IMG/VR virus record: IMGVR_UViG_3300047317_000385
Span: 1-56,454 of that record
Strand: one strand, 5' to 3'
Source of the DNA: a virus
Length of the DNA: 56,454 nt
Part shown: positions 1 to 56,454 of the stretch, one piece after another
Layout: each line of letters starts with the position of its first letter
Numbering within the stretch: the first letter of the stretch is position 1
Notes under the pieces: model-generated
What the model saw: the letters and a program-made list of their open reading frames with translations, nothing else
The model's database searches: none
What the model was told of the DNA's origin: nothing
Program-made: the position numbers and the translations under genes

Positions 1-127
1 CAGTCGGGGTACGCTATCGCACCATAAGATCGTTGCTCGCTGTTGGGATAACGGCCAACGAGGTTGTGCAGATCGGCGTAGCAACAGATCGTGAAAATGC
101 GCGCGTCGGGCCTCGGATCGAGTAGCC
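1..127. repeat. 127-bp exact terminal direct repeat, left copy
   Basis: The first 127 bases are identical to 56328-56454. The length equals a common assembler k-mer, so this is most simply the overlap of a circular assembly. A coding frame running through the join supports a circular or circularly permuted molecule of about 56,327 bp. A true terminal redundancy is possible but less likely. Confidence 0.95.
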
Positions 128-341
128 AGCACTCAGCAAAGCTACCGTCGTCGGATCGTCCACGGCCGTACTGTTCCTCAAGACACCACTGCACCCAACG
201 GCTCCCGTGCTGCTCAAGATAGGTGCTCGTCCAAAGTCCGCCGCCCGCGGGCTTTGGTTTGGGGAAATCCCCATTTTTGACAGGCTGTAGAAGCTCAGCA
301 TCAAGAGGGAGCAGCGATGCGATCCAGAGCTGTTGGCTCAC
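1..341 (-). CDS. Hypothetical protein, N-terminal part; gene crosses the circular junction
   Basis: Read with the right end (56129-56454), this gives one open frame of 179 residues. The proposed GTG start is at 341; I found no in-frame ATG upstream. The protein is rich in Trp, Cys and Tyr, with a segment GGGLWTSTYLEQHGSRW near residue 40 and a WDCESTLWFRWAFD stretch near the end. I do not recognise a named family. It is the most upstream gene of the right-end accessory run, and its stop overlaps the next start (ATGA) in the ASCH-like gene. In the window it appears split only because the circle was opened here. Start choice is uncertain. Confidence 0.6.
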   Translation of the reverse strand, partial: MSQQLWIASLLPLDAELLQPVKNGDFPKPKPAGGGLWTSTYLEQHGSRWVQWCLEEQYGRGRSDDGSFAECWLLDPRPDARIFTICCYADLHNLVGRYPNSEQRSYGAIAYPD

Positions 342-439
342 AGCGCCCCGTCTACGGCGTCACCCGACGCGCGACCCACCGGAGCACGTACACCGCTATC
401 TGACCCCACGCTCTCAGGCCCATCACTCGATTCTGACAG
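342..439. other. Gene-free stretch beside the structured RNA candidate
   Basis: I see no gene here on either strand that fits the spacing and codon pattern of its neighbours. Together with 440-619 it forms the gap between tRNA-Leu and the junction-spanning gene, and probably holds that gene's downstream or promoter sequence. Confidence 0.4.
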
Positions 440-619
440 GCGGTGCAGGCACCGCAGACGAGATTCAGCGAGACGCCAGCGCGCGCTCGGGTTATGAGCC
501 CTGCGCGTCCTCAGCCACCGGGCCTTACGCAGTTCTGACCTTGAAACACTGCTGCCCCCACCCCGAGGAGTGGTTGGCGTGGAGCTGGGCACAACGCCGG
601 CGCCTCGCTCAATCTCGTC
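440..619 (-). ncRNA. Candidate structured RNA downstream of tRNA-Leu
   Basis: Seen: 599-619 and 457-477 are inverted repeats. On the minus-strand RNA they pair at 20 of 21 positions, including one G-U, with one G-G mismatch. The 121 bases between them hold smaller hairpins, among them one with a GGG-CTCATAA-CCC loop. The closing stem is followed at once by a compact hairpin (440-455, GCGGTG/CACCGC) that could end the transcript. The element begins two bases after the tRNA-Leu 3' end. Inferred: a structured RNA of about 165-180 nt, co-transcribed with or processed from the tRNA. It does not match a tRNA, tmRNA or other RNA I know. Coding potential on both strands is poor. Confidence 0.45.
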
Positions 620-621
620 TA

Positions 622-696
622 TGCCCTGGGCGGGACTCGAACCCGCAAGAACGCCGATTTTAAGTCGGCAGCGTCTACCAATTCCGCCACCAGGGC
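622..696 (-). tRNA. tRNA-Leu (anticodon TAA), short variable loop
   Basis: Seen on the minus strand: acceptor GCCCTGG pairs with CCAGGGC, the D arm is Leu-like (GCGGAATTGGTAGACGC), the anticodon arm is GCCGA-CTTAAAA-TCGGC with anticodon TAA, the T arm is GCGGG-TTCGAGT-CCCGC, and the discriminator is A. CCA is not encoded. The odd point is the variable region, only about six bases (GTTCTT), where tRNA-Leu normally has a long paired arm. Total length is 75 nt. TTA codons should be rare in this GC-rich genome. It lies just after the 700-855 gene and directly before the structured RNA candidate. Confidence 0.9.
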
Positions 697-699
697 GCG

Positions 700-855
700 T
701 CACTTCTTCCTCCCCCGCCGGCCACCGTGCGACTTGCGCGGGTTCGTAGAACCGGGCTCGCGGAACGCGCGCCGGAACTCCGGTCTGATCCGCGCATAGT
801 CAGCTCGGCGCTCCGCGAGCGCTCGACCAGCACGCTTCGATGCTCGCTTGCTCAC
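700..855 (-). CDS. Small basic protein
   Basis: 51 residues, start GTG at 855 overlapping the upstream stop as GTGA. About a third of the residues are Arg or Lys, including a C-terminal KSHGGRRGRKK tail. No recognised domain. The charge suggests nucleic-acid binding, but that is only inference. It is the last coding gene of the 3261-700 run and stops three bases before tRNA-Leu begins. Confidence 0.6.
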   Translation of the reverse strand: MSKRASKRAGRALAERRADYARIRPEFRRAFREPGSTNPRKSHGGRRGRKK

Positions 856-1193
856 GCCGGCGTCCAGTTGATCGAGTACGGCTCCCGCGTGTACGTGCCC
901 GTCTCGAACCTGCCAAGCCTGCACCCGATCTGCAACACGAGCGCCATCTCGCGGTGCAGTTCCGAGAGCTCGGTACGTCCCTCGGTCGTGTCCTCAGCCT
1001 CGACGCCGAGGATGTGCCGCATGTCGCCGAACACGTCCCCGTTGCCGTAGGGTCGCTTCGGGTCGACGGCGGGCGCTCCGAACTCGATCCCCGCCTCGAA
1101 ACGGAAGTGCATCCGTTTGAGCAGCAGCAAGTGATCGTCGGTGATCGTGAACCTGTTCGGGCTCGGCTGCTTGAGTTCGTGCGGCCACGCCAT
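852..1193 (-). CDS. Hypothetical protein, 113 aa
   Basis: ATG at 1193 overlaps the upstream stop as TGATG, and its stop overlaps the next start as GTGA, so it is tightly coupled on both sides. The protein has mixed alpha/beta composition with an LLLLKRMHFRFEAGIEFG segment and an MRHILGVE motif in the middle. I do not recognise a family. The coupling and clean codon use support it as a real gene. Confidence 0.75.
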   Translation of the reverse strand: MAWPHELKQPSPNRFTITDDHLLLLKRMHFRFEAGIEFGAPAVDPKRPYGNGDVFGDMRHILGVEAEDTTEGRTELSELHREMALVLQIGCRLGRFETGTYTREPYSINWTPA

Positions 1194-1456
1194 CAGTCGC
1201 CGCCCTCCTGCGGCCCGTTGCAGCCCCGCTCCCGGCTTCCGCTAGGCGCAGGCGGGGCAGCGTCAGGGTCAGACGGCAGAACGCCCCCAGGCGCGTCATA
1301 GCGCTCTTGCAGCTCGCGGCAGATATCGGGCCACGCCGTCCACAGCAGGCGCGCGTTGCCCGTGTCGGCCTTGCGCAGCGCCGCCATGATGAGCGCAGCG
1401 AACGGCGGATCGCCACGCTCGATCGCCTTCGATACCTCGTAGTCGTACCGGCTCAT
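1193..1456 (-). CDS. Hypothetical protein, 87 aa
   Basis: ATG at 1456 overlaps the stop of the Gp37/Gp68 gene as ATGA. The N-terminal two-thirds look helical (RYDYEVSKAIERG, ALIMAALRKAD, LLWTAWPDICREL) and the C terminus is a Pro/Gly/Asp-rich tail. The phrase LLWTAWP also occurs in the ERF protein, probably by chance. No function can be assigned. Confidence 0.7.
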   Translation of the reverse strand: MSRYDYEVSKAIERGDPPFAALIMAALRKADTGNARLLWTAWPDICRELQERYDAPGGVLPSDPDAAPPAPSGSRERGCNGPQEGGD

Positions 1457-2286
1457 GCCGCCACCACCGCGGGCGCCACCGGCATCTCATCCCACGTCCG
1501 GCCCGATAGCAGCCGTCCGCCGGCCTTCGGCGTGCGCCCACCCCACTGCTTGAAGAAGAACGCTGTGTGCGAGTTCCGTGCGACCTCGTGAAGGCGATGC
1601 ACCCACTCCTCGTCCATCCGGCGATGCTCAGGCCCGCTCTCGCCACCCACGATCAGCCAGTCGATGTTCCAGAGGTCAAGCTGCTCGCCGAGATAGCCGT
1701 CATCCCAGCCCACGCCGGAGGGCAGCTCGGGCACGAGCGGTCCCAGCAGCGGCTCAGCGCTGATGAAGCGCACGGCCGCCGGCGTGCCTCGCAGATCGTC
1801 AGCGCGCCCGACGTACCGGCGGTTCTCGATGCTCGTGCCCAGCCACACGTTCGGGAACGGCACCGGCACCCCTCCGTTGATCCGGCGGAAGCTCTCGTAG
1901 ATGCGCGGCACGACCTCGGCCATCCTCTCCGGGCGCTTCGTGAGCACCTGGAACGTGTGGCGATGCGCGAGATACATGATCCAGAACACCCGCTCGATGA
2001 ACGCCTCGGGCACGAGCTCGTGGAACAGGTCGCTCATCGAGTTCACGAACACCATGCGCGGCCTCGTCCATTTCAGCGGCTGGTCAAGACGCTCGGGGCG
2101 CAGCACGACGTTCTCCGCCGCGTTCTCCGGCGTCCACGGCAGGCCCGGGTAGCCCGGCTTGCCCGCGAACCGGTTCAGCGCCAGCGTCTCCGCGTAACAG
2201 TGGGCGCAGCCCGGCGACACCTTGGAGCAGCCCGTGACCGGGTTCCACGTCGCGTCGGTCCACTCGATCCGGCTCTTATCGCCCAC
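1453..2286 (-). CDS. Phage Gp37/Gp68 family (DUF5131) radical-SAM-like protein
   Basis: 277 residues, start GTG at 2286, overlapping the upstream TAA. Seen: the hallmark N terminus IEWTDATWNPVTGC, then CSKVSPGCAHCYAE, a Cys triplet (C-x6-C-x2-C) like an iron-sulfur cluster site, then VFVNSMSDLFHE, FQVLTKRPERM, VWLGTSIENRRY and WLIVGGESG. Known: these are the signature blocks of the Gp37/Gp68 family found in phages and bacteria. The family resembles radical SAM enzymes but its reaction is not established. Length is normal. Nothing nearby names a substrate. Confidence 0.92.
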   Translation of the reverse strand: MGDKSRIEWTDATWNPVTGCSKVSPGCAHCYAETLALNRFAGKPGYPGLPWTPENAAENVVLRPERLDQPLKWTRPRMVFVNSMSDLFHELVPEAFIERVFWIMYLAHRHTFQVLTKRPERMAEVVPRIYESFRRINGGVPVPFPNVWLGTSIENRRYVGRADDLRGTPAAVRFISAEPLLGPLVPELPSGVGWDDGYLGEQLDLWNIDWLIVGGESGPEHRRMDEEWVHRLHEVARNSHTAFFFKQWGGRTPKAGGRLLSGRTWDEMPVAPAVVAA

Positions 2287-2554
2287 GAGTGCCCTCCCGC
2301 CCCAAGATGAAGCCCGTCAACAGCATCGTCACTAGCGCCGACTCCCACGCGCCCTCTCGCTCGTCAGGCCGAGCCTGCCCGTGAGCGTCCGCAAGCATCA
2401 TCGTGTGAGCAGTGAACGTGATCGCCTCCGCCGCGTCCAAGCCGAACGCTTGGAACATCGCCTCCATGCGCCGCGTCGGATCGACCAGCGTCGGGTCGCG
2501 CTGGAGCACCACCAACGTCTCAGCGACGCGCGCCCCGGCATCCTGGAAGCCCAT
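2276..2554 (-). CDS. Hypothetical protein, 92 aa
   Basis: I chose the ATG at 2554 because it forms a TGATG overlap with the upstream stop and sits about ten bases after GGAGG. An in-frame ATG at 2563 is too close to that site. The protein is helical (ARVAETLVVLQRD, MEAMFQAFGLDAAEAITF, ESALVTMLLTGFILG) and soluble-looking despite a hydrophobic C terminus. No family recognised. Its stop overlaps the GTG of the Gp37/Gp68 gene, so the two are probably co-translated. Confidence 0.65.
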   Translation of the reverse strand: MGFQDAGARVAETLVVLQRDPTLVDPTRRMEAMFQAFGLDAAEAITFTAHTMMLADAHGQARPDEREGAWESALVTMLLTGFILGREGTRGR

Positions 2555-2757
2555 CACGACCATGCCTCCACGCCGAAGAACACCAGGAAGCCGTAGCAGA
2601 CCAGCGCGATCACCACGGCGGCCAGCAGCGCGCCAGCCCATCCCGCCGCCGTCGGCGGCCAAGGGTGCGGCGATCCCTGCGTGCGACGTTCGCGCGAGCG
2701 CTCGATCGCCAAACGCGACTCGCGGCGCCAGCGTTCCACAGACTGATGATCCTCCAT
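2554..2757 (-). CDS. Small membrane protein, one TM segment
   Basis: 67 residues, start ATG at 2757. The N-terminal 30 residues are charged (RWRRESRLAIERSRERR) and should stay in the cytoplasm. One transmembrane helix follows near residues 41-62 (WAGALLAAVVIALVCYGFLVFF). It is the first gene of a transcription unit: the leader CCCCAATCGAAGGAG and the element GGGTTATTATGC lie upstream. Function unknown. Confidence 0.75.
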   Translation of the reverse strand: MEDHQSVERWRRESRLAIERSRERRTQGSPHPWPPTAAGWAGALLAAVVIALVCYGFLVFFGVEAWS

Positions 2758-2786
2758 CCTGCAAGGCTCCTTCGATTGGGGTCCGG

Positions 2787-2798
2787 GCATAATAACCC
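2787..2798 (-). promoter_or_regulatory. Putative promoter -10 element GGGTTATTATGC
   Basis: On the minus strand the sequence GGGTTATTATGC lies about 30 bases before the ATG at 2757. The same element precedes the genes starting at 11962, 12316 and 21458, with a variant before 10539. The core TATTAT fits a TANNNT -10 box. No convincing -35 was seen. Confidence 0.6.
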
Positions 2799-2841
2799 AA
2801 GCGGCGGCGCGCACCCACGCCCGCCGCACGCCGGCAGCCCG

Positions 2842-3261
2842 TCAGACCTCGGCGAGCTTGTACTTGCGGGATTTGCCCTGCGTCAACTGGCCGAGCCCGA
2901 CCAGGCTGATCGCGTAGCGGTGCGTCGTGCTGCGGCTCATGCCGAGCGCGTCCGCGATATCCGCGATCCCCAGCTCCCGGCCGGTGTCGTCCCCGAACAG
3001 GTGCAGGATGCCCAGCCCCTTCTCCAGCGACCCCGAGTAGCGCGCGTCGCCCTTCGGCAACTCTCGCAGCTTGCGGAGCTTCACGGGCGCCATCACCAGG
3101 CCGCGCGCGAGCGGCGCCGCCCTCCTCACATGCTCGTGGACCGTCTGCCAGTCGCCCTTGCCGGCCGCCAGCAGCGCGTCCTCCAGCAGTTCGTATAGAT
3201 CGAGGCGCGCGCGCTGCTTGCTGATCGGCACGAACGTGTTGTCCTTTGGCGTCTTCGGCAT
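2842..3261 (-). CDS. IclR-type winged-helix regulator
   Basis: 139 residues. I place the start at ATG 3261 because AAGGAG in a conserved leader (3271-3289) precedes it; the longer frame from 3315 lacks such a site. Seen: the C-terminal half reads YSGSLEKGLGILHLF, then LGIADIADALGMSRSTTHRYAISLV, then LGQL and KYKL, the pattern of the IclR N-terminal winged helix-turn-helix. The IclR effector domain is absent; an unknown helical region of about 75 residues precedes the helix-turn-helix instead. Inferred role: transcription control of its own unit and perhaps the divergent plus-strand operon that starts 205 bases away. Confidence 0.8.
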   Translation of the reverse strand: MPKTPKDNTFVPISKQRARLDLYELLEDALLAAGKGDWQTVHEHVRRAAPLARGLVMAPVKLRKLRELPKGDARYSGSLEKGLGILHLFGDDTGRELGIADIADALGMSRSTTHRYAISLVGLGQLTQGKSRKYKLAEV

Positions 3262-3465
3262 ATCTTCTACTCCTTGGGTCGGTTGGGATGGATTGAAGCC
3301 CCGGCAAGATATCAAAGGCCCGGCTCGGATGGCCTGCCGGGATGCTCGGATCGTGAGGGGAGCCTAAAAGCCCTGCAAATCCGCATGTTTTGAGCGCATA
3401 GTGAGATCGCGGCGCCGACATGCGAAGATGCGCCGGCATCTATCCCAATCGAAAGGAGGCCAGCA
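3262..3465. promoter_or_regulatory. Divergent regulatory region with two leader motifs
   Basis: This gap separates the divergent IclR-like and HARE-HTH genes. It carries one leader copy on each strand: minus 3271-3289 (ATCCCAACCGACCCAAGGA) and plus 3442-3459 (ATCCCAATCGAAAGGAGG). It is the likely promoter and operator region for both units and a plausible binding site for the IclR-like protein. I could not place -35/-10 boxes with confidence. Confidence 0.55.
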
Positions 3466-3924
3466 ATGGCCGCAGCACAAGCAGCCAAGACCAGCCGTGC
3501 CCGCAAGCCCAAGGCCAACGGCAACGGCGACGCGACGCCCGAGGAGATCGAGGCCAAGGTCGCAGCCGAACAGGAGCAGAAGCGCCTCGACGCGCTGAAA
3601 GACGACTCGCGCAAGGTCGGGCCGAACGGCGGGTCGATGAAGCGCGAGAGCAGCACCCCGAAAAAGCCGCGCGCCTCAGCGTTCCTCGCGGCGGAGAAGG
3701 TGCTACGCGACGCGACCGGCCCGATGAGCGTGGACGACATTCTCGCCGAGGTCAAGCGGCGCAAACTGTACACGTTCAGCGATGCGCCGACGCCACCAAA
3801 AACCCGGATGTACGTGCAGCTCCACGCCGGGATCGCTAAGGGCAAGACCGTCAAGGTGGGACGCGGCATGTTCGACCTCGCGGACCTCAACCCGAAGGGC
3901 GCGGAGAAGCGACCGAAGAAATGA
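3466..3924 (+). CDS. HARE-HTH-like winged-helix protein
   Basis: 152 residues, ATG at 3466 after AAAGGAGG. The first 65 residues are a charged, low-complexity arm. Residues about 68-140 fit the HARE-HTH pattern: FLAAEKVLRDATGPMSVDDILAEVKRRKLY, then P-x-K-T-RMYVQLHAGIAKG, then VKVGRGMFDLAD. Known: this fold occurs with restriction enzymes, RNA polymerase delta and chromatin proteins, and has been proposed to sense modified DNA. Inferred: it may bind phage DNA carrying 7-deazaguanine, or act as a transcription factor. A strong hairpin follows the stop, so it may also be transcribed alone. Confidence 0.7.
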   Translation: MAAAQAAKTSRARKPKANGNGDATPEEIEAKVAAEQEQKRLDALKDDSRKVGPNGGSMKRESSTPKKPRASAFLAAEKVLRDATGPMSVDDILAEVKRRKLYTFSDAPTPPKTRMYVQLHAGIAKGKTVKVGRGMFDLADLNPKGAEKRPKK

Positions 3925-3927
3925 CGC

Positions 3928-3949
3928 GGCGCCGGGCTTGTCCGGCGCC
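3928..3949 (+). terminator. Hairpin after the HARE-HTH gene
   Basis: GGCGCCGG (3928-3935) pairs with CCGGCGCC (3942-3949) across a six-base loop, four bases after the stop. There is no U run, so it is an intrinsic-like terminator or attenuator of uncertain efficiency. Confidence 0.6.
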
Positions 3950-4144
3950 AGCGCTATGCGAGCAGCAGCGACGCGCGCTACGGCGTCGCCTGTTCGCGGC
4001 GCTGCTCGCCGTCCCACCATCAGAGAGGCCGCCCCAGCTCGTGCGCTGGGCGCGGCCTCTAGCCGAATGTCCTAGCCGGATGTCGCATCTGCGCCCTGAC
4101 GCTCACGCAAGCAGGCTGGATGGCCGATGCAAGCCCTAGATCAG
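3950..4144. other. Gene-free spacer with a second strong hairpin
   Basis: No gene is supported here. AGAGGCCGC-CCCAGC (4024 on) pairs with GCTGGG-GCGGCCTCT (to 4060) around a short loop, with one bulge. This gives a second terminator-like structure before the next leader and promoter. Confidence 0.55.
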
Positions 4145-4159
4145 ATCCCAACCGAAAGG
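4145..4159 (+). promoter_or_regulatory. Leader motif ATCCCAACCGAAAGG before 4171
   Basis: ATCCCAACCGAAAGG followed 11 bases later by the ATG. This is one of at least 13 copies placed before the first gene of a unit. The AAAGG part is the ribosome site; the conserved ATCCCAACC part is not needed for that. Confidence 0.65.
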
Positions 4160-4170
4160 CTCCACTCACC

Positions 4171-4326
4171 ATGACCATCCAAGAACTCACAGCCAGAATC
4201 GCCGAGGCTCGCGCCAAGGGCAGACTGCAAGACGAGGCGATGTATTCGGAGTGGCGCGATAAACAGCAGCTCGCCGAGGATCGCGTTGAGCACTCACGCT
4301 GCGAATGGGATCGGCTGGAGGCATAG
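4171..4326 (+). CDS. Small helical protein, 51 aa
   Basis: ATG at 4171 directly follows the leader motif, which fixes the start. The protein is a single charged helix-rich chain (LTARIAEARAKGRL, YSEWRDKQQLAEDRVEHS). No domain recognised. Another leader copy at 4384 precedes the next gene, so this one may be its own unit. Confidence 0.65.
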   Translation: MTIQELTARIAEARAKGRLQDEAMYSEWRDKQQLAEDRVEHSRCEWDRLEA

Positions 4327-4383
4327 ATCAGCCGCGCGACCCCTCACAGACCGGGCGCGCGGTCATGCAGGACCCAACACAAC

Positions 4384-4403
4384 ATCCCAACCGAACGAAG
4401 GAG
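4384..4403 (+). promoter_or_regulatory. Leader motif before the 4411 operon
   Basis: ATCCCAACCGAACGAAGGAG precedes ATG 4411 with the AAGGAG at normal ribosome-site spacing. It marks the start of the four-gene coupled operon 4411-5759. Confidence 0.65.
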
Positions 4404-4410
4404 CCATCCC

Positions 4411-4884
4411 ATGCAGACCGTCTACGACATACTCAGCGCCCTCGCCAGCGTCACGATCGTCAGCGGCGTCAGCGAGGACCGCGCCGCCGCGTGGATGACC
4501 GACAATAGCCCGATCAGCCTCGGCGACGCGCGCGTAGCGCTCAGCGTCACGCTGCCGGGCGACCGCGTCAGATGTGGAGCGATCCTCGTGGTCGCGCGCA
4601 AGGCCGATCCGGTCGAGGCCGTGGCCCTGCTCGGCGCCAGCATCGCGGCTGACCAGGAGTTCGATCACGACCGGGCGCTGACTCACTACCGCGGGCTGCT
4701 CGGCCGTCTCGAAGATCAGCAGGCCGCAGAGCGTCAGTGGCGGGAGCAGCACAACCTCGTGCCGGACCCCGAGCCGCACACGTTCCATCCCGAGTCGGCA
4801 ACAGCCACGCTCGAGCGCCTGGATCACAAGATCGAGGACCTGTACACCGACGAAGACGTGCCAGAGCGGGAGGAGAGCGAATGA
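4411..4884 (+). CDS. Hypothetical protein, 157 aa
   Basis: First gene of a coupled four-gene plus-strand operon, start fixed by the leader. The first 90 residues look alpha/beta (YDILSALASVTIVSGVS, DARVALSVTLPGDRVRCGAILVVARK). The rest is charged and helical with an acidic tail ending REESE. I recognise no family. The stop overlaps the next ATG (ATGA). Confidence 0.75.
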   Translation: MQTVYDILSALASVTIVSGVSEDRAAAWMTDNSPISLGDARVALSVTLPGDRVRCGAILVVARKADPVEAVALLGASIAADQEFDHDRALTHYRGLLGRLEDQQAAERQWREQHNLVPDPEPHTFHPESATATLERLDHKIEDLYTDEDVPEREESE

Positions 4885-5075
4885 GTGCCGCCACCGAAGA
4901 GATCAGCCGTGCAATGTTCGAGGCCACCGAGGCTCTTGATCGGCTTGAGGAATTGCTGGACGAGACGAACGCTGACACCTTGGCTGCGGATCGCGGCCTT
5001 GTGCTCGATGTCGCTGCGCTGGGCGAATCCTTGAACAAAGCAAAGACAGCGCTTGCGCGCGCTCATGAAAGGTAG
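4881..5075 (+). CDS. Small acidic helical protein, 64 aa
   Basis: ATG at 4881 overlaps the upstream stop as ATGA and follows GGAGAG. The chain is almost wholly helical with heptad-like leucines (RAMFEATEALDRLEELL, LGESLNKAKTALARA), suggesting a coiled coil. Function unknown. Confidence 0.7.
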   Translation: MSAATEEISRAMFEATEALDRLEELLDETNADTLAADRGLVLDVAALGESLNKAKTALARAHER

Positions 5076-5079
5076 CCGG

Positions 5080-5295
5080 ATGCCGAGGACGCTTGACGAA
5101 CAGCACACGATGGTGCAGCACGCCATCGACTCGGCGCGCGATGCGTCGATGCTGCCCGACTATGTGGAGCGCCGCGACGCGACCCGGGCAGCGATGCACA
5201 ACCAGCAGGTGCAGGCGCTCACCATGATCGCGCTGGAGCTGCGCGCGCTGCGCGTCGCCGTGGAGAGCGTGACTGGCTCTCCGAGGTACCGCTGA
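5080..5295 (+). CDS. Small helical protein, 71 aa
   Basis: ATG at 5080 follows GAAAGG by eight bases. An in-frame ATG at 5065 lies inside the upstream gene and lacks such spacing. Mostly helical (HTMVQHAIDSARDA, QALTMIALELRALRVAVESV). The stop forms TGATG with the next gene. Function unknown. Confidence 0.7.
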   Translation: MPRTLDEQHTMVQHAIDSARDASMLPDYVERRDATRAAMHNQQVQALTMIALELRALRVAVESVTGSPRYR

Positions 5296-5759
5296 TGAGC
5301 GAAGGCCGCATCATCGAGCGCACCAGCGACGACTACACCTTTCGCTACTACGAGTCGGCGGCGGGGATAGGCTACACGCACTTCGAATGCGAGCGTCGTT
5401 TGGTGGCGGCAAAGAACGCGATGGAGCGGTGGTTCTCGCGGGCGCTCAGGACGCGCACGACGTCGGGTGACGCGGAGCAGGATCAGTACGAGCTTCAGCA
5501 ACTGCGATGGGTGGCCGACGAGATTACCGAGTACGCCGAGGTCATTCAGCGTGAGCTTGACCGACTCGAAGGCGTTGATCGTAAGGCCGAGCGGGTCAAG
5601 GCGCTGCGCTCCGTCGAGGGACGCACACCGGAGGAGGCCGCCGCGTTCTTGGCGAAGGCCGCTCAGCTAGAGAGCGAGGCATGGCAGGTTCGGCACGCTG
5701 AAGGAGGCCGTCGCGCACGTCAAGAGCATGGAAGCGGACGCGGAGGGCGGCTTCGATGA
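5295..5759 (+). CDS. Hypothetical protein, 154 aa, unusual C terminus
   Basis: ATG at 5295 overlaps the upstream stop. Residues 1-130 are a well-behaved charged helical protein (EQDQYELQQLRWVADEITEYAEVIQREL). The last 20 or so residues change to an Arg/Gly-rich string (RRARQEHGSGRGGRLR), while another frame over the same bases reads TLKEAVAHVKSMEADAEGG, which looks more natural. That suggests a late frameshift or sequence error. A 15-residue acidic frame (5756-5803) overlaps the stop as ATGA but is too short to trust. Last gene of the plus-strand operon. Confidence 0.65.
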   Translation: MSEGRIIERTSDDYTFRYYESAAGIGYTHFECERRLVAAKNAMERWFSRALRTRTTSGDAEQDQYELQQLRWVADEITEYAEVIQRELDRLEGVDRKAERVKALRSVEGRTPEEAAAFLAKAAQLESEAWQVRHAEGGRRARQEHGSGRGGRLR

Positions 5760-5833
5760 TCCGGGAGCTGGACGACGACGAGCTGGAGGACTTGCCGATC
5801 TGAGCCGCGTCGTTAACGGGCGCGCGCTGCACC

Positions 5834-5869
5834 CGAGAGGCCCGCCTGCTTCGGCTCGCGGGCCTCTCG
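5834..5869. terminator. Strong hairpin between convergent operons
   Basis: CGAGAGGCCCGC (5834-5845) pairs perfectly with GCGGGCCTCTCG (5858-5869) over a 12-base loop. It lies between the end of the plus-strand operon and the end of the minus-strand dpdA operon, so it can serve both directions. There is no U run. Confidence 0.75.
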
Positions 5870-5942
5870 CGCGTCCTGGGCCGGTCTGCGGCCTTCCGAT
5901 GCGCCGCCCTATGCCCGGGCAGCCCCGACGCGGCGGAGGCCC

Positions 5943-6938
5943 TTAGATCGCCCCTGACGCGCCGTAGGCCGGGGATCGCTGGTGCGCGGCCGGGCGCCGG
6001 GCTCCCCCGTTCGCCGCGTTGAAGGTGTCCACGCGCATCGAACCGTCATCCTCCGCGGTGCTCGGCAGGCTGGTGTCCGCCATATACATCTGTGGGCCGT
6101 TGGCCTTGGCGTACTCGTGGACGCGCTCCAAGCCAGCTTGCTTGCCCTTCGCCTCAGCCACATAGAGCTGCGTCGCCGGCAGGTCAGCTATCGCCCGCCT
6201 CATGCTCCGCGTGGCGAGACGGATGATCGCGCGCGTGCACTCCTGCGAGCGCGCCACAGCGAAGTCCGCCGGCGTCAGCCCATACTCGCGCACCAGCCAA
6301 CCGTGCTTCCCCCACGCCCGCCGGTCGACCACACGCCACGACAGCCACTTCTTCGAGAACGGGTCGTAGGTCTTGACCGTGCCGTAACGGTAGCCCGAGC
6401 CGATCGAGGACGAGTCCACCGACCGCCACGGGAAGCGACGGATCAGATCCCACTTCGTCATCCCGAACCCGTGCAAGACCGCGCGGCCCTCCGCGAGCGT
6501 GAAGCACCTATCGAGCCAGCCGATCAGCTTCGCGCCCCGGCTGACGCTGCCGGACGCCATCCCGCCGAGCGCCACGTACTCGTACTGCTCGACCATCCCT
6601 TCGAGCACCTTCCAAGGCTCGCCGCCGTGGAACACCGGGATCGGAGTCAGACCCCGCCGTTCGAGCGCCTTCTGATTACGCGCCGTCGCTTTGTGATCGT
6701 CCAGCACATCGAGGTTGGCGTAGTGCGGGAACAGGGTCGCCCACTGCTCCAACCAGCCGGCGTACTCCTTGACCGTGACCGTCGCGCCGAGCGTGTGCGC
6801 GCTGAACGCGCCCGAGTCAGCGAACAGCGGCGGCGCCGGCTCGAGCGGATCGAGCAGCCCCGCCATGTCCACGCGCCGACAGTAGTGATAGCTGAACAGG
6901 AACCCCAGCAGCGGGGGGTCACTCGGGGAGCGCGTCAA
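5943..6938 (-). CDS. dpdA: DpdA-like DNA 7-deazaguanine transglycosylase
   Basis: 331 residues, apparent TTG start at 6938 inside the end of the ParB-like gene. Seen: an N-terminal LLGFLFSYHYC, then PLFADSGAFSAHT, whose Asp sits where the TGT-family catalytic Asp is expected, then VLDDHKATARNQKALERRGLTPIPVFHGG, YVALGGMASGS, HGFGMTKWDLIRRFPWRSVDSSS. Known: DpdA proteins are tRNA-guanine transglycosylase relatives that exchange guanine in DNA for preQ0-derived bases, and phage versions sit beside preQ0 genes. That is exactly the setting here. Inferred: it places preQ0 in phage DNA, likely to block host restriction. The typical TGT zinc site is not obvious, as in other phage members. Confidence 0.85.
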   Translation of the reverse strand: MTRSPSDPPLLGFLFSYHYCRRVDMAGLLDPLEPAPPLFADSGAFSAHTLGATVTVKEYAGWLEQWATLFPHYANLDVLDDHKATARNQKALERRGLTPIPVFHGGEPWKVLEGMVEQYEYVALGGMASGSVSRGAKLIGWLDRCFTLAEGRAVLHGFGMTKWDLIRRFPWRSVDSSSIGSGYRYGTVKTYDPFSKKWLSWRVVDRRAWGKHGWLVREYGLTPADFAVARSQECTRAIIRLATRSMRRAIADLPATQLYVAEAKGKQAGLERVHEYAKANGPQMYMADTSLPSTAEDDGSMRVDTFNAANGGARRPAAHQRSPAYGASGAI

Positions 6939-7509
6939 GAAGCGCCTCGATCTTCTCGTGGTCCTGCTCGCCGTCGAAGCGCAACATCGCCTCGTCCCAC
7001 CGCTCCTTCAATTCCGGTGGCAGCTTGAACGTGACGCGCGGCCAGAAATCCTCCGGGACAGGGTCTTGGCCCGGCACGGGATCGGGCTCAGCGACCGCCT
7101 GTAGCAGATCGTCCAGGAGTCCTTGCAAGCTCTCGCCGTCCACCTCCAGCTCCTCGATCAGCCGCGCCAAGCTCTCCGCGTCCGCGACCGCGAGTTCCGC
7201 GAGCGGGTCGAGCGTCGCCAACACCAGCCGCTCCTCATCCTCAGACAACTCGACGTATCCGACAGGGATAGCCGGCTCGTCGTTGTCGAGCGCGATCCCG
7301 AGACGCAAGTGCCCGTCGACCAGGTTGCCAGTCGTCTTGTTCACGATCACGTCCTGCACCCATCCGATCTCGGTGAGCACGTCCGCCAGCGCCGCGCGCT
7401 GGTGCGAGGGATGCTGCCGCCAGTTCGCGGGGTTCGGCACGAGCGTCTTGGGATCGACGTCGGCGTGCTCCACGATCCGCGACTCGAATTTGCTCTCCGT
7501 CTCGCTCAT
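6919..7509 (-). CDS. ParB/Srx-fold protein in the 7-deazaguanine operon
   Basis: 196 residues, ATG at 7509 overlapping the upstream stop. Seen: VDPKTLVPNPANWRQHPSHQ, then WVQDVIVNKTTGNLVDGHLRL, matching the ParB N-terminal domain with its GHLR-type loop. After that comes an acidic helical region with ELEVDGESLQGLLDDLLQA. The helix-turn-helix of partition ParB is missing. Known: such ParB-like genes often accompany phage dpdA. Inferred: it helps DNA modification, for example as a nuclease or NTPase-like partner rather than a partition protein. It is translationally coupled to dpdA. Confidence 0.85.
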   Translation of the reverse strand: MSETESKFESRIVEHADVDPKTLVPNPANWRQHPSHQRAALADVLTEIGWVQDVIVNKTTGNLVDGHLRLGIALDNDEPAIPVGYVELSEDEERLVLATLDPLAELAVADAESLARLIEELEVDGESLQGLLDDLLQAVAEPDPVPGQDPVPEDFWPRVTFKLPPELKERWDEAMLRFDGEQDHEKIEALLDALPE

Positions 7510-7811
7510 GAGGGTCGCTCCCCCAGACGCCAGCCCGTAACGTAGCGCTGCTCTATGCGCGGATTCTGCGCACCACGTTCCTCGTCGTACACGTAGGAAC
7601 GCCGCTCCTCTTTCAGTCCTCGCACTCGGTCAGCCGCTTCGACGCATTCGCGCATCACGTCGATTTTTGCTTCGCGGTAACGACGATTCATCTTCTCCCA
7701 AGACGTATCCGCGATCTGGCTCTTTGCGTGGCGTGCTTTCGCCGCCGCCTCGTCACCACTATTGCCAATCCCGTGCTCAAGATCAAGCAGGACTATCGGG
7801 GGTTCGCTCAT
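7506..7811 (-). CDS. Small helical protein in the preQ0-dpdA operon
   Basis: 101 residues, ATG at 7811 overlapping the folE stop (ATGA); its own stop overlaps the ParB-like ATG. After an N-terminal IVLLDLEHGIG the chain is charged and helical (WEKMNRRYREAKIDVMREC). No family recognised. Being locked between folE and the ParB-like gene suggests a role in the DNA modification process, but nothing in the sequence says what. Confidence 0.75.
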   Translation of the reverse strand: MSEPPIVLLDLEHGIGNSGDEAAAKARHAKSQIADTSWEKMNRRYREAKIDVMRECVEAADRVRGLKEERRSYVYDEERGAQNPRIEQRYVTGWRLGERPS

Positions 7812-8374
7812 CGGACTCCCATCAGCGCCAGCGCCTCGCCGCGCGCTCGCGGATCGTCCTTCATCGCGCCGCGCAACACGCTCGTGACGGTCACGCAGCC
7901 CGGCTTGCGGACCCCGCGCCGCTCCATGCACATATGCCGCGCCTCGATCACGACCGCCACCCCCTTGTTCGGCAGGTGCTCCACGATCGCGTCCGCTATC
8001 TCCATCCCCAACCGCTCCTGAGTCTGCAACCGCAACGCGAACACGTCCACCAGCCGCGCGAGCTTCGACAAGCCCACGATCTTCCCGTCAGCGATGTACG
8101 CGACGTGCGCGATCCCCGTTATGTCCTCCAGGTGGTGCTCACACGTCGAGTAGAGCGGAATGTCCTTGACGACCACCATCTCGTCGTAGCCGCAACCGTC
8201 GAACGTCTTGAAGTGCTCCGCCGGGTCCATCCGGTAGCCCGCGGTGCGTTCCGACCACGCCTGTGCAGCACGCCCCGGCGTCTCCGCCAGATCCGGCCGG
8301 CCAGCGTGCTCGCCCTCAGCCCAGATCAGCAGCCGCTCAAACGCCTCGCGCACGTACTCGGGAATGTCAGACAC
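7808..8374 (-). CDS. folE: GTP cyclohydrolase I
   Basis: 188 residues from GTG 8374, which overlaps the queE stop; an in-frame TTG at 8395 is the alternative. Known reaction: GTP to 7,8-dihydroneopterin triphosphate, first step to folate and 7-deazaguanines. Seen: ETPGRAAQAW, the zinc and active-site block YSTCEHHLEDITGIAHVAYI, KIVGLSKLARLVDVFA, LQTQERLGMEIADAI and EARHMCMERRGV. The two Cys and one His zinc ligands (TCEHH, HMCME) are present. In this operon it supplies the preQ0 pathway for DNA modification. Confidence 0.97.
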   Translation of the reverse strand: MSDIPEYVREAFERLLIWAEGEHAGRPDLAETPGRAAQAWSERTAGYRMDPAEHFKTFDGCGYDEMVVVKDIPLYSTCEHHLEDITGIAHVAYIADGKIVGLSKLARLVDVFALRLQTQERLGMEIADAIVEHLPNKGVAVVIEARHMCMERRGVRKPGCVTVTSVLRGAMKDDPRARGEALALMGVR

Positions 8375-9142
8375 CGCGCACCGTCCCCCACGCAATCACA
8401 TGCAACTGGGGCAGCACCCGCACGTAGCTCATCAACGGGTCCGCCGCGACACGCTCACACAGCCAACGGTACCGCTCGCAAATCTCGCGCTTCACGTCCT
8501 CGTCGCTCGCCGCGATATCCGTCAGCGACGGTACCGGCGTGCCCGCACTCACGAAGCACGGCAGGTCCGCGTGTTTCACGTGAAACGCTCGCGCCCACTC
8601 ATAGTCCGTCTCATCGAACACCACGATCTTCAACGCCGCTTTCGGCTCCTCGAACGCGCCAGTGAACTTGGGCTCTTCTTCGACGTGCTCGATGAAGTCC
8701 CGCGTCTCCTGCTCGTGCTCGAAGCTGACCATGCCGCTCGACGGGGGCTTCGGACTGATGACGAGCTGGTCGACCATCGTCAACCACTCCTTCCAGCGCG
8801 AACCCTGTGTCTCCACGCTCACCGTCATGCCCTTCTCATGCAGAGCTTCGACCAGCGGTCCCAGCTCGTGCAGCGCCGGGTTACCCCCGCTGAGAATGAC
8901 CCTCGGCGCGCTCGGCAAACGCTCAACGATCTCCTGAACCGTCAGGCGCTCTGCCTTGCGGACCTCATGCGGGAGCACGGCTTGCAATGTGTCGCACCAT
9001 GAACAGTGCTGATAGTCACAACCCCCAAGTCTCACAAAGCAAACAGGCAAGCCAGCCTCCGGTCCCTCACCTTGGATGGTCAGGTAGGGCCAAAGACTTC
9101 GACCACCGGGAAGGTGCGAGGCTTAGACCCTTGTGCTGGCAT
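8367..9142 (-). CDS. queE: 7-carboxy-7-deazaguanine synthase, frame interrupted near its start
   Basis: Radical SAM enzyme making CDG from 6-carboxytetrahydropterin. Seen: VVEVFGPT in one frame meets IQGEGPEAGLPVCFVRLGGC in another; together they give the canonical QueE N terminus. The join is CCT ACC TGA CC ATC on the minus strand at about 9080-9093. Skipping five bases from ACC to ACC restores about 256 residues; otherwise a TGA ends translation. The downstream frame alone (TTG 9050) lacks the GEG substrate loop. The cluster motif is C-x4-C-x2-C (CDYQHCSWC), one residue longer than usual. Then VILSGGNPAL and LVISPKPPSS. The start ATG 9142 follows GAGGGGG; an in-frame ATG at 9157 is an alternative. 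Confidence 0.85.
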
Positions 9143-9212
9143 CACCCCCTCGCGCATCAGACGACGTCCGCGTAGCTGATGTTCTGCGCGCTGCCGATGC
9201 CCGACTGCTCGG

Positions 9213-9590
9213 TCACGCGCGCACCGTGACGCTGCTCGTCGCCGTCTCATACACCGTGACGGCCGTGAGCACATCCCCGAGCCAGTGGCCTAGCGAGCGC
9301 AGGATCCACGCCGCGATGTTCTCCGCGGTCGTCGGGCCGATGTCGGGACCGATCGTCTCGTTCAAGTTCTGATGGTCCAGCAACGGCTCGATCTGCTTCC
9401 ACGCCTCCTTGACCTTCGAGAAGTCCGTGACCATGCCCTCTTCGGGACCGCTGCCCGCCTCCTGAACCTCGCCTTCGAGCTCCACGACAACGCGGTAGCT
9501 GTGCCCGTGCGGGCGGGCGCACTTGCCGTCATGGTTCGGGAGGACGTGCGCCGCCTCGAACCTGAACTCCTTCGTCAGCGTGGCTCTCAT
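9213..9590 (-). CDS. queD: 6-carboxy-5,6,7,8-tetrahydropterin synthase
   Basis: 125 residues, ATG at 9590 overlapping the upstream stop as ATGA. Converts dihydroneopterin triphosphate to 6-carboxytetrahydropterin. Seen: FRFEAAHVLPNHDGKCARPHGHSY, giving the zinc histidines and the catalytic Cys (KCARPHGHS), then MVTDFSKVKEAW and LLDHQNLNE, and NIAAWILRSL with a C-terminal VTVYETATSSV. Full length for the family. A gap of about 70 bases separates it from the queE start. Confidence 0.96.
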   Translation of the reverse strand: MRATLTKEFRFEAAHVLPNHDGKCARPHGHSYRVVVELEGEVQEAGSGPEEGMVTDFSKVKEAWKQIEPLLDHQNLNETIGPDIGPTTAENIAAWILRSLGHWLGDVLTAVTVYETATSSVTVRA

Positions 9591-9805
9591 GGGCGGAATC
9601 CGCGCGTGCGTCCTGTCCGCTCAAACAGACGGGCGGCCCGCCGAGCACCCCAGCGGGTGAAGTGCCAGGTGCACCAGCCGCTCGACCTGCCGAGAGTTTC
9701 ACGGCGCACCACAACCCAGGGACCCTCTCGTTTTGGCAGCACCCATGCGCGACCGTACCGCTGCATGTCCGAGAACGGCCGCGCGTTCTGAAACTGGACG
9801 CTCAT
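9587..9805 (-). CDS. Small basic protein between queC and queD
   Basis: 72 residues, ATG at 9805 overlapping the queC stop and its stop overlapping queD. Trp- and Arg-rich ([28 protein letters not shown], with W and H in CTWHFTRW). No family recognised. Its lock-step position inside the que genes hints at a role in the pathway or in DNA binding. Confidence 0.7.
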
Positions 9806-10539
9806 GCGACCTGATCCAGATACATCGCGGGGTCCTTTATGCCGTTCTCCTCGAAGCCCTTGAGCCGCAGCAGGCACGAGTCGCACCGGCCGCAAACGCG
9901 CATGTCGCGCCACACCCTTTCGCCCGTAGGCGAATTTTGCACATTCAACGGTCCCGGCTGCGGGTCGTAGCACGAGTGCGTGTGCGCATAGTCGACGCCG
10001 AGCGCCAGGCCCCGCTCGATGATCTGCGCCTTCGTCTGCTCGATCAGCGGCGCGACGATCACGGGCGCCTGCACGGTCACAGCGCGCTTCGTGGCGACCG
10101 CCGCGACCTCGTTCATCGCGTCGATGAAGGCCGGACGGCAGTCGGGATAACCCGAGTAGTCGAGCGCGTTCACGCCGACGTAGACGTGGTCGGCCTCGAC
10201 CAGCTCCGCATACGCCAGCGCGTAGGACAGCAGGATCAGGTTCCGGCCCGGCACGTAGGTCACGGGAACGTCTTTGCTTGCCAGCACGTCCTCCGCCGAC
10301 TCGCTCTTGGGCACGTCGATCTGATCGGTCAGCGCGGACCCGCCGAACTGCCGCAAGTCGAGAGTGACGATCTTGTGCGGATACTCGCGGGCCTGCCAGC
10401 GCGCACAGTCAAGCTCGGTGCTGTGCCGCTGGCCGTAGCTGAACGACAGCGGGTACGGGTCGAACCCGTCAGCCTTGACGATGGCGAGCACGGTGGCCGA
10501 ATCGAGGCCACCTGAGAGAAGAACGACGGCGCGAGACAT
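9802..10539 (-). CDS. queC: 7-cyano-7-deazaguanine (preQ0) synthase
   Basis: 245 residues, ATG at 10539. Converts CDG to preQ0 with ATP and ammonia. Seen: the PP-loop [15 protein letters not shown] at the N terminus, [15 protein letters not shown], the [11 protein letters not shown] block, [28 protein letters not shown] and the C-terminal zinc site [14 protein letters not shown]. All key residues are present and length is normal. It is the first gene of the preQ0-dpdA operon, with its own leader (AAAGGAG) and a GGTTATTG promoter-like element upstream. No amidotransferase (Gat-QueC) fusion is present. Confidence 0.97.
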
Positions 10540-10634
10540 GGGATGGCTGCTCCTTTGACGGGGTTGGGGGGGAGTCTACCGGCGGGGGAGGCGGGACAAT
10601 AACCACGAGGCCGCCCTGCCCGACTCCCACACCG
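10540..10634 (-). promoter_or_regulatory. Promoter and leader of the preQ0-dpdA operon
   Basis: On the minus strand a TGGTTATTGTC element at 10595-10605 is followed by a degenerate leader (CCCAACCCCGTCAAAGGAG) and ATG 10539. It resembles the GGTTATTATGC elements elsewhere with one change (TATTGT). It would drive eight genes down to dpdA. Confidence 0.55.
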
Positions 10635-10850
10635 TCAGGGCAACCGTCGAATGCGGCGCGGAGCTTCCTCCAGATCACCGTTGTCATACGGCGGCTGTTC
10701 GCACTCCCACCGTCTGATCCGTTCTTCGCGCTGTCGCTGTTCTTCATCCTCGTCGCCCTTCTTGGCGGCGCCGCCAAGGGCCGCTGTGAACAGCGTAGCC
10801 CCGGCGACGCCCGCTGCAAGAAGCACAACGAGCCAGGGAGGATGGCTCAT
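10635..10850 (-). CDS. Small membrane protein, 71 aa
   Basis: ATG at 10850 overlaps the DUF932 stop. One N-terminal hydrophobic segment (WLVVLLAAGVAGATLFTAAL) is followed by a highly charged tail (KKGDEDEEQRQREERIRRWE). It looks like a signal-anchored cytoplasmic-tail protein. Function unknown; coupled to the DUF932 gene. Confidence 0.7.
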   Translation of the reverse strand: MSHPPWLVVLLAAGVAGATLFTAALGGAAKKGDEDEEQRQREERIRRWECEQPPYDNGDLEEAPRRIRRLP

Positions 10851-11962
10851 CCCGCGCAGATAGCATCCCACTCCGGCGTGCCCGCAATCGCGAGCACCTG
10901 ACCACCGACCGTTTCCAACTCGGTCGCCCGGTCATAGCTCTCCACGTCCTGCGACGCCCTGGTGATCGCGTTCAGCACCCCATAGGCCGACAGGTCGCTG
11001 CCCTGAATCAAGTGCTTCAGGACGCTCTCGCTCTCATCGTCCGCGAGCGTGAACCGCTTGCCCAGCCGCTCGAGCGCTTCGACGGGCTTCTCGATCCGCT
11101 GCCCGTCCGCCGCGTCACGGAGCTGCGCGACGATCTGCTCGAACTGCGCCTCGTCCACCGCGGCCTTGACGACGTCCGCGAGCTTCGAGAAGAACGCCGC
11201 GTCGTCCAGCGCCAACGTCTCGTCGCGGAACACGCGGTTGGCCTCGTCGCTGTCCACCTGCCGGCCGACGTGGTAGTGGCGGGTGGCCTGCGCAACGATC
11301 ATCCCGTTCAGGCACACCAGCCGGTAGATCATCGGCTGCACGCTCAGGCTGCCATGACCGACCTCGCTGTTGCGGATCATCACGCCGGCCTGCACGACGT
11401 CGCCGCGCTTGACCTCGCCTTCGACCCGAGGCGCGACGGCCTTCAGGTAGAACCGCGTGTCGGTGAGCGCCGTGCTCTCGATCCGCACGTCAGGAATCTC
11501 TCCCAGGATCGGAAGGATGTGCTCCGCCAGTTCGTCGTTGTCGCGGCGCCGGTAACGATCGGACAGGAACGCCCTGACCGAACCCGGGTCGCCGTCGAAC
11601 GTGCGGATCATCCTGCGCTCGGGCGCCTGCCTGAACAGGGTGTTGACGTTCGTGTCGAGCAGCCGCCGCAAGTCCATGTCGGCTTCGCTCTCCAACGCGG
11701 CGGGCTGCCTCAGCCGGTCGTAGAACTTCGCGGGGATGCCCAGCCGCTCCCCGATCTGCCGGTGCGCGATCTGCGACACCGCGTACTCCTGAGAGGAACC
11801 GCCGACGGCCTGTGCGGGGCCGGTTGAGACGCCGGTCGGCATCGCCAGCTCCGAACCGTTCAGCATCGTCAGCTCGCGAGTGTCGATGACGTAGTCCTGC
11901 TTGAGCTTGCTCTGGCGCTGAATCTCAGCGGCCATCTGCTCCAATGTGAGCCCTTGCTTCAT
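10847..11962 (-). CDS. DUF932 family protein
   Basis: 371 residues, ATG at 11962 after AAAGGA of a leader. Seen: LTMLNGSELAMP, QIAHRQIGERLGIPAKFYDRL, RAFLSDRYRRRDNDELAEHILP, VQAGVMIRNSEVGHGSLSVQPMIYRLVCLNGMI and RHYHVGR, the characteristic DUF932 blocks of phage and plasmid proteins. The function of this family is not established; it often lies in phage early or recombination regions. Here it opens its own unit with a GGGTTATTATGC promoter element. Confidence 0.92.
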   Translation of the reverse strand: MKQGLTLEQMAAEIQRQSKLKQDYVIDTRELTMLNGSELAMPTGVSTGPAQAVGGSSQEYAVSQIAHRQIGERLGIPAKFYDRLRQPAALESEADMDLRRLLDTNVNTLFRQAPERRMIRTFDGDPGSVRAFLSDRYRRRDNDELAEHILPILGEIPDVRIESTALTDTRFYLKAVAPRVEGEVKRGDVVQAGVMIRNSEVGHGSLSVQPMIYRLVCLNGMIVAQATRHYHVGRQVDSDEANRVFRDETLALDDAAFFSKLADVVKAAVDEAQFEQIVAQLRDAADGQRIEKPVEALERLGKRFTLADDESESVLKHLIQGSDLSAYGVLNAITRASQDVESYDRATELETVGGQVLAIAGTPEWDAICAG

Positions 11963-11996
11963 GGTGCGTCCTTTCGGTTGGGATCAACAGCAAGGC

Positions 11997-12008
11997 GCAT
12001 AATAACCC
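11997..12008 (-). promoter_or_regulatory. Putative promoter for the DUF932 gene
   Basis: GGGTTATTATGC on the minus strand, about 35 bases before ATG 11962. The leader 11969-11984 (ATCCCAACCGAAAGGA) follows it. About 45 bases further upstream, GCATATTGCGGCTTG resembles the sequence at the same place before the ERF gene (GCAAATTGCGGGCTG), so the promoter unit may be duplicated. Confidence 0.65.
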
Positions 12009-12088
12009 ACGGGGCGGCAGGACCGCACGCCAGCACAAGCCGCAATATGCGGCCATCTAAGCCCTACAGCAGCCCGGACGGGCCAGGA

Positions 12089-12316
12089 CTAGGGCGCAGT
12101 CGTCTTAGCCGGCCAGCGCGCCCGCCTGAACGCCCTGACGCGATCCTCGCCGTAACGGTGCGGCAGATTCCAGCCCTTCTTGCGATAGACCGCGATGTAG
12201 GTCGTCGGCGGGCAGTTGGTCGACCAGCCCGCACGCCGCGCGATCTCCCTCGTCTCGACGCCCTCAGCCCACAAGCGCTCCACGAGCTCTCGCACCGTCT
12301 CGCGCTTGCGGGCCAT
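12089..12316 (-). CDS. Small helix-turn-helix protein
   Basis: 75 residues, ATG at 12316. The N-terminal part reads VRELVERLWAEGVETREIARRAGWSTNCPPTTYIAVYRKKG, a helix-turn-helix with the recognition helix disturbed by the TNCPP stretch; a basic tail follows. It resembles the small helix-turn-helix protein at 51937-52104. The promoter element ends only eight bases before the ATG, so its mRNA may be leaderless. Confidence 0.7.
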   Translation of the reverse strand: MARKRETVRELVERLWAEGVETREIARRAGWSTNCPPTTYIAVYRKKGWNLPHRYGEDRVRAFRRARWPAKTTAP

Positions 12317-12321
12317 GCGAC

Positions 12322-12333
12322 CGATAATAACCC
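12322..12333 (-). promoter_or_regulatory. Promoter element directly at a start codon
   Basis: GGGTTATTATCG on the minus strand. Counting about seven bases from TATTAT puts the transcript start at or next to ATG 12316, and no ribosome site fits between. This is the only copy of the element without a leader. Confidence 0.55.
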
Positions 12334-12349
12334 TGAGAGGGGCAGACCG

Positions 12350-12898
12350 TTACGCGACGAGCGCGAGCTGATCCACGTCGACCTGCACGCCGACCGTCTG
12401 CTGCTCCAGCACGCGGACCTCGATCTCGATGCGCGCGGGATCGTCACCCTCGGCGTACCACTTCGACGGCTCGCCGCCCACGACCTGACTGTCATCGGCG
12501 TAGATCACACCGCTCAGCGCGTCCAGGACGCGACGCTCCAGCTTGTCCTTGTCGGGCTTCGTGATCGGGCGGGCCGGTGCCGAATCCTTCAGCAGCCCGG
12601 CATTGCGGCCGGTGCCATAGTGACCCTTCGGCCGCTGCGTGTAGAAGCGCGTCCAGACCTCCACGGCGATGCCGCGCAGCAGTTCCCAGCCGGCGGCCTC
12701 GCGCGCCACCAGCGCCTCAGCCGCGACCGCTTCCTCTGCCCTGTAGCCCTCGCGCCCCTTGCTGTCGTGACTGATGACCACCGGGCGGCCATGCTTGTAG
12801 ACGATCTGCCCGTTGCCATAGGTGGCGACGCGCGAGACAGTAGAGCCCTTGCCAATAGGCTCGCCCAACACAGTGAATGTCAGAGTGGTGGAATCCAT
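12350..12898 (-). CDS. rusA: RusA-family Holliday junction resolvase
   Basis: 182 residues, ATG at 12898. Seen: FTVLGEPIGKGS at the N terminus, RPKGHYGTGRN, then the family signature PITKPDKDKLERRVLDALSGVIYADDSQVV with its catalytic aspartates. Known: RusA enzymes are dimeric resolvases that cut four-way DNA junctions before packaging. It fits the recombination block (ERF, exonuclease, HNH). Somewhat longer than the 120-residue Escherichia coli enzyme because of an insert before GHYG. Confidence 0.9.
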   Translation of the reverse strand: MDSTTLTFTVLGEPIGKGSTVSRVATYGNGQIVYKHGRPVVISHDSKGREGYRAEEAVAAEALVAREAAGWELLRGIAVEVWTRFYTQRPKGHYGTGRNAGLLKDSAPARPITKPDKDKLERRVLDALSGVIYADDSQVVGGEPSKWYAEGDDPARIEIEVRVLEQQTVGVQVDVDQLALVA

Positions 12899-12935
12899 GA
12901 CGTACAGGAATACCTACCCTGCCGGTCGGATAACG

Positions 12936-13508
12936 TCACACGGGGGCTGCGTGCTTCGCGTCCTCCATGAATTTCTTGAACAACTCGGGTAGCTCCCAAC
13001 CCTCGGGACGCCGCTTGATATAGCGTTCCAGCGTCCCAGTCTCGCGGAACAGCAGCTCCCACGAGTCGTAGACCTCCCACTTGCCGTTCTTCATCTGCTT
13101 GCGGTTGGGCTGGTAGGCGATGCCGGCGATGCCCGCCGCGCAGTTGCCGGTCCCGAAGTCGCTCCACAACGTCAGCGCGTGCCAGAAACGATCCGGGGTC
13201 CACTTCGCCTTCGCGTGCCCGGTCAGTTCCCGCCAGTAGTCGAACAGCGCCTGCAGCGTCGGCCAAGCCTTGTGCTCGCGCGCCTCGCGTGCCTTGTCGC
13301 GCCGCAACTCCGCCAGCTCCCGCGACTGCGACCGGAACTTGCGCAGCAGCTCGTCGTATTCATCGTCTTTGGCTTGGCAGTTGGGGCACGCGAACTCGCT
13401 GACCTCGCCGTTCTGATCGACCAGCCGTAGGTGATCGGTCCTGACCTTCGCGGGTTTGTGCTTGTGCGCGCGGCGCGGCGCGGCGCTGGTGCTGCGGCGG
13501 GCGCTCAT
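12936..13508 (-). CDS. Hypothetical protein with one CxxC knuckle
   Basis: 190 residues. I use ATG 13508, which overlaps the upstream stop as ATGA, rather than a longer frame from 13637. The N terminus is basic (RRAHKHKPAKVRTDH), followed by FACPNCQAKDDEYDELL, a coiled-coil-like stretch (SRELAELRRDKAREAREH) and a mixed domain with WTPDRFWHALTLW and AYQPNRKQMKNGKWEVYDSW. It could be a DNA-associated protein, for example helicase-loader-like, but no family is certain. Confidence 0.7.
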   Translation of the reverse strand: MSARRSTSAAPRRAHKHKPAKVRTDHLRLVDQNGEVSEFACPNCQAKDDEYDELLRKFRSQSRELAELRRDKAREAREHKAWPTLQALFDYWRELTGHAKAKWTPDRFWHALTLWSDFGTGNCAAGIAGIAYQPNRKQMKNGKWEVYDSWELLFRETGTLERYIKRRPEGWELPELFKKFMEDAKHAAPV

Positions 13509-13663
13509 GGCACCTTCCGGCCCATGTACGGTTTGTTCGGCTGGAGCACCATCTTCCCGTGCTCGGGGCACTTCGGCGCCGGATCGTCCGCGCCAACGAA
13601 GATGCGGCGCGGCGGGTTGCAGTCCTTGTGCCCGCACACGAACGCGCGGCGAACTCGCTTCAT
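13505..13663 (-). CDS. Small zinc-ribbon-like protein, 52 aa
   Basis: ATG at 13663 overlaps the HNH gene stop. Seen: FVCGHKDC near the N terminus and PKCPEHGKM later, four Cys and His residues spaced like a zinc ribbon. Basic overall. Likely nucleic-acid binding by inference only. Confidence 0.65.
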   Translation of the reverse strand: MKRVRRAFVCGHKDCNPPRRIFVGADDPAPKCPEHGKMVLQPNKPYMGRKVP

Positions 13664-13980
13664 AGCAGTCTCCCGTCGTCGGGGTAGTAGCGGTCGAGAT
13701 AGGCCGCCATCTGAGGGGTCATGGTCAGGGTGACTTCGGCGTGCCGGCAGATCGAGCGGGGGAACCGCTTCGCGGCCGACGTGTGCGCGCTGTGGCACGG
13801 CGACGCGACCGCCACGACCGCATCGGGGTTGTCCACAAGCTCGGGGAAGCGTTGCTGCTGCCAAATGTGGTGCCATTCGGTCGCGCGGCGCCCGCACCCG
13901 CACACGCAAAGCCCGTCCGAGCGGGCGAGCGCGATGCTGGCGCTCTCCTCACTCAGACGGGGCTTCTGCGCAACAGGCAC
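13660..13980 (-). CDS. HNH-like endonuclease
   Basis: About 106 residues from GTG 13980, one base past the upstream stop; an in-frame ATG at 14010 is the alternative. Seen: DGLCVCGCGRRATEWHHIW, then DAVVAVASPCHSAHT, the CxxC...HH...CHxxH layout of small HNH nucleases. Known: HNH proteins of this size occur as phage packaging or recombination nucleases. It sits in the recombination block, not beside terminase. Confidence 0.75.
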   Translation of the reverse strand: MPVAQKPRLSEESASIALARSDGLCVCGCGRRATEWHHIWQQQRFPELVDNPDAVVAVASPCHSAHTSAAKRFPRSICRHAEVTLTMTPQMAAYLDRYYPDDGRLL

Positions 13981-13981
13981 G

Positions 13982-14815
13982 TCAGGCGGCCGGGACGCCC
14001 AGGTACACACGGCCGAAACCGCCCTCGGAGCCCAGGCGCTCCTTGACGGCCTTCATCACCTGCAACTCGACCTGATCCGGCCGGTCGAGCTTGTAGCCGA
14101 CCTTCAGCGCGCCCTCGCGGACCCGGTAGCGCAACCGCGCGACCAGCTCCGCCGGCTCCTCGCCGTAGAACGGCGCGACCCTCAACCTGAACTCCGAGGG
14201 TATCTCGACGCGGCCTTTCTGCGTGGTCGCTTCGGCCTTCACGTCCTCGATGTACGAGAACCCGACCGCGCCGTTGTCCAACCGGCCTTCAGCGCGCCAC
14301 GTCGCGTCCGTGCGACCCCGGATCGACTGCGCGATTTCCCACATGTCCGCGCTCGGCGGCTCGATGATCTCGAGCAGCCCGTCCTCGATATGCTCCGCAA
14401 AATCGAGCTGATCGAGGTACTGGCCATTCTTGCTCGTCCAGTGCTCCCACTCCGGGGTGCGGATCAGATCGCAGACCGCGCGGTGATCCCGCCAGCCCGC
14501 AGTCTCGCCGTCCGCGTCGTTGAATACCACGACGACACGGGCTTTGAGCTGATCGATCCACACCGTCGTGATCGTCTCGGCCGCGTGCTGCTTGCCGTAG
14601 TCGATCAGCGACGGGATATCCGCCAGCGTGTACGACCCGATCGTGCGGCGCGGCGTATCCTCAAACACGCTCGGATCCACGATCTCAGTGCGCCTGCCCT
14701 CCGGCAAGACGAACACGCCCGGCAAATCGCCCTTGCGGAGCGGAGTGGGCTCGGCGCTGTCGAGCGCCAGGTCGCGGATCGTCTCCGCTTCGGTCTTGGT
14801 GGGGAACTCACCCAT
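13982..14815 (-). CDS. DUF2303 family protein
   Basis: 277 residues, ATG at 14815 overlapping the upstream gene by eight bases. Seen: IPSLIDYGKQH, TTVWIDQLKARVVVVFND, WRDHRAVCDLIRTPEWEHW, QLDFAEHIED, AEATTQKGRVEIPSEF and FYGEEPAELVARLRYRV, the DUF2303 (YfdQ-like) pattern. Known: these lie in phage early regions with recombination genes; the activity is unknown. Confidence 0.88.
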   Translation of the reverse strand: MGEFPTKTEAETIRDLALDSAEPTPLRKGDLPGVFVLPEGRRTEIVDPSVFEDTPRRTIGSYTLADIPSLIDYGKQHAAETITTVWIDQLKARVVVVFNDADGETAGWRDHRAVCDLIRTPEWEHWTSKNGQYLDQLDFAEHIEDGLLEIIEPPSADMWEIAQSIRGRTDATWRAEGRLDNGAVGFSYIEDVKAEATTQKGRVEIPSEFRLRVAPFYGEEPAELVARLRYRVREGALKVGYKLDRPDQVELQVMKAVKERLGSEGGFGRVYLGVPAA

Positions 14816-15164
14816 TGGACGCCAACTCCTCTCCGCCGCCCTCGACCTGCTTCAGCGGGAACTCCGCCTGGCGCGGGTCTTGCCGGGACACGTTGCCGTC
14901 CTTGTCGGCGTAGAACATCGACGGTGCCGTGTCGTGCTCGGGCGCCACAGCCTTCGTGGTGTCGAACACCTGGATCATGCCGTCGCCCGCCGGCTTGATC
15001 TTCAGGTCGATCCGCAGCGAGCCCTGCTTGCCCGTCTCGAGCACCGCGGCGACGACCGCCGCGAGCTGCGTGGAGAGGTCGTCGTGCAACCCGCCCTTCC
15101 GCTGCTCGTGGAGGAACTGCGTGAACGGACGCGGCTCAGCCGCCGTGTCCTCGTTCTTCTTCAT
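14808..15164 (-). CDS. Companion protein of the DUF2303 gene
   Basis: 118 residues, ATG at 15164 after AAGGAG of a leader (15171-15193). Has FTQFLHEQRKGGLHDDLSTQLAAVVAAVLETGKQGSLRI and a DLKIKP strand, then an MFYADKDGNVSRQDPRQ segment. Known: a short gene of this kind often precedes DUF2303 in phages. Function unknown. It starts a new unit. Confidence 0.75.
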   Translation of the reverse strand: MKKNEDTAAEPRPFTQFLHEQRKGGLHDDLSTQLAAVVAAVLETGKQGSLRIDLKIKPAGDGMIQVFDTTKAVAPEHDTAPSMFYADKDGNVSRQDPRQAEFPLKQVEGGGEELASNG

Positions 15165-15221
15165 GGTCTGCTCCTTCGCTTGGGGATTGGGATGGTACGC
15201 CTGCCGATGACGGCAGCCGCC
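15165..15221 (-). promoter_or_regulatory. Terminator-like hairpin and leader
   Basis: CTGCCG (15201-15206) pairs with CGGCAG (15211-15216) over ATGA, just after the upstream gene ends. The leader ATCCCAATCCCCAAGCGAAG, ending in GGAG, follows before ATG 15164. No GGTTATTAT element was seen here. Confidence 0.45.
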
Positions 15222-15554
15222 CTACGAGAACTCGTCTACGACCTCCGTGCGCGTTTTGCGCTTGAGGATCTGGCACTCCTGCTTCGGGACGACCATGAAG
15301 GCACCCTGCGCCAGCGCCTCGTCGCCGCTGGTGGCCTTCCTGATCGCCTCCTTGCGGGACGCGGCCTGCACCGACTTGGGCTCCCCCTGCTGGGTATGGC
15401 CGAGCAGCGGCACCCACGCTTCCGTGCCTTTCTCGCCCTCCTGCTCCGGGCTGAACAAGGCCAGCCGGAACACGACGTACTCGGGTTTGTTCTTGCGACG
15501 CGGCTTCGCGTCGCCTGCTGGTGCTGCCATCTGCCCCTCCTTCTTCGGTGTCAT
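15222..15554 (-). CDS. Hypothetical protein, 110 aa
   Basis: ATG at 15554 overlaps the upstream stop as ATGA. After a basic N-terminal arm it has EYVVFRLALFSPEQ, WVPLLGHTQQGEPKSVQAASRKEAIRKA and GAFMVVPKQECQILKRKTRT. The VQAASRKEAIR motif with nearby strands recalls small phage proteins that carry a SPRY-like or DRBM-like fold, but I cannot assign it. Confidence 0.7.
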   Translation of the reverse strand: MTPKKEGQMAAPAGDAKPRRKNKPEYVVFRLALFSPEQEGEKGTEAWVPLLGHTQQGEPKSVQAASRKEAIRKATSGDEALAQGAFMVVPKQECQILKRKTRTEVVDEFS

Positions 15555-15751
15555 GTGTGTGCCTCCACGATCGCTTCGACCATCCGGCGCTCCGCCGTCA
15601 AGCTCTTGTTGCCGATCAACGGCCATTGCCGACCCGAAGGCGAGCGCAGCGCGCCGGGCTCACCGTCCTGCCGATGCCCGCACGCCGGGCATGGCGGCTC
15701 GGCGAAGGTCGTAGCCCGGTACTGCCAGCCCTCGGGTAGCTGCAAGCTCAT
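15551..15751 (-). CDS. Small protein with a CxxC pair, 66 aa
   Basis: ATG at 15751 overlaps the upstream stop. Seen: LPEGWQYRATTFAEPPCPACGHRQ, with one CxxC and a nearby His, then a helix (TAERRMVEAIVEAHT). Possibly half of a zinc site formed in a dimer or complex. Function unknown. Confidence 0.65.
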   Translation of the reverse strand: MSLQLPEGWQYRATTFAEPPCPACGHRQDGEPGALRSPSGRQWPLIGNKSLTAERRMVEAIVEAHT

Positions 15752-16158
15752 CGGCGCTCCGGCTGGTCTTGGGTGTCGAGGAACGACGCGCGCTTGGACC
15801 ACTCGATGAACTGCTCCAAGTCGCGCCGGTTTGCGGTGTGCCGCCAGATCGACTGCTGTGCAGCGTCGACCATGCCTTCCGCGAGGTTGCGCTTGAACTG
15901 CAACTCCGCCACGTGTTTGTCGCCGCGCGCCAGGTCGCGGGCGACCGTCGCGGGCTTCCCCGCCGCCTGCAACGTCGTGATCTCGCGCGCCAGCGCTTCG
16001 CGGTAGAGGCGTTCCGTTTCGGCGGCCTCGCGGTGGCGCTGCGCCAGCATCTTCTCCGCCTCGTGTTGCTGGTCGGCCTCGACTCGATGCACCGTCACCG
16101 CCGTGATGTAGTCCATAGGCTCCCGCGTGTCGCGCAGGCGCACACCCTGTTGACTCAT
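15748..16158 (-). CDS. Helical hypothetical protein, 136 aa
   Basis: ATG at 16158 overlaps the upstream stop. Long charged helices (HRVEADQQHEAEKMLAQRHREAAETERLY, DLARGDKHVAELQFKRNLAEG) predict a coiled coil. It lies between the CxxC proteins and the exonuclease and may be part of a recombination complex, but no family is recognised. Confidence 0.7.
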   Translation of the reverse strand: MSQQGVRLRDTREPMDYITAVTVHRVEADQQHEAEKMLAQRHREAAETERLYREALAREITTLQAAGKPATVARDLARGDKHVAELQFKRNLAEGMVDAAQQSIWRHTANRRDLEQFIEWSKRASFLDTQDQPERR

Positions 16159-16523
16159 GCTGCCTGGACCTCCTGCTCGTCATCGTTCCCGAAGTGATGG
16201 CAGCGCACCGGGCCGTCCTGCACCCGCACGAACGCCCGGCCACAATCGCCCCGGCACATCATCGGCAGCCGCAACGTCAACGTCGTCTCGGCACCGCAGG
16301 GACAGCTCACCGTGGGCGGATCGCCCGCCAGGTGCGAGTCGGGGACCACCTTTTCGAAGCTCTCCCACGTCGGCCGGCGCCTGATCGCGCGCGGCAACAG
16401 CGGCATGAACGACTCGCGGCGGGAGCGCTCGCGCTCGCGCTCTTTGCGGTCCAGGCGGTCAGCGATGGACGCCAGCATGTCTCTCTGCTCGATCAGCAGC
16501 TCGTCACGCTCACCTTGCTTCAT
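16155..16523 (-). CDS. Zinc-binding hypothetical protein, 122 aa
   Basis: I use ATG 16523, overlapping the exonuclease stop, rather than an upstream frame with no start signal. The N-terminal half is charged and helical (ERDELLIEQRDMLASIADRLDRKERERER). The C-terminal half has VSCPCGAETTL, RGDCGRAFVRV and VRCHHFG, five Cys and two His in a zinc-ribbon-like layout. Likely nucleic-acid binding by inference. Confidence 0.7.
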   Translation of the reverse strand: MKQGERDELLIEQRDMLASIADRLDRKERERERSRRESFMPLLPRAIRRRPTWESFEKVVPDSHLAGDPPTVSCPCGAETTLTLRLPMMCRGDCGRAFVRVQDGPVRCHHFGNDDEQEVQAA

Positions 16524-17461
16524 GCTGCCGCCCTGATCTTCCGGTCGGCTTTCGCGGCGCTGTCGATCCGCGCCGCCCGCCGGTACACGTCCACGGCCCC
16601 CATGAAGTCCTCCGCGGTCGCCTGACCCGGCACGAGCTCCCAGCCACCGTCCCCATCCACCTGAAGGATCCACGCCGCGTCGCACGATCCGATCCCGCAG
16701 ACCTCGCAGCAGTGCCCGTAGCCCGCGATCTGAACATGATGCTTGAGCGGGATGAATCCGCTCGTCTTGGCGTCCAGGAGCAGCATCGAGGGATTATCCT
16801 CGCCGACGATCTGAATTGCCCTGCACGGGCACGTAGGGCGCCCGCAGCGGGCTTGCAAGCGCCCGCGCCAGTCAAACCGACCGGCGATGCCCAGCTCGGC
16901 GTCCAGCACGACCTTCTCGGCCTGGAACGTCTCGGGCATGTGCTCCAACCAGAACGCCTCGACGCCGCGCGCGTAGCCCTGCTCATCCTCAGTCATCTCG
17001 TCATGTGCAGACACCGGCTTGCCGAGCGCCAGCTCGTACAGCGAATGCTTGTGCACGTTCGTCCCGCGCTCCGCCGCCTGGTCGCGTATGTCGTTGAACG
17101 TCAGCGAGTCGCGCTCGAGCGCCTTCCAGATCGTCTCGGCGTCGAGCAGCCACGTAAGCTCGTCGCGCAAGTTCAGGGTCGGGTCCTCGTCGCACATGTT
17201 GAGCGCGCAGTTCACGAGCTCCGCGATCCCGATGCCGTTGGTCTTGGCTGCCCAGCGCATCAGAGCGTCCGGCTGGAAGTCGAACGGTGACGCCGCGGTG
17301 CTCACGCCCGTCAGCCGGCCGACGCCCTTCCAGTCGCCCTCGGGGTCGCGCTTGCGCTTCGGCTCGACGCCCAACCAATAGCTGTGGTCACTGTCTCGGT
17401 ACCAGCACTCGGACCCGTTGGGCATCGTGTGGCGCTCGAAGTCCAGCTCTGCGTAGCTCAT
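16520..17461 (-). CDS. PD-(D/E)XK nuclease, Cas4/RecB-like
   Basis: 313 residues, ATG at 17461. Seen: RGTNVHKHSLYELA (the family's conserved His), then EKVVLDAELGIAGRFDW, SMLLLDAKTSG (D...DAK catalytic core) and LKHHVQIAGYGHCCEVCG. Cysteines at CGRPTCPC and CCEVCGIGSC could bind metal. Known: this fold acts as a 5'-3' exonuclease that makes single strands for annealing proteins. Inferred: partner of the ERF protein encoded 3.3 kb upstream. Confidence 0.85.
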   Translation of the reverse strand: MSYAELDFERHTMPNGSECWYRDSDHSYWLGVEPKRKRDPEGDWKGVGRLTGVSTAASPFDFQPDALMRWAAKTNGIGIAELVNCALNMCDEDPTLNLRDELTWLLDAETIWKALERDSLTFNDIRDQAAERGTNVHKHSLYELALGKPVSAHDEMTEDEQGYARGVEAFWLEHMPETFQAEKVVLDAELGIAGRFDWRGRLQARCGRPTCPCRAIQIVGEDNPSMLLLDAKTSGFIPLKHHVQIAGYGHCCEVCGIGSCDAAWILQVDGDGGWELVPGQATAEDFMGAVDVYRRAARIDSAAKADRKIRAAA

Positions 17462-19278
17462 GACTCGTCCAGGACCGCGGCGACGCGCCGCACGAGCTCG
17501 GTCATCACGGGCGGCGTCACAGCGTTGCCGTACTGCGCCATCCGCTCCCGCTTGTTGCCCACCACGACGTACTCTCCCTCGTGAGGATGGTCGACCATCA
17601 CCATCGCCCCGGCGATCTCATGCAGCGCGAACATCCGGAAGCCGCAAGCGTCGATCTCGCTGTCCGTGAAAACCACCGCCGCGCGGTCCCTCGTCGTCAG
17701 CGTCGGCACCGCCTCCCGGTCGGTCAGGATCGTCTCGTTGCCGCGAGCGTAAGGCACAAGGATCGACTGATGGCCGCGCGTAGCGAGCGTCCTGACCGGC
17801 TCGTGATCGGGCGTACACATCTGTCCGTTTGCGCCGTCGTTGTTGCGCATGATGACCGCGTGGTGCTGACCGCGGGCTCGCACCGTATGAACGGGAGCCT
17901 CGCCGCTTTTCACGGTGCCGTGCTGCTGCATCTCGACCACGCCCAGCGTCTCGCCCGTGCAGACGGTCGGACTGGACGACTCCCCGGCAGGCTTTGGAAC
18001 GCCGTGCATCCGGTTCGCCATCACGAGCGCCAAGCCCCCTTCGGTGCGGAGCGTCTGCGTTGGGGCCTCATCCACGGATCGCGGCACGTTGTTCTCGGTG
18101 TTCGCCATCACCAGCCCGGAGCGCGTTGTGGTCGTCTGCGTCGGGACCGGCTGAGTCGCGGCATCACGAGTATCCACGCCTCCCATCGGCGGCAAGACAA
18201 GGGCCTGCTCGAGCGTGCCGTGAACGGTCGCCAACGGCTGCTCGCCCGCATCCTTCGCTCGGTTGCCGGGCGTCCGCTCATACGTGTTGCCCGCCACCGG
18301 AGTGACCATCGCCATGTCGTGACGCTTTGTCAGGGTAACGACCGGCAGCGTCAACGGCTTTGGTACGCCGCCGTGCGTCAGCCGGATCGCAAACGGTTCG
18401 CTCGCCAGCCGTTCAAGGCCGCGCCGAATCCGCTCCCGCGTGTTCTTCGCCAGCGGCTTCGCTCGCTCGCCGATCAAGGGCGCGGGCAAGCCCCAGTCGA
18501 TGATCGACGCTGCGGGGAAAGCACCGGGGATCACACTCCGATTGCACACCGGGCACCCGTAGAAGTATTGGATGCCGTAGCGACCCCACAAGGGACGATC
18601 AGGTCGCTTCCACACCTGCCGCCCATCCACCAGCTTCGAGCATGACGGGCACCACGATCGCGGCTCGAAACGCAGATCGGGCCTACGCATCCCTCTGAGC
18701 CAGAACACGACGTACATGCGGTCGCGCGACTGCGGCGTAGGCGGACAGAACATCGAGTTCAAGAACACGATCTCGCTCTCGTAGCCGAGCGCGCCGAGCG
18801 CCTGTCTCCATGCCGCGAACAGGCCGCCGTCGTCGTTGTGGCCCCACCGGAAAGCATCGACCACGTTCTCCACGATGATCGCCTTGTACGGTCGCCCCTT
18901 CTGGTGCTTCTGCTCGGCGAACCGGACCACGTCCCACATCGTCGCCCGGGAGCGTTCCTGCTCAGCATCGCCAGCAGGCCCATCCTCGAACAGCGACGCT
19001 GCCCGTGGCTTCCGGCGCTGCGATCCCTTCGCGAGCGAGTGGTTCGTACACTCGGGGCTCGCCATGAGGATGTCCGAGTCGGGGTAGCGCTTGATCTGCG
19101 CCGTGGTCAGGGACGCGACATCCTCACAGTCGTGGTCGGCGTGCTGGAAGTTGGTGGCGTGCGTCTCGATCGCGCGCTGCCAGTGGTTCAAGCCCAATCG
19201 GAGTTGCCCGCCGGCGAGCTCGAATCCAATGCTCGAGCCGCCAGCCCCGCAGAACAGGTCGGTAGCGGTGAAGCTCAT
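17458..19278 (-). CDS. DNA cytosine-5 methyltransferase
   Basis: 606 residues, ATG at 19278. Transfers a methyl group from SAM to cytosine C5. Motif I: ATDLFCGAGGSS. Motif IV is ASPECTNHS, with the catalytic Cys in SPEC rather than the usual PC. Motif VI: VENVVDAF. Motif VIII: QSRDRMYVVF. Motif X: YGNAVTPP near the C terminus. A CPSC...CPVC zinc-like insertion follows motif VIII. The long region between VIII and X holds about six degenerate repeats of 25-30 residues with P-T-x-T followed by a hydrophobic strand; this is the expected target-recognition region. Role: self-protection against restriction, or a second modification beside 7-deazaguanine. No cognate restriction enzyme is nearby. Confidence 0.92.
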   Translation of the reverse strand: MSFTATDLFCGAGGSSIGFELAGGQLRLGLNHWQRAIETHATNFQHADHDCEDVASLTTAQIKRYPDSDILMASPECTNHSLAKGSQRRKPRAASLFEDGPAGDAEQERSRATMWDVVRFAEQKHQKGRPYKAIIVENVVDAFRWGHNDDGGLFAAWRQALGALGYESEIVFLNSMFCPPTPQSRDRMYVVFWLRGMRRPDLRFEPRSWCPSCSKLVDGRQVWKRPDRPLWGRYGIQYFYGCPVCNRSVIPGAFPAASIIDWGLPAPLIGERAKPLAKNTRERIRRGLERLASEPFAIRLTHGGVPKPLTLPVVTLTKRHDMAMVTPVAGNTYERTPGNRAKDAGEQPLATVHGTLEQALVLPPMGGVDTRDAATQPVPTQTTTTRSGLVMANTENNVPRSVDEAPTQTLRTEGGLALVMANRMHGVPKPAGESSSPTVCTGETLGVVEMQQHGTVKSGEAPVHTVRARGQHHAVIMRNNDGANGQMCTPDHEPVRTLATRGHQSILVPYARGNETILTDREAVPTLTTRDRAAVVFTDSEIDACGFRMFALHEIAGAMVMVDHPHEGEYVVVGNKRERMAQYGNAVTPPVMTELVRRVAAVLDES

Positions 19279-19454
19279 GCCGTGCCAGCCCCAATCTGCA
19301 AGTACCGACGCTCGCTGACGATCGCCTCGACCGCCGCGGTGCAGCGCTCGCGCAGCTCGTCCGCCAGCACATCATCTTCCCGGTCGCGCTCGCTGTTGTG
19401 GCGGGACACGCGCCAGTAGACGTGCAGGTCGAGTTTCCCCGCGTCGTAGCCCAT
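19275..19454 (-). CDS. Small hypothetical protein, 59 aa
   Basis: ATG at 19454 shares its A with the upstream TGA, and the stop overlaps the methyltransferase start. Seen: LDLHVYWRVSRHNSERDREDDVLADELRERCTAAVEAI. Charged and helical. Function unknown; co-translated with the methyltransferase. Confidence 0.65.
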   Translation of the reverse strand: MGYDAGKLDLHVYWRVSRHNSERDREDDVLADELRERCTAAVEAIVSERRYLQIGAGTA

Positions 19455-19882
19455 CAGCTCAGCTTGTGCTGGTCGGTCGCGGACGACGACTTGCACATCC
19501 CGTCGTGGCCCTCGGGAAGCTCACAGCACGGATCGTAGGTGTCGGTACCCGAGCCGACCATGATCCGGCCACACACCTCAATCCCGCTCGCCCCTCCTGG
19601 TCCGTGGCCTGACTGAGGAGAGGCAACGAGAGCATCGACAGCTAGGCCACAGACGCCCTCAACATCCCAGTCAGCACCGTCGTACACCGCAATCGCCTCC
19701 AGCGCCTCTCGTAGTGCACGCTCGCGTTTTTCGGCTTGAGCCAGTCCCGAGTGCTGCTCGTAGTAGTCGCGGGCAGCGCGCCAACCAGCGCGCCATGCTG
19801 GACGTTGCAACGATACGTTTGTGAACGGCGGCTCTAGACGGCTCATCGCCTCGCGCTCGCCGGGTGTCAGGAATCGGCTCAT
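19454..19882 (-). CDS. Hypothetical protein with C-terminal Cys cluster
   Basis: 142 residues, ATG at 19882 overlapping the Toprim gene stop. N-terminal helices (EREAMSRLEPPF, WRAGWRAARDYYEQH, KRERALREALEAIAVYDGAD) are followed by EVCGRIM, DPCCELPEGHDGMCK, a Cys/His group like the small zinc-binding tails found in other actinophage proteins. No function assigned. Confidence 0.7.
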   Translation of the reverse strand: MSRFLTPGEREAMSRLEPPFTNVSLQRPAWRAGWRAARDYYEQHSGLAQAEKRERALREALEAIAVYDGADWDVEGVCGLAVDALVASPQSGHGPGGASGIEVCGRIMVGSGTDTYDPCCELPEGHDGMCKSSSATDQHKLS

Positions 19883-20784
19883 GACAGGAACTCCTTGACC
19901 TCGCCCCAGCGCTCGCTCGCAGCGTTCAAGACCTCGCGCTCAGCTTCCTGTTCGTCCACTTTCTCCTGCCACAGATCAGCGTCGCGGTGACGAGCGACGG
20001 TGTCCCGGATCAGGCCGACGAGGACGGTCGGCTCGAGCGCGTCAAGCTCCCACGACGAGCGGCCGAAGCGCTGGATGTAGCCGGCGGCGCGACTGTCGGA
20101 GAGCTTCGCGGGGTTCGGCGGCGGGTCGTACTGCTCGACCTGATCGTTGTTCAGCGCGATCCGTTCGACCGTGACCTCGTAGGGCTCCATGAACATCGCC
20201 AGGCGGTCCTCTATGTCCCTGGTCATGTCGATCCCGGAAGGGTCGTGGTCGCCCAAGTGAACGATGACCGCGCGCCGGCCGCCCTGCACCCGTTTGGCGA
20301 GGCGTTGCGCGGCGCCCCACACCTCCGACTGGCTGGTGTAGCCCCTGCACGAGAAGTACGGCACGTCCTCGCCAGGGCAGCACGACTGCAACACGCCGAC
20401 CAGCGCGTCCTTCTCGATCCAGACCTCGACGTAGTTCTCCTGGTCCGCCCACTTGTCGAGCGCGAAGCTCTGCGCCGCAGACTCGATGATCGACGCGGGA
20501 TCGGTCCAGTGCGACGGGCTGCGCACGTTGCGGGTGCGGTCCACGATGAAGTGCCAGTCCAGCAGGCCCGCCAAGCGCGCGTCGTTGACGATCGAGCCGA
20601 GCCGCTTGTACGACCGTTCGGTGTTCGGCATCAGATCGCGCGAGACGAACTGGTAGAACAACTGGCGCAGCGTCAGGTCGTAGCCCTGCGCCTGGTAGCT
20701 CTCACAGATCGCGTTCGCGTGGTCGATCACGCCCAGCGAGTCGTCGCTGAAGTTCCTGACGATGTAGGCCATGCGCGGGCTCAT
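19879..20784 (-). CDS. Toprim-domain protein, topoisomerase VI A / Spo11-like
   Basis: 301 residues, ATG at 20784 overlapping the ERF stop. Seen: DLTLRQLFYQFVSRDL, like the winged-helix T-x-R-x-L/I-Y-Y region of topoisomerase VI A relatives, although the residue at the Spo11 catalytic Tyr position must be checked. The Toprim part has EVWIEKDALVGVL with the acidic Glu and VIVHLGDHDPSGIDM with the DxD pair. Known: Toprim proteins bind two metals and act on DNA phosphodiester bonds. Inferred: a DNA-cutting or nicking role beside ERF and the exonuclease. Primase-type Toprim is less likely because no zinc or helicase domain is present. Confidence 0.75.
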   Translation of the reverse strand: MSPRMAYIVRNFSDDSLGVIDHANAICESYQAQGYDLTLRQLFYQFVSRDLMPNTERSYKRLGSIVNDARLAGLLDWHFIVDRTRNVRSPSHWTDPASIIESAAQSFALDKWADQENYVEVWIEKDALVGVLQSCCPGEDVPYFSCRGYTSQSEVWGAAQRLAKRVQGGRRAVIVHLGDHDPSGIDMTRDIEDRLAMFMEPYEVTVERIALNNDQVEQYDPPPNPAKLSDSRAAGYIQRFGRSSWELDALEPTVLVGLIRDTVARHRDADLWQEKVDEQEAEREVLNAASERWGEVKEFLS

Positions 20785-21458
20785 GCGTCCAGCGCCTCGG
20801 CCGCCTTCTTGGCGATCCAGTCAGCGAGTTTCGCGGCCTGCGCCGCGTTCAGCTTGCACAGCGCCTTCTCCGCGTCCGCCTTGGTCGAGCAGTCGCCAGC
20901 GTCGGCGCCGAGGACATGCGACGCGGCGAGTTGCAGCCGGTCGGTCACGCTCGCACGGTTCGCGGCGTCCCACAACTCCCCGGCCTTGACCTTCGTGATC
21001 TTCCGGGCCTGCGCGCCGCGCGCGGGCTGCGCGCCGTCGCCCTGCATCTGCCCGTCCTCGTCCTTATCAGGACTGAGGTTGAGTGCCGCGATCAGCGCGT
21101 ACCGCCGCGCATAGCTGATCCCGCCGCCCTGGTCTTGCGGGCCGGCGCTCCCGGGCAGCATGAGCAACATCTGGCCCGCCCGCTTCTCTTTGCTCGGGAC
21201 GTGCTCCAGCTCGTAGTCGAGCGCGGGCTTCCCGTCCGGGCTGATCGACGGCCACGCCGTCCACAGCAGTTTGAGCTCTGAGAGGAGCGGGCGCAGCGTC
21301 TCGTTCAGCTTCCCGAGCGTCGTGTAGCCGTACTTGTATTTGCCGCCCGTTTTCGTCGGCACGTCGGCCGTGGCGTCCTTTACGACCTTCGGCGCGCGCT
21401 CCTGGACGACAAGCAGCGCGTCACTAAGAGATTCCGGCTGTACTGCGGATTCCGACAT
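20781..21458 (-). CDS. erf: ERF-family single-strand annealing protein
   Basis: 225 residues, ATG at 21458. Seen: KVVKDATADV, YKYGYTTLGKLNETLRPLLSELKLLWTAWPSI, then YELEHVPSKEKRAGQMLLMLP and the signature GGGISYARRYALIAALNLSPDKDEDGQ. The C-terminal part is a helical domain rich in Lys and Ala. Known: ERF proteins anneal complementary single strands during phage recombination and circularisation. First gene of the long DNA-metabolism run, with leader and promoter element upstream. Confidence 0.92.
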   Translation of the reverse strand: MSESAVQPESLSDALLVVQERAPKVVKDATADVPTKTGGKYKYGYTTLGKLNETLRPLLSELKLLWTAWPSISPDGKPALDYELEHVPSKEKRAGQMLLMLPGSAGPQDQGGGISYARRYALIAALNLSPDKDEDGQMQGDGAQPARGAQARKITKVKAGELWDAANRASVTDRLQLAASHVLGADAGDCSTKADAEKALCKLNAAQAAKLADWIAKKAAEALDA

Positions 21459-21464
21459 GATGAG

Positions 21465-21504
21465 CCCTCCAGCGGTTGGGATAAGCCGCTAGGCATAATA
21501 ACCG
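21465..21504 (-). promoter_or_regulatory. Promoter element and leader of the erf operon
   Basis: CGGTTATTATGC at 21493-21504 on the minus strand is followed by the leader ATCCCAACCGCTGGAGGG (21465-21482) and ATG 21458. GCAAATTGCGGGCTG further upstream matches the DUF932 promoter region, so the two promoters seem to share an upstream block. Confidence 0.65.
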
Positions 21505-22195
21505 GGGGTCCGGCGGCAAAGCTGCGCAGCCCGCAATTTGCGCGGACAGCGCGAGCGCGCCCCCAAAGGGGGCGGCCCGTGCCGCCGCTTGGAGGCTTAG
21601 CCTCCCCGGGATCGCCAAATCCTCCCTCAACGTACACCGTGCCCCGGTCGCCCCCCGCTGACGGTCCTCATCCGTCCCGGCTGTGAAGGGGTCGCCGCCC
21701 GTCCGCCCATCCGTGGGTTTCCGCTGTCAGAGAGCGCCGGCCCCCGCTACTTGAAAGCTAGCTTTCGAGTAGTTTTCGAGTATCAGACCCCCCTTAAAGG
21801 AAGGAGCGCGTCAGCGCTCCGCCCGTTCTCCCGGCGCTGCCGGTCGGCCTCGATCCGAGCTGGAGGCTTCGGAGCGCCGGCTGGCATCCAAGGCCACGAG
21901 AAGCTGCTGCGCTGCCGTCGAAGTCCACCCGAGACGCGTCTCGGGCCAGGGTTCTGTTTCAGGCCGCTAGAGCGAACGCCCGTCGGCTGTCGGCCGCGAC
22001 CGCTTCGCTCGACAGCGCAGCGCCCGTCACGCTACGGGACGCCCCGGACACAACACGACCCGCCGGAGCGGGCCATGTGACGATCAACGGATGGCGCAGA
22101 GTCCGCACCGCAGGTATCCCAACCGAAGGCTGTGGCTCCCGCGCCAGCGCTGCGACGATTGGCAGCAGCCTAGCAACCCGGCCGGCAGTAAAAGC
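21505..22195. other. Gene-free region dense in inverted repeats, candidate origin
   Basis: No convincing gene in about 700 bases. Inverted repeats seen: 21558-21574 (CGCCCCC/GGGGGCG), 21591-21605 (GGAGGC/GCCTCC), 21753-21766 (GAAAGCTAGCTTTC), 21803-21820 (GGAGCGC/GCGCTCC), 21928-21945 (perfect 18-base palindrome CCCGAGACGCGTCTCGGG) and 22023-22038 (CCCGT/ACGGG). Two TTCGAGTA copies follow the 21753 palindrome. A plus-strand leader copy (22116-22129) has no gene after it. It separates early genes from the lysis block. Inferred: replication origin or control region. Confidence 0.5.
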
Positions 22196-22230
22196 GAGCC
22201 CGTCGCCACAGGGGGAGTGACGACGGGCTC
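22196..22230 (-). terminator. Rho-independent terminator after the 22265 gene
   Basis: GAGCCCGTCG (minus, 22230-22221) pairs perfectly with CGACGGGCTC (22205-22196) around a 15-base loop, followed by GCTTTTACTG. A ten-pair stem plus T run 35 bases after the stop makes this the best terminator in the window. Confidence 0.85.
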
Positions 22231-22264
22231 AGAGGGGAGGAGGGTACTTCGGTCCGGCGGGAGT

Positions 22265-23182
22265 CTACACGGCGCGCTGGTCGGCGTCGTGCTCGAACTC
22301 GGCCTCGGCCTTCTCCGCCGCTGCCTTGTCGCTGCCCGTGACCTGTTCCCACTGGCCGCCCGGCGACCGGACGCTCATGTAGCCCGCCGCCGCGACCTGG
22401 AACTCCCCGACGTTCGGCAGGCCGGGGATCGTCTGCCACTGCGTCGTGTCCTCGGTGAAGCAGCACGCCGTCCTGGTCTGCTCCTGCCCCCACCACTTCG
22501 GGTACGCGAAGTCGCTGATCTGCGCCTCCGGTACTCCGCACGGCCGACCCTCGGGTGCCCCCACGTCCCACGGGCGGCCCTGCACCGGATCGCCGACCTC
22601 ACCGATGTATTCCTTGCCATCGGCCGAGTTCGTGTAGACCCGGATTTCCGCTTCGTTGTTGACGTAGGGATCGACCGCCATCTCGAACAGCTCGTGCGTC
22701 GCGACTTCCGTCACGGGCGCGCTGTCTTCGCGGCTGGTCTTGACGAACACCTTGCTCACGACGATTTCTTCGCCGGACTCGGGGTGCAACGCGATCCCGC
22801 GTTCCGAATGCGTCCCGGACGGACCCTGCTTGCTGACACGGGCCTGTCCTTCGTGATAGCCCAGCGCGCCGGGCTGATCGCTTTCGTCCAGCAGCTCCAC
22901 GACCCACGCGCCCGCCGGGATCGGGTCGCCTGGACCGATCAGCTTCACGTCCTCGATCGGGCCGACGTAATCGTGCTCGACCCACGGACTGCGGTTGAAG
23001 TGAAAGAGCGCCGCGTAGCGCATCGACCACGCCGTGTTCGCCAACTGCTCGACGGTCCAGCTACCCGCCGCCGTCATATCCCGGATGACGACCAGGTGGC
23101 CCTCGTGACTGTTCTCGACGGTCGGCGCCTCAAACGGCTCGCCCATCGCCAAGCCCTGCGTGATCGTTCTAGATGCCTCCAC
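22265..23182 (-). CDS. Hypothetical protein with HELFE...DP metalloprotease-like motif
   Basis: 305 residues, GTG at 23182 after AAAGGAG. Seen: a mid-protein VTEVATHELFEMAVDPYVNN, similar to HE-x-x-E...DP motifs in bacterial proteins annotated as metallopeptidase-like. Other blocks are WVEHDYVGPIEDVKLIG, EYIGEVGDPVQGRPW and DFAYPKWWG. No signal peptide. A classical HExxH site is absent, so protease activity is unproven. It ends the lysis/envelope block and could act on the host envelope or on virion proteins. It has its own leader and a strong terminator. Confidence 0.65.
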   Translation of the reverse strand: MEASRTITQGLAMGEPFEAPTVENSHEGHLVVIRDMTAAGSWTVEQLANTAWSMRYAALFHFNRSPWVEHDYVGPIEDVKLIGPGDPIPAGAWVVELLDESDQPGALGYHEGQARVSKQGPSGTHSERGIALHPESGEEIVVSKVFVKTSREDSAPVTEVATHELFEMAVDPYVNNEAEIRVYTNSADGKEYIGEVGDPVQGRPWDVGAPEGRPCGVPEAQISDFAYPKWWGQEQTRTACCFTEDTTQWQTIPGLPNVGEFQVAAAGYMSVRSPGGQWEQVTGSDKAAAEKAEAEFEHDADQRAV

Positions 23183-23208
23183 GTGAGGCTCCTTTCGTTC
23201 GGATGATC

Positions 23209-23246
23209 TGCGGTGCGCCCCGACCGGTACGCCGGGGCGCGCGCAG
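23209..23246 (-). terminator. GC-rich hairpin after the LAGLIDADG gene
   Basis: GCGCCCCG (23215-23222) pairs with CGGGGCGC (23233-23240), extended by CTGCG/GCAG outside. It lies between the homing endonuclease stop and the start of the 22265 gene. There is no T run. Confidence 0.5.
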
Positions 23247-23272
23247 CTTCGCAGATCAGGGGTCTTCGATGG

Positions 23273-23767
23273 TCAGGACACGAGTCGTAGCTGTGGGTCG
23301 GATCGCTGCTCAGGCAGTGGCAATCCGCTCGAGCCGTCATAGCGACGTAGCGCAGTCAACGCCTCGGCATACGCTGCCATCTCTGAGTAGTCGTTGTTGC
23401 GACCGCGCCGGTTGCCGCCCTTCTTGGTTCGCTGCCATGCACTGACCGCCTGCCGCCAGATGGCGTAGTCGGCGGCCTTCTTGGCTCGGAGCGGATATCG
23501 GTCAAGCAGGATCACCAAGGCGACGCAATCCGCCTTAGCGTGTACCTGCCAGCGAACTGCGGGATTACCTCGGTTCGGCTGTGTGTGGACGATTGACCCG
23601 AGCCCTGTAATGCGCTGTAGCTCTCTCAGGATGGACTCGTCGTCTCGTCTGAGCGTGATGCTGAAATGGCAACGGTAGGCGAAGTTCATCTGCGTCTTAC
23701 TGTGTGGCTGCGTGTATATCTGAAAGCAGCCCTCGCCGTCGATGAACCCCGCCAACCAGTTGCCCAA
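23273..23767 (-). CDS. LAGLIDADG homing endonuclease
   Basis: About 164 residues from TTG 23767; an in-frame stop lies just upstream and no ATG is available. Seen: NWLAGFIDGEGCFQI at the very N terminus (one LAGLIDADG helix, so it would act as a homodimer), RCHFSITLRRDDESILRELQRITGLGSIV, VRWQVHAKADCVALVILLDRYPL and KKAADYAIWRQAVSAW, all typical of the family. It is free-standing between a lipoprotein gene and the 22265 gene. No intron or intein was seen. A mobile element by itself. Confidence 0.9.
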   Translation of the reverse strand: MGNWLAGFIDGEGCFQIYTQPHSKTQMNFAYRCHFSITLRRDDESILRELQRITGLGSIVHTQPNRGNPAVRWQVHAKADCVALVILLDRYPLRAKKAADYAIWRQAVSAWQRTKKGGNRRGRNNDYSEMAAYAEALTALRRYDGSSGLPLPEQRSDPQLRLVS

Positions 23768-23779
23768 TGCGGTCGTCGA

Positions 23780-24505
23780 TCATGGATCTTCTATAGCGAT
23801 TACAGGATGTAGCTCAGCCGCGTTCGGTGCGACCCCCCGTTGACCGTGGGGAACGTCAAAGAATAGGGTGCCTGTGATGGTCACCCGATGCCCGATCGTC
23901 TCCCACGACGTTGTGCTCGGTTCTCCGAACTCCTGGACAAATGCTGCTCGTGCGTGCTCGATCTGAGTCTCCAAGACCGACACGCTGCCGGTCACGGGCG
24001 GCTCAGTACATGCGGGTGCCAAAGGAATCTCGGCGATCATCGTCTGTTCGCCTTCCCGCAGCACGAGATGGAAGTCGCTATCCGCCTCTCGCTTGGCGAC
24101 TTCGAGCGTCGCGGTCACCTTGTAGACCTGTTGCTCTGCTTCACTGCGCGGCTGATCGGGGTTCCCGGGATTCGTAGTAGGCAACCCGTCGAGCGTTGCG
24201 ATCGTCGTTTGGAGCGGCGCGAGCTTGATGTTCGCGGCTGCCGGGTCCGTAGCGGTCTTGACCGCCCAACGCTCCCGACCGCACGAAGCGCTACCGGCCA
24301 TGACTCGACCGTCGCCCTTTGACTCCGCTTCCGCGTGCGCCGGCACCGGCACAGTCCGCACCAGCGGACGCACCACCGGAGCGCCCGGCTGGTGCAACTC
24401 CCCGGCACGACTCGGCGCCGGCTTGGACGGTTCGCTGCCGCCGCCGCAGCCGCCAGCGATGGCGGCCACGATCACCGCGGCGAACGCGAGCAGACCGCGC
24501 CTCAT
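23780..24505 (-). CDS. Phage lipoprotein, ELHPV-type domain
   Basis: 241 residues, ATG at 24505 overlapping the upstream stop. Signal: basic MRRG, a hydrophobic stretch and the lipobox AGGC with Cys20, then a Gly/Ser/Pro linker. The C-terminal domain ends FFDVPHGQRGVAPNAAELHPVI, a motif shared by small bacterial secreted proteins. Inferred: anchored on the outer face of the host membrane. Possible roles are superinfection exclusion or lysis support. One of two lipoproteins in this block. Confidence 0.75.
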   Translation of the reverse strand: MRRGLLAFAAVIVAAIAGGCGGGSEPSKPAPSRAGELHQPGAPVVRPLVRTVPVPAHAEAESKGDGRVMAGSASCGRERWAVKTATDPAAANIKLAPLQTTIATLDGLPTTNPGNPDQPRSEAEQQVYKVTATLEVAKREADSDFHLVLREGEQTMIAEIPLAPACTEPPVTGSVSVLETQIEHARAAFVQEFGEPSTTSWETIGHRVTITGTLFFDVPHGQRGVAPNAAELHPVIAIEDP

Positions 24506-24858
24506 TTGGCGCCCGGCCCCTGGATCAGTTCGAGCTCCTTGCGGACCTGTTCACCGACGTGCCCAGGCAGGCTCCTGGTGAGTTCGTTGACGGCCGGCAG
24601 CACCGCGCGTACCTCAGCGAGCGCGCGCGCCGCGTCTTCGGTGACGGCTTTGCCGACGTGGATGTGCGCTTCCGCGAACGTCTCGGCCGCGTTGACGCCG
24701 ACCGCGATCAGCGACGCGCCGCCGATCAGAACAGCGCTGACGGTAGGGCTGACGCCCCAGCCGAACACCGCGACGAGCGAGCCGACGAACGCGATGTCCG
24801 CCTTCACCTTCGCCGGGGTGAACGGTTTGAGTTTGAACCCTGCTGGTGTGGCGTTCAT
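24502..24858 (-). CDS. Holin-like small membrane protein
   Basis: 118 residues, ATG at 24858 after GGGAG. Two hydrophobic helices at about 22-57 (ADIAFVGSLVAVFGWGVSP, AVLIGGASLIAVGVNAAE), then a charged helical tail. Size, two helices and position next to the lipoprotein hydrolase suggest a holin. It has a leader (ATCCCAAGGGAG), so it may start its own transcript. Confidence 0.6.
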   Translation of the reverse strand: MNATPAGFKLKPFTPAKVKADIAFVGSLVAVFGWGVSPTVSAVLIGGASLIAVGVNAAETFAEAHIHVGKAVTEDAARALAEVRAVLPAVNELTRSLPGHVGEQVRKELELIQGPGAK

Positions 24859-25223
24859 GCTTGCTCCCTTGGGATTGTGGGTGTTCGTGCTTCTCCCCGG
24901 TCCAGTCTATGCTCGACACGAGGGTGAGGACGGCCGTGGTGCGCGAGATAGTGCTGCTCCTCCACGAGCATCGCGGCGTGAGCTTGCAGGTCGACCACCT
25001 TCCCGATGTGCTCGGCGTCGATCTTCCCGTCGCTCGGAACGTTGGGATGGTGGACGTGACAGAGCTTGTACTGGCCGTGCGAGAACCGCCCCAGCCGATA
25101 GCAGCCCTTGTGATGGCAGAACAGGTGGTTGGCGATCATCGCCAGTGTCGGCAACAGCGCGACGACGGCCACCACTTCGATCACGCTGGTGCCCCACACG
25201 ACGGGCTCTGACAGGAAGCTCAT
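24855..25223 (-). CDS. Membrane protein with Cys/His cluster
   Basis: 122 residues, ATG at 25223 overlapping the upstream stop. One N-terminal TM helix (SVIEVVAVVALLPTLAMIA) followed by HLFCHHKGCYRLGRFSHGQYKLCHVHHP, three Cys and several His that could bind metal. The rest is charged, with many His. Similar small membrane proteins occur in actinophage lysis regions. Role unknown; possibly a holin accessory. Confidence 0.65.
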   Translation of the reverse strand: MSFLSEPVVWGTSVIEVVAVVALLPTLAMIANHLFCHHKGCYRLGRFSHGQYKLCHVHHPNVPSDGKIDAEHIGKVVDLQAHAAMLVEEQHYLAHHGRPHPRVEHRLDRGEARTPTIPREQA

Positions 25224-25483
25224 CGCTGTTGCCGTTGCGCCGCGAGACGCAAACGCAGGGCCTCCTCGCGCGGCATGATGCCCTTGAACGCGCGGCGCAT
25301 CGCCCCGAACTTCCCACCACTGGGGCCACTCTCGTGCATCCCGCCGAGCACCTGACCCTGCACGGCACGCTTGGCGACACGCAGGATCGTCTCTTGACGC
25401 GCGAGCTCGTTCTGGCCGCGCCAACGTCGCAGCAGGCCGCGCCCCCGGAGACTGTCGCGCTGCTGAACAGGGCGCTTCCTCAT
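25220..25483 (-). CDS. Small basic protein, 87 aa
   Basis: ATG at 25483 overlaps the lipoprotein stop, and its stop overlaps the membrane protein start. Highly basic (RRWRGQNELARQETILRVAKRAVQG, REEALRLRLAAQRQQR). No domain recognised. Confidence 0.65.
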   Translation of the reverse strand: MRKRPVQQRDSLRGRGLLRRWRGQNELARQETILRVAKRAVQGQVLGGMHESGPSGGKFGAMRRAFKGIMPREEALRLRLAAQRQQR

Positions 25484-26307
25484 CGCACACCTTCAGCTTC
25501 GAGAACGCGGATGCGGGCTTTCACGACATTGCCGTGGTGGAACAGCGGCGTGCACGCGCGGCGCGGCCGGTGGACACGGCAGCCCGCGTGGATCAGATGC
25601 CGGCGGGTGCGTTCCCGCTCACGGATCAGCGTGTTCAGCACGGACGGTTTGGGCTTCGGTGGCAGGAGCGGCGGGTGCGCGATCGTCAGGAACGCGCGCA
25701 GCACCAGCGAACAGTCGAGGTTGCGGCCCAGGCACGTACTCGTCCACTGTGTAGCGTCGAACCCCGGGTCGATGTGAGCGACGTGCGTGTAGTCCGCGTC
25801 CCACTTCCACACCTGCCACGAGTGGATGTGGGCCTGCGCGAGCAACGGGTCGATTTCGTGCGTGTACTCCCACCAGTCGGAGTAGACGCACGGGCGCGAC
25901 CATCCCAGCCTCATCTCGACACGGATCCATGCCACGGCCTCGCCGGGGGTCGCGTCGCCCGGCTCGACGTCCAAACAGTCCGCGTGGTAGCGGACGCTGA
26001 TAGCGATACTGACGGTGTGCGCGTTCGGCCAAGCCGCGCGCATCGGGCCGAACGTGATCCAGTGCCCCGCGGTGTAGCCCGCCTGAGCGAACGGGAACGC
26101 CGGGACCGTCGAGAGCGTCACCGAGTCGTACATCGTCGCGGTCGACGCGCTCGGGAAGATCGAACGGGCGAGCGCTGTCGGTGGCGCCGGCTTGCCCCAG
26201 CCCGGCGGATGGATCGAACCCGTAGCGGACGGCGAGACGGGATGACCGCTGCCGCAGCCCGCGACAGCGAGCACAGTCAACAGCAGCACGGCGAGCTTGG
26301 AGCGCAT
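25480..26307 (-). CDS. Lipoprotein with glycoside-hydrolase-like domain, candidate endolysin
   Basis: 275 residues, ATG at 26307 sharing the A of the upstream stop and following AAGGAGG. Signal with lipobox VAGC, Cys18. The domain at about 58-200 has TMYDSVTLSTVPAF, AGYTAGHWITFG, VSIAISV, DCLDVEPGDATPGEAVAWI (acidic pair typical of GH25-like or DUF1906-like barrels) and SDWWEYTHEI, WQVWKWDADY, ending in HIDPGFD. A basic tail follows. Inferred: cell-wall hydrolase tethered by lipid to the host membrane. No other endolysin was found. Lipid anchoring is unusual for an endolysin and may hold it until lysis. Confidence 0.7.
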   Translation of the reverse strand: MRSKLAVLLLTVLAVAGCGSGHPVSPSATGSIHPPGWGKPAPPTALARSIFPSASTATMYDSVTLSTVPAFPFAQAGYTAGHWITFGPMRAAWPNAHTVSIAISVRYHADCLDVEPGDATPGEAVAWIRVEMRLGWSRPCVYSDWWEYTHEIDPLLAQAHIHSWQVWKWDADYTHVAHIDPGFDATQWTSTCLGRNLDCSLVLRAFLTIAHPPLLPPKPKPSVLNTLIRERERTRRHLIHAGCRVHRPRRACTPLFHHGNVVKARIRVLEAEGVR

Positions 26308-27185
26308 CAGCTTCCTCCTTGGGATGGACGCGCGAAGCGTACCGCTCTATTCGGAGCCTTGACCGTGCCAGCACCGATGTGGACGTGCGGGCCGTGTTCG
26401 ATCCCCGCTTCGACTTCGACGCCCTGTTCGTCCTGCCCGTGACCATGCCCGTGCCCGTGTCCTTCTTCGCTGTGGCCGTGACGTTCTTCTTCGGCGGCGG
26501 GTGGGGGCGCCACGACCGGCGGTGGCGTGGGAGGAGGCGCCACCACCGGAGGCGGCGCGGGGGGAGATCGTAGCGACGGCGGCGCGGGCGGACGACGAGC
26601 CGGCGGGTTGCTGTGCGCCACCGGCCCACCCCGGACAGGCCCGCTACGGCCCGTTGCGGGCGCGCTGGGGGCCAACACGAGCCTTTCCCCTGCCAGGACC
26701 AGCCCATGCGCTTCCGAGCGCTTAGACGGCCTGCTAGGGCCTCTCAGACCGACTGGCACTCCCGAGCACGACGACGCGGCGGGGATCCGAGCGACAGCTT
26801 CCAGCGCGTCCCGCCACCGAGCCTGCGCGCGCCGCGACAGCAAATGGAACCCCGACGCGATCCGCAACACCGCTCCCCCGGACAGCGTCTCGTAACGCTT
26901 CAACCGGCAGTACGCATCGGCGGCCATGTCCGTCAACGCCTGCTCGCGCACGACCTCGGCTTCCAGCTCTCCCAACACTGTCCGGTTCTCGCCCAACACG
27001 ACTTCAAGGGTCCGCGCCTGATCCTTGATGTGTCCCGACTCAGACGACTGGCCGAACAGCGCGGCGACGACCAGCCCCAGCGTCGTCAACACCAGTGCGC
27101 AGACCATGAACAGCGCGATCGTGCCGCGCCGCGTCAACCCGTACACCGTCTCCTCCGACGAGGGATTCTGGATAGCCCGGATCAT
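26307..27185 (-). CDS. Membrane-anchored protein with Pro-rich and His-rich tail
   Basis: 292 residues from ATG 27185, in a TGATG overlap. One TM near residues 20-45 (GTIALFMVCALVLTTLGLVVAALF), then a coiled-coil-like stretch (IKDQARTLEVVLGENRTVLGELEAEVVREQ), then a Pro-rich region with repeated PPPVVAPPP and a HGHSEEGHGHGHGHG run. The geometry (N-terminal anchor, long external arm with a wall-spanning Pro-rich linker) fits a spanin-like or wall-crossing protein. The His run suggests metal binding. Inference only. Confidence 0.65.
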   Translation of the reverse strand: MIRAIQNPSSEETVYGLTRRGTIALFMVCALVLTTLGLVVAALFGQSSESGHIKDQARTLEVVLGENRTVLGELEAEVVREQALTDMAADAYCRLKRYETLSGGAVLRIASGFHLLSRRAQARWRDALEAVARIPAASSCSGVPVGLRGPSRPSKRSEAHGLVLAGERLVLAPSAPATGRSGPVRGGPVAHSNPPARRPPAPPSLRSPPAPPPVVAPPPTPPPVVAPPPAAEEERHGHSEEGHGHGHGHGQDEQGVEVEAGIEHGPHVHIGAGTVKAPNRAVRFARPSQGGS

Positions 27186-27460
27186 CAATGCACCGCCCCC
27201 CCGCTCACCAGCAACGTCAACCCGACCAAGACCGCGCTCGAGACGGCCGCCGCGATCACCGCCGCCCGCAACGTCTGTTTGGACTGGCGCGCTTCGGCGG
27301 CCGGGTTCCCCGTCAGATCGTCAATCTTCTTCCCGAGCGCCCTGACTTCGGTCGTGAGCACCGCCAGCGCCTTCGGGGTCGGACCAAGCTCGACCAGCCG
27401 CCTATCCACGTCGGTGAAACGGTCGTCCAGCCGGTCGTCTGTCCAACGATCAAGACCCAT
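27185..27460 (-). CDS. Small coiled-coil membrane protein (hemolysin/holin-like)
   Basis: 91 residues, ATG at 27460. N-terminal coiled-coil-like part (WTDDRLDDRFTDVDRRLVELG, LAVLTTEVRALGKKIDDL) followed by one C-terminal TM (LRAAVIAAAVSSAVLVGLTLLVSG). This layout matches XhlA-type holin-associated proteins. First gene of the lysis block. Confidence 0.65.
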   Translation of the reverse strand: MGLDRWTDDRLDDRFTDVDRRLVELGPTPKALAVLTTEVRALGKKIDDLTGNPAAEARQSKQTLRAAVIAAAVSSAVLVGLTLLVSGGAVH

Positions 27461-27514
27461 CTTGCCTCTCAGAGCATGTTGAATAAAAAGGGTGGGTCAC
27501 GAAAAGCTCTCAAA

Positions 27515-27976
27515 CTAAGTCAGGTTGAAGATTATCCCGTCCAACCCCACGCCTTTACCGGCAGCGAGTGTCGAAGCGGGGCTCACAACACCGGAACTGT
27601 CTACCTGTGCTACGGCCGGCACACCTTCATTGTCTATATAGATCACTATCGTAGCCGGAGGGCGAAAGCCTACGGGCAGGGTGATGATCGCTTCACCTTT
27701 GGCGATAGTCTGCCCAGCCTTAACTATTATCACTCCCCGGATTCTAGCTACTGCGCCACCCTGCTCAGTACGCACCCTGACCGTCTGGAATGGTTCACCA
27801 AAGGGTTCGATCTTCGACGAAGGGGTGGTTTCCGTCCACGCGCCACAGCCGGTGCCCCACGATCCATTCCCGCTCGCGTCGGATGTGAGTATCTTTCCCG
27901 CACCCGCACCCGCAGGTAGCAACAGGCCACCTGCGAGCTTCGCCTTCCACTCCAATATGCGTGTCTGCACAGCCAT
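27515..27976 (-). CDS. Tail fibre or tip protein
   Basis: 153 residues from ATG 27976, two bases after the upstream stop; the longer frame from 28126 lies inside the fibre gene. Seen: LPAGAGAGKILTSDASGNGSWG and a C-terminal GVIIVKAGQTIAKGEAIITLPVGFRPPATIVIYI, common in phage receptor-binding tip proteins. Distal end of the structural operon. Confidence 0.65.
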   Translation of the reverse strand: MAVQTRILEWKAKLAGGLLLPAGAGAGKILTSDASGNGSWGTGCGAWTETTPSSKIEPFGEPFQTVRVRTEQGGAVARIRGVIIVKAGQTIAKGEAIITLPVGFRPPATIVIYIDNEGVPAVAQVDSSGVVSPASTLAAGKGVGLDGIIFNLT

Positions 27977-27980
27977 CAGA

Positions 27981-29102
27981 TCAGCCGACGATCGTGATCC
28001 AGAAGACCGTTTTCGCGGCAGGCGCTTCCGGCCAGGTGACCTTGATTTCGTTTTCGCCTTCGGGTTCCCAAGCCAGTTCAATCGGATTCCCCGGCACTCC
28101 CGCATTATTTTCAAACGCCTGCACATGCACCTGGTACGTCCCGAGTTCGTGTTTGATTTTCAGTTCTGTCGTCGCCGCCGCAAGGTTCAGTGCAAAGCTC
28201 TTGACTCGCGCGCTGCCCGTGATAGCCGCACCAACCCCAGCTTCGGACGCCGGTACGACCGCGTGATTCGCTGTCTGCGGAACGATCTTGAGTTTGTTGC
28301 CCGACCGTTCCGTGTACGGCGCTTCGCCGACAACTGACAACCCCGACTGGAATTCGACCCACACCTGCGCCGTCGTACCGACCGTCACCACCTTCGCGGT
28401 CTGCACAAACTCCTTGGCTTCGTTCGCCGTGCCTTCTTCTGCGAACACCGCGGCGTCTTGCAGCTCCACCGTCGTTTCCGCATCCGCCGACCGCGTCAAC
28501 AGGAACTTTTCGCCCACGGCACCAGCCTGCGTCACAACGAAAATACCGTCGTTCTTCGCTTCCGCCTGATTCTTCACCAGAACACGCTTGCCGACAGCGG
28601 GTTTCACCCCGTCGATTTCGAGAGCCCCATTCGCGTTCGCTTCCAACGTCGTCGCGGTCGCCGTCACCGCAGGCAACGCCGCAGCAGTCGCAAGGAGCAC
28701 CGGCGCCTTCCACGACAAGCCATTGACCTTGCTGTCCACATATTTCTTGGTCGAAGCGTCCTGTGCCGCGGTCGGGTCCGTGACTTCGGTGAGCTTGTGT
28801 TTGACCGCCGTGTCGCCTTCAAGGTGCAGACCCGTGACTTGCGGGCTCGCGCCCGTCCCACCGTTCAAGTCCCCTTTCAGCTTGACCGTGCCGAGCGTAG
28901 CCCCCGTGGCTTCCGGCGTCGTCGCGCTATACACCCACGCAGCCCCGTTGTAGTAGCCGAATTCTTTCAGCGTCGTGTCGAAATAAACCTGACCTGCTTT
29001 CGGTTCGCTCGGCGCGGCAGCCAAGTTCTGGATCACCGCGTTCAGCAGCTCATTCTTCGCTAGGTCGATCTTCGATAGGAACTTGCGGATGCCTACGGCC
29101 AT
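27981..29102 (-). CDS. Tail fibre protein
   Basis: 373 residues, ATG at 29102. N-terminal part has a PSEPKAGQVYFDTTLKEFGYYNGAAWV block, common in fibre and appendage proteins, then TDPTAAQDASTKKYVDSKV and repeating beta-rich segments (VGKRVLVKNQAEAKNDGIFVVT). The C-terminal domain (TTELKIKHELGTYQVHVQAF) resembles the one in the 29111-29581 protein, suggesting a shared tip module. Role: host contact. Confidence 0.8.
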   Translation of the reverse strand: MAVGIRKFLSKIDLAKNELLNAVIQNLAAAPSEPKAGQVYFDTTLKEFGYYNGAAWVYSATTPEATGATLGTVKLKGDLNGGTGASPQVTGLHLEGDTAVKHKLTEVTDPTAAQDASTKKYVDSKVNGLSWKAPVLLATAAALPAVTATATTLEANANGALEIDGVKPAVGKRVLVKNQAEAKNDGIFVVTQAGAVGEKFLLTRSADAETTVELQDAAVFAEEGTANEAKEFVQTAKVVTVGTTAQVWVEFQSGLSVVGEAPYTERSGNKLKIVPQTANHAVVPASEAGVGAAITGSARVKSFALNLAAATTELKIKHELGTYQVHVQAFENNAGVPGNPIELAWEPEGENEIKVTWPEAPAAKTVFWITIVG

Positions 29103-29110
29103 GACTCCTC

Positions 29111-29581
29111 CTAGTTGAGATACGCGGTGCCGGTCACGGCCGCGCTGAACACGATCTTCAGTTCATTGTTGCTGACGTATTCTACGATACCCTGCACCTC
29201 GTCGCCAGCCGTGTCGATCACGGTCACGCTCGGGAACAGTTTCAGTTCGTGTTTGATCGTCCATTCCGCCAACGGCGCACCCTGCGTGAACACGAACGTC
29301 GCGCCAGGCGGTCCCGCCGGACCCGTTTTGCCTTCTTTGCCTTCCGGCCCGATCGATTCGCCCGACGCCACCAGTTCCCAGTTGCCTTCCGGGTTGCGTA
29401 TGGCTATCCCGAACGCCCTGATCCCCGTCTCGGGCTCCAAGTTCCCGATCACCGCCTGGCTTGTACCCGTCGCATCGGACACGACATGCGCGGGCTGTAC
29501 CCCGAGTTCCTGCGTCAAACGCTCAATGTCAGCGAGCCGACGTTCAAACGATGCGATCAGGGGAGGGGGAACAACGGGCAT
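29111..29581 (-). CDS. Tail protein with short collagen-like stretch
   Basis: 156 residues, ATG at 29581. Has ASFERRLADIERLTQELGVQ (coiled coil), a collagen-like GPEGKEGKTGPAGPPG stretch (five Gly-X-Y repeats), and a C-terminal beta domain WTIKHELKLFPSVTVIDTAGDE...VFSAAVTGTAYL, widespread in phage tail tips. Likely a trimeric appendage. Confidence 0.8.
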   Translation of the reverse strand: MPVVPPPLIASFERRLADIERLTQELGVQPAHVVSDATGTSQAVIGNLEPETGIRAFGIAIRNPEGNWELVASGESIGPEGKEGKTGPAGPPGATFVFTQGAPLAEWTIKHELKLFPSVTVIDTAGDEVQGIVEYVSNNELKIVFSAAVTGTAYLN

Positions 29582-29586
29582 TGGGT

Positions 29587-31362
29587 TTACGGTAGCTTAA
29601 TGACGTTGATGTGGATGGCCCGCCCTTCGTGGGTTTTCTCTTCTTCTGCGGGCCAGATCACGAGTCGCATTCCGCCTTCGTTGCTCATTAGCCACGCCTG
29701 GACACCTTCACCGCCGCCCACCGCGAAGCCGACGTACCCGACGCTGGCTACAAATGGGTCCAGTTTCAGTTTGCCTGTTACTGGGTTGCCTTCTTTGTCA
29801 ACAATGGCGGCAATGCTGAATGTGCCACTCGCATCATGTTTACCCACTTCCACGTTTTCCCAGAAAAAGCGACTCATCGTTGCGGCAGGTAGGGTTTTTT
29901 CTTTGATGATGGTCAGTTCGATACGGTAGTCAGTGATGCCACCGCCACCGCTCGTTTTGAACCCTTCTTTTTCAGCTTCTTCCTTGAGGTTTTTTTTGGT
30001 GATCCCCCCACTTTTTTCGAGTCGTTTTTCGGGGGGTTCTTTGAACCGTTCAAGACGTTCTTTGGCTGCTTTTTCGGCTTCTTCTTTGGCTGCTTCTTCT
30101 TTGGCTGCTTCTTCGCTGGTACCTTTTTCTTCCGTTGTTTCGTTGGCTTTTTCCTTGGCTTCCTGTTCGGCTTTGCTTTCGCCTTCTGTGAATTCGGGAG
30201 CCTGGTACTCGGCGTGCGCGACCAGCAGCGGCGTGATGTTGAGCGCGACGGTCATGGTCGACACGCCGGCGGGCTGGATGTTGGCTACCCAGTTCGTCGC
30301 ACGGCGCACCTCGTCAATGCCGTGCGGGAACCGCGGGTCCACGTTCTCGCTCGCCGCACCGTCAGCCGGGTCCACCCTGAATTTGAGCTCGTCCCCGATG
30401 TGCAGATCCTTGAACCCCACCCACGCGGAACTGCCGCCGATATCCCACAACGGCAGGATGATCGAGGGAGTCTCGACGGGCCGGGCGCGCGCAAACAGTT
30501 CACCGGCGGCCTCCTGCTTGAGAACATCGCTGCCGGTGGTGGATGGCTTGGAGACGATGTCCTCGAGCAGCGGCACGCCTTCCACGCCGACGCTCGGTTC
30601 TTCGACTTCCTCGATGATGCCGCCCGCGCCTATCCCGGTGATCTTCCACGCCTCTTCGGTGGCGTCCTCCGGCCATTCAAAGTCCACACAATCGTTCCCG
30701 AGCACCGTCAGCCCCGAGTCCTTGTAGAGCGCGCCGAGCAGCGGGATACGCATGGTCAGCACGATCATCGGCTTCGTGGTGCCCGGTTCGTACTCCACGT
30801 CGAAGCTGTAGTCGAACCCGCCGTAAGGCCCCATTTCAGCCAAACGTTCGATGATCGCCTTGATGTTCTGCGGCGAGCTGATCGGGAGGCTGACGATCGC
30901 GGTCGACCCGAGTTCCCCGGAGGAACGGATCGTCATTTTCAGCGCGCTCGGCAGCGCTTCGGCGTCTTTGAGTACACGCTTGACGATCTGCATGGGCGGC
31001 GCGCCCGCGCTCCACGTCGATGTGTAGTCCTTCGCCTGCTTGCGTTTGTTGTAGTACGAGCCGGGACCAGCGCCCGCGAGCTGCAACACGCCCGTCGTCT
31101 TTTTGTACCGGCGCCCCCACAGGATGCCGCCCCACAACAGCGAGTCGAGATAGTCCACGCCGATCAGTGTCCGGCCGCCCACGGTCGCTTTCAGCCAGTC
31201 CCGCTTCTGCACGTTGGGGTCCGCGAGGTTCAACCGGCCCGCGAACGAACCGTCCGCGCACACTTCCTTGCTGCACTGCACTTCATCGAGCGGCAGCTTG
31301 TCGATTTCGGTGAGCGTCAGCAGATCCCAGAACCGGAACGTGAACGGGCTGCGACTGTTCAT
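29587..31362 (-). CDS. Minor tail protein, baseplate hub type
   Basis: 591 residues, ATG at 31362. N-terminal LTLTEIDKLPLDEVQCSKEVCADGSFAGRLNL and RTLIGVDYLDSLLWGGILW are like Gp37-type siphovirus hub proteins. A Lys/Glu/Ala-rich insert (about 390-470; EEAAKEEAAKEEAEKAAKER) looks like a flexible coiled-coil linker. The tail end carries a beta-rich domain. Lies right after Dit, as expected for the Tal/hub protein. No lysozyme domain was seen. Confidence 0.8.
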   Translation of the reverse strand: MNSRSPFTFRFWDLLTLTEIDKLPLDEVQCSKEVCADGSFAGRLNLADPNVQKRDWLKATVGGRTLIGVDYLDSLLWGGILWGRRYKKTTGVLQLAGAGPGSYYNKRKQAKDYTSTWSAGAPPMQIVKRVLKDAEALPSALKMTIRSSGELGSTAIVSLPISSPQNIKAIIERLAEMGPYGGFDYSFDVEYEPGTTKPMIVLTMRIPLLGALYKDSGLTVLGNDCVDFEWPEDATEEAWKITGIGAGGIIEEVEEPSVGVEGVPLLEDIVSKPSTTGSDVLKQEAAGELFARARPVETPSIILPLWDIGGSSAWVGFKDLHIGDELKFRVDPADGAASENVDPRFPHGIDEVRRATNWVANIQPAGVSTMTVALNITPLLVAHAEYQAPEFTEGESKAEQEAKEKANETTEEKGTSEEAAKEEAAKEEAEKAAKERLERFKEPPEKRLEKSGGITKKNLKEEAEKEGFKTSGGGGITDYRIELTIIKEKTLPAATMSRFFWENVEVGKHDASGTFSIAAIVDKEGNPVTGKLKLDPFVASVGYVGFAVGGGEGVQAWLMSNEGGMRLVIWPAEEEKTHEGRAIHINVIKLP

Positions 31363-32222
31363 CAGGCCCCCACGAGAGCGTGCGCGTACCGGGCGTGGAG
31401 CTGCGCCGCGACTTTCGCCACATCAGCACTTGAGAACCGTAGATGCACGGCTTCGCCGGGTTCCAGTTCAAACCAATGCGAGCCTTCTGCAAGATACTTG
31501 TTTGCGCTTTTCGTGACACCGGCATGGGTCAGCGTCGCTGTTTCCCAATCCGAGTCGATTTCGAGCACGTCGCCCGCGACCATCGTCAGGTCGTACTCCA
31601 AGAACGGTTTGCCGGGGATCGAGTTCGCGAGGATCTTCGGGTCCAGGCACGGCCCTTCGATGACGTACACGCCCCGGCAGCCTTCGTTGCCTTCGTTGGT
31701 GACGGTGATTTCCCCGAATTCGCCGGGTCCGGGGATCCCGACCGACGCTTGCAAGGACGGCGCGAGATACACGCGCGGGTCGGTGGTGTGCAACCGCATC
31801 GTGGCGATAGCGGCCTGCAACTGCACAGCGTTCGCGTCGAGCGGACAGACGAAGCCCCGCGGTCGCGCCATGACCGCATACAGCCCGGACGGGAGCTGGA
31901 ACCACAACGGCTTCTCGGTGGAGCCCCTGACGCGCATCGCGCCGGACAGGGCTTGGCGAGCATGATCGAAGCTGGTGCCGTCCGTGCGTACCGCGAACTG
32001 GAGGATCATGTCCTTCCCGCCGGCCGAGTCGATGCCCGCGAACTCGCCCTGGTCGAGTGGGCGCTTCGCGTCGCCGGTAACGATCGTCGCCTCGTCGTAG
32101 AGCCCTTCGCAGAGGAGCAGATGGTACGGGTCTTCTTCGCCGAACCCACCGAACGTCAACCCGTCGTAGGAGAACTGGTAGGCGTCCAGTGTCGGCGTTT
32201 CGAGCAGAGGGGAGGGGAACAT
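31362..32222 (-). CDS. Distal tail protein (Dit-like)
   Basis: 286 residues from ATG 32222, overlapping the tape measure stop. Seen: YQFSYDGLTFGGFGEEDPYHLL at the N terminus, typical of Dit, and a C-terminal beta domain with VYVIEGPCLDPKI. Known: Dit forms the ring joining tail tube and tip. Position between tape measure and hub agrees. Confidence 0.85.
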   Translation of the reverse strand: MFPSPLLETPTLDAYQFSYDGLTFGGFGEEDPYHLLLCEGLYDEATIVTGDAKRPLDQGEFAGIDSAGGKDMILQFAVRTDGTSFDHARQALSGAMRVRGSTEKPLWFQLPSGLYAVMARPRGFVCPLDANAVQLQAAIATMRLHTTDPRVYLAPSLQASVGIPGPGEFGEITVTNEGNEGCRGVYVIEGPCLDPKILANSIPGKPFLEYDLTMVAGDVLEIDSDWETATLTHAGVTKSANKYLAEGSHWFELEPGEAVHLRFSSADVAKVAAQLHARYAHALVGA

Positions 32223-35200
32223 CAGCCGGCCGCTCCCGCAAGCGCGAGCTGACCGCTGCGCAACCCCCAACTGAACTCCTTCAACACGTCGGACGGCGAC
32301 AGGTTGGGGCCATGCACGATGAAGTCCCGCATCTGTAGGTTCCCGCTGCTGCTCGGTACCGGCGCCGCCTTCGCTGCCTGCTTCCCCGGCAGGCTGCTCA
32401 TCCCCGCCCGGTCAGTGTGCAAATCCTTCAACGGGATCACGGCCTCGGGGCCTTTCTCACCGACGACCGCGAGCGTCGGGGTGTGCACGATCCCGCCTTC
32501 CGCGAGGCCCAGCACTTTCGCTGCATCGCCGATCAGTTTCCCGCCGGGGATCGCTTTGGTGATCGCTTTGCCGATGGCGCCGGCGTCTTTCTCGATCCCG
32601 TTGACGATCCCTTCGACCAGTTTGATCCCGAAGTTCTCAGCCGCTTTGACGATTTCGTTGAACAGTTTGATGATCGAGTTGCCCATCGAGACGAACCAAT
32701 GCACCACGTTTTTCACTCCGCTGGCGACCCAATGCTCGACTTTGTTCCACAAGTTCACTACGCCGCTCTCGACGCTATGCCACGCGCCGGTCAGGGCGTG
32801 CGCGGCGTCGTGCACGATTTTGACGACAGCAGCCCACACTTGTTTCCAGTGGGTAGCGAGCGCGATCCCAGCCGCGATCAGGAGCCCCAACGGGCCGAGC
32901 AGCACGACCAGCGCCGCCTCGACCAGCCCGAGATGTTTCGTGACGAAGCTGACGGCAGCACCGATCACTTTGGTGATCTCGCCCCACACCTGTTTCCAGT
33001 GGGTCGCCAGGTACACGATCCCCGCGACGACGGCGGCGAGCGCCGCGATGATCCCGAGCGTCGCCAGGTTCTCAGCGATGAACGCCGCGGTCGCAGCGGC
33101 AGCCACAGCAGCCCACGACGCGGCCTGGATCACAGCGGACGCCACGGCCTCCGCGCCGGTAGCGATCCAGCCGGCGGCTGTCTGCGCGAACGCCAACGCC
33201 ATCCGTGCAGCCCACATCGCGCCGCCGGCAAGCATCTTCGCGAACCCCGCCGCGCTGACCGCCACGGACTTCACGAGCGTCCCGATATACATGAGCATCG
33301 CGGCGACCAGCGGCCCGCCGATAGCGACCTCCAAGACGTGCGCTACGACACTGCCGTGGATGAAGAACCCGATCACGCTCATGAGCACCGTCCCGGCGCG
33401 CAACAGGATCGGGATGAGGTGCTGGCCGATCGAGACGCCCAGCTCATCGAACTTCGCCTTCGCCACGTCGATGCTGCCCGCCAGCGTCTTGCTGTACGTC
33501 TGCGCGACGCCTTTCAGCTTTTCGTTCAAGGCGTCCATGATCTTGCTCGTCGCGCTGCTGTTCTTCTTCTGCGTCTCTTCGGCCTTGGCGACCGCTTCAT
33601 GCGCGGCCTTCAGCTTCTCTTGGGCCTTCGTGACCACGTCGCTCGAGCCGGCGACGGCTTCCTGGGCCTTGACCACTTCGCGCTGCGCCTTGGCGACGTT
33701 GGCATGATCCTTCGCTAGCTTCTGCTCGGCTTGCCCGACGCCGTTCTGCGCCGCCTCGACGGCTTTGGCGGCCTGCACGTTCGCCTTGCTCGACGCGAGC
33801 GCTTCCTTCTGCGCCTTGACCAGCGCTTCGTGAGCCTTGGTGACTTTGTCAAGCGCGGTCTTGGTGTGTTCGTGAGCCTTGGTCTCCGCTTCACCGACCC
33901 CCCTGCGGGCTTCGGTCAGCGTCTTTTCCTTCTGCGCGGCAGCTTCGGCGGCGTCCATCCCTTCCAGTTCGGAGCGCCGGGCTTTCAGCTTGGCGATTTC
34001 CGCTTCGCTCGTCGCGGTCTTGGTCGCAGCGAGCTTCTGTTCTTCGGATTCGATCGTCTTGATGTTGTTGTCACGGATTTCTTTGGCCTGTTCAGCTTCG
34101 ACGCTCTTGACGTGTTCCTTGGCCTGCGCGACTTCCTTGGCGCCTTCCTGTTCGACCTTGCGGACCTCGGCCTCGGCTTCCTTCAACGCGAGCGTCGCGC
34201 CCCGGATCGCGTCGCGCTGCTTGTTGGCCTGTTCGGTGACGTGCGCCTGCGCTTCCTTCAGCTTTTCCTGGGAGGCAGCCACGGCCTCGGTGTCGGAGCG
34301 GAGCTGGTCCTGCGCCTGCTTGACGTGTTCCTGAGCGGCAGCGACCCTTTCTTCGGCCTGCTTGCGCAGTTCCGACGCCTTCTGCTGCGCAGCAGCGACG
34401 CCCTGTTCGGCGGCCTGCAACCCCTTCTGGGCCTTCGTCAGCGCTTCGGCTGACTTCTGCATCGTCGCCATCTTGGACGACCCGACGTTCAGGTTGATCC
34501 CGAGCTGCAACAGCGCGCGGCTGCCGGCGCCCGCGTTCACCCGGGCGAGCGTTTCGCTGGCCTGGATCAGACCGATGTGCCGGAACCGCGCGAGGTTCGC
34601 CGCGGTCCCGAGCTCTTCCAACGCCTTCGCGGGGTTTTTGGTGCTCGTGACCAGCTTCGTCAGGGCACCCTCGGTTTCGGTCGACGTGAACCCCAGGTCC
34701 ATCAGCCGCTTGTTCGCACCGTCGATCTGCGGTTGGATGGCATGGAAACTGGACCCCGAGTTGCGTACCGCGACCTGCAACGTGGACTGGGCCTTTTCGA
34801 AGCTCTCGGCGGCCTTGACCGACGCGACACCGATAGCCAGCGCGAGCGTCGCGCCGAGGATCGTGGCGCCCTTGCCGATCTGCGTCATGGTGGACGTGAA
34901 CCCTTTGCCGGCGCGCTCGCCCTTCTCGATGTCCTGCCCCATCTTCGTGATCGACCCGCTGAACGGGACACCCCACGATCCCAGCTTCGTGCCGAGCGAC
35001 TGGAACGCGCTCGCCAGCCGTTGCGAGAACCCCCGCGATTTGCTCTCGACCTCTTTCTCGCCGTCCTCGAACTTGCCCTTCACCCCGTTCATCGCGGGCG
35101 TCACAGCGCTCGTCAGGCCGGCCTCCAAGCCGCTCAGACCGCTCTTGGCGCCACGCTCCACGCCTCGCCCCGCCGACAGGCCCGCAGCCTCCCCCTCCGC

Positions 35201-35455
35201 CGCGAGAGCGCCCGTACTGGCCTTCACGCCGCGCTCCAAGCCAGTACCGAGCTCCCTGCCGGCCTTCTCTCCCTCAGCCGCGAGCTTCGGGCCGGCGCCG
35301 CCCACGCCGACCCCCAGGTTCTCGCCCATCTTCTCGCCCGTGCGCAACGCTTCCTGCTCGGCGTAACTGAACGCCGGTGCGGTGACTCGCTTCAGATCGC
35401 CTTGGAAGTTCCGGTCCTTCGCCAGAACAGCGATCTCGGCCTCGCCGACGATCAC
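32222..35455 (-). CDS. Tape measure protein
   Basis: 1077 residues, ATG at 35455. Long coiled-coil region (about 330-680, rich in AEQGVAAAQQKASELRK-like heptads), then hydrophobic segments near 690-900 (MSVIGFFIHGSVVAHVLEVAI; LATLGIIAALAAVVAGIVYL) and repeated ALATHWKQVW units. The C terminus has the family ending GGIVHTPTLAVVGEKGPEAVIPL. Sets tail length; this gene predicts a tail of roughly 160 nm at 1.5 A per residue. Overlaps both neighbours. Confidence 0.95.
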   Translation of the reverse strand: MIVGEAEIAVLAKDRNFQGDLKRVTAPAFSYAEQEALRTGEKMGENLGVGVGGAGPKLAAEGEKAGRELGTGLERGVKASTGALAAEGEAAGLSAGRGVERGAKSGLSGLEAGLTSAVTPAMNGVKGKFEDGEKEVESKSRGFSQRLASAFQSLGTKLGSWGVPFSGSITKMGQDIEKGERAGKGFTSTMTQIGKGATILGATLALAIGVASVKAAESFEKAQSTLQVAVRNSGSSFHAIQPQIDGANKRLMDLGFTSTETEGALTKLVTSTKNPAKALEELGTAANLARFRHIGLIQASETLARVNAGAGSRALLQLGINLNVGSSKMATMQKSAEALTKAQKGLQAAEQGVAAAQQKASELRKQAEERVAAAQEHVKQAQDQLRSDTEAVAASQEKLKEAQAHVTEQANKQRDAIRGATLALKEAEAEVRKVEQEGAKEVAQAKEHVKSVEAEQAKEIRDNNIKTIESEEQKLAATKTATSEAEIAKLKARRSELEGMDAAEAAAQKEKTLTEARRGVGEAETKAHEHTKTALDKVTKAHEALVKAQKEALASSKANVQAAKAVEAAQNGVGQAEQKLAKDHANVAKAQREVVKAQEAVAGSSDVVTKAQEKLKAAHEAVAKAEETQKKNSSATSKIMDALNEKLKGVAQTYSKTLAGSIDVAKAKFDELGVSIGQHLIPILLRAGTVLMSVIGFFIHGSVVAHVLEVAIGGPLVAAMLMYIGTLVKSVAVSAAGFAKMLAGGAMWAARMALAFAQTAAGWIATGAEAVASAVIQAASWAAVAAAATAAFIAENLATLGIIAALAAVVAGIVYLATHWKQVWGEITKVIGAAVSFVTKHLGLVEAALVVLLGPLGLLIAAGIALATHWKQVWAAVVKIVHDAAHALTGAWHSVESGVVNLWNKVEHWVASGVKNVVHWFVSMGNSIIKLFNEIVKAAENFGIKLVEGIVNGIEKDAGAIGKAITKAIPGGKLIGDAAKVLGLAEGGIVHTPTLAVVGEKGPEAVIPLKDLHTDRAGMSSLPGKQAAKAAPVPSSSGNLQMRDFIVHGPNLSPSDVLKEFSWGLRSGQLALAGAAG

Positions 35456-35700
35456 GGCGTCCGCCTCGCCGCCGGGTTGATCGCGTACAGGTGCTCGTCA
35501 ACGATTTCGCGGACCTTGCGGCGCGGCGTCTCGCTGGTCGCGAGGTCGTCAATGAGCATGGAGTACACGATGTCGAGTCCTATCTTGAGCGGGAACGCTT
35601 CCCAGCAGACGCCTTGCCGCGCGCAGCGCCCCCGGATGTCCGCCTCGAATTCGCGGCTCCAGAAGGCGAGGCGGACTGCCGCACGGTAGGGCGGTCGGAA
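35452..35700 (-). CDS. Tail assembly chaperone GT extension, read by -1 frameshift
   Basis: This open frame has no start of its own with a ribosome site, but reads naturally (YRAAVRLAFWSREFEAD, IGLDIVYSMLIDDLATS, VREIVDEHLYAIN) and ends at the tape measure start. It lies in the -1 frame of the upstream chaperone, whose own end turns to a low-complexity Ser/Arg string. This is the classical G/GT arrangement before a tape measure. I could not identify a standard slippery heptamer; the slip is probably near 35690-35700 (CGC-CCT-ACC). Confidence 0.7.
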   Translation of the reverse strand, partial: FRPPYRAAVRLAFWSREFEADIRGRCARQGVCWEAFPLKIGLDIVYSMLIDDLATSETPRRKVREIVDEHLYAINPAARRTP

Positions 35701-36029
35701 TACACCTGCATGATCACTTCGTAGAGCGCCACGATGGTGTCCTGCGCGACGAAGACGTGGGGATCGTCCAGGAACGAGTCCCACCGCTCCTTCTCCTCCG
35801 GCATCAGGCACTTGTCGAGGAACAACAGCACCGTCTTCACGGGCACGTTGCCCTGCTCGTCCTGTTGGCGCAGCACCTCGATCGAGGCGCCGGTCGGTTG
35901 GATCGGCCGGAACTTGAACTCCTCGACGTGTTCCTTGTGATCCTGGTCGTAGCCGACGACGGGCACCACGATCGGATCGAGGTCAAGCTCCTGCGGGTTC
36001 TCTACTCGCCCTACTGGTTGCAGTTGCAC
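35580..36029 (-). CDS. Tail assembly chaperone (G protein)
   Basis: 149 residues, GTG at 36029 eight bases after AAGGAGG. Seen: DPIVVPVVGYDQDHKEHVEEFKFRPIQ, VKTVLLFLDKCLMPEEKERWDSFL, FVAQDTIVALYEVIMQVYSDRPT, with the last 30 residues Ser/Arg-rich. Helical, acidic first part typical of tail chaperones. A leader copy (ATCCCACAAGGAGG) marks it as the start of a transcript for the tail genes. Confidence 0.8.
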   Translation of the reverse strand: MQLQPVGRVENPQELDLDPIVVPVVGYDQDHKEHVEEFKFRPIQPTGASIEVLRQQDEQGNVPVKTVLLFLDKCLMPEEKERWDSFLDDPHVFVAQDTIVALYEVIMQVYSDRPTVRQSASPSGAANSRRTSGGAARGKASAGKRSRSR

Positions 36030-36157
36030 TCTGTTGTCCTCCTTGTGGGATGGCCGGGATGGTCTTGGTGTGTCCAGTACGACGGCGCCCCCGCCATCCC
36101 AGGGGAGAGGCGCCGCGCCCACTGCCCTCGCGGGCGGCAGCTTGGTTGACGGCGACG
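36030..36157. other. Short leader region between gp10-like and chaperone genes
   Basis: About 130 gene-free bases. CTGCC (36122-36126) can pair with GGCAG (36136-36140) as a weak hairpin after the gp10-like gene. The leader motif lies at its other end (about 36040-36051). Confidence 0.4.
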
Positions 36158-36607
36158 TTACCGTTTCACGAAGATCCCCATGTTGTCGGTGAAGAAACGG
36201 TTGGGCTTCGTGCCGGGATGTTTGACGCTGCGGAAGAAGTACATGCCCGGCCCTTCGGGGCCTTTGTCCCACCGGAACGCGAGCGTCGGGTTCCCTTCGA
36301 TCGTGTGCGGCTTCGTGCCCTCGTGCACGTACAGGCCGTAGGCTCTGCGGTTCGGGCTGCACGGGCGCGTGTCGCTGAACACGCGCAACCCGACACCGCC
36401 CGGCGCGTCCTCGATCCGCTTCACGATGGAGCGCTCCAAACAGCCCGTGCGCGTCCCGCTCGTCCCGTACCGGCCGCGCGCTTGCCGGCGAGCCGCCGCC
36501 TTGAACAGCTCGCCGCGCTCGAGCAGCAGCCGGATCACCGGCCCCTGCGGACTGCGGAGCAGTTGCGCCATCCGCGCACCGTCGAGCACGAGCTTCACCT
36601 GACTCAT
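36158..36607 (-). CDS. HK97 gp10-like head-tail connector / tail completion protein
   Basis: 149 residues, ATG at 36607 overlapping the upstream stop. Seen: MAQLLRSPQGPVIRLLLERGELFKAAAR, then YGTSGTRTGCLERSIVKRI and YGLYVHEGTKPHTI with FRWDKG, as in gp10-like and minor capsid connectors (YAxxvexGT...PxRpFl). Function by family: completion of the neck. Confidence 0.8.
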   Translation of the reverse strand: MSQVKLVLDGARMAQLLRSPQGPVIRLLLERGELFKAAARRQARGRYGTSGTRTGCLERSIVKRIEDAPGGVGLRVFSDTRPCSPNRRAYGLYVHEGTKPHTIEGNPTLAFRWDKGPEGPGMYFFRSVKHPGTKPNRFFTDNMGIFVKR

Positions 36608-37101
36608 CGCAAGCTGACCTCCACAACGAGTTCCGTGCCCGTCAAACCGCCTTGCACACCCAACGGCCGGCAGCCCGTCATCACGAACCCCTCACCGGAC
36701 TGCGTCAGCGTGTGCGCGAGATAGATGTTCGAGAACGCCTTGACCAGCGCCTCGACGTCGCCCATCGCTTCCGCCCCGGATTCCCCGAGCTCGCTGTCGG
36801 ACGGCAACGCGGCGGCTATCGGCCCGTCCATCTGCGTCGGTACATCACGCACCAGGATCAGGTGCCATTCGCCGTAGAAGTTCACGGCGCGCGGACTCAT
36901 CGGCGACCCGACCGGCGCGCCGGGCTGCCCCTGCTTGATGTCGAGCAGCCCGACCGTGAACTGGGGACCGTCCCACACCGGCTCGGTCCCGGCGTGAACG
37001 TACCGATGGTCCGGCACGTCGACGCCGAGCGCTTCGAGCTGGTCGGTGAAGGCCGCGAGGATCAGACTCGCGGTGGCCTTCAGGTCCGCGAGGCTCGCCA
37101 T
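36604..37101 (-). CDS. Tail terminator-like protein
   Basis: 165 residues, ATG at 37101. LAAFTDQLEALGVDVPDHRYVHAG at the start, an ILVRDVPTQMDG middle and a strand-rich end with GTELVVEVSLR, as in tail terminators (gpU-like). Its position, connector-gp10-terminator before the chaperone, agrees. Confidence 0.65.
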   Translation of the reverse strand: MASLADLKATASLILAAFTDQLEALGVDVPDHRYVHAGTEPVWDGPQFTVGLLDIKQGQPGAPVGSPMSPRAVNFYGEWHLILVRDVPTQMDGPIAAALPSDSELGESGAEAMGDVEALVKAFSNIYLAHTLTQSGEGFVMTGCRPLGVQGGLTGTELVVEVSLR

Positions 37102-37107
37102 GCCGGT

Positions 37108-37404
37108 CTACTCGTCGCCCTGAGCAGCCTTACCAGCGCGCTTCGGCTTCCCAGCCTCTCCCTGCTCGTCTGCGCCTTTCTGCTCGATCTCCCCTGCCTC
37201 GACCCTATCCAGGGCATCGGAGGGGCTTAGACGGGCGCGCAGGCCCTCTAGACGCGATGTCAGGGCTGTCTCGTCCACGCTGGCGAGCGTGGATTCCTCG
37301 GCGGCCTGCTCGCTGCGGGACAGCGCGGCGAACTCGTCCTCGAGCAGCGCAAGCTCCTCGGGCGCGGCGCCGGCCTGCTGGAACCGTCGTGAAGGGAATC
37401 CCAT
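37108..37404 (-). CDS. Small structural-region protein, 98 aa
   Basis: ATG at 37404 shares its A with the upstream stop. Helical N-terminal part (EELALLEDEFAALSRSEQAAEESTLASVDETALTSRLEGLRARLSPSDALDR, shown here in short) and a charged Lys/Glu/Gly tail. No domain recognised. It lies in the head-tail joining block. Confidence 0.65.
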   Translation of the reverse strand: MGFPSRRFQQAGAAPEELALLEDEFAALSRSEQAAEESTLASVDETALTSRLEGLRARLSPSDALDRVEAGEIEQKGADEQGEAGKPKRAGKAAQGDE

Positions 37405-37577
37405 CACGCCTCCTTCGGGGTCGGGGTCTTGGCTGCCGGCTTGCGACGCGAACGAGTCCGAGTCCGCGTCTTGGCCTTCGGGGTCGGGGTCGGGGTCTTG
37501 GCTGCCGGCTTGCCGGTGTGCTTGGAGGCCGCCGGGTCCGCGAACGGATCGTGAGGCCAATCGTCAACGGGACACAT
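37404..37577 (-). CDS. 57-aa basic repeat protein, histone-H1-like tail
   Basis: ATG at 37577 after AGGAGGATCGC, a strong ribosome site; TGA overlaps the next ATG. Starts MCPVDDWPHDPFADPAASK, then basic repeats: KPAAKTPTP occurs twice, separated by KAKTRTRTRSRR. The DNA carries a matching direct repeat. Basic Lys/Thr/Pro/Ala repeats recall histone H1 tails, suggesting DNA or capsid binding. It is easily missed because it is short. Two other frames over the same bases are open but lack ribosome sites. Confidence 0.7.
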   Translation of the reverse strand: MCPVDDWPHDPFADPAASKHTGKPAAKTPTPTPKAKTRTRTRSRRKPAAKTPTPKEA

Positions 37578-37586
37578 GCGATCCTC

Positions 37587-38474
37587 CTATGCCGATGGGT
37601 TAGCGGTCCTACGCGGCCGGCCCCGGTCGGGACTGAACACGCGCGACTGCTTACGTTGCTTGCCGGGATTGTACGTCAGCACGAACAGGTCAACCTCGTA
37701 GATCCCCGTCGATTTCGACTTCAGCACGTCCATCACGTCCACGATCATCGACTGCACGCCCTGACGGTTGATGCTCGTCACACGCTGCGGATAGTGCCGA
37801 CTGTCGCCCAACATCGGCAACATCAGGTACTCCGCGAGCTTCGTAGCAGCAACGATCCCGAGCTGCGGCGGCGCCTGCCCGAACTTGAACGTGACCGAGA
37901 ACGTGCCCGGTTCGGTGTCCGGCAAGTCCGGGATCTGCGATGTCGGCCACCCATACCGTTGAGTCGGCGGCACACTGTCAGCGGGCCTGAGCCGCACGAG
38001 CCGGCGGTGCGCGCGCAGTTCGTATTCCGACGCGGGGATCACGACCCCGTCGATCTTGACCTGCACGATCTCCGTCACGGGATGCACACCCAAGTCGACT
38101 TCGGGCGGGTTCACCGCGCCATAGTGCGCGACGACACCCGGCAACTGCGCGCCATAGCTCGATCCCAGCCCGCCGTTGTACCCCCAGCCCGACGAGGACA
38201 GGCCAGCCCACGCCCGCGTGTCCATGTTCGTCGGGCGCGCCTGCGGCCTGACGGTGACCGGCCCGCACTCCCCCGTGAACACGCGCCCCGACAGCTCGTA
38301 CAGCGCGTCGCTCGCCGCCGTCGCCGCTATCGCACAGAACAAGTCGAACTGTGCCGGATCGTACAGGCCCTTCTTCGTGAGCTCCGCGACAGCTTCCTTG
38401 ACCTTCGGCAGCGCCTTGACAGCACTCGCGTCGAGCCAGGGAGTGCAGGCGCCGGAGCGAGGCTCGTCCGGCAT
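37587..38474 (-). CDS. Head-tail adaptor-like protein
   Basis: 295 residues, ATG at 38474. Seen: FDLFCAIAATAASDALYELSGRVFTG, VTEIVQVKIDGVVIPASEYELRAHRRLVR, FSVTFKFGQAPPQLGIVAATKLAEYLM, typical of adaptor proteins that bind portal on the head side of the neck. Ends with a basic tail. Likely first connector. Confidence 0.7.
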   Translation of the reverse strand: MPDEPRSGACTPWLDASAVKALPKVKEAVAELTKKGLYDPAQFDLFCAIAATAASDALYELSGRVFTGECGPVTVRPQARPTNMDTRAWAGLSSSGWGYNGGLGSSYGAQLPGVVAHYGAVNPPEVDLGVHPVTEIVQVKIDGVVIPASEYELRAHRRLVRLRPADSVPPTQRYGWPTSQIPDLPDTEPGTFSVTFKFGQAPPQLGIVAATKLAEYLMLPMLGDSRHYPQRVTSINRQGVQSMIVDVMDVLKSKSTGIYEVDLFVLTYNPGKQRKQSRVFSPDRGRPRRTANPSA

Positions 38475-38484
38475 CCCGCGCCTC

Positions 38485-39714
38485 TCAGATCGCTGCTACG
38501 GGTGTCAGGCCGACAGGCGGCACGATGTCTCGCCCGCACCTGACCGCCTGGTACACCTTGGACGAGTCGAACTGGAAGTCGAGCATCGGCCCCTTCCCCC
38601 AGTTCGGGTTCTGGAACGCCTGACCCTCCAACAACGTCTGTGTGTTCGCGTTCGCCAGCTCGCGTGCGCCCTCGTGCACGTTCGTGAACCGCGGGAACAC
38701 CCAACGGTAGAACGGCAGGTCCGATGCCTGGTAGCCACCGACGATCGCCTCGCCGAACAGCTCCATCGACACGCCCTGCGGGTTCGCGACCGCGCCGAGC
38801 GCCGGCGCCTGATAGCCCGTGAACGCGCCCGGTCCCGCCGTCGTGTCGACCGCCGGCACGCTGCCGTTGGGAACGACCTTGCCTTCATCCACGAACACCT
38901 GGAGGATTTTGGCTGCCGCGATCGTGGTCGTGACCGCCGCCTGCAACGTCTTGACGTGCAGTTCGACGGCGCCTTCCGGCGCGAACGCGGTCGTTTCAAA
39001 CACGATCTTTTCGGCGTTCGTGTCGCCTTCGATCTGGAACACCGTGCCCTTCGGCACCGACTTGGTCAGCGCCGTCACAGCCAGTTTCGTGACGACGCCC
39101 GTACCGGACACGGCCGAGGTCGCCTGCGAACCGATCAGCAGGAACGAGCCGATCAACTGCTCGCTGCCGATCGTGCGCCCATACACCTTCACGCCCAGCG
39201 CGCCGACACCCGTCGTCAGGCCACCGATCACGTTGACGTTTTCGGTGCCTTCCCCCGTTTCGAGGTTCACGTCGTTGGCGGCCACCGACTCGCCGTACTG
39301 GTTGTACTGCGACACGCGGTAGCCGTAGACCGTTTCCGGGTCGAGCTTCGACGTCGCGGACCCTTTGTTGAGGCTCGTGACCGTCAGGCCGGTCGGAGCG
39401 CCCAACGCCGCGCCGGTCGCGTCGAGCAGCAGGCCGCCCGCCATCATCTGGATCAGGCCCGGATCGGGGACCGCGAGATCGAGCGCCACCGTGAAATACT
39501 TGGCCATGTCGCCGTGCTTGCCCCACGCCGACAGGTTCCCCGAAGCGTTCTTGATAGCGATGTCGTCGCCGGTCTCCATCGTCGGCGTCAACGTCGCCTT
39601 GACGATCGACTCGGTCGTGTACGTGTTCGCGCCGGGGATCACAAACCCATCGGCGTCAAGGGCAGCGAGCCGCGTTGCCTTGACCCAAATTGAAGCTGCG
39701 CCATCGGGAAGCAT
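38485..39714 (-). CDS. Major tail protein with Ig/FN3-like insert
   Basis: 409 residues, ATG at 39714. N- and C-terminal parts carry a tail-tube fold pattern (TTESIVKATLTPTMETGDD, VALDLAVPDPGLIQMMAG; C-terminal FYRWVFPRFTNVHEGARELANA). Residues about 105-195 form an Ig/FN3-like insert (APTGLTVTSLNKGSA, VYGYRVSQYNQYGES, VKVYGRTIGSEQLIG). A related insert occurs in the 39737-41026 protein. The insert probably decorates the tail. Confidence 0.75.
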   Translation of the reverse strand: MLPDGAASIWVKATRLAALDADGFVIPGANTYTTESIVKATLTPTMETGDDIAIKNASGNLSAWGKHGDMAKYFTVALDLAVPDPGLIQMMAGGLLLDATGAALGAPTGLTVTSLNKGSATSKLDPETVYGYRVSQYNQYGESVAANDVNLETGEGTENVNVIGGLTTGVGALGVKVYGRTIGSEQLIGSFLLIGSQATSAVSGTGVVTKLAVTALTKSVPKGTVFQIEGDTNAEKIVFETTAFAPEGAVELHVKTLQAAVTTTIAAAKILQVFVDEGKVVPNGSVPAVDTTAGPGAFTGYQAPALGAVANPQGVSMELFGEAIVGGYQASDLPFYRWVFPRFTNVHEGARELANANTQTLLEGQAFQNPNWGKGPMLDFQFDSSKVYQAVRCGRDIVPPVGLTPVAAI

Positions 39715-39736
39715 CGTTAGATCAGTCTCCTTTGGG

Positions 39737-41026
39737 TCATGAGGGTAGCTGCACTTCCACTGCGAACTGGCAGGCCCCGTCGAAATAGGCGGCAGCGTAC
39801 CGTTGGGCTTGGAACCGGATCGTGTTCGGCTCGCCGCCCTGCCCCCAGTCCATCGCCTCGGCGAAGCTGTCAGGGAAGATCGTGCCCTCGCTCTCGGTGC
39901 GCGTCATCACGAGATCAGTGGCCGCCAGGAACGCACAGCCCGCTTTCGGCATCGCGCCGCCCGGTCCCGTACCGGGATAGCCAGCACCCGGGATCACGAG
40001 ATTGTCCATCACGTCGTACACCATCTGCCCGACACGGCGCACCTTCAACATCGAGAGGGGAGCCTGGGAAGGAATGTGGATCATGCCCTGCCCACCGAAC
40101 CCGCACGACGCGAGCGCGTCCTGCAAGATCGCCAAGCCGCGTTCCACGCTCGGGACGGTAGGGGGCGTCACGTCTTCGACCCTTTCTTCGTTCATCAGCG
40201 AGTTGTTGGGCCAACCCTTCGCAGCCGCGAGCGCGCCCGTCCAAAGCTCATGCTCGACACCCCAAGGTGTCGCGTTGTCCAACAAGCGCAGCGCGCGCCC
40301 CTTGAAATCGCGCTCCTCGAACCCGAACGTCGAGCAGTCGTCGTCCACCACGACGAGATACGGCACGAACACCACGATCGGCAGGTTGCCGTAACTGCCC
40401 GGCCCGCCCGTCGTGTTGCTGACCGGCGGAGCGCTCGCGCCCGGCGCGATCGTGCCTTCATCCAACCACTGCACCGGCTCGTCCAGGTCGAACGGGCCGA
40501 CCGTCGCGATGAGTTTCAGCACGCCCGCGAGCCGCCCATACACCTTGTACTGCACGTTCTCAGCGGTGCGATCCCACTGCAACAAGACACCGCCTTCGGC
40601 TTTCAGCGTCTCTTTGACCGCCGCCAGCGCCGTCGTCTCGCCGTTCGCGTTGACCGCCGTGACCTGATACTCGACTTCGACCGCGGCGATCGAGCCTTTC
40701 CCGGCCTCTTCGGTCAACGTCAGGCCGCGCGGCGCCTCGAGCGCCGGCGTGTCGACGCTCGTGAAGTCGCACGGGTCGCGCAGGATCGGCGCGCGATGAT
40801 TCTCCGGCGCATACGTCAGACCGCGAACCCACGCCTCGCCCTTGCGCGCCTCAAGCTCGGAACGCAGATCGTCAGGCAGCAACCCCAACGCGTCGTCGCC
40901 AAGCTCAAAGATCGGTGCTGACGGATCCGCACTGTCACCAGGACGGATACTCGAACCGATCAGGGTGACTTGCGGCGGGCGAGGCGGGATCGCCGGAACG
41001 ACGACCCCGCGTGAGATGGTTGCCAT
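39737..41026 (-). CDS. Structural protein with Ig-like insert, next to the capsid gene
   Basis: 429 residues, ATG at 41026. Has an N-terminal IFELGDDALGLLPDDL, an insert APRGLTLTEEAGKG...YKVYGRLAGVLKLIATVG similar to that of the tail protein, then FGFEERDFKGRALRLLDNATPWGVEHELW and RGLAILQDALASCGFGGQGMIHI, and a C-terminal domain FAEAMDWGQGGEPNTIRFQAQRYAAAYFDG. I do not recognise the core fold. Position suggests a capsid or neck component. Confidence 0.65.
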   Translation of the reverse strand: MATISRGVVVPAIPPRPPQVTLIGSSIRPGDSADPSAPIFELGDDALGLLPDDLRSELEARKGEAWVRGLTYAPENHRAPILRDPCDFTSVDTPALEAPRGLTLTEEAGKGSIAAVEVEYQVTAVNANGETTALAAVKETLKAEGGVLLQWDRTAENVQYKVYGRLAGVLKLIATVGPFDLDEPVQWLDEGTIAPGASAPPVSNTTGGPGSYGNLPIVVFVPYLVVVDDDCSTFGFEERDFKGRALRLLDNATPWGVEHELWTGALAAAKGWPNNSLMNEERVEDVTPPTVPSVERGLAILQDALASCGFGGQGMIHIPSQAPLSMLKVRRVGQMVYDVMDNLVIPGAGYPGTGPGGAMPKAGCAFLAATDLVMTRTESEGTIFPDSFAEAMDWGQGGEPNTIRFQAQRYAAAYFDGACQFAVEVQLPS

Positions 41027-41063
41027 CTAGCTCGCCTCAGCCCGATCAGCCACAAAGCCGATC

Positions 41064-42842
41064 TTACGCGCAGGTGGCGACGGTCGCCGTAGCGCCCGAC
41101 TTGCCGTCTGCACAGAGTTCAGTGACGTACTGGATAGCCGCTTTGGCGAACCCTCGATTTGCAAGACCCTCAAAGGTCTCCACGAAGGTCTCATAATCGT
41201 TCGTGGCGTCGAGCGTCGAGTCGCGGACCACGCCGAGGTCGAGCCGTCCACCGTCGAGGAACTGCATCGTCCCCTCCGGGAACAGGTTCCACATCAGCTT
41301 CGCCGGGAATTTCTCGATCGCGCCCGAAGCGCCCTGGATCGCGAACTGCTGCGACGGGAACGCTCCACCTTCCGGTTCCGGCAGCGAGTCGAGCGTGAAC
41401 ACGGGATTGACACCCCACGCTTTGATGAGCTCTTCGACCTGAGCATCGGAGATCATCAGCGCGTTCCACCCCGAGTCCTGCTGGTGGCCGATCTCGCGGG
41501 CGAGGTCAATCTTCAGCAGCTCCTTCAGCCAGTCCGGGAAGATCCCGGTCAACTGGAGAGTCCGCGGAATACGGTGCGCGTAACGGAACGCGGCGCACGC
41601 CTGCATGATCGCGGTCGCGAGGTCACGGGTGGCGCCCAGCACCTTCGCGCTGGTCACGTCCTTGACGCAATAGCCCTGGATCAGTTCCAGAAGCCGCAGC
41701 TCCCCGATCCGCGCTGCCGCCGCGATAGCGAGGTCCGTGTTGGCCGCCACCATCTCCGGCTGGAACCGGGACTGCATGTTGCCGAAGCCGAGGCGGGTCG
41801 AGACGGCCGCGACGTACACGAGTTCCTCGGAGCCGCACGCGACGCTGAACACGGGCTTCGTGGCCGCCAACGGTTCCGCATCGGTCGCCTCCGTCCAGAT
41901 CCCCGTCGCCGCAGCGAGCGGTCCAATGTCGGGCGGCTGCACGAACCGCAGCCCGCCGCGAGTCGCCTGGTAGGACGGCAGCTTTTCCTTCAGCGGGCGC
42001 TCAGCGGTCGCCCACGTCGGGATCGCGTAGTCCACGTTGACCGGGAGGCAGATACCGCCGGTCGCCAGGATCGCGCTCAGCCCCGTCGAAGCGTCCATCC
42101 GCTCCGACACAGCGTTCGCGTCGAGTTTGCGCAGGTCGCGCTCCTCGGGGTAATCCCACTCGGCGCTCGCGACCAGCGCGACGCCCTGCGGAGGCCCCTG
42201 ACGGTGCATCCTGCCGAGCCTGTCGCTCATCGCCTGCGCGACCGCGAGACGATCCTGCGTCTCCTCGTAGCCGCCATACGCCGATGCGACGAGCACACGA
42301 GACCGGCCACGCTCGGGAGAACCCGCCTCGGGGCTGCGCGACGCGCCACGACCGCGCTTGGCGGCAGCGACAGCGGCCACGCCGCTCGACGCGGTGACGG
42401 CCACCTGCTCCGCGACCTCCTCAGCGGACGGCTCGCCCTCTTTCTCCTCGTCGTCGTCCTCTTTCTCGTCCTCGCCCTCGCCGACGGCGGCACCCTCACC
42501 GTCACCCGACTCGCCCTCGGCGACCGTCTCGGCGGGCTTCTCGCCCTCCGTCTCGACCTCCGTGGACTCGCCCTCGGCGTCCTCGCCGCGCAGCGCCTTG
42601 ATCGCCTCGGCCGCAGACTCCTTCGCCTGCTCAGCCGCAGCCTGCGCCTCGATACGCGCGCCTTCCTCCGCCTTGATCGTGGTGCTCGCCTCGGCAAGCT
42701 CCGTCAAGACCTGGACGTTCTCCGGGGTCGTCTCTGCGTCGAGAAGCCGATCCGCCTCCTCGATGACCAAGCCCTTCAGCTCAGTCAACTCGTCGGCTGT
42801 CAGGCTATTGAGCCGACCAATCAGCTCCCGAATCTTCTCCAT
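41064..42842 (-). CDS. Major capsid protein fused to an N-terminal scaffold domain
   Basis: 592 residues, ATG at 42842. Residues 1-180 are coiled-coil and strongly acidic (EGESTEVETEGEKPAETV; EDEKEDDDEEKEGE), a built-in scaffold or delta domain, probably removed by the phage protease. A basic Arg/Ser-rich patch (GRGASRSPEAG) lies near the likely cleavage region. Residues about 250-592 carry an HK97-type capsid pattern (LPVNVDYAIPTWATAERPLKEKLP, GLRFVQPPDIGPL, SVACGSEELVYVAAVSTRLGF, ELRLLELIQGY). The longest gap before it holds terminators and tRNAs. Confidence 0.88.
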   Translation of the reverse strand: MEKIRELIGRLNSLTADELTELKGLVIEEADRLLDAETTPENVQVLTELAEASTTIKAEEGARIEAQAAAEQAKESAAEAIKALRGEDAEGESTEVETEGEKPAETVAEGESGDGEGAAVGEGEDEKEDDDEEKEGEPSAEEVAEQVAVTASSGVAAVAAAKRGRGASRSPEAGSPERGRSRVLVASAYGGYEETQDRLAVAQAMSDRLGRMHRQGPPQGVALVASAEWDYPEERDLRKLDANAVSERMDASTGLSAILATGGICLPVNVDYAIPTWATAERPLKEKLPSYQATRGGLRFVQPPDIGPLAAATGIWTEATDAEPLAATKPVFSVACGSEELVYVAAVSTRLGFGNMQSRFQPEMVAANTDLAIAAAARIGELRLLELIQGYCVKDVTSAKVLGATRDLATAIMQACAAFRYAHRIPRTLQLTGIFPDWLKELLKIDLAREIGHQQDSGWNALMISDAQVEELIKAWGVNPVFTLDSLPEPEGGAFPSQQFAIQGASGAIEKFPAKLMWNLFPEGTMQFLDGGRLDLGVVRDSTLDATNDYETFVETFEGLANRGFAKAAIQYVTELCADGKSGATATVATCA

Positions 42843-42982
42843 GTGACCGGCTCCTTACTCGCAGAGTGTGTTGGGACAGCAAGTGTGATGTGAACCCGGT
42901 GCGGCCTACGGCCTCATCCTCGGGGTCCAGGAGCCGGCCTATGGCCGACGCGCAGCAGCCTACCACACGCCCGGACAGAAGC

Positions 42983-43014
42983 GAGACGGCCGCTTCCTAG
43001 GAGGCGGCCGTCTC
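42983..43014. terminator. Strong hairpin before the capsid transcript
   Basis: GAGACGGCCGC (42983-42993) pairs perfectly with GCGGCCGTCTC (43004-43014) around a ten-base loop. It would end tRNA transcripts on the minus strand before the capsid gene, implying a separate capsid promoter in 42843-42982 (not located). Confidence 0.75.
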
Positions 43015-43032
43015 TCGTCTCGCAAGGCAGAG

Positions 43033-43136
43033 ATGCGCCCGGATGGTTGCCAGCCATCGACCTCGGTTTGCACCGTGTTCCTTCACGTCAACCTCCCGCA
43101 AGCGAGAGAGAGTCGGCGTCTGAACTACGGGCGCAT
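43033..43136 (-). ncRNA. tRNA-like element next to the initiator-like tRNA
   Basis: ATGCGCCCG and CGGGCGCAT (43128-43136 and 43033-43041) form a nine-pair closing stem. On the minus strand it is followed by TA, like positions 8-9 of a tRNA, and the 3' arm is GATGG-CTGGCAA-CCATC directly before the acceptor strand, like a T arm but without TTCGA. AGGTC sits where a tRNA variable loop would be. In between is a hairpin CTCTCG-CTTG-CGGGAG and a short CGGT-GCAA-ACCG arm. It is about 104 nt. It could be a decayed tRNA with an insertion in the D region, or a separate structured RNA. It abuts the tRNA at 43136. Confidence 0.45.
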
Positions 43137-43210
43137 TGCACGGGCGGGATTCGAACCCGCGACCTTCCGGTTATGAGCCGGACGAGCTGACCAGACTGCT
43201 CTACCGTGCT
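43136..43210 (-). tRNA. tRNA-Met (CAT), initiator-like
   Basis: Minus strand: acceptor AGCACGG with CCGTGCA, D arm GAGC-AGTCTGGTCA-GCTC, anticodon arm TCCGG-CTCATAA-CCGGA, variable AGGTC, T arm GCGGG-TTCGAAT-CCCGC. Initiator hallmarks: position 1-72 is mismatched (A-A), and the D stem has A11-U24, opposite to elongators. Non-hallmark: the anticodon stem has C29-G41 instead of G29-C41, leaving two of the three G-C pairs of initiators. The 3' CCA is not encoded. An Ile-CAT tRNA is less likely. The exact 5' end could be one base shorter. Confidence 0.85.
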
Positions 43211-43243
43211 GCCACGGCAGCCTATCACCCCCGCAACGCGAAA

Positions 43244-43262
43244 GGCCGGCCCAGCGCCGGCC
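43244..43262 (-). terminator. Terminator after the protease operon
   Basis: GGCCGGC and GCCGGCC (43244-43250 and 43256-43262) form a seven-pair stem with a five-base loop. On the minus strand it is followed by TTTCGC. It lies between the small 43303 gene and the tRNA. Confidence 0.7.
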
Positions 43263-43302
43263 CTCCGGGCGGGACTCGAACCCGCGGTACCCCACAGGCA
43301 GG

Positions 43303-43443
43303 CTAGCGAAAGCTGAGGCGGCAGCCGCGCAGCACGCGAGCGAGCAGGATGAGCTTCTTCCACCACGCGACGCTGATCTCGAACGTGACCGATTCACGAT
43401 CGCTCGCTACCCGCACGAGCGTGTATCCACGTGGCGCTCTCAT
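43303..43443 (-). CDS. Small membrane-like protein, 46 aa
   Basis: ATG at 43443 overlaps the protease stop as ATGA. Basic, with a hydrophobic segment (VAWWKKLILLARVLRG). Last gene of the portal-protease operon. No domain recognised. Confidence 0.6.
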   Translation of the reverse strand: MRAPRGYTLVRVASDRESVTFEISVAWWKKLILLARVLRGCRLSFR

Positions 43444-45503
43444 CGCAGGACCGCGATCTCCTCGGCCGCCGCGCGCTTCGAGAGCCGCAACAACGGCCCC
43501 GGCATCTGCCCGAACACGCCAGTATCGGCCCCCGCCGGATGCTTCAGCTTGTGCATCACCAGCGCCCCGGTAGCGGTCATCGCCATCCGCTGCCCGTAGT
43601 CGTGGTCGACCACCGCGAGCGGGAACCCGGGCATCGGGACCGCGAGCGCCGCGACGAGCTCCAACCGCCCGCCGATCTCCCGCCAATCCCCGCTGACGCT
43701 CTCGCCTTCCAGGTTGGCCCGCTGCTGCTCGGTGACACCGGATCTGAGCGCCCCGTGCACCCATATCCCGTACTCGTCCTCGCCGATATTTACGTCGGCG
43801 GCTTGCAACGCCGTGTTGTCGTAGTGCGCCATCGCGCTCGACGGGGCCGTGCGCAACGGAGCATGGCCCGTGTCCGCGGTGATCGTGCCGCACCTGACCT
43901 GCGTGCCCTCAGCGGTCGTGATGACCTTCCCACGCTTGAAGTGCGCGTAGTCGCTGGCCGACCTGGGCGCGAGCAGACACTGGCCGGGCTTCCCGGTATG
44001 GCACACGTTCCACGGCGCGATATGCCCGAACACCTCACCGTCCGCCGTGACCGTCAACGGGCACGCGAACTGCTTCTCGCCAGCCCGTCCAAGGATCTCC
44101 ACGAGCCGCCCGTCGTCGGGAGCGAACCCGGGATCCTCGAACCACGCGCTCGGAGGATGCGCCGGCCCGCCCGACGCGACGATCACCTGCATGTCGCTGT
44201 GATCGCACGCCTCGCACTCCGACTGCGCCATCAAGTGCAAGAGCTGGCCGCCACCGGCCACGATCGCAGGAGGCTCCGCCGGCGTCTGCGGCGCATCGGC
44301 CTGTTGCGGGATCGCGGTCGCCTCGGGCTGCTCCGTCCCATCGCCCAACACGACATACGCGCCCTGGAACGCAGGGAACGGGACCTGCGTGAAGCCCATG
44401 ATCGTGCCCTCCGTCAACAGCTCGCTCATGTCGAGCGGGAACCCGATCTCATCGACCTCCTCGACCGTAACCGTACTGTCCTCGACCGCGATATCCGCGC
44501 TGATCCCGCAACGCCCCATCGCCTCAGTGATCGCAGCGAACGCCATCCCGTCCTCGTTGGGCAAGTAGAACCCTTTCGCCCAGATCACCTGCGTCGCGCC
44601 CTCACCGGGCTTGCGCTCCAGCACGTCGATCCGACCGCACATCACCGCCGGATCGTTCATGTCGAACCCGGACGGGTCGTGCGTTTCGGTCTTCAACCCC
44701 ATCAACGGCAGGGGCGGAACACGCCACGACAGCGCGTCCGGCGCGATCTCTCGACCATCCCCGGTGGGCTGACCCTCGATCACACCTACAGGGATCGTGA
44801 ATTCCGGTCCCATCTCCTCGGACCCCTCGACCGCGGGCGGCAGGTTCTCGTCAGGCTCCTCGTCCTCGACAGGCCCCGTGGCCGGCGGCGCGTCGGCGGG
44901 CTGCGCCCCGCTCGCCTTGACGTTCGGGCTGTTGCCGTCTTCCTCGAGCCCGGCGCCTTCCGCTTCGGTGCCGCCTTCTTCTTCCTCGGAGTGCGACAGC
45001 TTCATCTCGGGACACATGCACCCGCTGACCGAACACGCGCCCGTGTTCCGGCCAGTATCCGTGTTGGCGTGCGCCGACGCGAGATGCTGACAGTCGGGGT
45101 TCGCGCACTTGTGAGCATCTTCGACGTTGCCTTCCTCGTCCACCGGCATCTGCGGCCCATCGGCGGGACCACCCTCGCTGGGCGTCGCTTTCGGTGGAGC
45201 GCCAGCAGCAGCCACGACCGCGTCATCGTCCTGCGCTTGCGCGGCCTTGGCCTGCTTCAGCAGATCGAGTACCTGCGCGTCCGCTTCGTCCTGGTCCGGG
45301 TCGGCTTCCTGCGCAGCGATGGCCTGGTCGATCAGACTGCTGACCGCGACATCCGCTTCGTCAACATCGCCCTTCACGGGCGCGGCGAGCGTGCCCCCGT
45401 ACTCGTGGCTGGCGATGAGCGCCGACCGGGACTGGCCGGCGGAGAGCGTGGACAGGAGCTTGCGCAGCATCAGGGCCTCCGGTAGATCGTACAGCCGTGT
45501 CAT
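43440..45503 (-). CDS. Capsid maturation protease, actinophage type, with Cys-rich insert
   Basis: 687 residues, ATG at 45503 overlapping the portal gene end. N-terminal half is acidic and includes HKCANPDCQHLASAHANT and GACSVSGCMCPEM, a Cys/His cluster that may bind zinc. The C-terminal part has VFGHIAPWNVCHTG, SDYAHFKRG, CGTITADTGHAPLR, MAHYDNTALQAADVNIGEDEYGIWVHGALR, SVSGDWREIGGRLELVAALAV, blocks of prohead-protease-like actinophage proteins. Known: cleaves the capsid scaffold domain. The catalytic residues cannot be fixed by eye; His of GHA and Ser of SGDW are candidates. Confidence 0.8.
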   Translation of the reverse strand: MTRLYDLPEALMLRKLLSTLSAGQSRSALIASHEYGGTLAAPVKGDVDEADVAVSSLIDQAIAAQEADPDQDEADAQVLDLLKQAKAAQAQDDDAVVAAAGAPPKATPSEGGPADGPQMPVDEEGNVEDAHKCANPDCQHLASAHANTDTGRNTGACSVSGCMCPEMKLSHSEEEEGGTEAEGAGLEEDGNSPNVKASGAQPADAPPATGPVEDEEPDENLPPAVEGSEEMGPEFTIPVGVIEGQPTGDGREIAPDALSWRVPPLPLMGLKTETHDPSGFDMNDPAVMCGRIDVLERKPGEGATQVIWAKGFYLPNEDGMAFAAITEAMGRCGISADIAVEDSTVTVEEVDEIGFPLDMSELLTEGTIMGFTQVPFPAFQGAYVVLGDGTEQPEATAIPQQADAPQTPAEPPAIVAGGGQLLHLMAQSECEACDHSDMQVIVASGGPAHPPSAWFEDPGFAPDDGRLVEILGRAGEKQFACPLTVTADGEVFGHIAPWNVCHTGKPGQCLLAPRSASDYAHFKRGKVITTAEGTQVRCGTITADTGHAPLRTAPSSAMAHYDNTALQAADVNIGEDEYGIWVHGALRSGVTEQQRANLEGESVSGDWREIGGRLELVAALAVPMPGFPLAVVDHDYGQRMAMTATGALVMHKLKHPAGADTGVFGQMPGPLLRLSKRAAAEEIAVLR

Positions 45504-48058
45504 TCGGACCTCGCTTCGACTTCGCCTTCAACCTCGCTCGGACTGACCCACATCGGGATCGCGTCGCACCCACAACCACCGTGGTCGCCAGGGAAGAAGA
45601 AATCGTTGCCAGGGAAATCGCTATCGTTCGATAGAGCCGCATCGTCAAAACTGTTGAACTGCACGCCGTCGAGGTCGAGATGCGGTTCGAACGGCTTCAA
45701 CGCCGGGCCGTGCTCCCACTGATACTGCTCCTGTTGCGCGCCCGTGCCTTCCAACAGTTCGCTGATCGTGGCGCCCGTCCCGATCTGACCGACCGGCACA
45801 CCCAACGGGATCGTCTTCTCCGAACCGGGGATCACGCCCAGGTCTTCCACCATGCGCGGATCGGTGCCGCCAGCAATCGCGAGCGCACCCCGGATCGTCC
45901 CCAACGGCACCAGCGTGTCCGGGTTCAAGTCCGCCCACTCCGTAGGCCCCAAGTTCGGATCGGGACCGAACATCAGCGCGTGGCCGAGATGATCCAACGC
46001 GCCTTCGAGCAGACCCCACGCCTTGTCCGCGTCGCCGGTCAGCGCAGCGCGCGCCTCGATCGCGGCCAGATCCTTCACGTCGAGCTCCCCGAGCTGCAAC
46101 GCCGTCGAGAGAGCCTGTTCCTGCGCCGCCTTCGTCCACGACAAGAACTGCTCGCGCAACCCAGACCAGTCGCTGTTGAACAGGGCGGCCGGGTCTTGGC
46201 CGGCAGCGACGACAGCCTCCTTGCCGACATGCGCCGTCAGACGATCGTTGCGGTTCTGCTTGATCGTCTCCCTCGTCGTCTCGTTGGGATGGTTCACCAG
46301 CGCTGAGCGCAACCGCGCGCCGGCCTGCTCGAGCTTGCGGCGCATCGCCGCGTTCGCCGCGGTCTGCAACCGGGCACGCAGATCACGGTCGATGCTCGCC
46401 AGCCGCCGTGACAGCCGCGCGCCGTTGGCGGGCTTACCCGACGCCGTGACGCTCGTCGGGGATGGCTCGGCTGGCGGACCCGGGCTAGCGGGGGCCTGCG
46501 CCGGCGTCTGCGGCCCTCCGACAGTCCCGGCAGGGGGTTGGGCAGGCCCAGCCCCGTTAGAAGGCGCAGACGGCGGCATATCCACACCGGACGGCTTCAC
46601 GCCCGGCACCGTGCCCGACTCAGTGATCGGGGGCGCCGTCAACGTCGGGTCGAGCATGTGCGCCCACGCCATCATCAAGTTCAACGGGAAGTTGCGAATA
46701 TGCTGGAACTGCCGTGTCTGGATCTCCTCGACACTCGGCGCGTCCGTGTCGCTGAATCCCGTCTCGCGCCGCAACGCCTCCGCGCTGATCGCCATTTCCT
46801 TAAACAGTTCGAACGCATCTTTCGAGCGGTCGGGATGCACCACCAGCTCGGCCGGGTCGTACCAAAAGATGATCCGGTGCACCCATTCCGGGTCGATGCC
46901 CTTGCCTTCCATGTACGGGCGTAGGTAGGCTGCTGTCAAACTGTCGCAGCCCTGGATCACATGCGGCTCGACGTGCGCTCGGAACACATCGTCGTCCACC
47001 TGCCACGCCGACCAATGATTCAAGTCCGCCTTGCCAGTGATGACCTCCGCCGGCAAGTCCAGGCCCGTAGCGATGATCTGCACCAGCTCCTCACGAGTCT
47101 GCCCCAGTTTCTCAGCGAGCATCGTGGAGAACTCGATCAGCCTGATCTTGTCGAGATGCTCCGCCGGTCCCTGAATCGTGATCGGGACCGCTGCCGCCGC
47201 GGTGCCCTCCTCCGCCAACCCCTCCATCATCGCCTCGTTCAGTTCGCTCAAGAAGTCGGCGCCCTCAGTGTCCGCGTTGTCGTCCTCCGCGGTCTTTATT
47301 TCCATCTCGTCCGGCAAGGCCAGCAGACCACGCATCGCCAGTCGTGACCGGCCTTCCACACGGATCATGCGACGAAGGATCTGCAACGACTCCAGGTCGT
47401 CCATGATCGCCCGGACCTGCGAAGTCGCCAACTCCCGGAACTTCGGGTGTGGCAGCCAGATACGCGAAATGACCGTGCTCTCTTCCGGCAGTTCGATGTA
47501 GCCCGTGGCGCCCTGCGGATCGGTCGGCAACTCCCGCAGCTTGTACTTTTCTTCCTGGACGACGACCTCCTCAGTGCTGCGGATCGTCCACTTGTCCGCA
47601 CCGCCAGGTTCTTCCTCGCCCAGCAGGAAGCATTCGCCAGCAGTACTCAGGTTCGTGCTGAACGAGTGCAGGAGCGCCGCGATAGCCATGCGCCCGTTCC
47701 CGAGATCGCGCATCGCTTCCTTGCAGACCGCGAGCACCTCGGGCGGCACCCCTTCGATGTCAGCCAACGGCACGGGATCGTCGTCCTCACCACCCACCGG
47801 GTACGCCGCCGGATACAACCTCATCCGCGCGAAACAGTTCGCCAAATAGTTGACGGCGTATTTCAACTCGCCAACACTGTCGTAGTAGTTCCAGGCGTCC
47901 GACTGCCACCCCTGCCGCAGCAGACGCATCTTGCGGGACTGCTCACGATCTTTCAGCCGCAGCCTCGCCGCCGACGCCGTCAACACGCGCATCCGGCCGG
48001 GACTGGTCAACCCACTAGCTTTGAACCGTCCCCACGGTCGTGTCGTCACCGACGCCAT
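45500..48058 (-). CDS. Portal protein fused to a MuF-like domain
   Basis: 852 residues, ATG at 48058. Residues 1-480 are portal: WNYYDSVGELKYAVNYLANCFARMRLY, RSTEEVVVQEEKYKLRELP, ISRIWLPHPKFRELATSQVRAIMDDLE, then GKADLNHWSAWQVDDDVFRAHVEPH and RIIFWYDPAELV. A Pro-rich linker (about 500-560) leads to a helical domain and a C-terminal FNSFDDAALSNDSDFPGNDFFFPGDHGGCGCDAIPMW, like the MuF ending. Known: portal and MuF are often separate neighbours. Here they are one chain. Confidence 0.9.
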   Translation of the reverse strand: MASVTTRPWGRFKASGLTSPGRMRVLTASAARLRLKDREQSRKMRLLRQGWQSDAWNYYDSVGELKYAVNYLANCFARMRLYPAAYPVGGEDDDPVPLADIEGVPPEVLAVCKEAMRDLGNGRMAIAALLHSFSTNLSTAGECFLLGEEEPGGADKWTIRSTEEVVVQEEKYKLRELPTDPQGATGYIELPEESTVISRIWLPHPKFRELATSQVRAIMDDLESLQILRRMIRVEGRSRLAMRGLLALPDEMEIKTAEDDNADTEGADFLSELNEAMMEGLAEEGTAAAAVPITIQGPAEHLDKIRLIEFSTMLAEKLGQTREELVQIIATGLDLPAEVITGKADLNHWSAWQVDDDVFRAHVEPHVIQGCDSLTAAYLRPYMEGKGIDPEWVHRIIFWYDPAELVVHPDRSKDAFELFKEMAISAEALRRETGFSDTDAPSVEEIQTRQFQHIRNFPLNLMMAWAHMLDPTLTAPPITESGTVPGVKPSGVDMPPSAPSNGAGPAQPPAGTVGGPQTPAQAPASPGPPAEPSPTSVTASGKPANGARLSRRLASIDRDLRARLQTAANAAMRRKLEQAGARLRSALVNHPNETTRETIKQNRNDRLTAHVGKEAVVAAGQDPAALFNSDWSGLREQFLSWTKAAQEQALSTALQLGELDVKDLAAIEARAALTGDADKAWGLLEGALDHLGHALMFGPDPNLGPTEWADLNPDTLVPLGTIRGALAIAGGTDPRMVEDLGVIPGSEKTIPLGVPVGQIGTGATISELLEGTGAQQEQYQWEHGPALKPFEPHLDLDGVQFNSFDDAALSNDSDFPGNDFFFPGDHGGCGCDAIPMWVSPSEVEGEVEARSE

Positions 48059-48249
48059 TCAGCGCTCTCCCACCCGCGTCCGCTGGAGTAGGGCTGCGTC
48101 CACCTTGTCCGCCTCATAGACGCACCAGCGATCAGCGACGCGCCAGCGACCCCACATAAGCGCGCCTCACGCACTGCGAGTGCCCCATGCTCGAGTGACC
48201 AGCGCCGAGACATGACGATCCGACGAGGAAGGAAGAAACGCCAGTGCAT
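48046..48249 (-). CDS. Small basic protein, 67 aa
   Basis: ATG at 48249 shares the A of the upstream stop. Trp- and Arg-rich (MHWRFFLPRRIVMSRRW). It overlaps the portal start by 13 bases. Function unknown. Confidence 0.5.
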   Translation of the reverse strand: MHWRFFLPRRIVMSRRWSLEHGALAVREARLCGVAGASLIAGASMRRTRWTQPYSSGRGWESAEWRR

Positions 48250-48575
48250 CAGCCGCGCTCCGCCAGGTAGCCCGCGACACCTGAGAACGCCAAGCCCATC
48301 CCCGGATACTGCCACACGGCCGGTATCCAAGCGGTCAAGACCACTACGAGGCCCCCCAGCCAGATCGACACGCACCACGGGCAACCCAAGAACTCCGCGA
48401 GCTTCGGGCGCGCCGCGACAGCCAACCCTTCACCCGGCCCGTTCCCGACCCGTTGGATCCGCTCCCGGCCGATCAACCATGCTCGGACAGGCGCCGTGAT
48501 CGAGTCCTGCACCACCAGGATCGTCAGCCGGTAGACCGCGAGCGCATCGACCACCAGCAGCAGCCAAGGCGTCAT
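48249..48575 (-). CDS. DUF1360 membrane protein
   Basis: 108 residues, ATG at 48575. Seen: LLLVVDALAVYRLTILVVQDSITAPVR, KLAEFLGCPWCVSIWLGGLVVVL, the DUF1360 signature with its CPWC pair, and a third hydrophobic helix at the end. Known: common in actinophages between terminase and portal. Function unknown. Confidence 0.88.
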   Translation of the reverse strand: MTPWLLLVVDALAVYRLTILVVQDSITAPVRAWLIGRERIQRVGNGPGEGLAVAARPKLAEFLGCPWCVSIWLGGLVVVLTAWIPAVWQYPGMGLAFSGVAGYLAERG

Positions 48576-48718
48576 CGATAGATCAGCCTTCCACGCTCGA
48601 CGCCGCAGCGGTAGCGGTACGGCCAGAAGATCGAGTATTCAACCTGGAAGCGCTTGTTGTCCCACACGTGGCGCGTGAACGTGACTTGCGGATTGGTTGT
48701 GGGAACGCCGTCGTTCAT
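48572..48718 (-). CDS. Small hypothetical protein, 48 aa
   Basis: ATG at 48718 overlaps the upstream stop as ATGA, and its stop overlaps DUF1360. Strand-like and aromatic (RHVWDNKRFQVEYSIFWPYRYRCG). No domain recognised. Confidence 0.65.
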   Translation of the reverse strand: MNDGVPTTNPQVTFTRHVWDNKRFQVEYSIFWPYRYRCGVERGRLIYR

Positions 48719-49056
48719 GGCGTGGGTGCCAGCACGCTCAGATCGATCGGGCTGACCGCGTGCGGCAACGGTGCGCTGAACGTCCGCAACGGCGCCCCCC
48801 CGAGCTGCACGATCCACCCGTACTGCACACCCGTGGGCTCCGTTCCAACATCGTCGGTCGCGGGCAGCTTGAACGCACCGCCATCCTCAGCCACCAGTTT
48901 GCCTTCTTCGTCCAGGTGCCCAACAGTCGGCGACGGGCTGATCTCCGCCGTCCCGTTACGCAAACCCCGCTCAAGCGTCGCGGTGATCGTCCCCGCCGCC
49001 GCTTTGCCATCCTCCGGCGTCTCGAACGTCCCCGTCACTTCGACCATCGTGAACAT
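48715..49056 (-). CDS. Beta-rich structural protein, 113 aa
   Basis: ATG at 49056. Reads like a small Ig-like or carboxypeptidase-regulatory-like domain: MVEVTGTFETPEDGKAAAGTITATLE, GTAEISPSPTVGHLDEEGKL, FKLPATDD, GVQYGWIVQLGGAP. Possibly a head decoration or tail appendage. Confidence 0.65.
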   Translation of the reverse strand: MFTMVEVTGTFETPEDGKAAAGTITATLERGLRNGTAEISPSPTVGHLDEEGKLVAEDGGAFKLPATDDVGTEPTGVQYGWIVQLGGAPLRTFSAPLPHAVSPIDLSVLAPTP

Positions 49057-49070
49057 CTAACTGGCTCCCT

Positions 49071-49217
49071 TCATCGTGCAAATATCGCTATCAACCACGC
49101 AGCGACGCAAAAGACAATCACCGGAGCGGCCCCATACAACGTCACAAACAACTCGCGTGCCACGCGACGACGCAGTGTCTCGGGTAGCCGATGCTGTTCA
49201 GGGGGCGCATGTCCCAT
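49071..49217 (-). CDS. Small single-TM protein, 48 aa
   Basis: ATG at 49217 shares the A of the upstream stop. Basic N terminus (LPETLRRRVAREL) followed by one TM (FVTLYGAAPVIVFCVAAWLIAIF). Function unknown. Confidence 0.65.
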   Translation of the reverse strand: MGHAPPEQHRLPETLRRRVARELFVTLYGAAPVIVFCVAAWLIAIFAR

Positions 49218-49573
49218 TAGGTCGTCCAGCCCACCGGCGCCGCCAAGCCCTTCAACGGCGACCCGCACCCACAACCCGCCCCGCGATTCACCCACGCCGT
49301 GCCGACGCCACGCTCCAAACCGTCCTTTGCCCCATCCAGGTAGACCCGGCACTCCAACCGACCGTTCGCCGGCAACGATCCACGATCAGCCGGCACACTA
49401 AACGGCTCCACCAGCTCCAAATCCAACGCCTGCCCGATCCCGGTCTGCGGATTGTGCGCGTAAGCGAGAAGCCGGTGCGACGTGACGAACACCCGGAGCC
49501 CCAACAACACCCGGCCGTCCGGCAACACCACCTCCGCCGGATGGACGTCCCGGCGCATCAGTTCAACCGGCAT
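49217..49573 (-). CDS. Hypothetical protein, 118 aa
   Basis: ATG at 49573. Strand-rich (AEVVLPDGRVLLGLRVFVTSHRLLAYA, LDLELVEPFSVPADR, LECRVYLDG) with a C-terminal GAGCGCGSPLKGL. Likely structural or regulatory; family not known. Confidence 0.65.
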   Translation of the reverse strand: MPVELMRRDVHPAEVVLPDGRVLLGLRVFVTSHRLLAYAHNPQTGIGQALDLELVEPFSVPADRGSLPANGRLECRVYLDGAKDGLERGVGTAWVNRGAGCGCGSPLKGLAAPVGWTT

Positions 49574-49581
49574 ACCGCCGT

Positions 49582-49920
49582 CTACGGTTTGCTGACGGTC
49601 GTCGTGGAGTTGATCGTGACTTCAGCGACCGTGACCTTGATCCACCAGCCCGCCGGGACAGGCACCCTGAACAACCCGCCCGATTCCGCGGCCTGCTTGA
49701 TTTTGTTCACGACGGTATCCGCGACCGCTTCCGTCGGCCCAATCGCGATCGTCACTTCGCCAGCTTTCGCGGCACCCTGAACCGCGACGAGATACTCCTG
49801 ATTGACGCCCGAGACGTTCTCGACCGCTTCGCCGGATTTCAGCGCGGGTTTCGCGACCGTCGGGTTCTGGCTCGTGTGCAGCAAACCCAACAGTTCCTCA
49901 GCCTTGTCTTGCAGGCTCAT
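49582..49920 (-). CDS. Small structural-type protein, 112 aa
   Basis: ATG at 49920 (an ATG one codon upstream also fits). Starts with a helix (DKAEELLGLLHTS) and continues as beta strands (QEYLVAVQGAAKAGEVTIAIG, GWWIKVTVAEVTINSTTT). The strand-rich half looks like a small decoration protein. It lies just downstream of terminase. Confidence 0.65.
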   Translation of the reverse strand: MSLQDKAEELLGLLHTSQNPTVAKPALKSGEAVENVSGVNQEYLVAVQGAAKAGEVTIAIGPTEAVADTVVNKIKQAAESGGLFRVPVPAGWWIKVTVAEVTINSTTTVSKP

Positions 49921-49970
49921 CACAGCTCCTTGCTCGGATAACGGGGCAACGGCTCCTCCCGTGCAGCCTA

Positions 49971-51770
49971 CTACCGAATCTGGCGGCCAGTCAGCGCGCG
50001 CTGCCGAGGCGACAGCTTCACGCCGACCCTCCCGTTGCGCTGCGCGCTGCTATGACGCGGCACTTCGCCCGTCGGCCTCCTGATCTTCGCGGGTCCCGAA
50101 TCGCCCAGGTAGAGCTCCGCGAGTGCCTGCGACGCCTGGTCGACCTGATCGTCATGCGTCCCGTTCGGGAACGACGTCGCCTCGCTGATGAACGCTCCGA
50201 CATCCCACGCGATCTCCGGGAACATGCGCGCGATCTTGTCCGTCGGCAACCACACGTTGCCCGCCCGGATGAACGGCGACACGGCGTCCGCGCGCGCTTC
50301 CTTGCCGCCCAACGGCTCCACTTCGAGGATGCCCGGTATCTCGTGCTTCAAGCTATCCACGACCGCGGGACCGTTCGCCTTGCCCTCCACCAGCTTCGCT
50401 CGAGCCTGCGGGAACAAGCGCGTCACGTCCCGCATCGCATCCAGCGTGTCGCTGAACGACAGGCGCGCCCACCGCTGGTAGATCAAGAAGCTGTCGGCGC
50501 CCTTCTTCGCCCACACGCCACCAGCCACGAAATCGTTGCCCGCCTTGTCCTTGAACGCCATGTCCCACGACTGGATGACCCTGAACGCGCTCGCCAGCCG
50601 AAAACTGCCGTCCGGGTGCTGACTCAACAAGGGCTCGTAGTAGCGTTTCCACCAGCCCTTCAGCCACGTATCGCCTTCGTCGGGGGTCGGTTTGCCCTGA
50701 TACAGCGCAGACCAGTTACGGCGGCTCACACCAGCCTTGACCGTTTCCCATTGCGCCTTCGACCGGCCGCGCGCACTCCGCATGAACTCGCCGGGCTCCC
50801 TGCGCAACGGGTCCGTCTCCCCCTTCTCGGGCCGGTGTTCAGCCTGCGCGCTGATCGTGATGCTGCGCCACCGTTCGTAGTTCTCGACACCCGCGTGCTC
50901 GTCTTCCTCCTGCTTTGCCAGTACACGCCCGATCAGATCCGACTCGTGCCAGCGCGTAGCGACCATGATGCACGGCGCCCACGGTGCCAGCCTCGGCCGC
51001 GCGACCGTTTCCCACCACTCCCATGCCTGCGACGAACGCAACAGCGAATCCGCGGCCTGCATGTCCTTCACGGGATCGTCAATCAGTAGGAAGTCGAGCG
51101 GGCGGCCGGTGATCCCGCCACCAATCCCGATCGCGTACACTTCGCCGCCGTGCGGAGCCGCCAGCCGCCACCGGCTGATCGCCCGCTGATTCTTCGCCAA
51201 GCGCAGGCCGAGGTCGGGCGCGCCCGTCTCGCCGCCGAACGTTTCGATGTCCATGCGCGCCGCGTAGCTGATGCGTTCCGCGTTCGCCCCGTCATACGAC
51301 ACGACGCCCGAACGCAACCCGGAGAACTGCCTGAGCAGCCAGATCAAGCCACGCCGCCCGATCCGTTCCGTCTTGCCCTCCTGCGGCGGCATCGACACCG
51401 TCAGCCGCGTATTGCCGATCGTGGGAACCGCGTGCTCCGCCAGCTCCGTCGCGTCAGCTTCAGCCTTCTGCCGCTTCGCCTCGGGCGCGTTCGCGTTGAT
51501 AGCGCGCATCGCCTCAGCGAACACACGACGCCGCTCGAACATGACCGTCAGCGCATCGCGTACCTCGCACAGCTCCTTGTCGATCAAGCCGAGCGCCGGC
51601 GTCTGCACCGTCAACGGGTCGAGCCGGCACGCCATCGCTCCCGGTGTCGCGTCCTCCCGGCTGATCTTCGCCTGTCGTAACCGGTCACGCTTCGCTTGCA
51701 ACTCCAACAGGTAGCGCTTCTCGTCCGCTGACGCTTCGACCAGCAGATCAGACGCAGCGACCGCGGGCAC
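49971..51770 (-). CDS. terL: Terminase large subunit
   Basis: 599 residues, GTG at 51770. Packaging ATPase and nuclease. Seen: Walker A-like MPPQEGKTE, Walker B FLLIDDPVKD, the coupling motif MVATRWHESDLIG, then the RNase-H-like nuclease with FRVIQSWDMAFKD, AKLVEGKANGPAV and GTHDDQVDQASQAL, which supply the catalytic acids. An N-terminal helical extension of about 100 residues is present. Related in layout to headful-packaging phages, consistent with the circularly permuted map. Confidence 0.97.
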   Translation of the reverse strand: MPAVAASDLLVEASADEKRYLLELQAKRDRLRQAKISREDATPGAMACRLDPLTVQTPALGLIDKELCEVRDALTVMFERRRVFAEAMRAINANAPEAKRQKAEADATELAEHAVPTIGNTRLTVSMPPQEGKTERIGRRGLIWLLRQFSGLRSGVVSYDGANAERISYAARMDIETFGGETGAPDLGLRLAKNQRAISRWRLAAPHGGEVYAIGIGGGITGRPLDFLLIDDPVKDMQAADSLLRSSQAWEWWETVARPRLAPWAPCIMVATRWHESDLIGRVLAKQEEDEHAGVENYERWRSITISAQAEHRPEKGETDPLRREPGEFMRSARGRSKAQWETVKAGVSRRNWSALYQGKPTPDEGDTWLKGWWKRYYEPLLSQHPDGSFRLASAFRVIQSWDMAFKDKAGNDFVAGGVWAKKGADSFLIYQRWARLSFSDTLDAMRDVTRLFPQARAKLVEGKANGPAVVDSLKHEIPGILEVEPLGGKEARADAVSPFIRAGNVWLPTDKIARMFPEIAWDVGAFISEATSFPNGTHDDQVDQASQALAELYLGDSGPAKIRRPTGEVPRHSSAQRNGRVGVKLSPRQRALTGRQIR

Positions 51771-51814
51771 CGCGGGCTATCCCCTGAGAGGCGCGTTGCG
51801 GGCCGTCTGCGCCC

Positions 51815-51940
51815 TCATCTGCGCCACCGCCTAGCCCAACGCAGGATCAGCCCGCCGAGCCGGTCAGGGCCAAGCCACGCAGCCCACAAGAACAAGAGCG
51901 TGGCGACCCACACCCATCCGAGCAGCAGCCAGAGGATCAC
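51815..51940 (-). CDS. Tiny membrane protein, 41 aa
   Basis: GTG at 51940 overlaps the stop of the small helix-turn-helix gene as GTGA. One strongly hydrophobic helix (WLLLGWVWVATLLFLWAAWLG) and a basic tail (LRWARRWRR). It is short, but overlap and composition support it. A 13-residue frame continues after it and was not called. Confidence 0.55.
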   Translation of the reverse strand: MILWLLLGWVWVATLLFLWAAWLGPDRLGGLILRWARRWRR

Positions 51941-52104
51941 GCCGCCACCCGCCGCCGTCGATGATGGAAGCTCGCAGGCCGCATCTCCACACCAGCCAAG
52001 ATCAGCCGGCGCCGAACCTCCACATGGCTGTAGTGCGCACGCCAGCCGATCTGCCTCAACGAGAACCCCCGCTCGTACAAGCTCGCCATCTCAGCCGTGC
52101 TCAC
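51937..52104 (-). CDS. Small helix-turn-helix protein, 55 aa
   Basis: I chose GTG 52104, which overlaps the upstream TGA as GTGA; an ATG at 52143 would overlap the upstream gene by 43 bases. Seen: MASLYERGFSLRQIGWRAHYSHVEVRRRLILAG, a helix-turn-helix, then a basic tail. Resembles 12089-12316. Confidence 0.65.
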   Translation of the reverse strand: MSTAEMASLYERGFSLRQIGWRAHYSHVEVRRRLILAGVEMRPASFHHRRRRVAA

Positions 52105-52286
52105 GACTCCGTCATCAGGATCGGCTCCCCGTTCGTTGGGCACGGTGCCCAGTGCGTAAACAGAACCTCGCCGTCCCGCTCAACAGGGTGAGTCAGCCGG
52201 AAGAACAGCAGATCGTCGTGACCCTCGCCGTCGCAACGCGCGCATCCCCGGATCGAAATGACTACGTCGTAGTACCCCGACCTCAC
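52101..52286 (-). CDS. Small Cys-containing protein, 61 aa
   Basis: ATG at 52286. Seen: SIRGCARCDGEGHDDLLFF and HWAPCPTNGEP, a CxxC plus a later Cys, as in small DnaJ-like zinc knuckles. Function unknown. Confidence 0.65.
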   Translation of the reverse strand: MRSGYYDVVISIRGCARCDGEGHDDLLFFRLTHPVERDGEVLFTHWAPCPTNGEPILMTES

Positions 52287-52290
52287 GCCT

Positions 52291-52500
52291 CTACCTCATT
52301 CGTTTCTGCGTAGCTCGCCGGAACACATCGGCACGAGACTCAGCACTGTCCTGTGAATACTTGATTGCTTTGGCCTGAGTCGATCCAGGCATCCAGCATT
52401 CTTCGAGCCACTTACCGCGCGACAGATCATGGTCACGCCGTTCGCGATCCATCGCTTGGATGAACTCCTCGTCGAAACTGATCGTGAGATTCCGGCGCAT
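52291..52500 (-). CDS. Ribbon-helix-helix-like protein
   Basis: 69 residues, ATG at 52500. Starts RRNLTISFDEEFIQAMDRERRDHDLSRGKWLEE, the strand-helix-helix pattern of CopG/Arc repressors. Likely a small DNA-binding regulator. Confidence 0.75.
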   Translation of the reverse strand: MRRNLTISFDEEFIQAMDRERRDHDLSRGKWLEECWMPGSTQAKAIKYSQDSAESRADVFRRATQKRMR

Positions 52501-52521
52501 ACTTACATAAGCATATCAGCA

Positions 52522-52953
52522 TCACGCCTCTACCTGCTCCCCTTCGACCTGCCCATCGCCCTCCAACTCCCCGATCTCGTGTTCCAGCTCCTTGATGAGC
52601 CGCGAGAACTCGTCGTGGGTCGTGACCTCCACAATCCGACGCTGAGGCGCATCTATCCCCAAGTACCGCGAGCGACGATCCATGATCCCGAGCGCCCGGT
52701 CGATAGCCAACCGGTTCCCTTTCAACACGTCCGGCCAGATCGCTCGCAGCATCGCGTCCAACCGCTCCAACTCCAACTCCCGTACCTTGTCCGCCGGCTC
52801 GCGCTGCGTCTCCCTGAGCGCATCCTGCACGTATTCGAACGCGGTCGTCTGCGCACAATCCATCGCTTCCGCGATCCGCTGGTACGTCATGCCGGCCTTG
52901 CGATAGTCCAACGCCTTTACGCGCTTCTCGACCACTGCGGCGCTGGTGGGCAT
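52522..52953 (-). CDS. terS: Terminase small subunit
   Basis: 143 residues, ATG at 52953. N-terminal helix-turn-helix (VEKRVKALDYRKAGMTYQRIAEAMDCAQTTAFEYVQDAL), then an oligomerisation-type helical region (ELELERLDAMLRAIWPDVLKGNRLAIDRALGIMDRRSRYLG) and an acidic tail. The layout and position upstream of terL (four small genes between) support the call. It recognises the packaging start. Confidence 0.85.
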   Translation of the reverse strand: MPTSAAVVEKRVKALDYRKAGMTYQRIAEAMDCAQTTAFEYVQDALRETQREPADKVRELELERLDAMLRAIWPDVLKGNRLAIDRALGIMDRRSRYLGIDAPQRRIVEVTTHDEFSRLIKELEHEIGELEGDGQVEGEQVEA

Positions 52954-53145
52954 CTTCGGGTTCCTTGCTTCGGGGTGGCTCTACCGAATCTCAGCCTACA
53001 GCACGGTCCCGAGTTGGGGTCGTGTGCTGCGAGTGCGGAACCACTCGAAACGATCCAAGCTGGCGCCCGCAAAACCCCCTTGCATCCGGGGCATATGAGG
53101 GGCACATGGCCTCCAAAACAGCATTCTCTGGCGCCCGCTAAATAT
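52954..53145. other. Gene-free spacer before terS
   Basis: About 190 bases with no supported gene. A ten-base direct repeat TGGCGCCCGC occurs twice (about 53061 and 53130). Probably the promoter of the terminase region and possibly the pac site, but I see no clear -10. Confidence 0.35.
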
Positions 53146-53208
53146 TCAGTTCAAGGAGTCCCGCCACTCGCGGGCGATGATCGACTCGAATGCCTGCTCG
53201 ACGTTCAT
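53146..53208 (-). CDS. Possible 20-aa peptide
   Basis: ATG at 53208, four bases after the upstream stop. The peptide MNVEQAFESIIAREWRDSLN is amphipathic. There is no clear ribosome site. It is listed because it continues a tight gene run, but it may not be real. Confidence 0.25.
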   Translation of the reverse strand: MNVEQAFESIIAREWRDSLN

Positions 53209-53211
53209 GGC

Positions 53212-53415
53212 TCAGAATATCGTCTGATCCTCGCGGGCGCCTGATCCTCGGCAGGCGTGGCAGCGGTGTGGCTCGTCGGGACAGTTGCCGAGCGGGTCGG
53301 CGCCGTCTGTGCAGACGCCCTCGCCGTTGCAGTGGGTACACGGCCAGTTGTCGTCCTGCTCGTAGTCGTCCCACTCTTCCTCGATCGGCAGTCCGGCGCG
53401 GCGCTCGTCGCTCAT
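53212..53415 (-). CDS. DnaJ-type zinc-finger-like protein, 67 aa
   Basis: ATG at 53415 overlaps the upstream stop as ATGA. Acidic N terminus, then PCTHCNGEGVCTDG and RCHACRGSGARE, two CxxCxGxG motifs like the DnaJ central zinc domain. Probably a small zinc protein of unknown partner. Confidence 0.7.
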   Translation of the reverse strand: MSDERRAGLPIEEEWDDYEQDDNWPCTHCNGEGVCTDGADPLGNCPDEPHRCHACRGSGAREDQTIF

Positions 53416-53624
53416 GCTGCTCGCTCCAGGCGCGGCCCGCCGTCGACCAGCGCGTAGCCAGCCTCGATCGCGTCCTGCTTCGGGAAGCGGCCGTGCCACT
53501 CACCGACGCCGGGGATCGCACTCGGAGCACAACGCTCGGCCTTCCAGTTATCCGGCGCAGGTGGAAACGCGCGAGCGCGGTGTTCTCGACGCAGCCGCAG
53601 CCCTCGCAACGGTAGAGCCCCCAT
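53412..53624 (-). CDS. Small hypothetical protein, 70 aa
   Basis: ATG at 53624 shares the A of the upstream stop. Basic N-terminal part, then GVGEWHGRFPKQDAIEAGYALVDG. No domain recognised. Confidence 0.6.
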   Translation of the reverse strand: MGALPLRGLRLRREHRARAFPPAPDNWKAERCAPSAIPGVGEWHGRFPKQDAIEAGYALVDGGPRLERAA

Positions 53625-53857
53625 CAGCTCTGCCTCAAAGCTGCGCGCAGCGCCGCGTCAGCGTCACACCGGTGCGTCTCCCGCATCTCAAAATCCTCCT
53701 TCGGCCAGGTGTACCCGTCGTCGCCGGTCCACCGGCAGTACAGCGTCTTGGCCGCGTCGTCGGTCGCCTGCTCCTGGTCGAGGTTCACGAGCACGTCAGC
53801 GAGACGGCAGCGCAGCAGGCCCGCCATGATCGCCGCGAGTTCACGCCGCAGTCTCAC
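53624..53857 (-). CDS. Small hypothetical protein, 77 aa
   Basis: ATG at 53857 lies inside the end of the upstream gene. Seen: LRRELAAIMAGLLRCRLADVLV, LYCRWTGDDGYTWPKEDFEMRETHRCDAD. Helical first half. No family recognised. Confidence 0.6.
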   Translation of the reverse strand: MRLRRELAAIMAGLLRCRLADVLVNLDQEQATDDAAKTLYCRWTGDDGYTWPKEDFEMRETHRCDADAALRAALRQS

Positions 53858-54050
53858 GCCGCTCCTGACTCGTCAAGTGCCAGCCGCCGCACGTCTCGCA
53901 GAGATAGGCGCGGCGAGGAACGTACCGGGCGGCGCCGTGGACGATGATCTGCGCCAGCATCTTCTCCGCCGTCTCCAACGACCTGTAGCGGAGCTTCCCG
54001 TTCTTCGGGCAGCGCGCGTGGCCCGCCCACGGACGCGGCTTCTTAGGCAT
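53841..54050 (-). CDS. Small zinc-binding protein, 69 aa
   Basis: ATG at 54050. Basic, with ARCPKNGKLRYRSLETAEKML and AYLCETCGGWHLTS: one Cys, then CxxC and a His, in a zinc-ribbon spacing often seen in small actinophage proteins. Likely nucleic-acid related. Confidence 0.7.
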   Translation of the reverse strand: MPKKPRPWAGHARCPKNGKLRYRSLETAEKMLAQIIVHGAARYVPRRAYLCETCGGWHLTSQERRETAA

Positions 54051-54080
54051 CAACGCCCACGAGCGTGATGCTGCCGAGGC

Positions 54081-54542
54081 TCACTGGTCGGCCCCCGCGG
54101 TCAGACGCTTGACGCGCTCTACCTGACCGTCAGCGGCCCGGTCGATCCAGAAGTCGAACCCGTGCTCCTGGTCGAGTGGGCAACCGCCACAGGAAACCTC
54201 GTGAGCCAGGTTGACGTAGCACAGCGGACAATGCGGCCACGTCCGATCCTCGTACTGCTTGCCGTAGCCCACCACGGGATCGTCGGTCGCGCCCATCAGG
54301 TAGAGCGGGTCGCCGCCGGCCTTGCCGATCAGGTCCATGCAGTTGCCGACGATCGCCCAATGCGACGCCATCAACGGGTCGTAGTTCGCCAGCGTGTCCT
54401 CGCCCTGTAGCTCCGCCGCCATGTTCCTCGCCGCCTCCACACCCGACTTAGCGATCAGGTGACTCAGGCCACGCTTCTCGATGGCGTCTTTCAACAGGTT
54501 CCAGTGCCGGTCGCAGACACGCATCCCCCCGTGCTCGGTCAT
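54081..54542 (-). CDS. Hypothetical zinc-binding protein, 153 aa
   Basis: ATG at 54542 overlaps the upstream stop. N-terminal MRVCDRHWNLLKDAIEKRGL, a middle domain (HWAIVGNCMDLIGKAGGDPLYLMG) and WPHCPLCYVNLAHEVSCGGCPLD, a CxxC...CxxC site. The MRVCDRHW...CPLC arrangement recurs in phage proteins of unknown function. Confidence 0.7.
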   Translation of the reverse strand: MTEHGGMRVCDRHWNLLKDAIEKRGLSHLIAKSGVEAARNMAAELQGEDTLANYDPLMASHWAIVGNCMDLIGKAGGDPLYLMGATDDPVVGYGKQYEDRTWPHCPLCYVNLAHEVSCGGCPLDQEHGFDFWIDRAADGQVERVKRLTAGADQ

Positions 54543-54748
54543 AGCCAGCCCTGCTCATCGAGCGTCGCCAGCGCAGTCACCTTGTCGGGCCATCCGAGCA
54601 GCGGATCTTCGACCATCGCCTCGGCGACGTCGTCAAAGAACTCGGCGGGCAGCTCGTAGCCCTGCTTGCCGGTCTCCGCGTCAACCTCGAATCCCTGCTC
54701 GTTCCCCACGATCTCGCGGGCGAAGAACTCTGCGACGGTGGCCTTCAT
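54539..54748 (-). CDS. Small acidic protein, 69 aa
   Basis: ATG at 54748 overlaps the upstream stop as ATGA. Acidic and helical (TVAEFFAREIVG, EFFDDVAEAMVEDPLLGWPDKVTALATLDEQGW). No domain recognised. Confidence 0.65.
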   Translation of the reverse strand: MKATVAEFFAREIVGNEQGFEVDAETGKQGYELPAEFFDDVAEAMVEDPLLGWPDKVTALATLDEQGWL

Positions 54749-55794
54749 GCGCTCAGGCCGCTCAGTGCGTCCGCTGTCTTGTGCAGGATCGACTTCAACT
54801 CGTCGCCGTACCCGAACCTCTCCTGCATGACCTCGATCGAGCGGTGCAGGTCGCCGCCGTCCTCGTGACGTTCCCCAGCAGCCTTCCAGTCGCAGACCAT
54901 CTCGATGAGATCAAGGATCGACATCGACCGGATCCGGCTGCGCCGCCACTCAGCGAGCAGCGTGCCCTCGAAGGTTAGGCCGCGATGCGATGAGCGCTTA
55001 CCACTGATGCACGCCCGGATGTTGCTCGCGCTGGCCGTCTCATGCCCGTGCGCTCGAAGCGCCGCCGCCATCTTGTTCGCGCCCATCGTCGTCAGGTCCA
55101 GCTCGGGACAGTAGACGACGTACTTCGGTTCCTGTTCGTTTAGACCGGTGTCGTAGGCGTGCTGCACATCCTCGCTGCTCGTAGCCCACGAGAGGTTTCC
55201 AATGGCGTTGTGCTTTGGATCGCCGTCAAGGTGATTGACGATGGGCTTGCCGTCAGGGTTCGGAATAAACGCTTCTGCCACCAAGCGATGAACCTGGAAG
55301 CTCTCTCCGATCCCCTCGCGGTAGAGGATGATCCGCAGCCGCCCATCTGCGCCAACCTGCGCCGTCCGAATGCGCTCTTGGACCTTGTACTCACCGTTGC
55401 CGCGCGAGACGGTCCTTGCGACGCTCCGAACATCGCCGTGGTTGCTCACGTCGTAAAGACCCTCGTAGTCCGCCACCGGCTGCCACTCAAGCGGGGGTCG
55501 CTCTCCGTGCTCAGGATGATGACTGTTCGCCTGATAGTGATGCTCGAGCGCGGCGCCGAGCGCGGCGCGCGCATCTTCGTACTCGGGCGTGCCGACCGTC
55601 GTCTCCGCCAAGCCCGGAGTCATCCGGTCGAACGCCTCCAACTCCGGTGGCGCCAGCTTCGAGTGGTCGTGGCGCTGACCGCGTCGCAACAGGTCGAGCA
55701 CGCACCTATGGAGCCACGCTCGCACCGTCTCGATGTGCTGCCAGGTGTCCGGCCGGGAGTCGGCCACACACAGATCGTACTCCGCGGTCCTCAC
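54745..55794 (-). CDS. DUF5662-like protein interrupted by a NUMOD4-HNH endonuclease domain
   Basis: 349 residues from GTG 55794, which overlaps the upstream stop as GTGA. The first 95 residues (HIETVRAWLHRCVLDLLRRGQRHDHSKLAPPELEAFDRM, then ALEHHYQANSHHPEHG) and the last 65 (MSILDLIEMVCDWKAAG, SIEVMQERFGYGDELKSILHKTAD) together make one DUF5662-type HD-like protein. Between HHPEHG and MSILDL lies a domain of about 190 residues: WQPVADYEGLYDVSNHGDVRS (NUMOD4), then VHRLVAEAFIPNPDGKPIVNHLDGDPKHNAIGNLSWAT (HNH) and a C-terminal DNA-binding repeat. All are in one frame with no stop. No intein ends are present. Confidence 0.85.
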   Translation of the reverse strand: MRTAEYDLCVADSRPDTWQHIETVRAWLHRCVLDLLRRGQRHDHSKLAPPELEAFDRMTPGLAETTVGTPEYEDARAALGAALEHHYQANSHHPEHGERPPLEWQPVADYEGLYDVSNHGDVRSVARTVSRGNGEYKVQERIRTAQVGADGRLRIILYREGIGESFQVHRLVAEAFIPNPDGKPIVNHLDGDPKHNAIGNLSWATSSEDVQHAYDTGLNEQEPKYVVYCPELDLTTMGANKMAAALRAHGHETASASNIRACISGKRSSHRGLTFEGTLLAEWRRSRIRSMSILDLIEMVCDWKAAGERHEDGGDLHRSIEVMQERFGYGDELKSILHKTADALSGLSA

Positions 55795-56132
55795 GGGATG
55801 ACCTCCAACTCGACACGCCACACCTCAATGTCGGGGTCGTACTTACCGTTGATGCCAGCGAACGCCTCGCGGAACGCGGCCTCGTCAGCGAAACCCTCGC
55901 GCAGCGTCTCGACAGTGTTCAGGTAGCCAAGGCGTTGACGCTCGCAGGAGACGACGCGCGCACGCCCGATGCTCGGCTTGCCACGCCCAGGCTGAACCGC
56001 GAACTCCTTGCCCTCAACGTAGATGCACTGCTCGCGCCACCACGGAGACTGCGGGTTGTCCGAGCACAGCCGGCGCGTGACCGACTTCTCTCCGGCCATC
56101 ACCTTCGCTGCGAGCGCGGGCCGGAAGATCAT
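55791..56132 (-). CDS. ASCH-like (PUA-fold) protein
   Basis: 113 residues, ATG at 56132 overlapping the junction-spanning gene. Seen: MIFRPALAAKVMAGEKSVTRRLCSDNPQSPWW, then YVEGKEFAVQPGRGKPSIGRARVVSCERQRLG and EAFREAFAGINGKYDPDIEVWRVEL, the pattern of ASCH-type proteins (F-x-x-x-L...G-x-K-x-x-T-x-R...VQPGRG). Known: ASCH is predicted to bind RNA or modified nucleotides. Its role here is unknown. Confidence 0.75.
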   Translation of the reverse strand: MIFRPALAAKVMAGEKSVTRRLCSDNPQSPWWREQCIYVEGKEFAVQPGRGKPSIGRARVVSCERQRLGYLNTVETLREGFADEAAFREAFAGINGKYDPDIEVWRVELEVIP

Positions 56133-56454
56133 GCTGCGACCTCGTCATCATCGACAGCTAGATCAAAGACGCGCTCGCCCAGGAGCTCGGCGTGATCGAA
56201 CGCCCACCGGAACCAAAGCGTGCTCTCACAGTCCCAGGTGTAGAGATCGAACGGGTCTGACAATCGCGTGTCCCATTGACCCATTTCGGTCAAGCGCACA
56301 CCGTCGTAGTCGCACGCTATCGCCTCCCAGTCGGGGTACGCTATCGCACCATAAGATCGTTGCTCGCTGTTGGGATAACGGCCAACGAGGTTGTGCAGAT
56401 CGGCGTAGCAACAGATCGTGAAAATGCGCGCGTCGGGCCTCGGATCGAGTAGCC
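56129..56454 (-). CDS. Junction-spanning hypothetical protein, C-terminal part
   Basis: Continuation of the gene at 1-341: the frame is open from 56454 down to the TGA at 56129, and bases 56328-56454 duplicate 1-127. C-terminal sequence includes YPDWEAIACDYDGVRLTEMGQWD and LYTWDCESTLWFRWAFDHAELLG. The full gene is 179 residues. Confidence 0.6.
   Translation of the reverse strand, partial: LLDPRPDARIFTICCYADLHNLVGRYPNSEQRSYGAIAYPDWEAIACDYDGVRLTEMGQWDTRLSDPFDLYTWDCESTLWFRWAFDHAELLGERVFDLAVDDDEVAA
56328..56454. repeat. 127-bp exact terminal direct repeat, right copy
   Basis: Identical to bases 1-127. Should be collapsed when closing the circle. Confidence 0.95.

Follow-up and report, generated by a model that had tools for sequence, protein, structure and literature searches.

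The queE gene, which serves in the making of a modified DNA base, is in the virus record described here interrupted by five non-coding nucleotides and, judging from its sequence, is very probably expressed by programmed translational bypassing, in the form of a short hop over a stop codon. The window, that is the whole stretch of DNA analysed, is a virus record of 56,454 bases and a metagenome contig, with the 7-deazaguanine pathway genes queC, queD, queE and folE on its minus strand (Table 1). An earlier note had claimed that queE is readable only by skipping five bases, from one ACC codon to the next over a TGA, and this is confirmed by the junction itself, GTG GTC GAA GTC TTT GGC CCT ACC / TGACC / ATC CAA GGT GAG GGA. 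Joined across the 5 nt the two frames give in alignment the exact N-terminus of QueE, PVxEIFGPTIQGEG, and the QueE of B. subtilis (structure 5TGS) aligns through the junction. The inserted bases can also be placed as TACCT or ACCTG, and all placements that restore GPTIQGEG are 5 nt long. Against TIGR03365, the curated model of QueE (7-carboxy-7-deazaguanine synthase), the joined protein scores 237.3 bits, above the cut-off of 206.1, whilst the downstream ORF alone scores 202.4 and falls below it. The gene has the marks by which bypassing is recognised: a non-coding gap divides a conserved protein into two ORFs, the take-off codon is identical to the landing codon, and a stop immediately follows take-off. 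The neighbouring folE, queD and queC are intact, as had been claimed, each matching its protein family, and the nearest continuous relatives of the window queE have about 50-57% identity to it.

In the mechanism proposed, the ribosome would translate as far as ACC, with TGA then lying in the A site, the peptidyl-tRNA-Thr (for which the anticodon GGU is expected) would release and the mRNA would slip by 5 nt, after which the tRNA-Thr would re-pair on the second ACC and decoding would restart at ATC. The product would be an ordinary continuous QueE reading …FGPT-IQGEG…, and a 5' hairpin would probably assist the hop by forming again behind the ribosome, as that of T4 gene 60 does. That a single ribosome makes the fused product, together with the tRNA step, the role of the hairpin and the efficiency of the hop, is what we infer from the comparisons given below.

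Table 1. Features of the window around the interrupted queE
Feature	Position	Strand	Remarks
queE frame 1, translation MPAQGSKPRTFPVVEVFGPT	9083..9142	minus	ATG at 9142; PVxEIFGPT homology; ends in take-off ACC
Alternative earlier queE start, ATG	9157		possible
Take-off codon ACC (Thr)	9083..9085	minus	from the sequence; ACC/ACT in all 23 tabulated genes, ACT in L332
Coding gap TGACC, 5 nt	9078..9082	minus	TGA in A site; landing ACC = 9080-9078; same rule in 23 other genes
queE frame 2, from ATC (9077), IQGEG…	8367..9077	minus	236 codons + stop
Candidate 5' stem-loop adjoining take-off	9086..9131	minus	5' arm AGGGTC, 3' arm GGCCCT; fold weakly supported in window
queD, intact	9213..9590	minus	TIGR03367; directly upstream of queE
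folE, intact	7808..8395	minus	TIGR00063
queC, intact	9802..10539	minus	TIGR00364

Two further observations concern the start of the window gene. The third-position GC at 8960-9142 (minus strand) is 0.45-0.70 compared with about 0.87 in neighbouring genes, possibly a conversion tract from a donor of lower GC. The cluster motif of the window QueE, at about 8985-9020, is CX4CX2C (CDYQHCSWC) and not the usual CX3CX2C, as is also found in L001; CX3CX2C is not strictly defining for QueE and other spacings are known.

The interruption is not confined to the window. Related queE genes were collected by motif and through the sequence downstream of the boundary, and then with DNA patterns that tolerated a gap without prescribing its length or a stop in it; the approximately 94 distinct viral queE genes examined are all continuous at FGPT^IQGEG except for the interrupted ones. 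The queE of phage L099, found via its downstream part, has 11 extra nt at this boundary and reads GGG CCT ACC TAAGCGGGACC ATT CAA GGT GAG, and the gap-tolerant patterns gave the junctions ACC TAGCC ATT in L183, ACT TAGCT ATC in L225 and ACT TGACC ATC in L227/L236, with L225 and L236 belonging to a QueE subfamily that is deeply separated in the tree from that of the window. The exact DNA pattern of the window site has no match in viral_contigs, no nucleotide relatives of the window were found among cultured phages, and the cultured-phage queE genes listed by tblastn contain no split matches. The late-starting matches among these that were checked (Vibrio V09, HCTV-1, phiSM and others) are annotated as continuous genes. 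Of the pattern matches L164-L224, all but L183 and L217 are due to chance or belong to different genes.

The same boundary is interrupted in actinomycetes, where the gap-tolerant pattern led, in genome_contigs, to two Streptomyces genomes, and a survey of 393 Streptomyces genomes gave many QueE matches that start only at the IQGEG residue. The junctions in Streptomyces are TAGTCC, TAACGCC, TGACC, TGAGGCC, TAGCGCC, TAGCGCT, TAGCACC, TGAGGGCC and TGAACC. Another actinomycete order has two interrupted queE genes, with TGAACC and AGACC, and a survey of that order found none beyond these two. The second of them (L312, G760:C1:2754824-2755492) reads ACT AGACC CTC and is the sole case without a stop, with AGA, a rare codon in such actinomycete genomes, after the take-off codon. 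The gene order in the interrupted actinomycete genes inspected is queD-queE-folE, and their genomes mostly have no second QueE match. One case lies on a complete plasmid, that of S. chartreusis NBC_00851 (L332 2504-3175), and reads ACT TAGGGCT GTG; the RefSeq annotation there has QueE begin at the post-gap GTG and thus without its first conserved strand. The window is a metagenome contig, and it could be thought that its gap is a sequencing or assembly error, or that it is spliced or edited out of the RNA, yet the recurrence of the feature in isolate genomes, including this complete plasmid, excludes an assembly error, a search of Rfam gave no RNA family match, and no mechanism is known to take 5-11 nt out of bacterial mRNA, which leaves such an explanation extremely improbable.

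A total of 24 queE genes are thus interrupted at FGPT^IQGEG: that of the window, those of four further phages and 19 from Streptomyces and other actinomycetes, and it is apparent that they follow one rule. The codon after take-off is TGA in 10, TAG in 10, TAA in three and AGA in one, a stop in 23/24, and this immediate stop at the same boundary in 22 genes other than that of the window (one more having AGA) is not attributable to chance. The take-off codon is ACC in 14 genes and ACT in 10 with no other threonine codon used, ACT being enriched there (7/18 versus 3.4% in gene bodies, p = 1e-6); at the same position the intact viral queE genes use ACG, ACC, ACA and ACT. The landing codon is GCC in 10, ACC in nine, GCT in three and TCC in two, the gap always ending in NCY, and take-off and landing codons match at two or three bases in nearly all genes, with two of three in more than half of the cases. 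Restriction of take-off to ACC or ACT together with the NCY end is compatible with a single tRNA-Thr(GGU) that forms two or three base pairs on re-pairing. The earlier note had proposed to see whether TGACC is conserved; the exact five bases are not, whilst the rule of ACY, stop and NCY is. A tree of 117 QueE requires at least eight gains or losses of the interruption, and between the sisters L271/L275 (TAGTCC) and L276 (TGACC) both gap length and stop differ with the rule retained.

The lengths of the gaps bear on a further explanation, that of a conserved ribosomal frameshift, -1 or +2, close to ACC TGA which would give GPYLTIQGEG. The five phage genes would allow it, as in all of them the gap length is 2 mod 3 and the -1 frame contains no stop, with the residues PYLT in the window and in L236, SYLA in L183, PHLA in L225 and AYLSGT in L099. 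Across the family the gaps are 5, 6, 7, 8 and 11 nt and fall in all three frame classes, so that no single fixed frameshift serves the family, the 6- and 7-nt gaps of actinomycetes requiring other frames. As the shift is not constant, the window is without a canonical slippery heptamer, and a frameshift would place 2-4 extra residues inside the invariant FGPTIQGEG loop, this explanation is considered unlikely and bypassing is preferred to it.

Selection was examined in the actinomycete genes. The interrupted genes have pN/pS of 0.034 before the gap and 0.157 after it, the corresponding parts of intact sisters 0.058 and 0.148, and close interrupted pairs have dN/dS mostly of 0.18-0.3. Judged by these rates, the interrupted actinomycete queE is in use, with both pieces selected as parts of one protein. 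It might be supposed instead that queE has been broken by an inactivating insertion, perhaps the footprint of a homing endonuclease, as a homing-endonuclease-like gene lies between queD and queE in 4/4 of the other interrupted phages and a second interruption is found nearby in L099 and L183. Against this, both parts of the actinomycete genes evolve like intact genes, the purifying selection on both sides excluding decay in these organisms, the sequence of the gap varies but its immediate stop and NCY end are maintained, every actinomycete gene retains a body of 222-223 codons, and there is no such endonuclease at the Streptomyces loci inspected. Loss of the gene is likewise regarded as unlikely, and the killing insertion that had been raised as an alternative gives way to bypassing.

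A functional gene could also be made as two polypeptides, with a leader that ends at the stop and a remainder that restarts at or near the resume codon. A start-capable GTG is the resume codon in three genes, and in S. chartreusis besides, where the RefSeq start lies, and in L236 a TTG overlaps the stop. The resume codons are mostly GTA, GTC, GTT, ATT, ATC, ATA and CTC, though, so that in most genes no start codon stands there and re-initiation does not account for the family; moreover, the leader keeps the first strand of QueE at a pN/pS of 0.034. Such a restart is considered very unlikely, and a hop that joins the two frames is the reading carried forward.

The genes that lie between queD and queE in the interrupted phages are of two kinds. 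That of L183 is an HNH gene above the Pfam cut-off and that of L099 also HNH, by a weak Pfam match backed by tblastn to annotated HNH proteins, whilst those of L225 and L236 are LAGLIDADG-like by motif, L225 without a Pfam match. Among about 90 intact viral queE, in a motif scan that was not exhaustive, an HNH gene is directly upstream only in L140 (Fisher p about 7e-6). In L140 (near 2133) and in HCTV-1 KC292029 (L267 803-1459) the HNH gene stands directly upstream of a continuous queE, so that homing endonucleases are drawn to this place also where queE has no gap. A search of the window found no HNH gene, and no homing endonuclease gene lies between its queD and queE. The link between homing endonuclease and gap in phages is suggestive, and the gap can persist without it; the first idea, that the insertion is the footprint of a homing endonuclease, is now retained only as a possible origin of the gap in phages, because there are Streptomyces cases without such a gene.

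A further feature of the actinomycete genes is a hairpin right before the take-off codon, CCGAA(G)CTCGT…ACGAG…TTCGG, which is present and conserved in 18 genes. In the interrupted actinomycete genes the outer helix CCGAA:TTCGG is paired in 89/90 cells while the codons of the 5' arm vary (PK, LK, SK, PE, PM, PS); in intact sisters the 3' arm is common and many of the pairs are lost. The mean z against synonymous resampling is -1.67 for interrupted and -0.53 for intact actinomycete genes. Phage queE genes too have local hairpins, a clear one in L099 and a weak one in the window, where the 5' fold has a z of about -1 by dinucleotide shuffle, finds no support against synonymous resampling and is not significant. 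Structure 3' of the gap does not clearly set interrupted genes apart from intact ones.

Some of the phage genes have second interruptions, which lie in the Cys motif. That of L099 (2490-2505) reads TGG TTAAAGG TGT, 7 nt with a partly matching landing codon AGG, and that of L183 (13020-13035) reads CGA TTACCCGT TGT, 8 nt with a partly matching CGT. Both have TTA immediately after the presumed take-off codon, and TTA makes up 7.5% of Leu codons in L099 and 1.9% in L183, as counted in the fetched contig parts. In L077, whose nearest relative on the tree is the interrupted L183, about 12 codons are inserted in frame, from 2519, separating the second Cys of the cluster motif from the third. The window carries at 622-696 (minus strand) a tRNA-Leu with anticodon TAA, which reads TTA, in a phage of 65.6% GC.

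The best known system of this type is T4 gene 60, which has a 50-nt gap, a stop directly after take-off, a 5' stem-loop and an upstream HNH gene, mobA (PMC5009743, PMC3014915, PMC11194080). In gene 60 the 5' stem-loop favours forward sliding by folding again behind the ribosome (PMC11194080, PMC5009743), and the gap has been regarded as a protection against the nuclease by which the upstream homing endonuclease gene was spread (PMC5009743). The queE genes share the stop after take-off and the gap between two frames of a conserved protein and, in the actinomycetes, the 5' stem-loop, of which the window has a candidate; in 4/5 interrupted phages a homing-endonuclease-like gene upstream recalls mobA. 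The T4-like bypassing proposed in the earlier note gains support from the recurrence of the interruption in 19 actinomycete genes and in the four phages besides the window. They differ in that the gap is 5-11 nt and has no room for a take-off hairpin, take-off is at about codon 13-21 and not 46 and involves a Thr and not a Gly tRNA, the landing codon is often only a two-of-three match, and the cases are many and occur also in bacterial genomes. As about 13-21 codons precede the queE take-off, and the nascent-peptide signal of T4 acts at about 25-30 residues from the P site, that signal cannot be copied exactly. It appears from these comparisons that queE would work like T4-type bypassing, yet on the nascent peptide it falls outside the strict T4 type and would be a new, short and recurrent variant.

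Short hops over a stop onto a similar codon were made in E. coli by Weiss et al. 1987, with +5 and +6 shifts as far as the constructs are described in review (PMC5009743); the queE hop resembles these, which were artificial, and no natural in-frame stop hop was known to that review in 2016 (PMC5009743). In mitochondria of Magnusiomyces capitatus there are 81 byps sites in 12 genes, with an unused codon in the A site (PMC5009743), and queE is similar in that a short non-coding block is skipped with partly two-of-three codon matching, but in queE there is one gene, one codon boundary and a stop codon. Finally, a bypass at UUA has been proposed for the terminase of Streptomyces phage Hau3 (PMC5009743), like queE a case of an actinobacterial phage and a slow A-site codon, and TTA is the codon at the second interruptions of L099 and L183; the gene is different, and the queE junction has a stop and not UUA.

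Programmed bypassing in bacteria and phages has so far rested almost entirely on T4 gene 60, and the searchable literature holds no earlier report of bypassing in queE. With moderate confidence, the actinobacterial and phage queE genes may be taken as the first recurrent family of naturally occurring, short programmed stop-hops, with repeated gains and losses at a single boundary under the rule ACY-stop-short spacer-NCY and with a 5' refolding hairpin. In phages the interruption would travel with HNH or LAGLIDADG genes placed between queD and queE and might shield the site from cleavage, as has been proposed for the gap of T4 mobA/gene 60, and in Streptomyces it may tune the output of QueE. 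Gene finders mis-start or break the interrupted queE genes. If the family is real, there would be more than 20 natural cases with variable gaps, all three stops, close intact sisters and culturable Streptomyces hosts, and bypassing would pass from a single curiosity to a system with rules that can be read by comparison and tested, which bears on how a peptidyl-tRNA leaves and finds codons, on regulatory bypassing and on the association of homing endonucleases with gaps.
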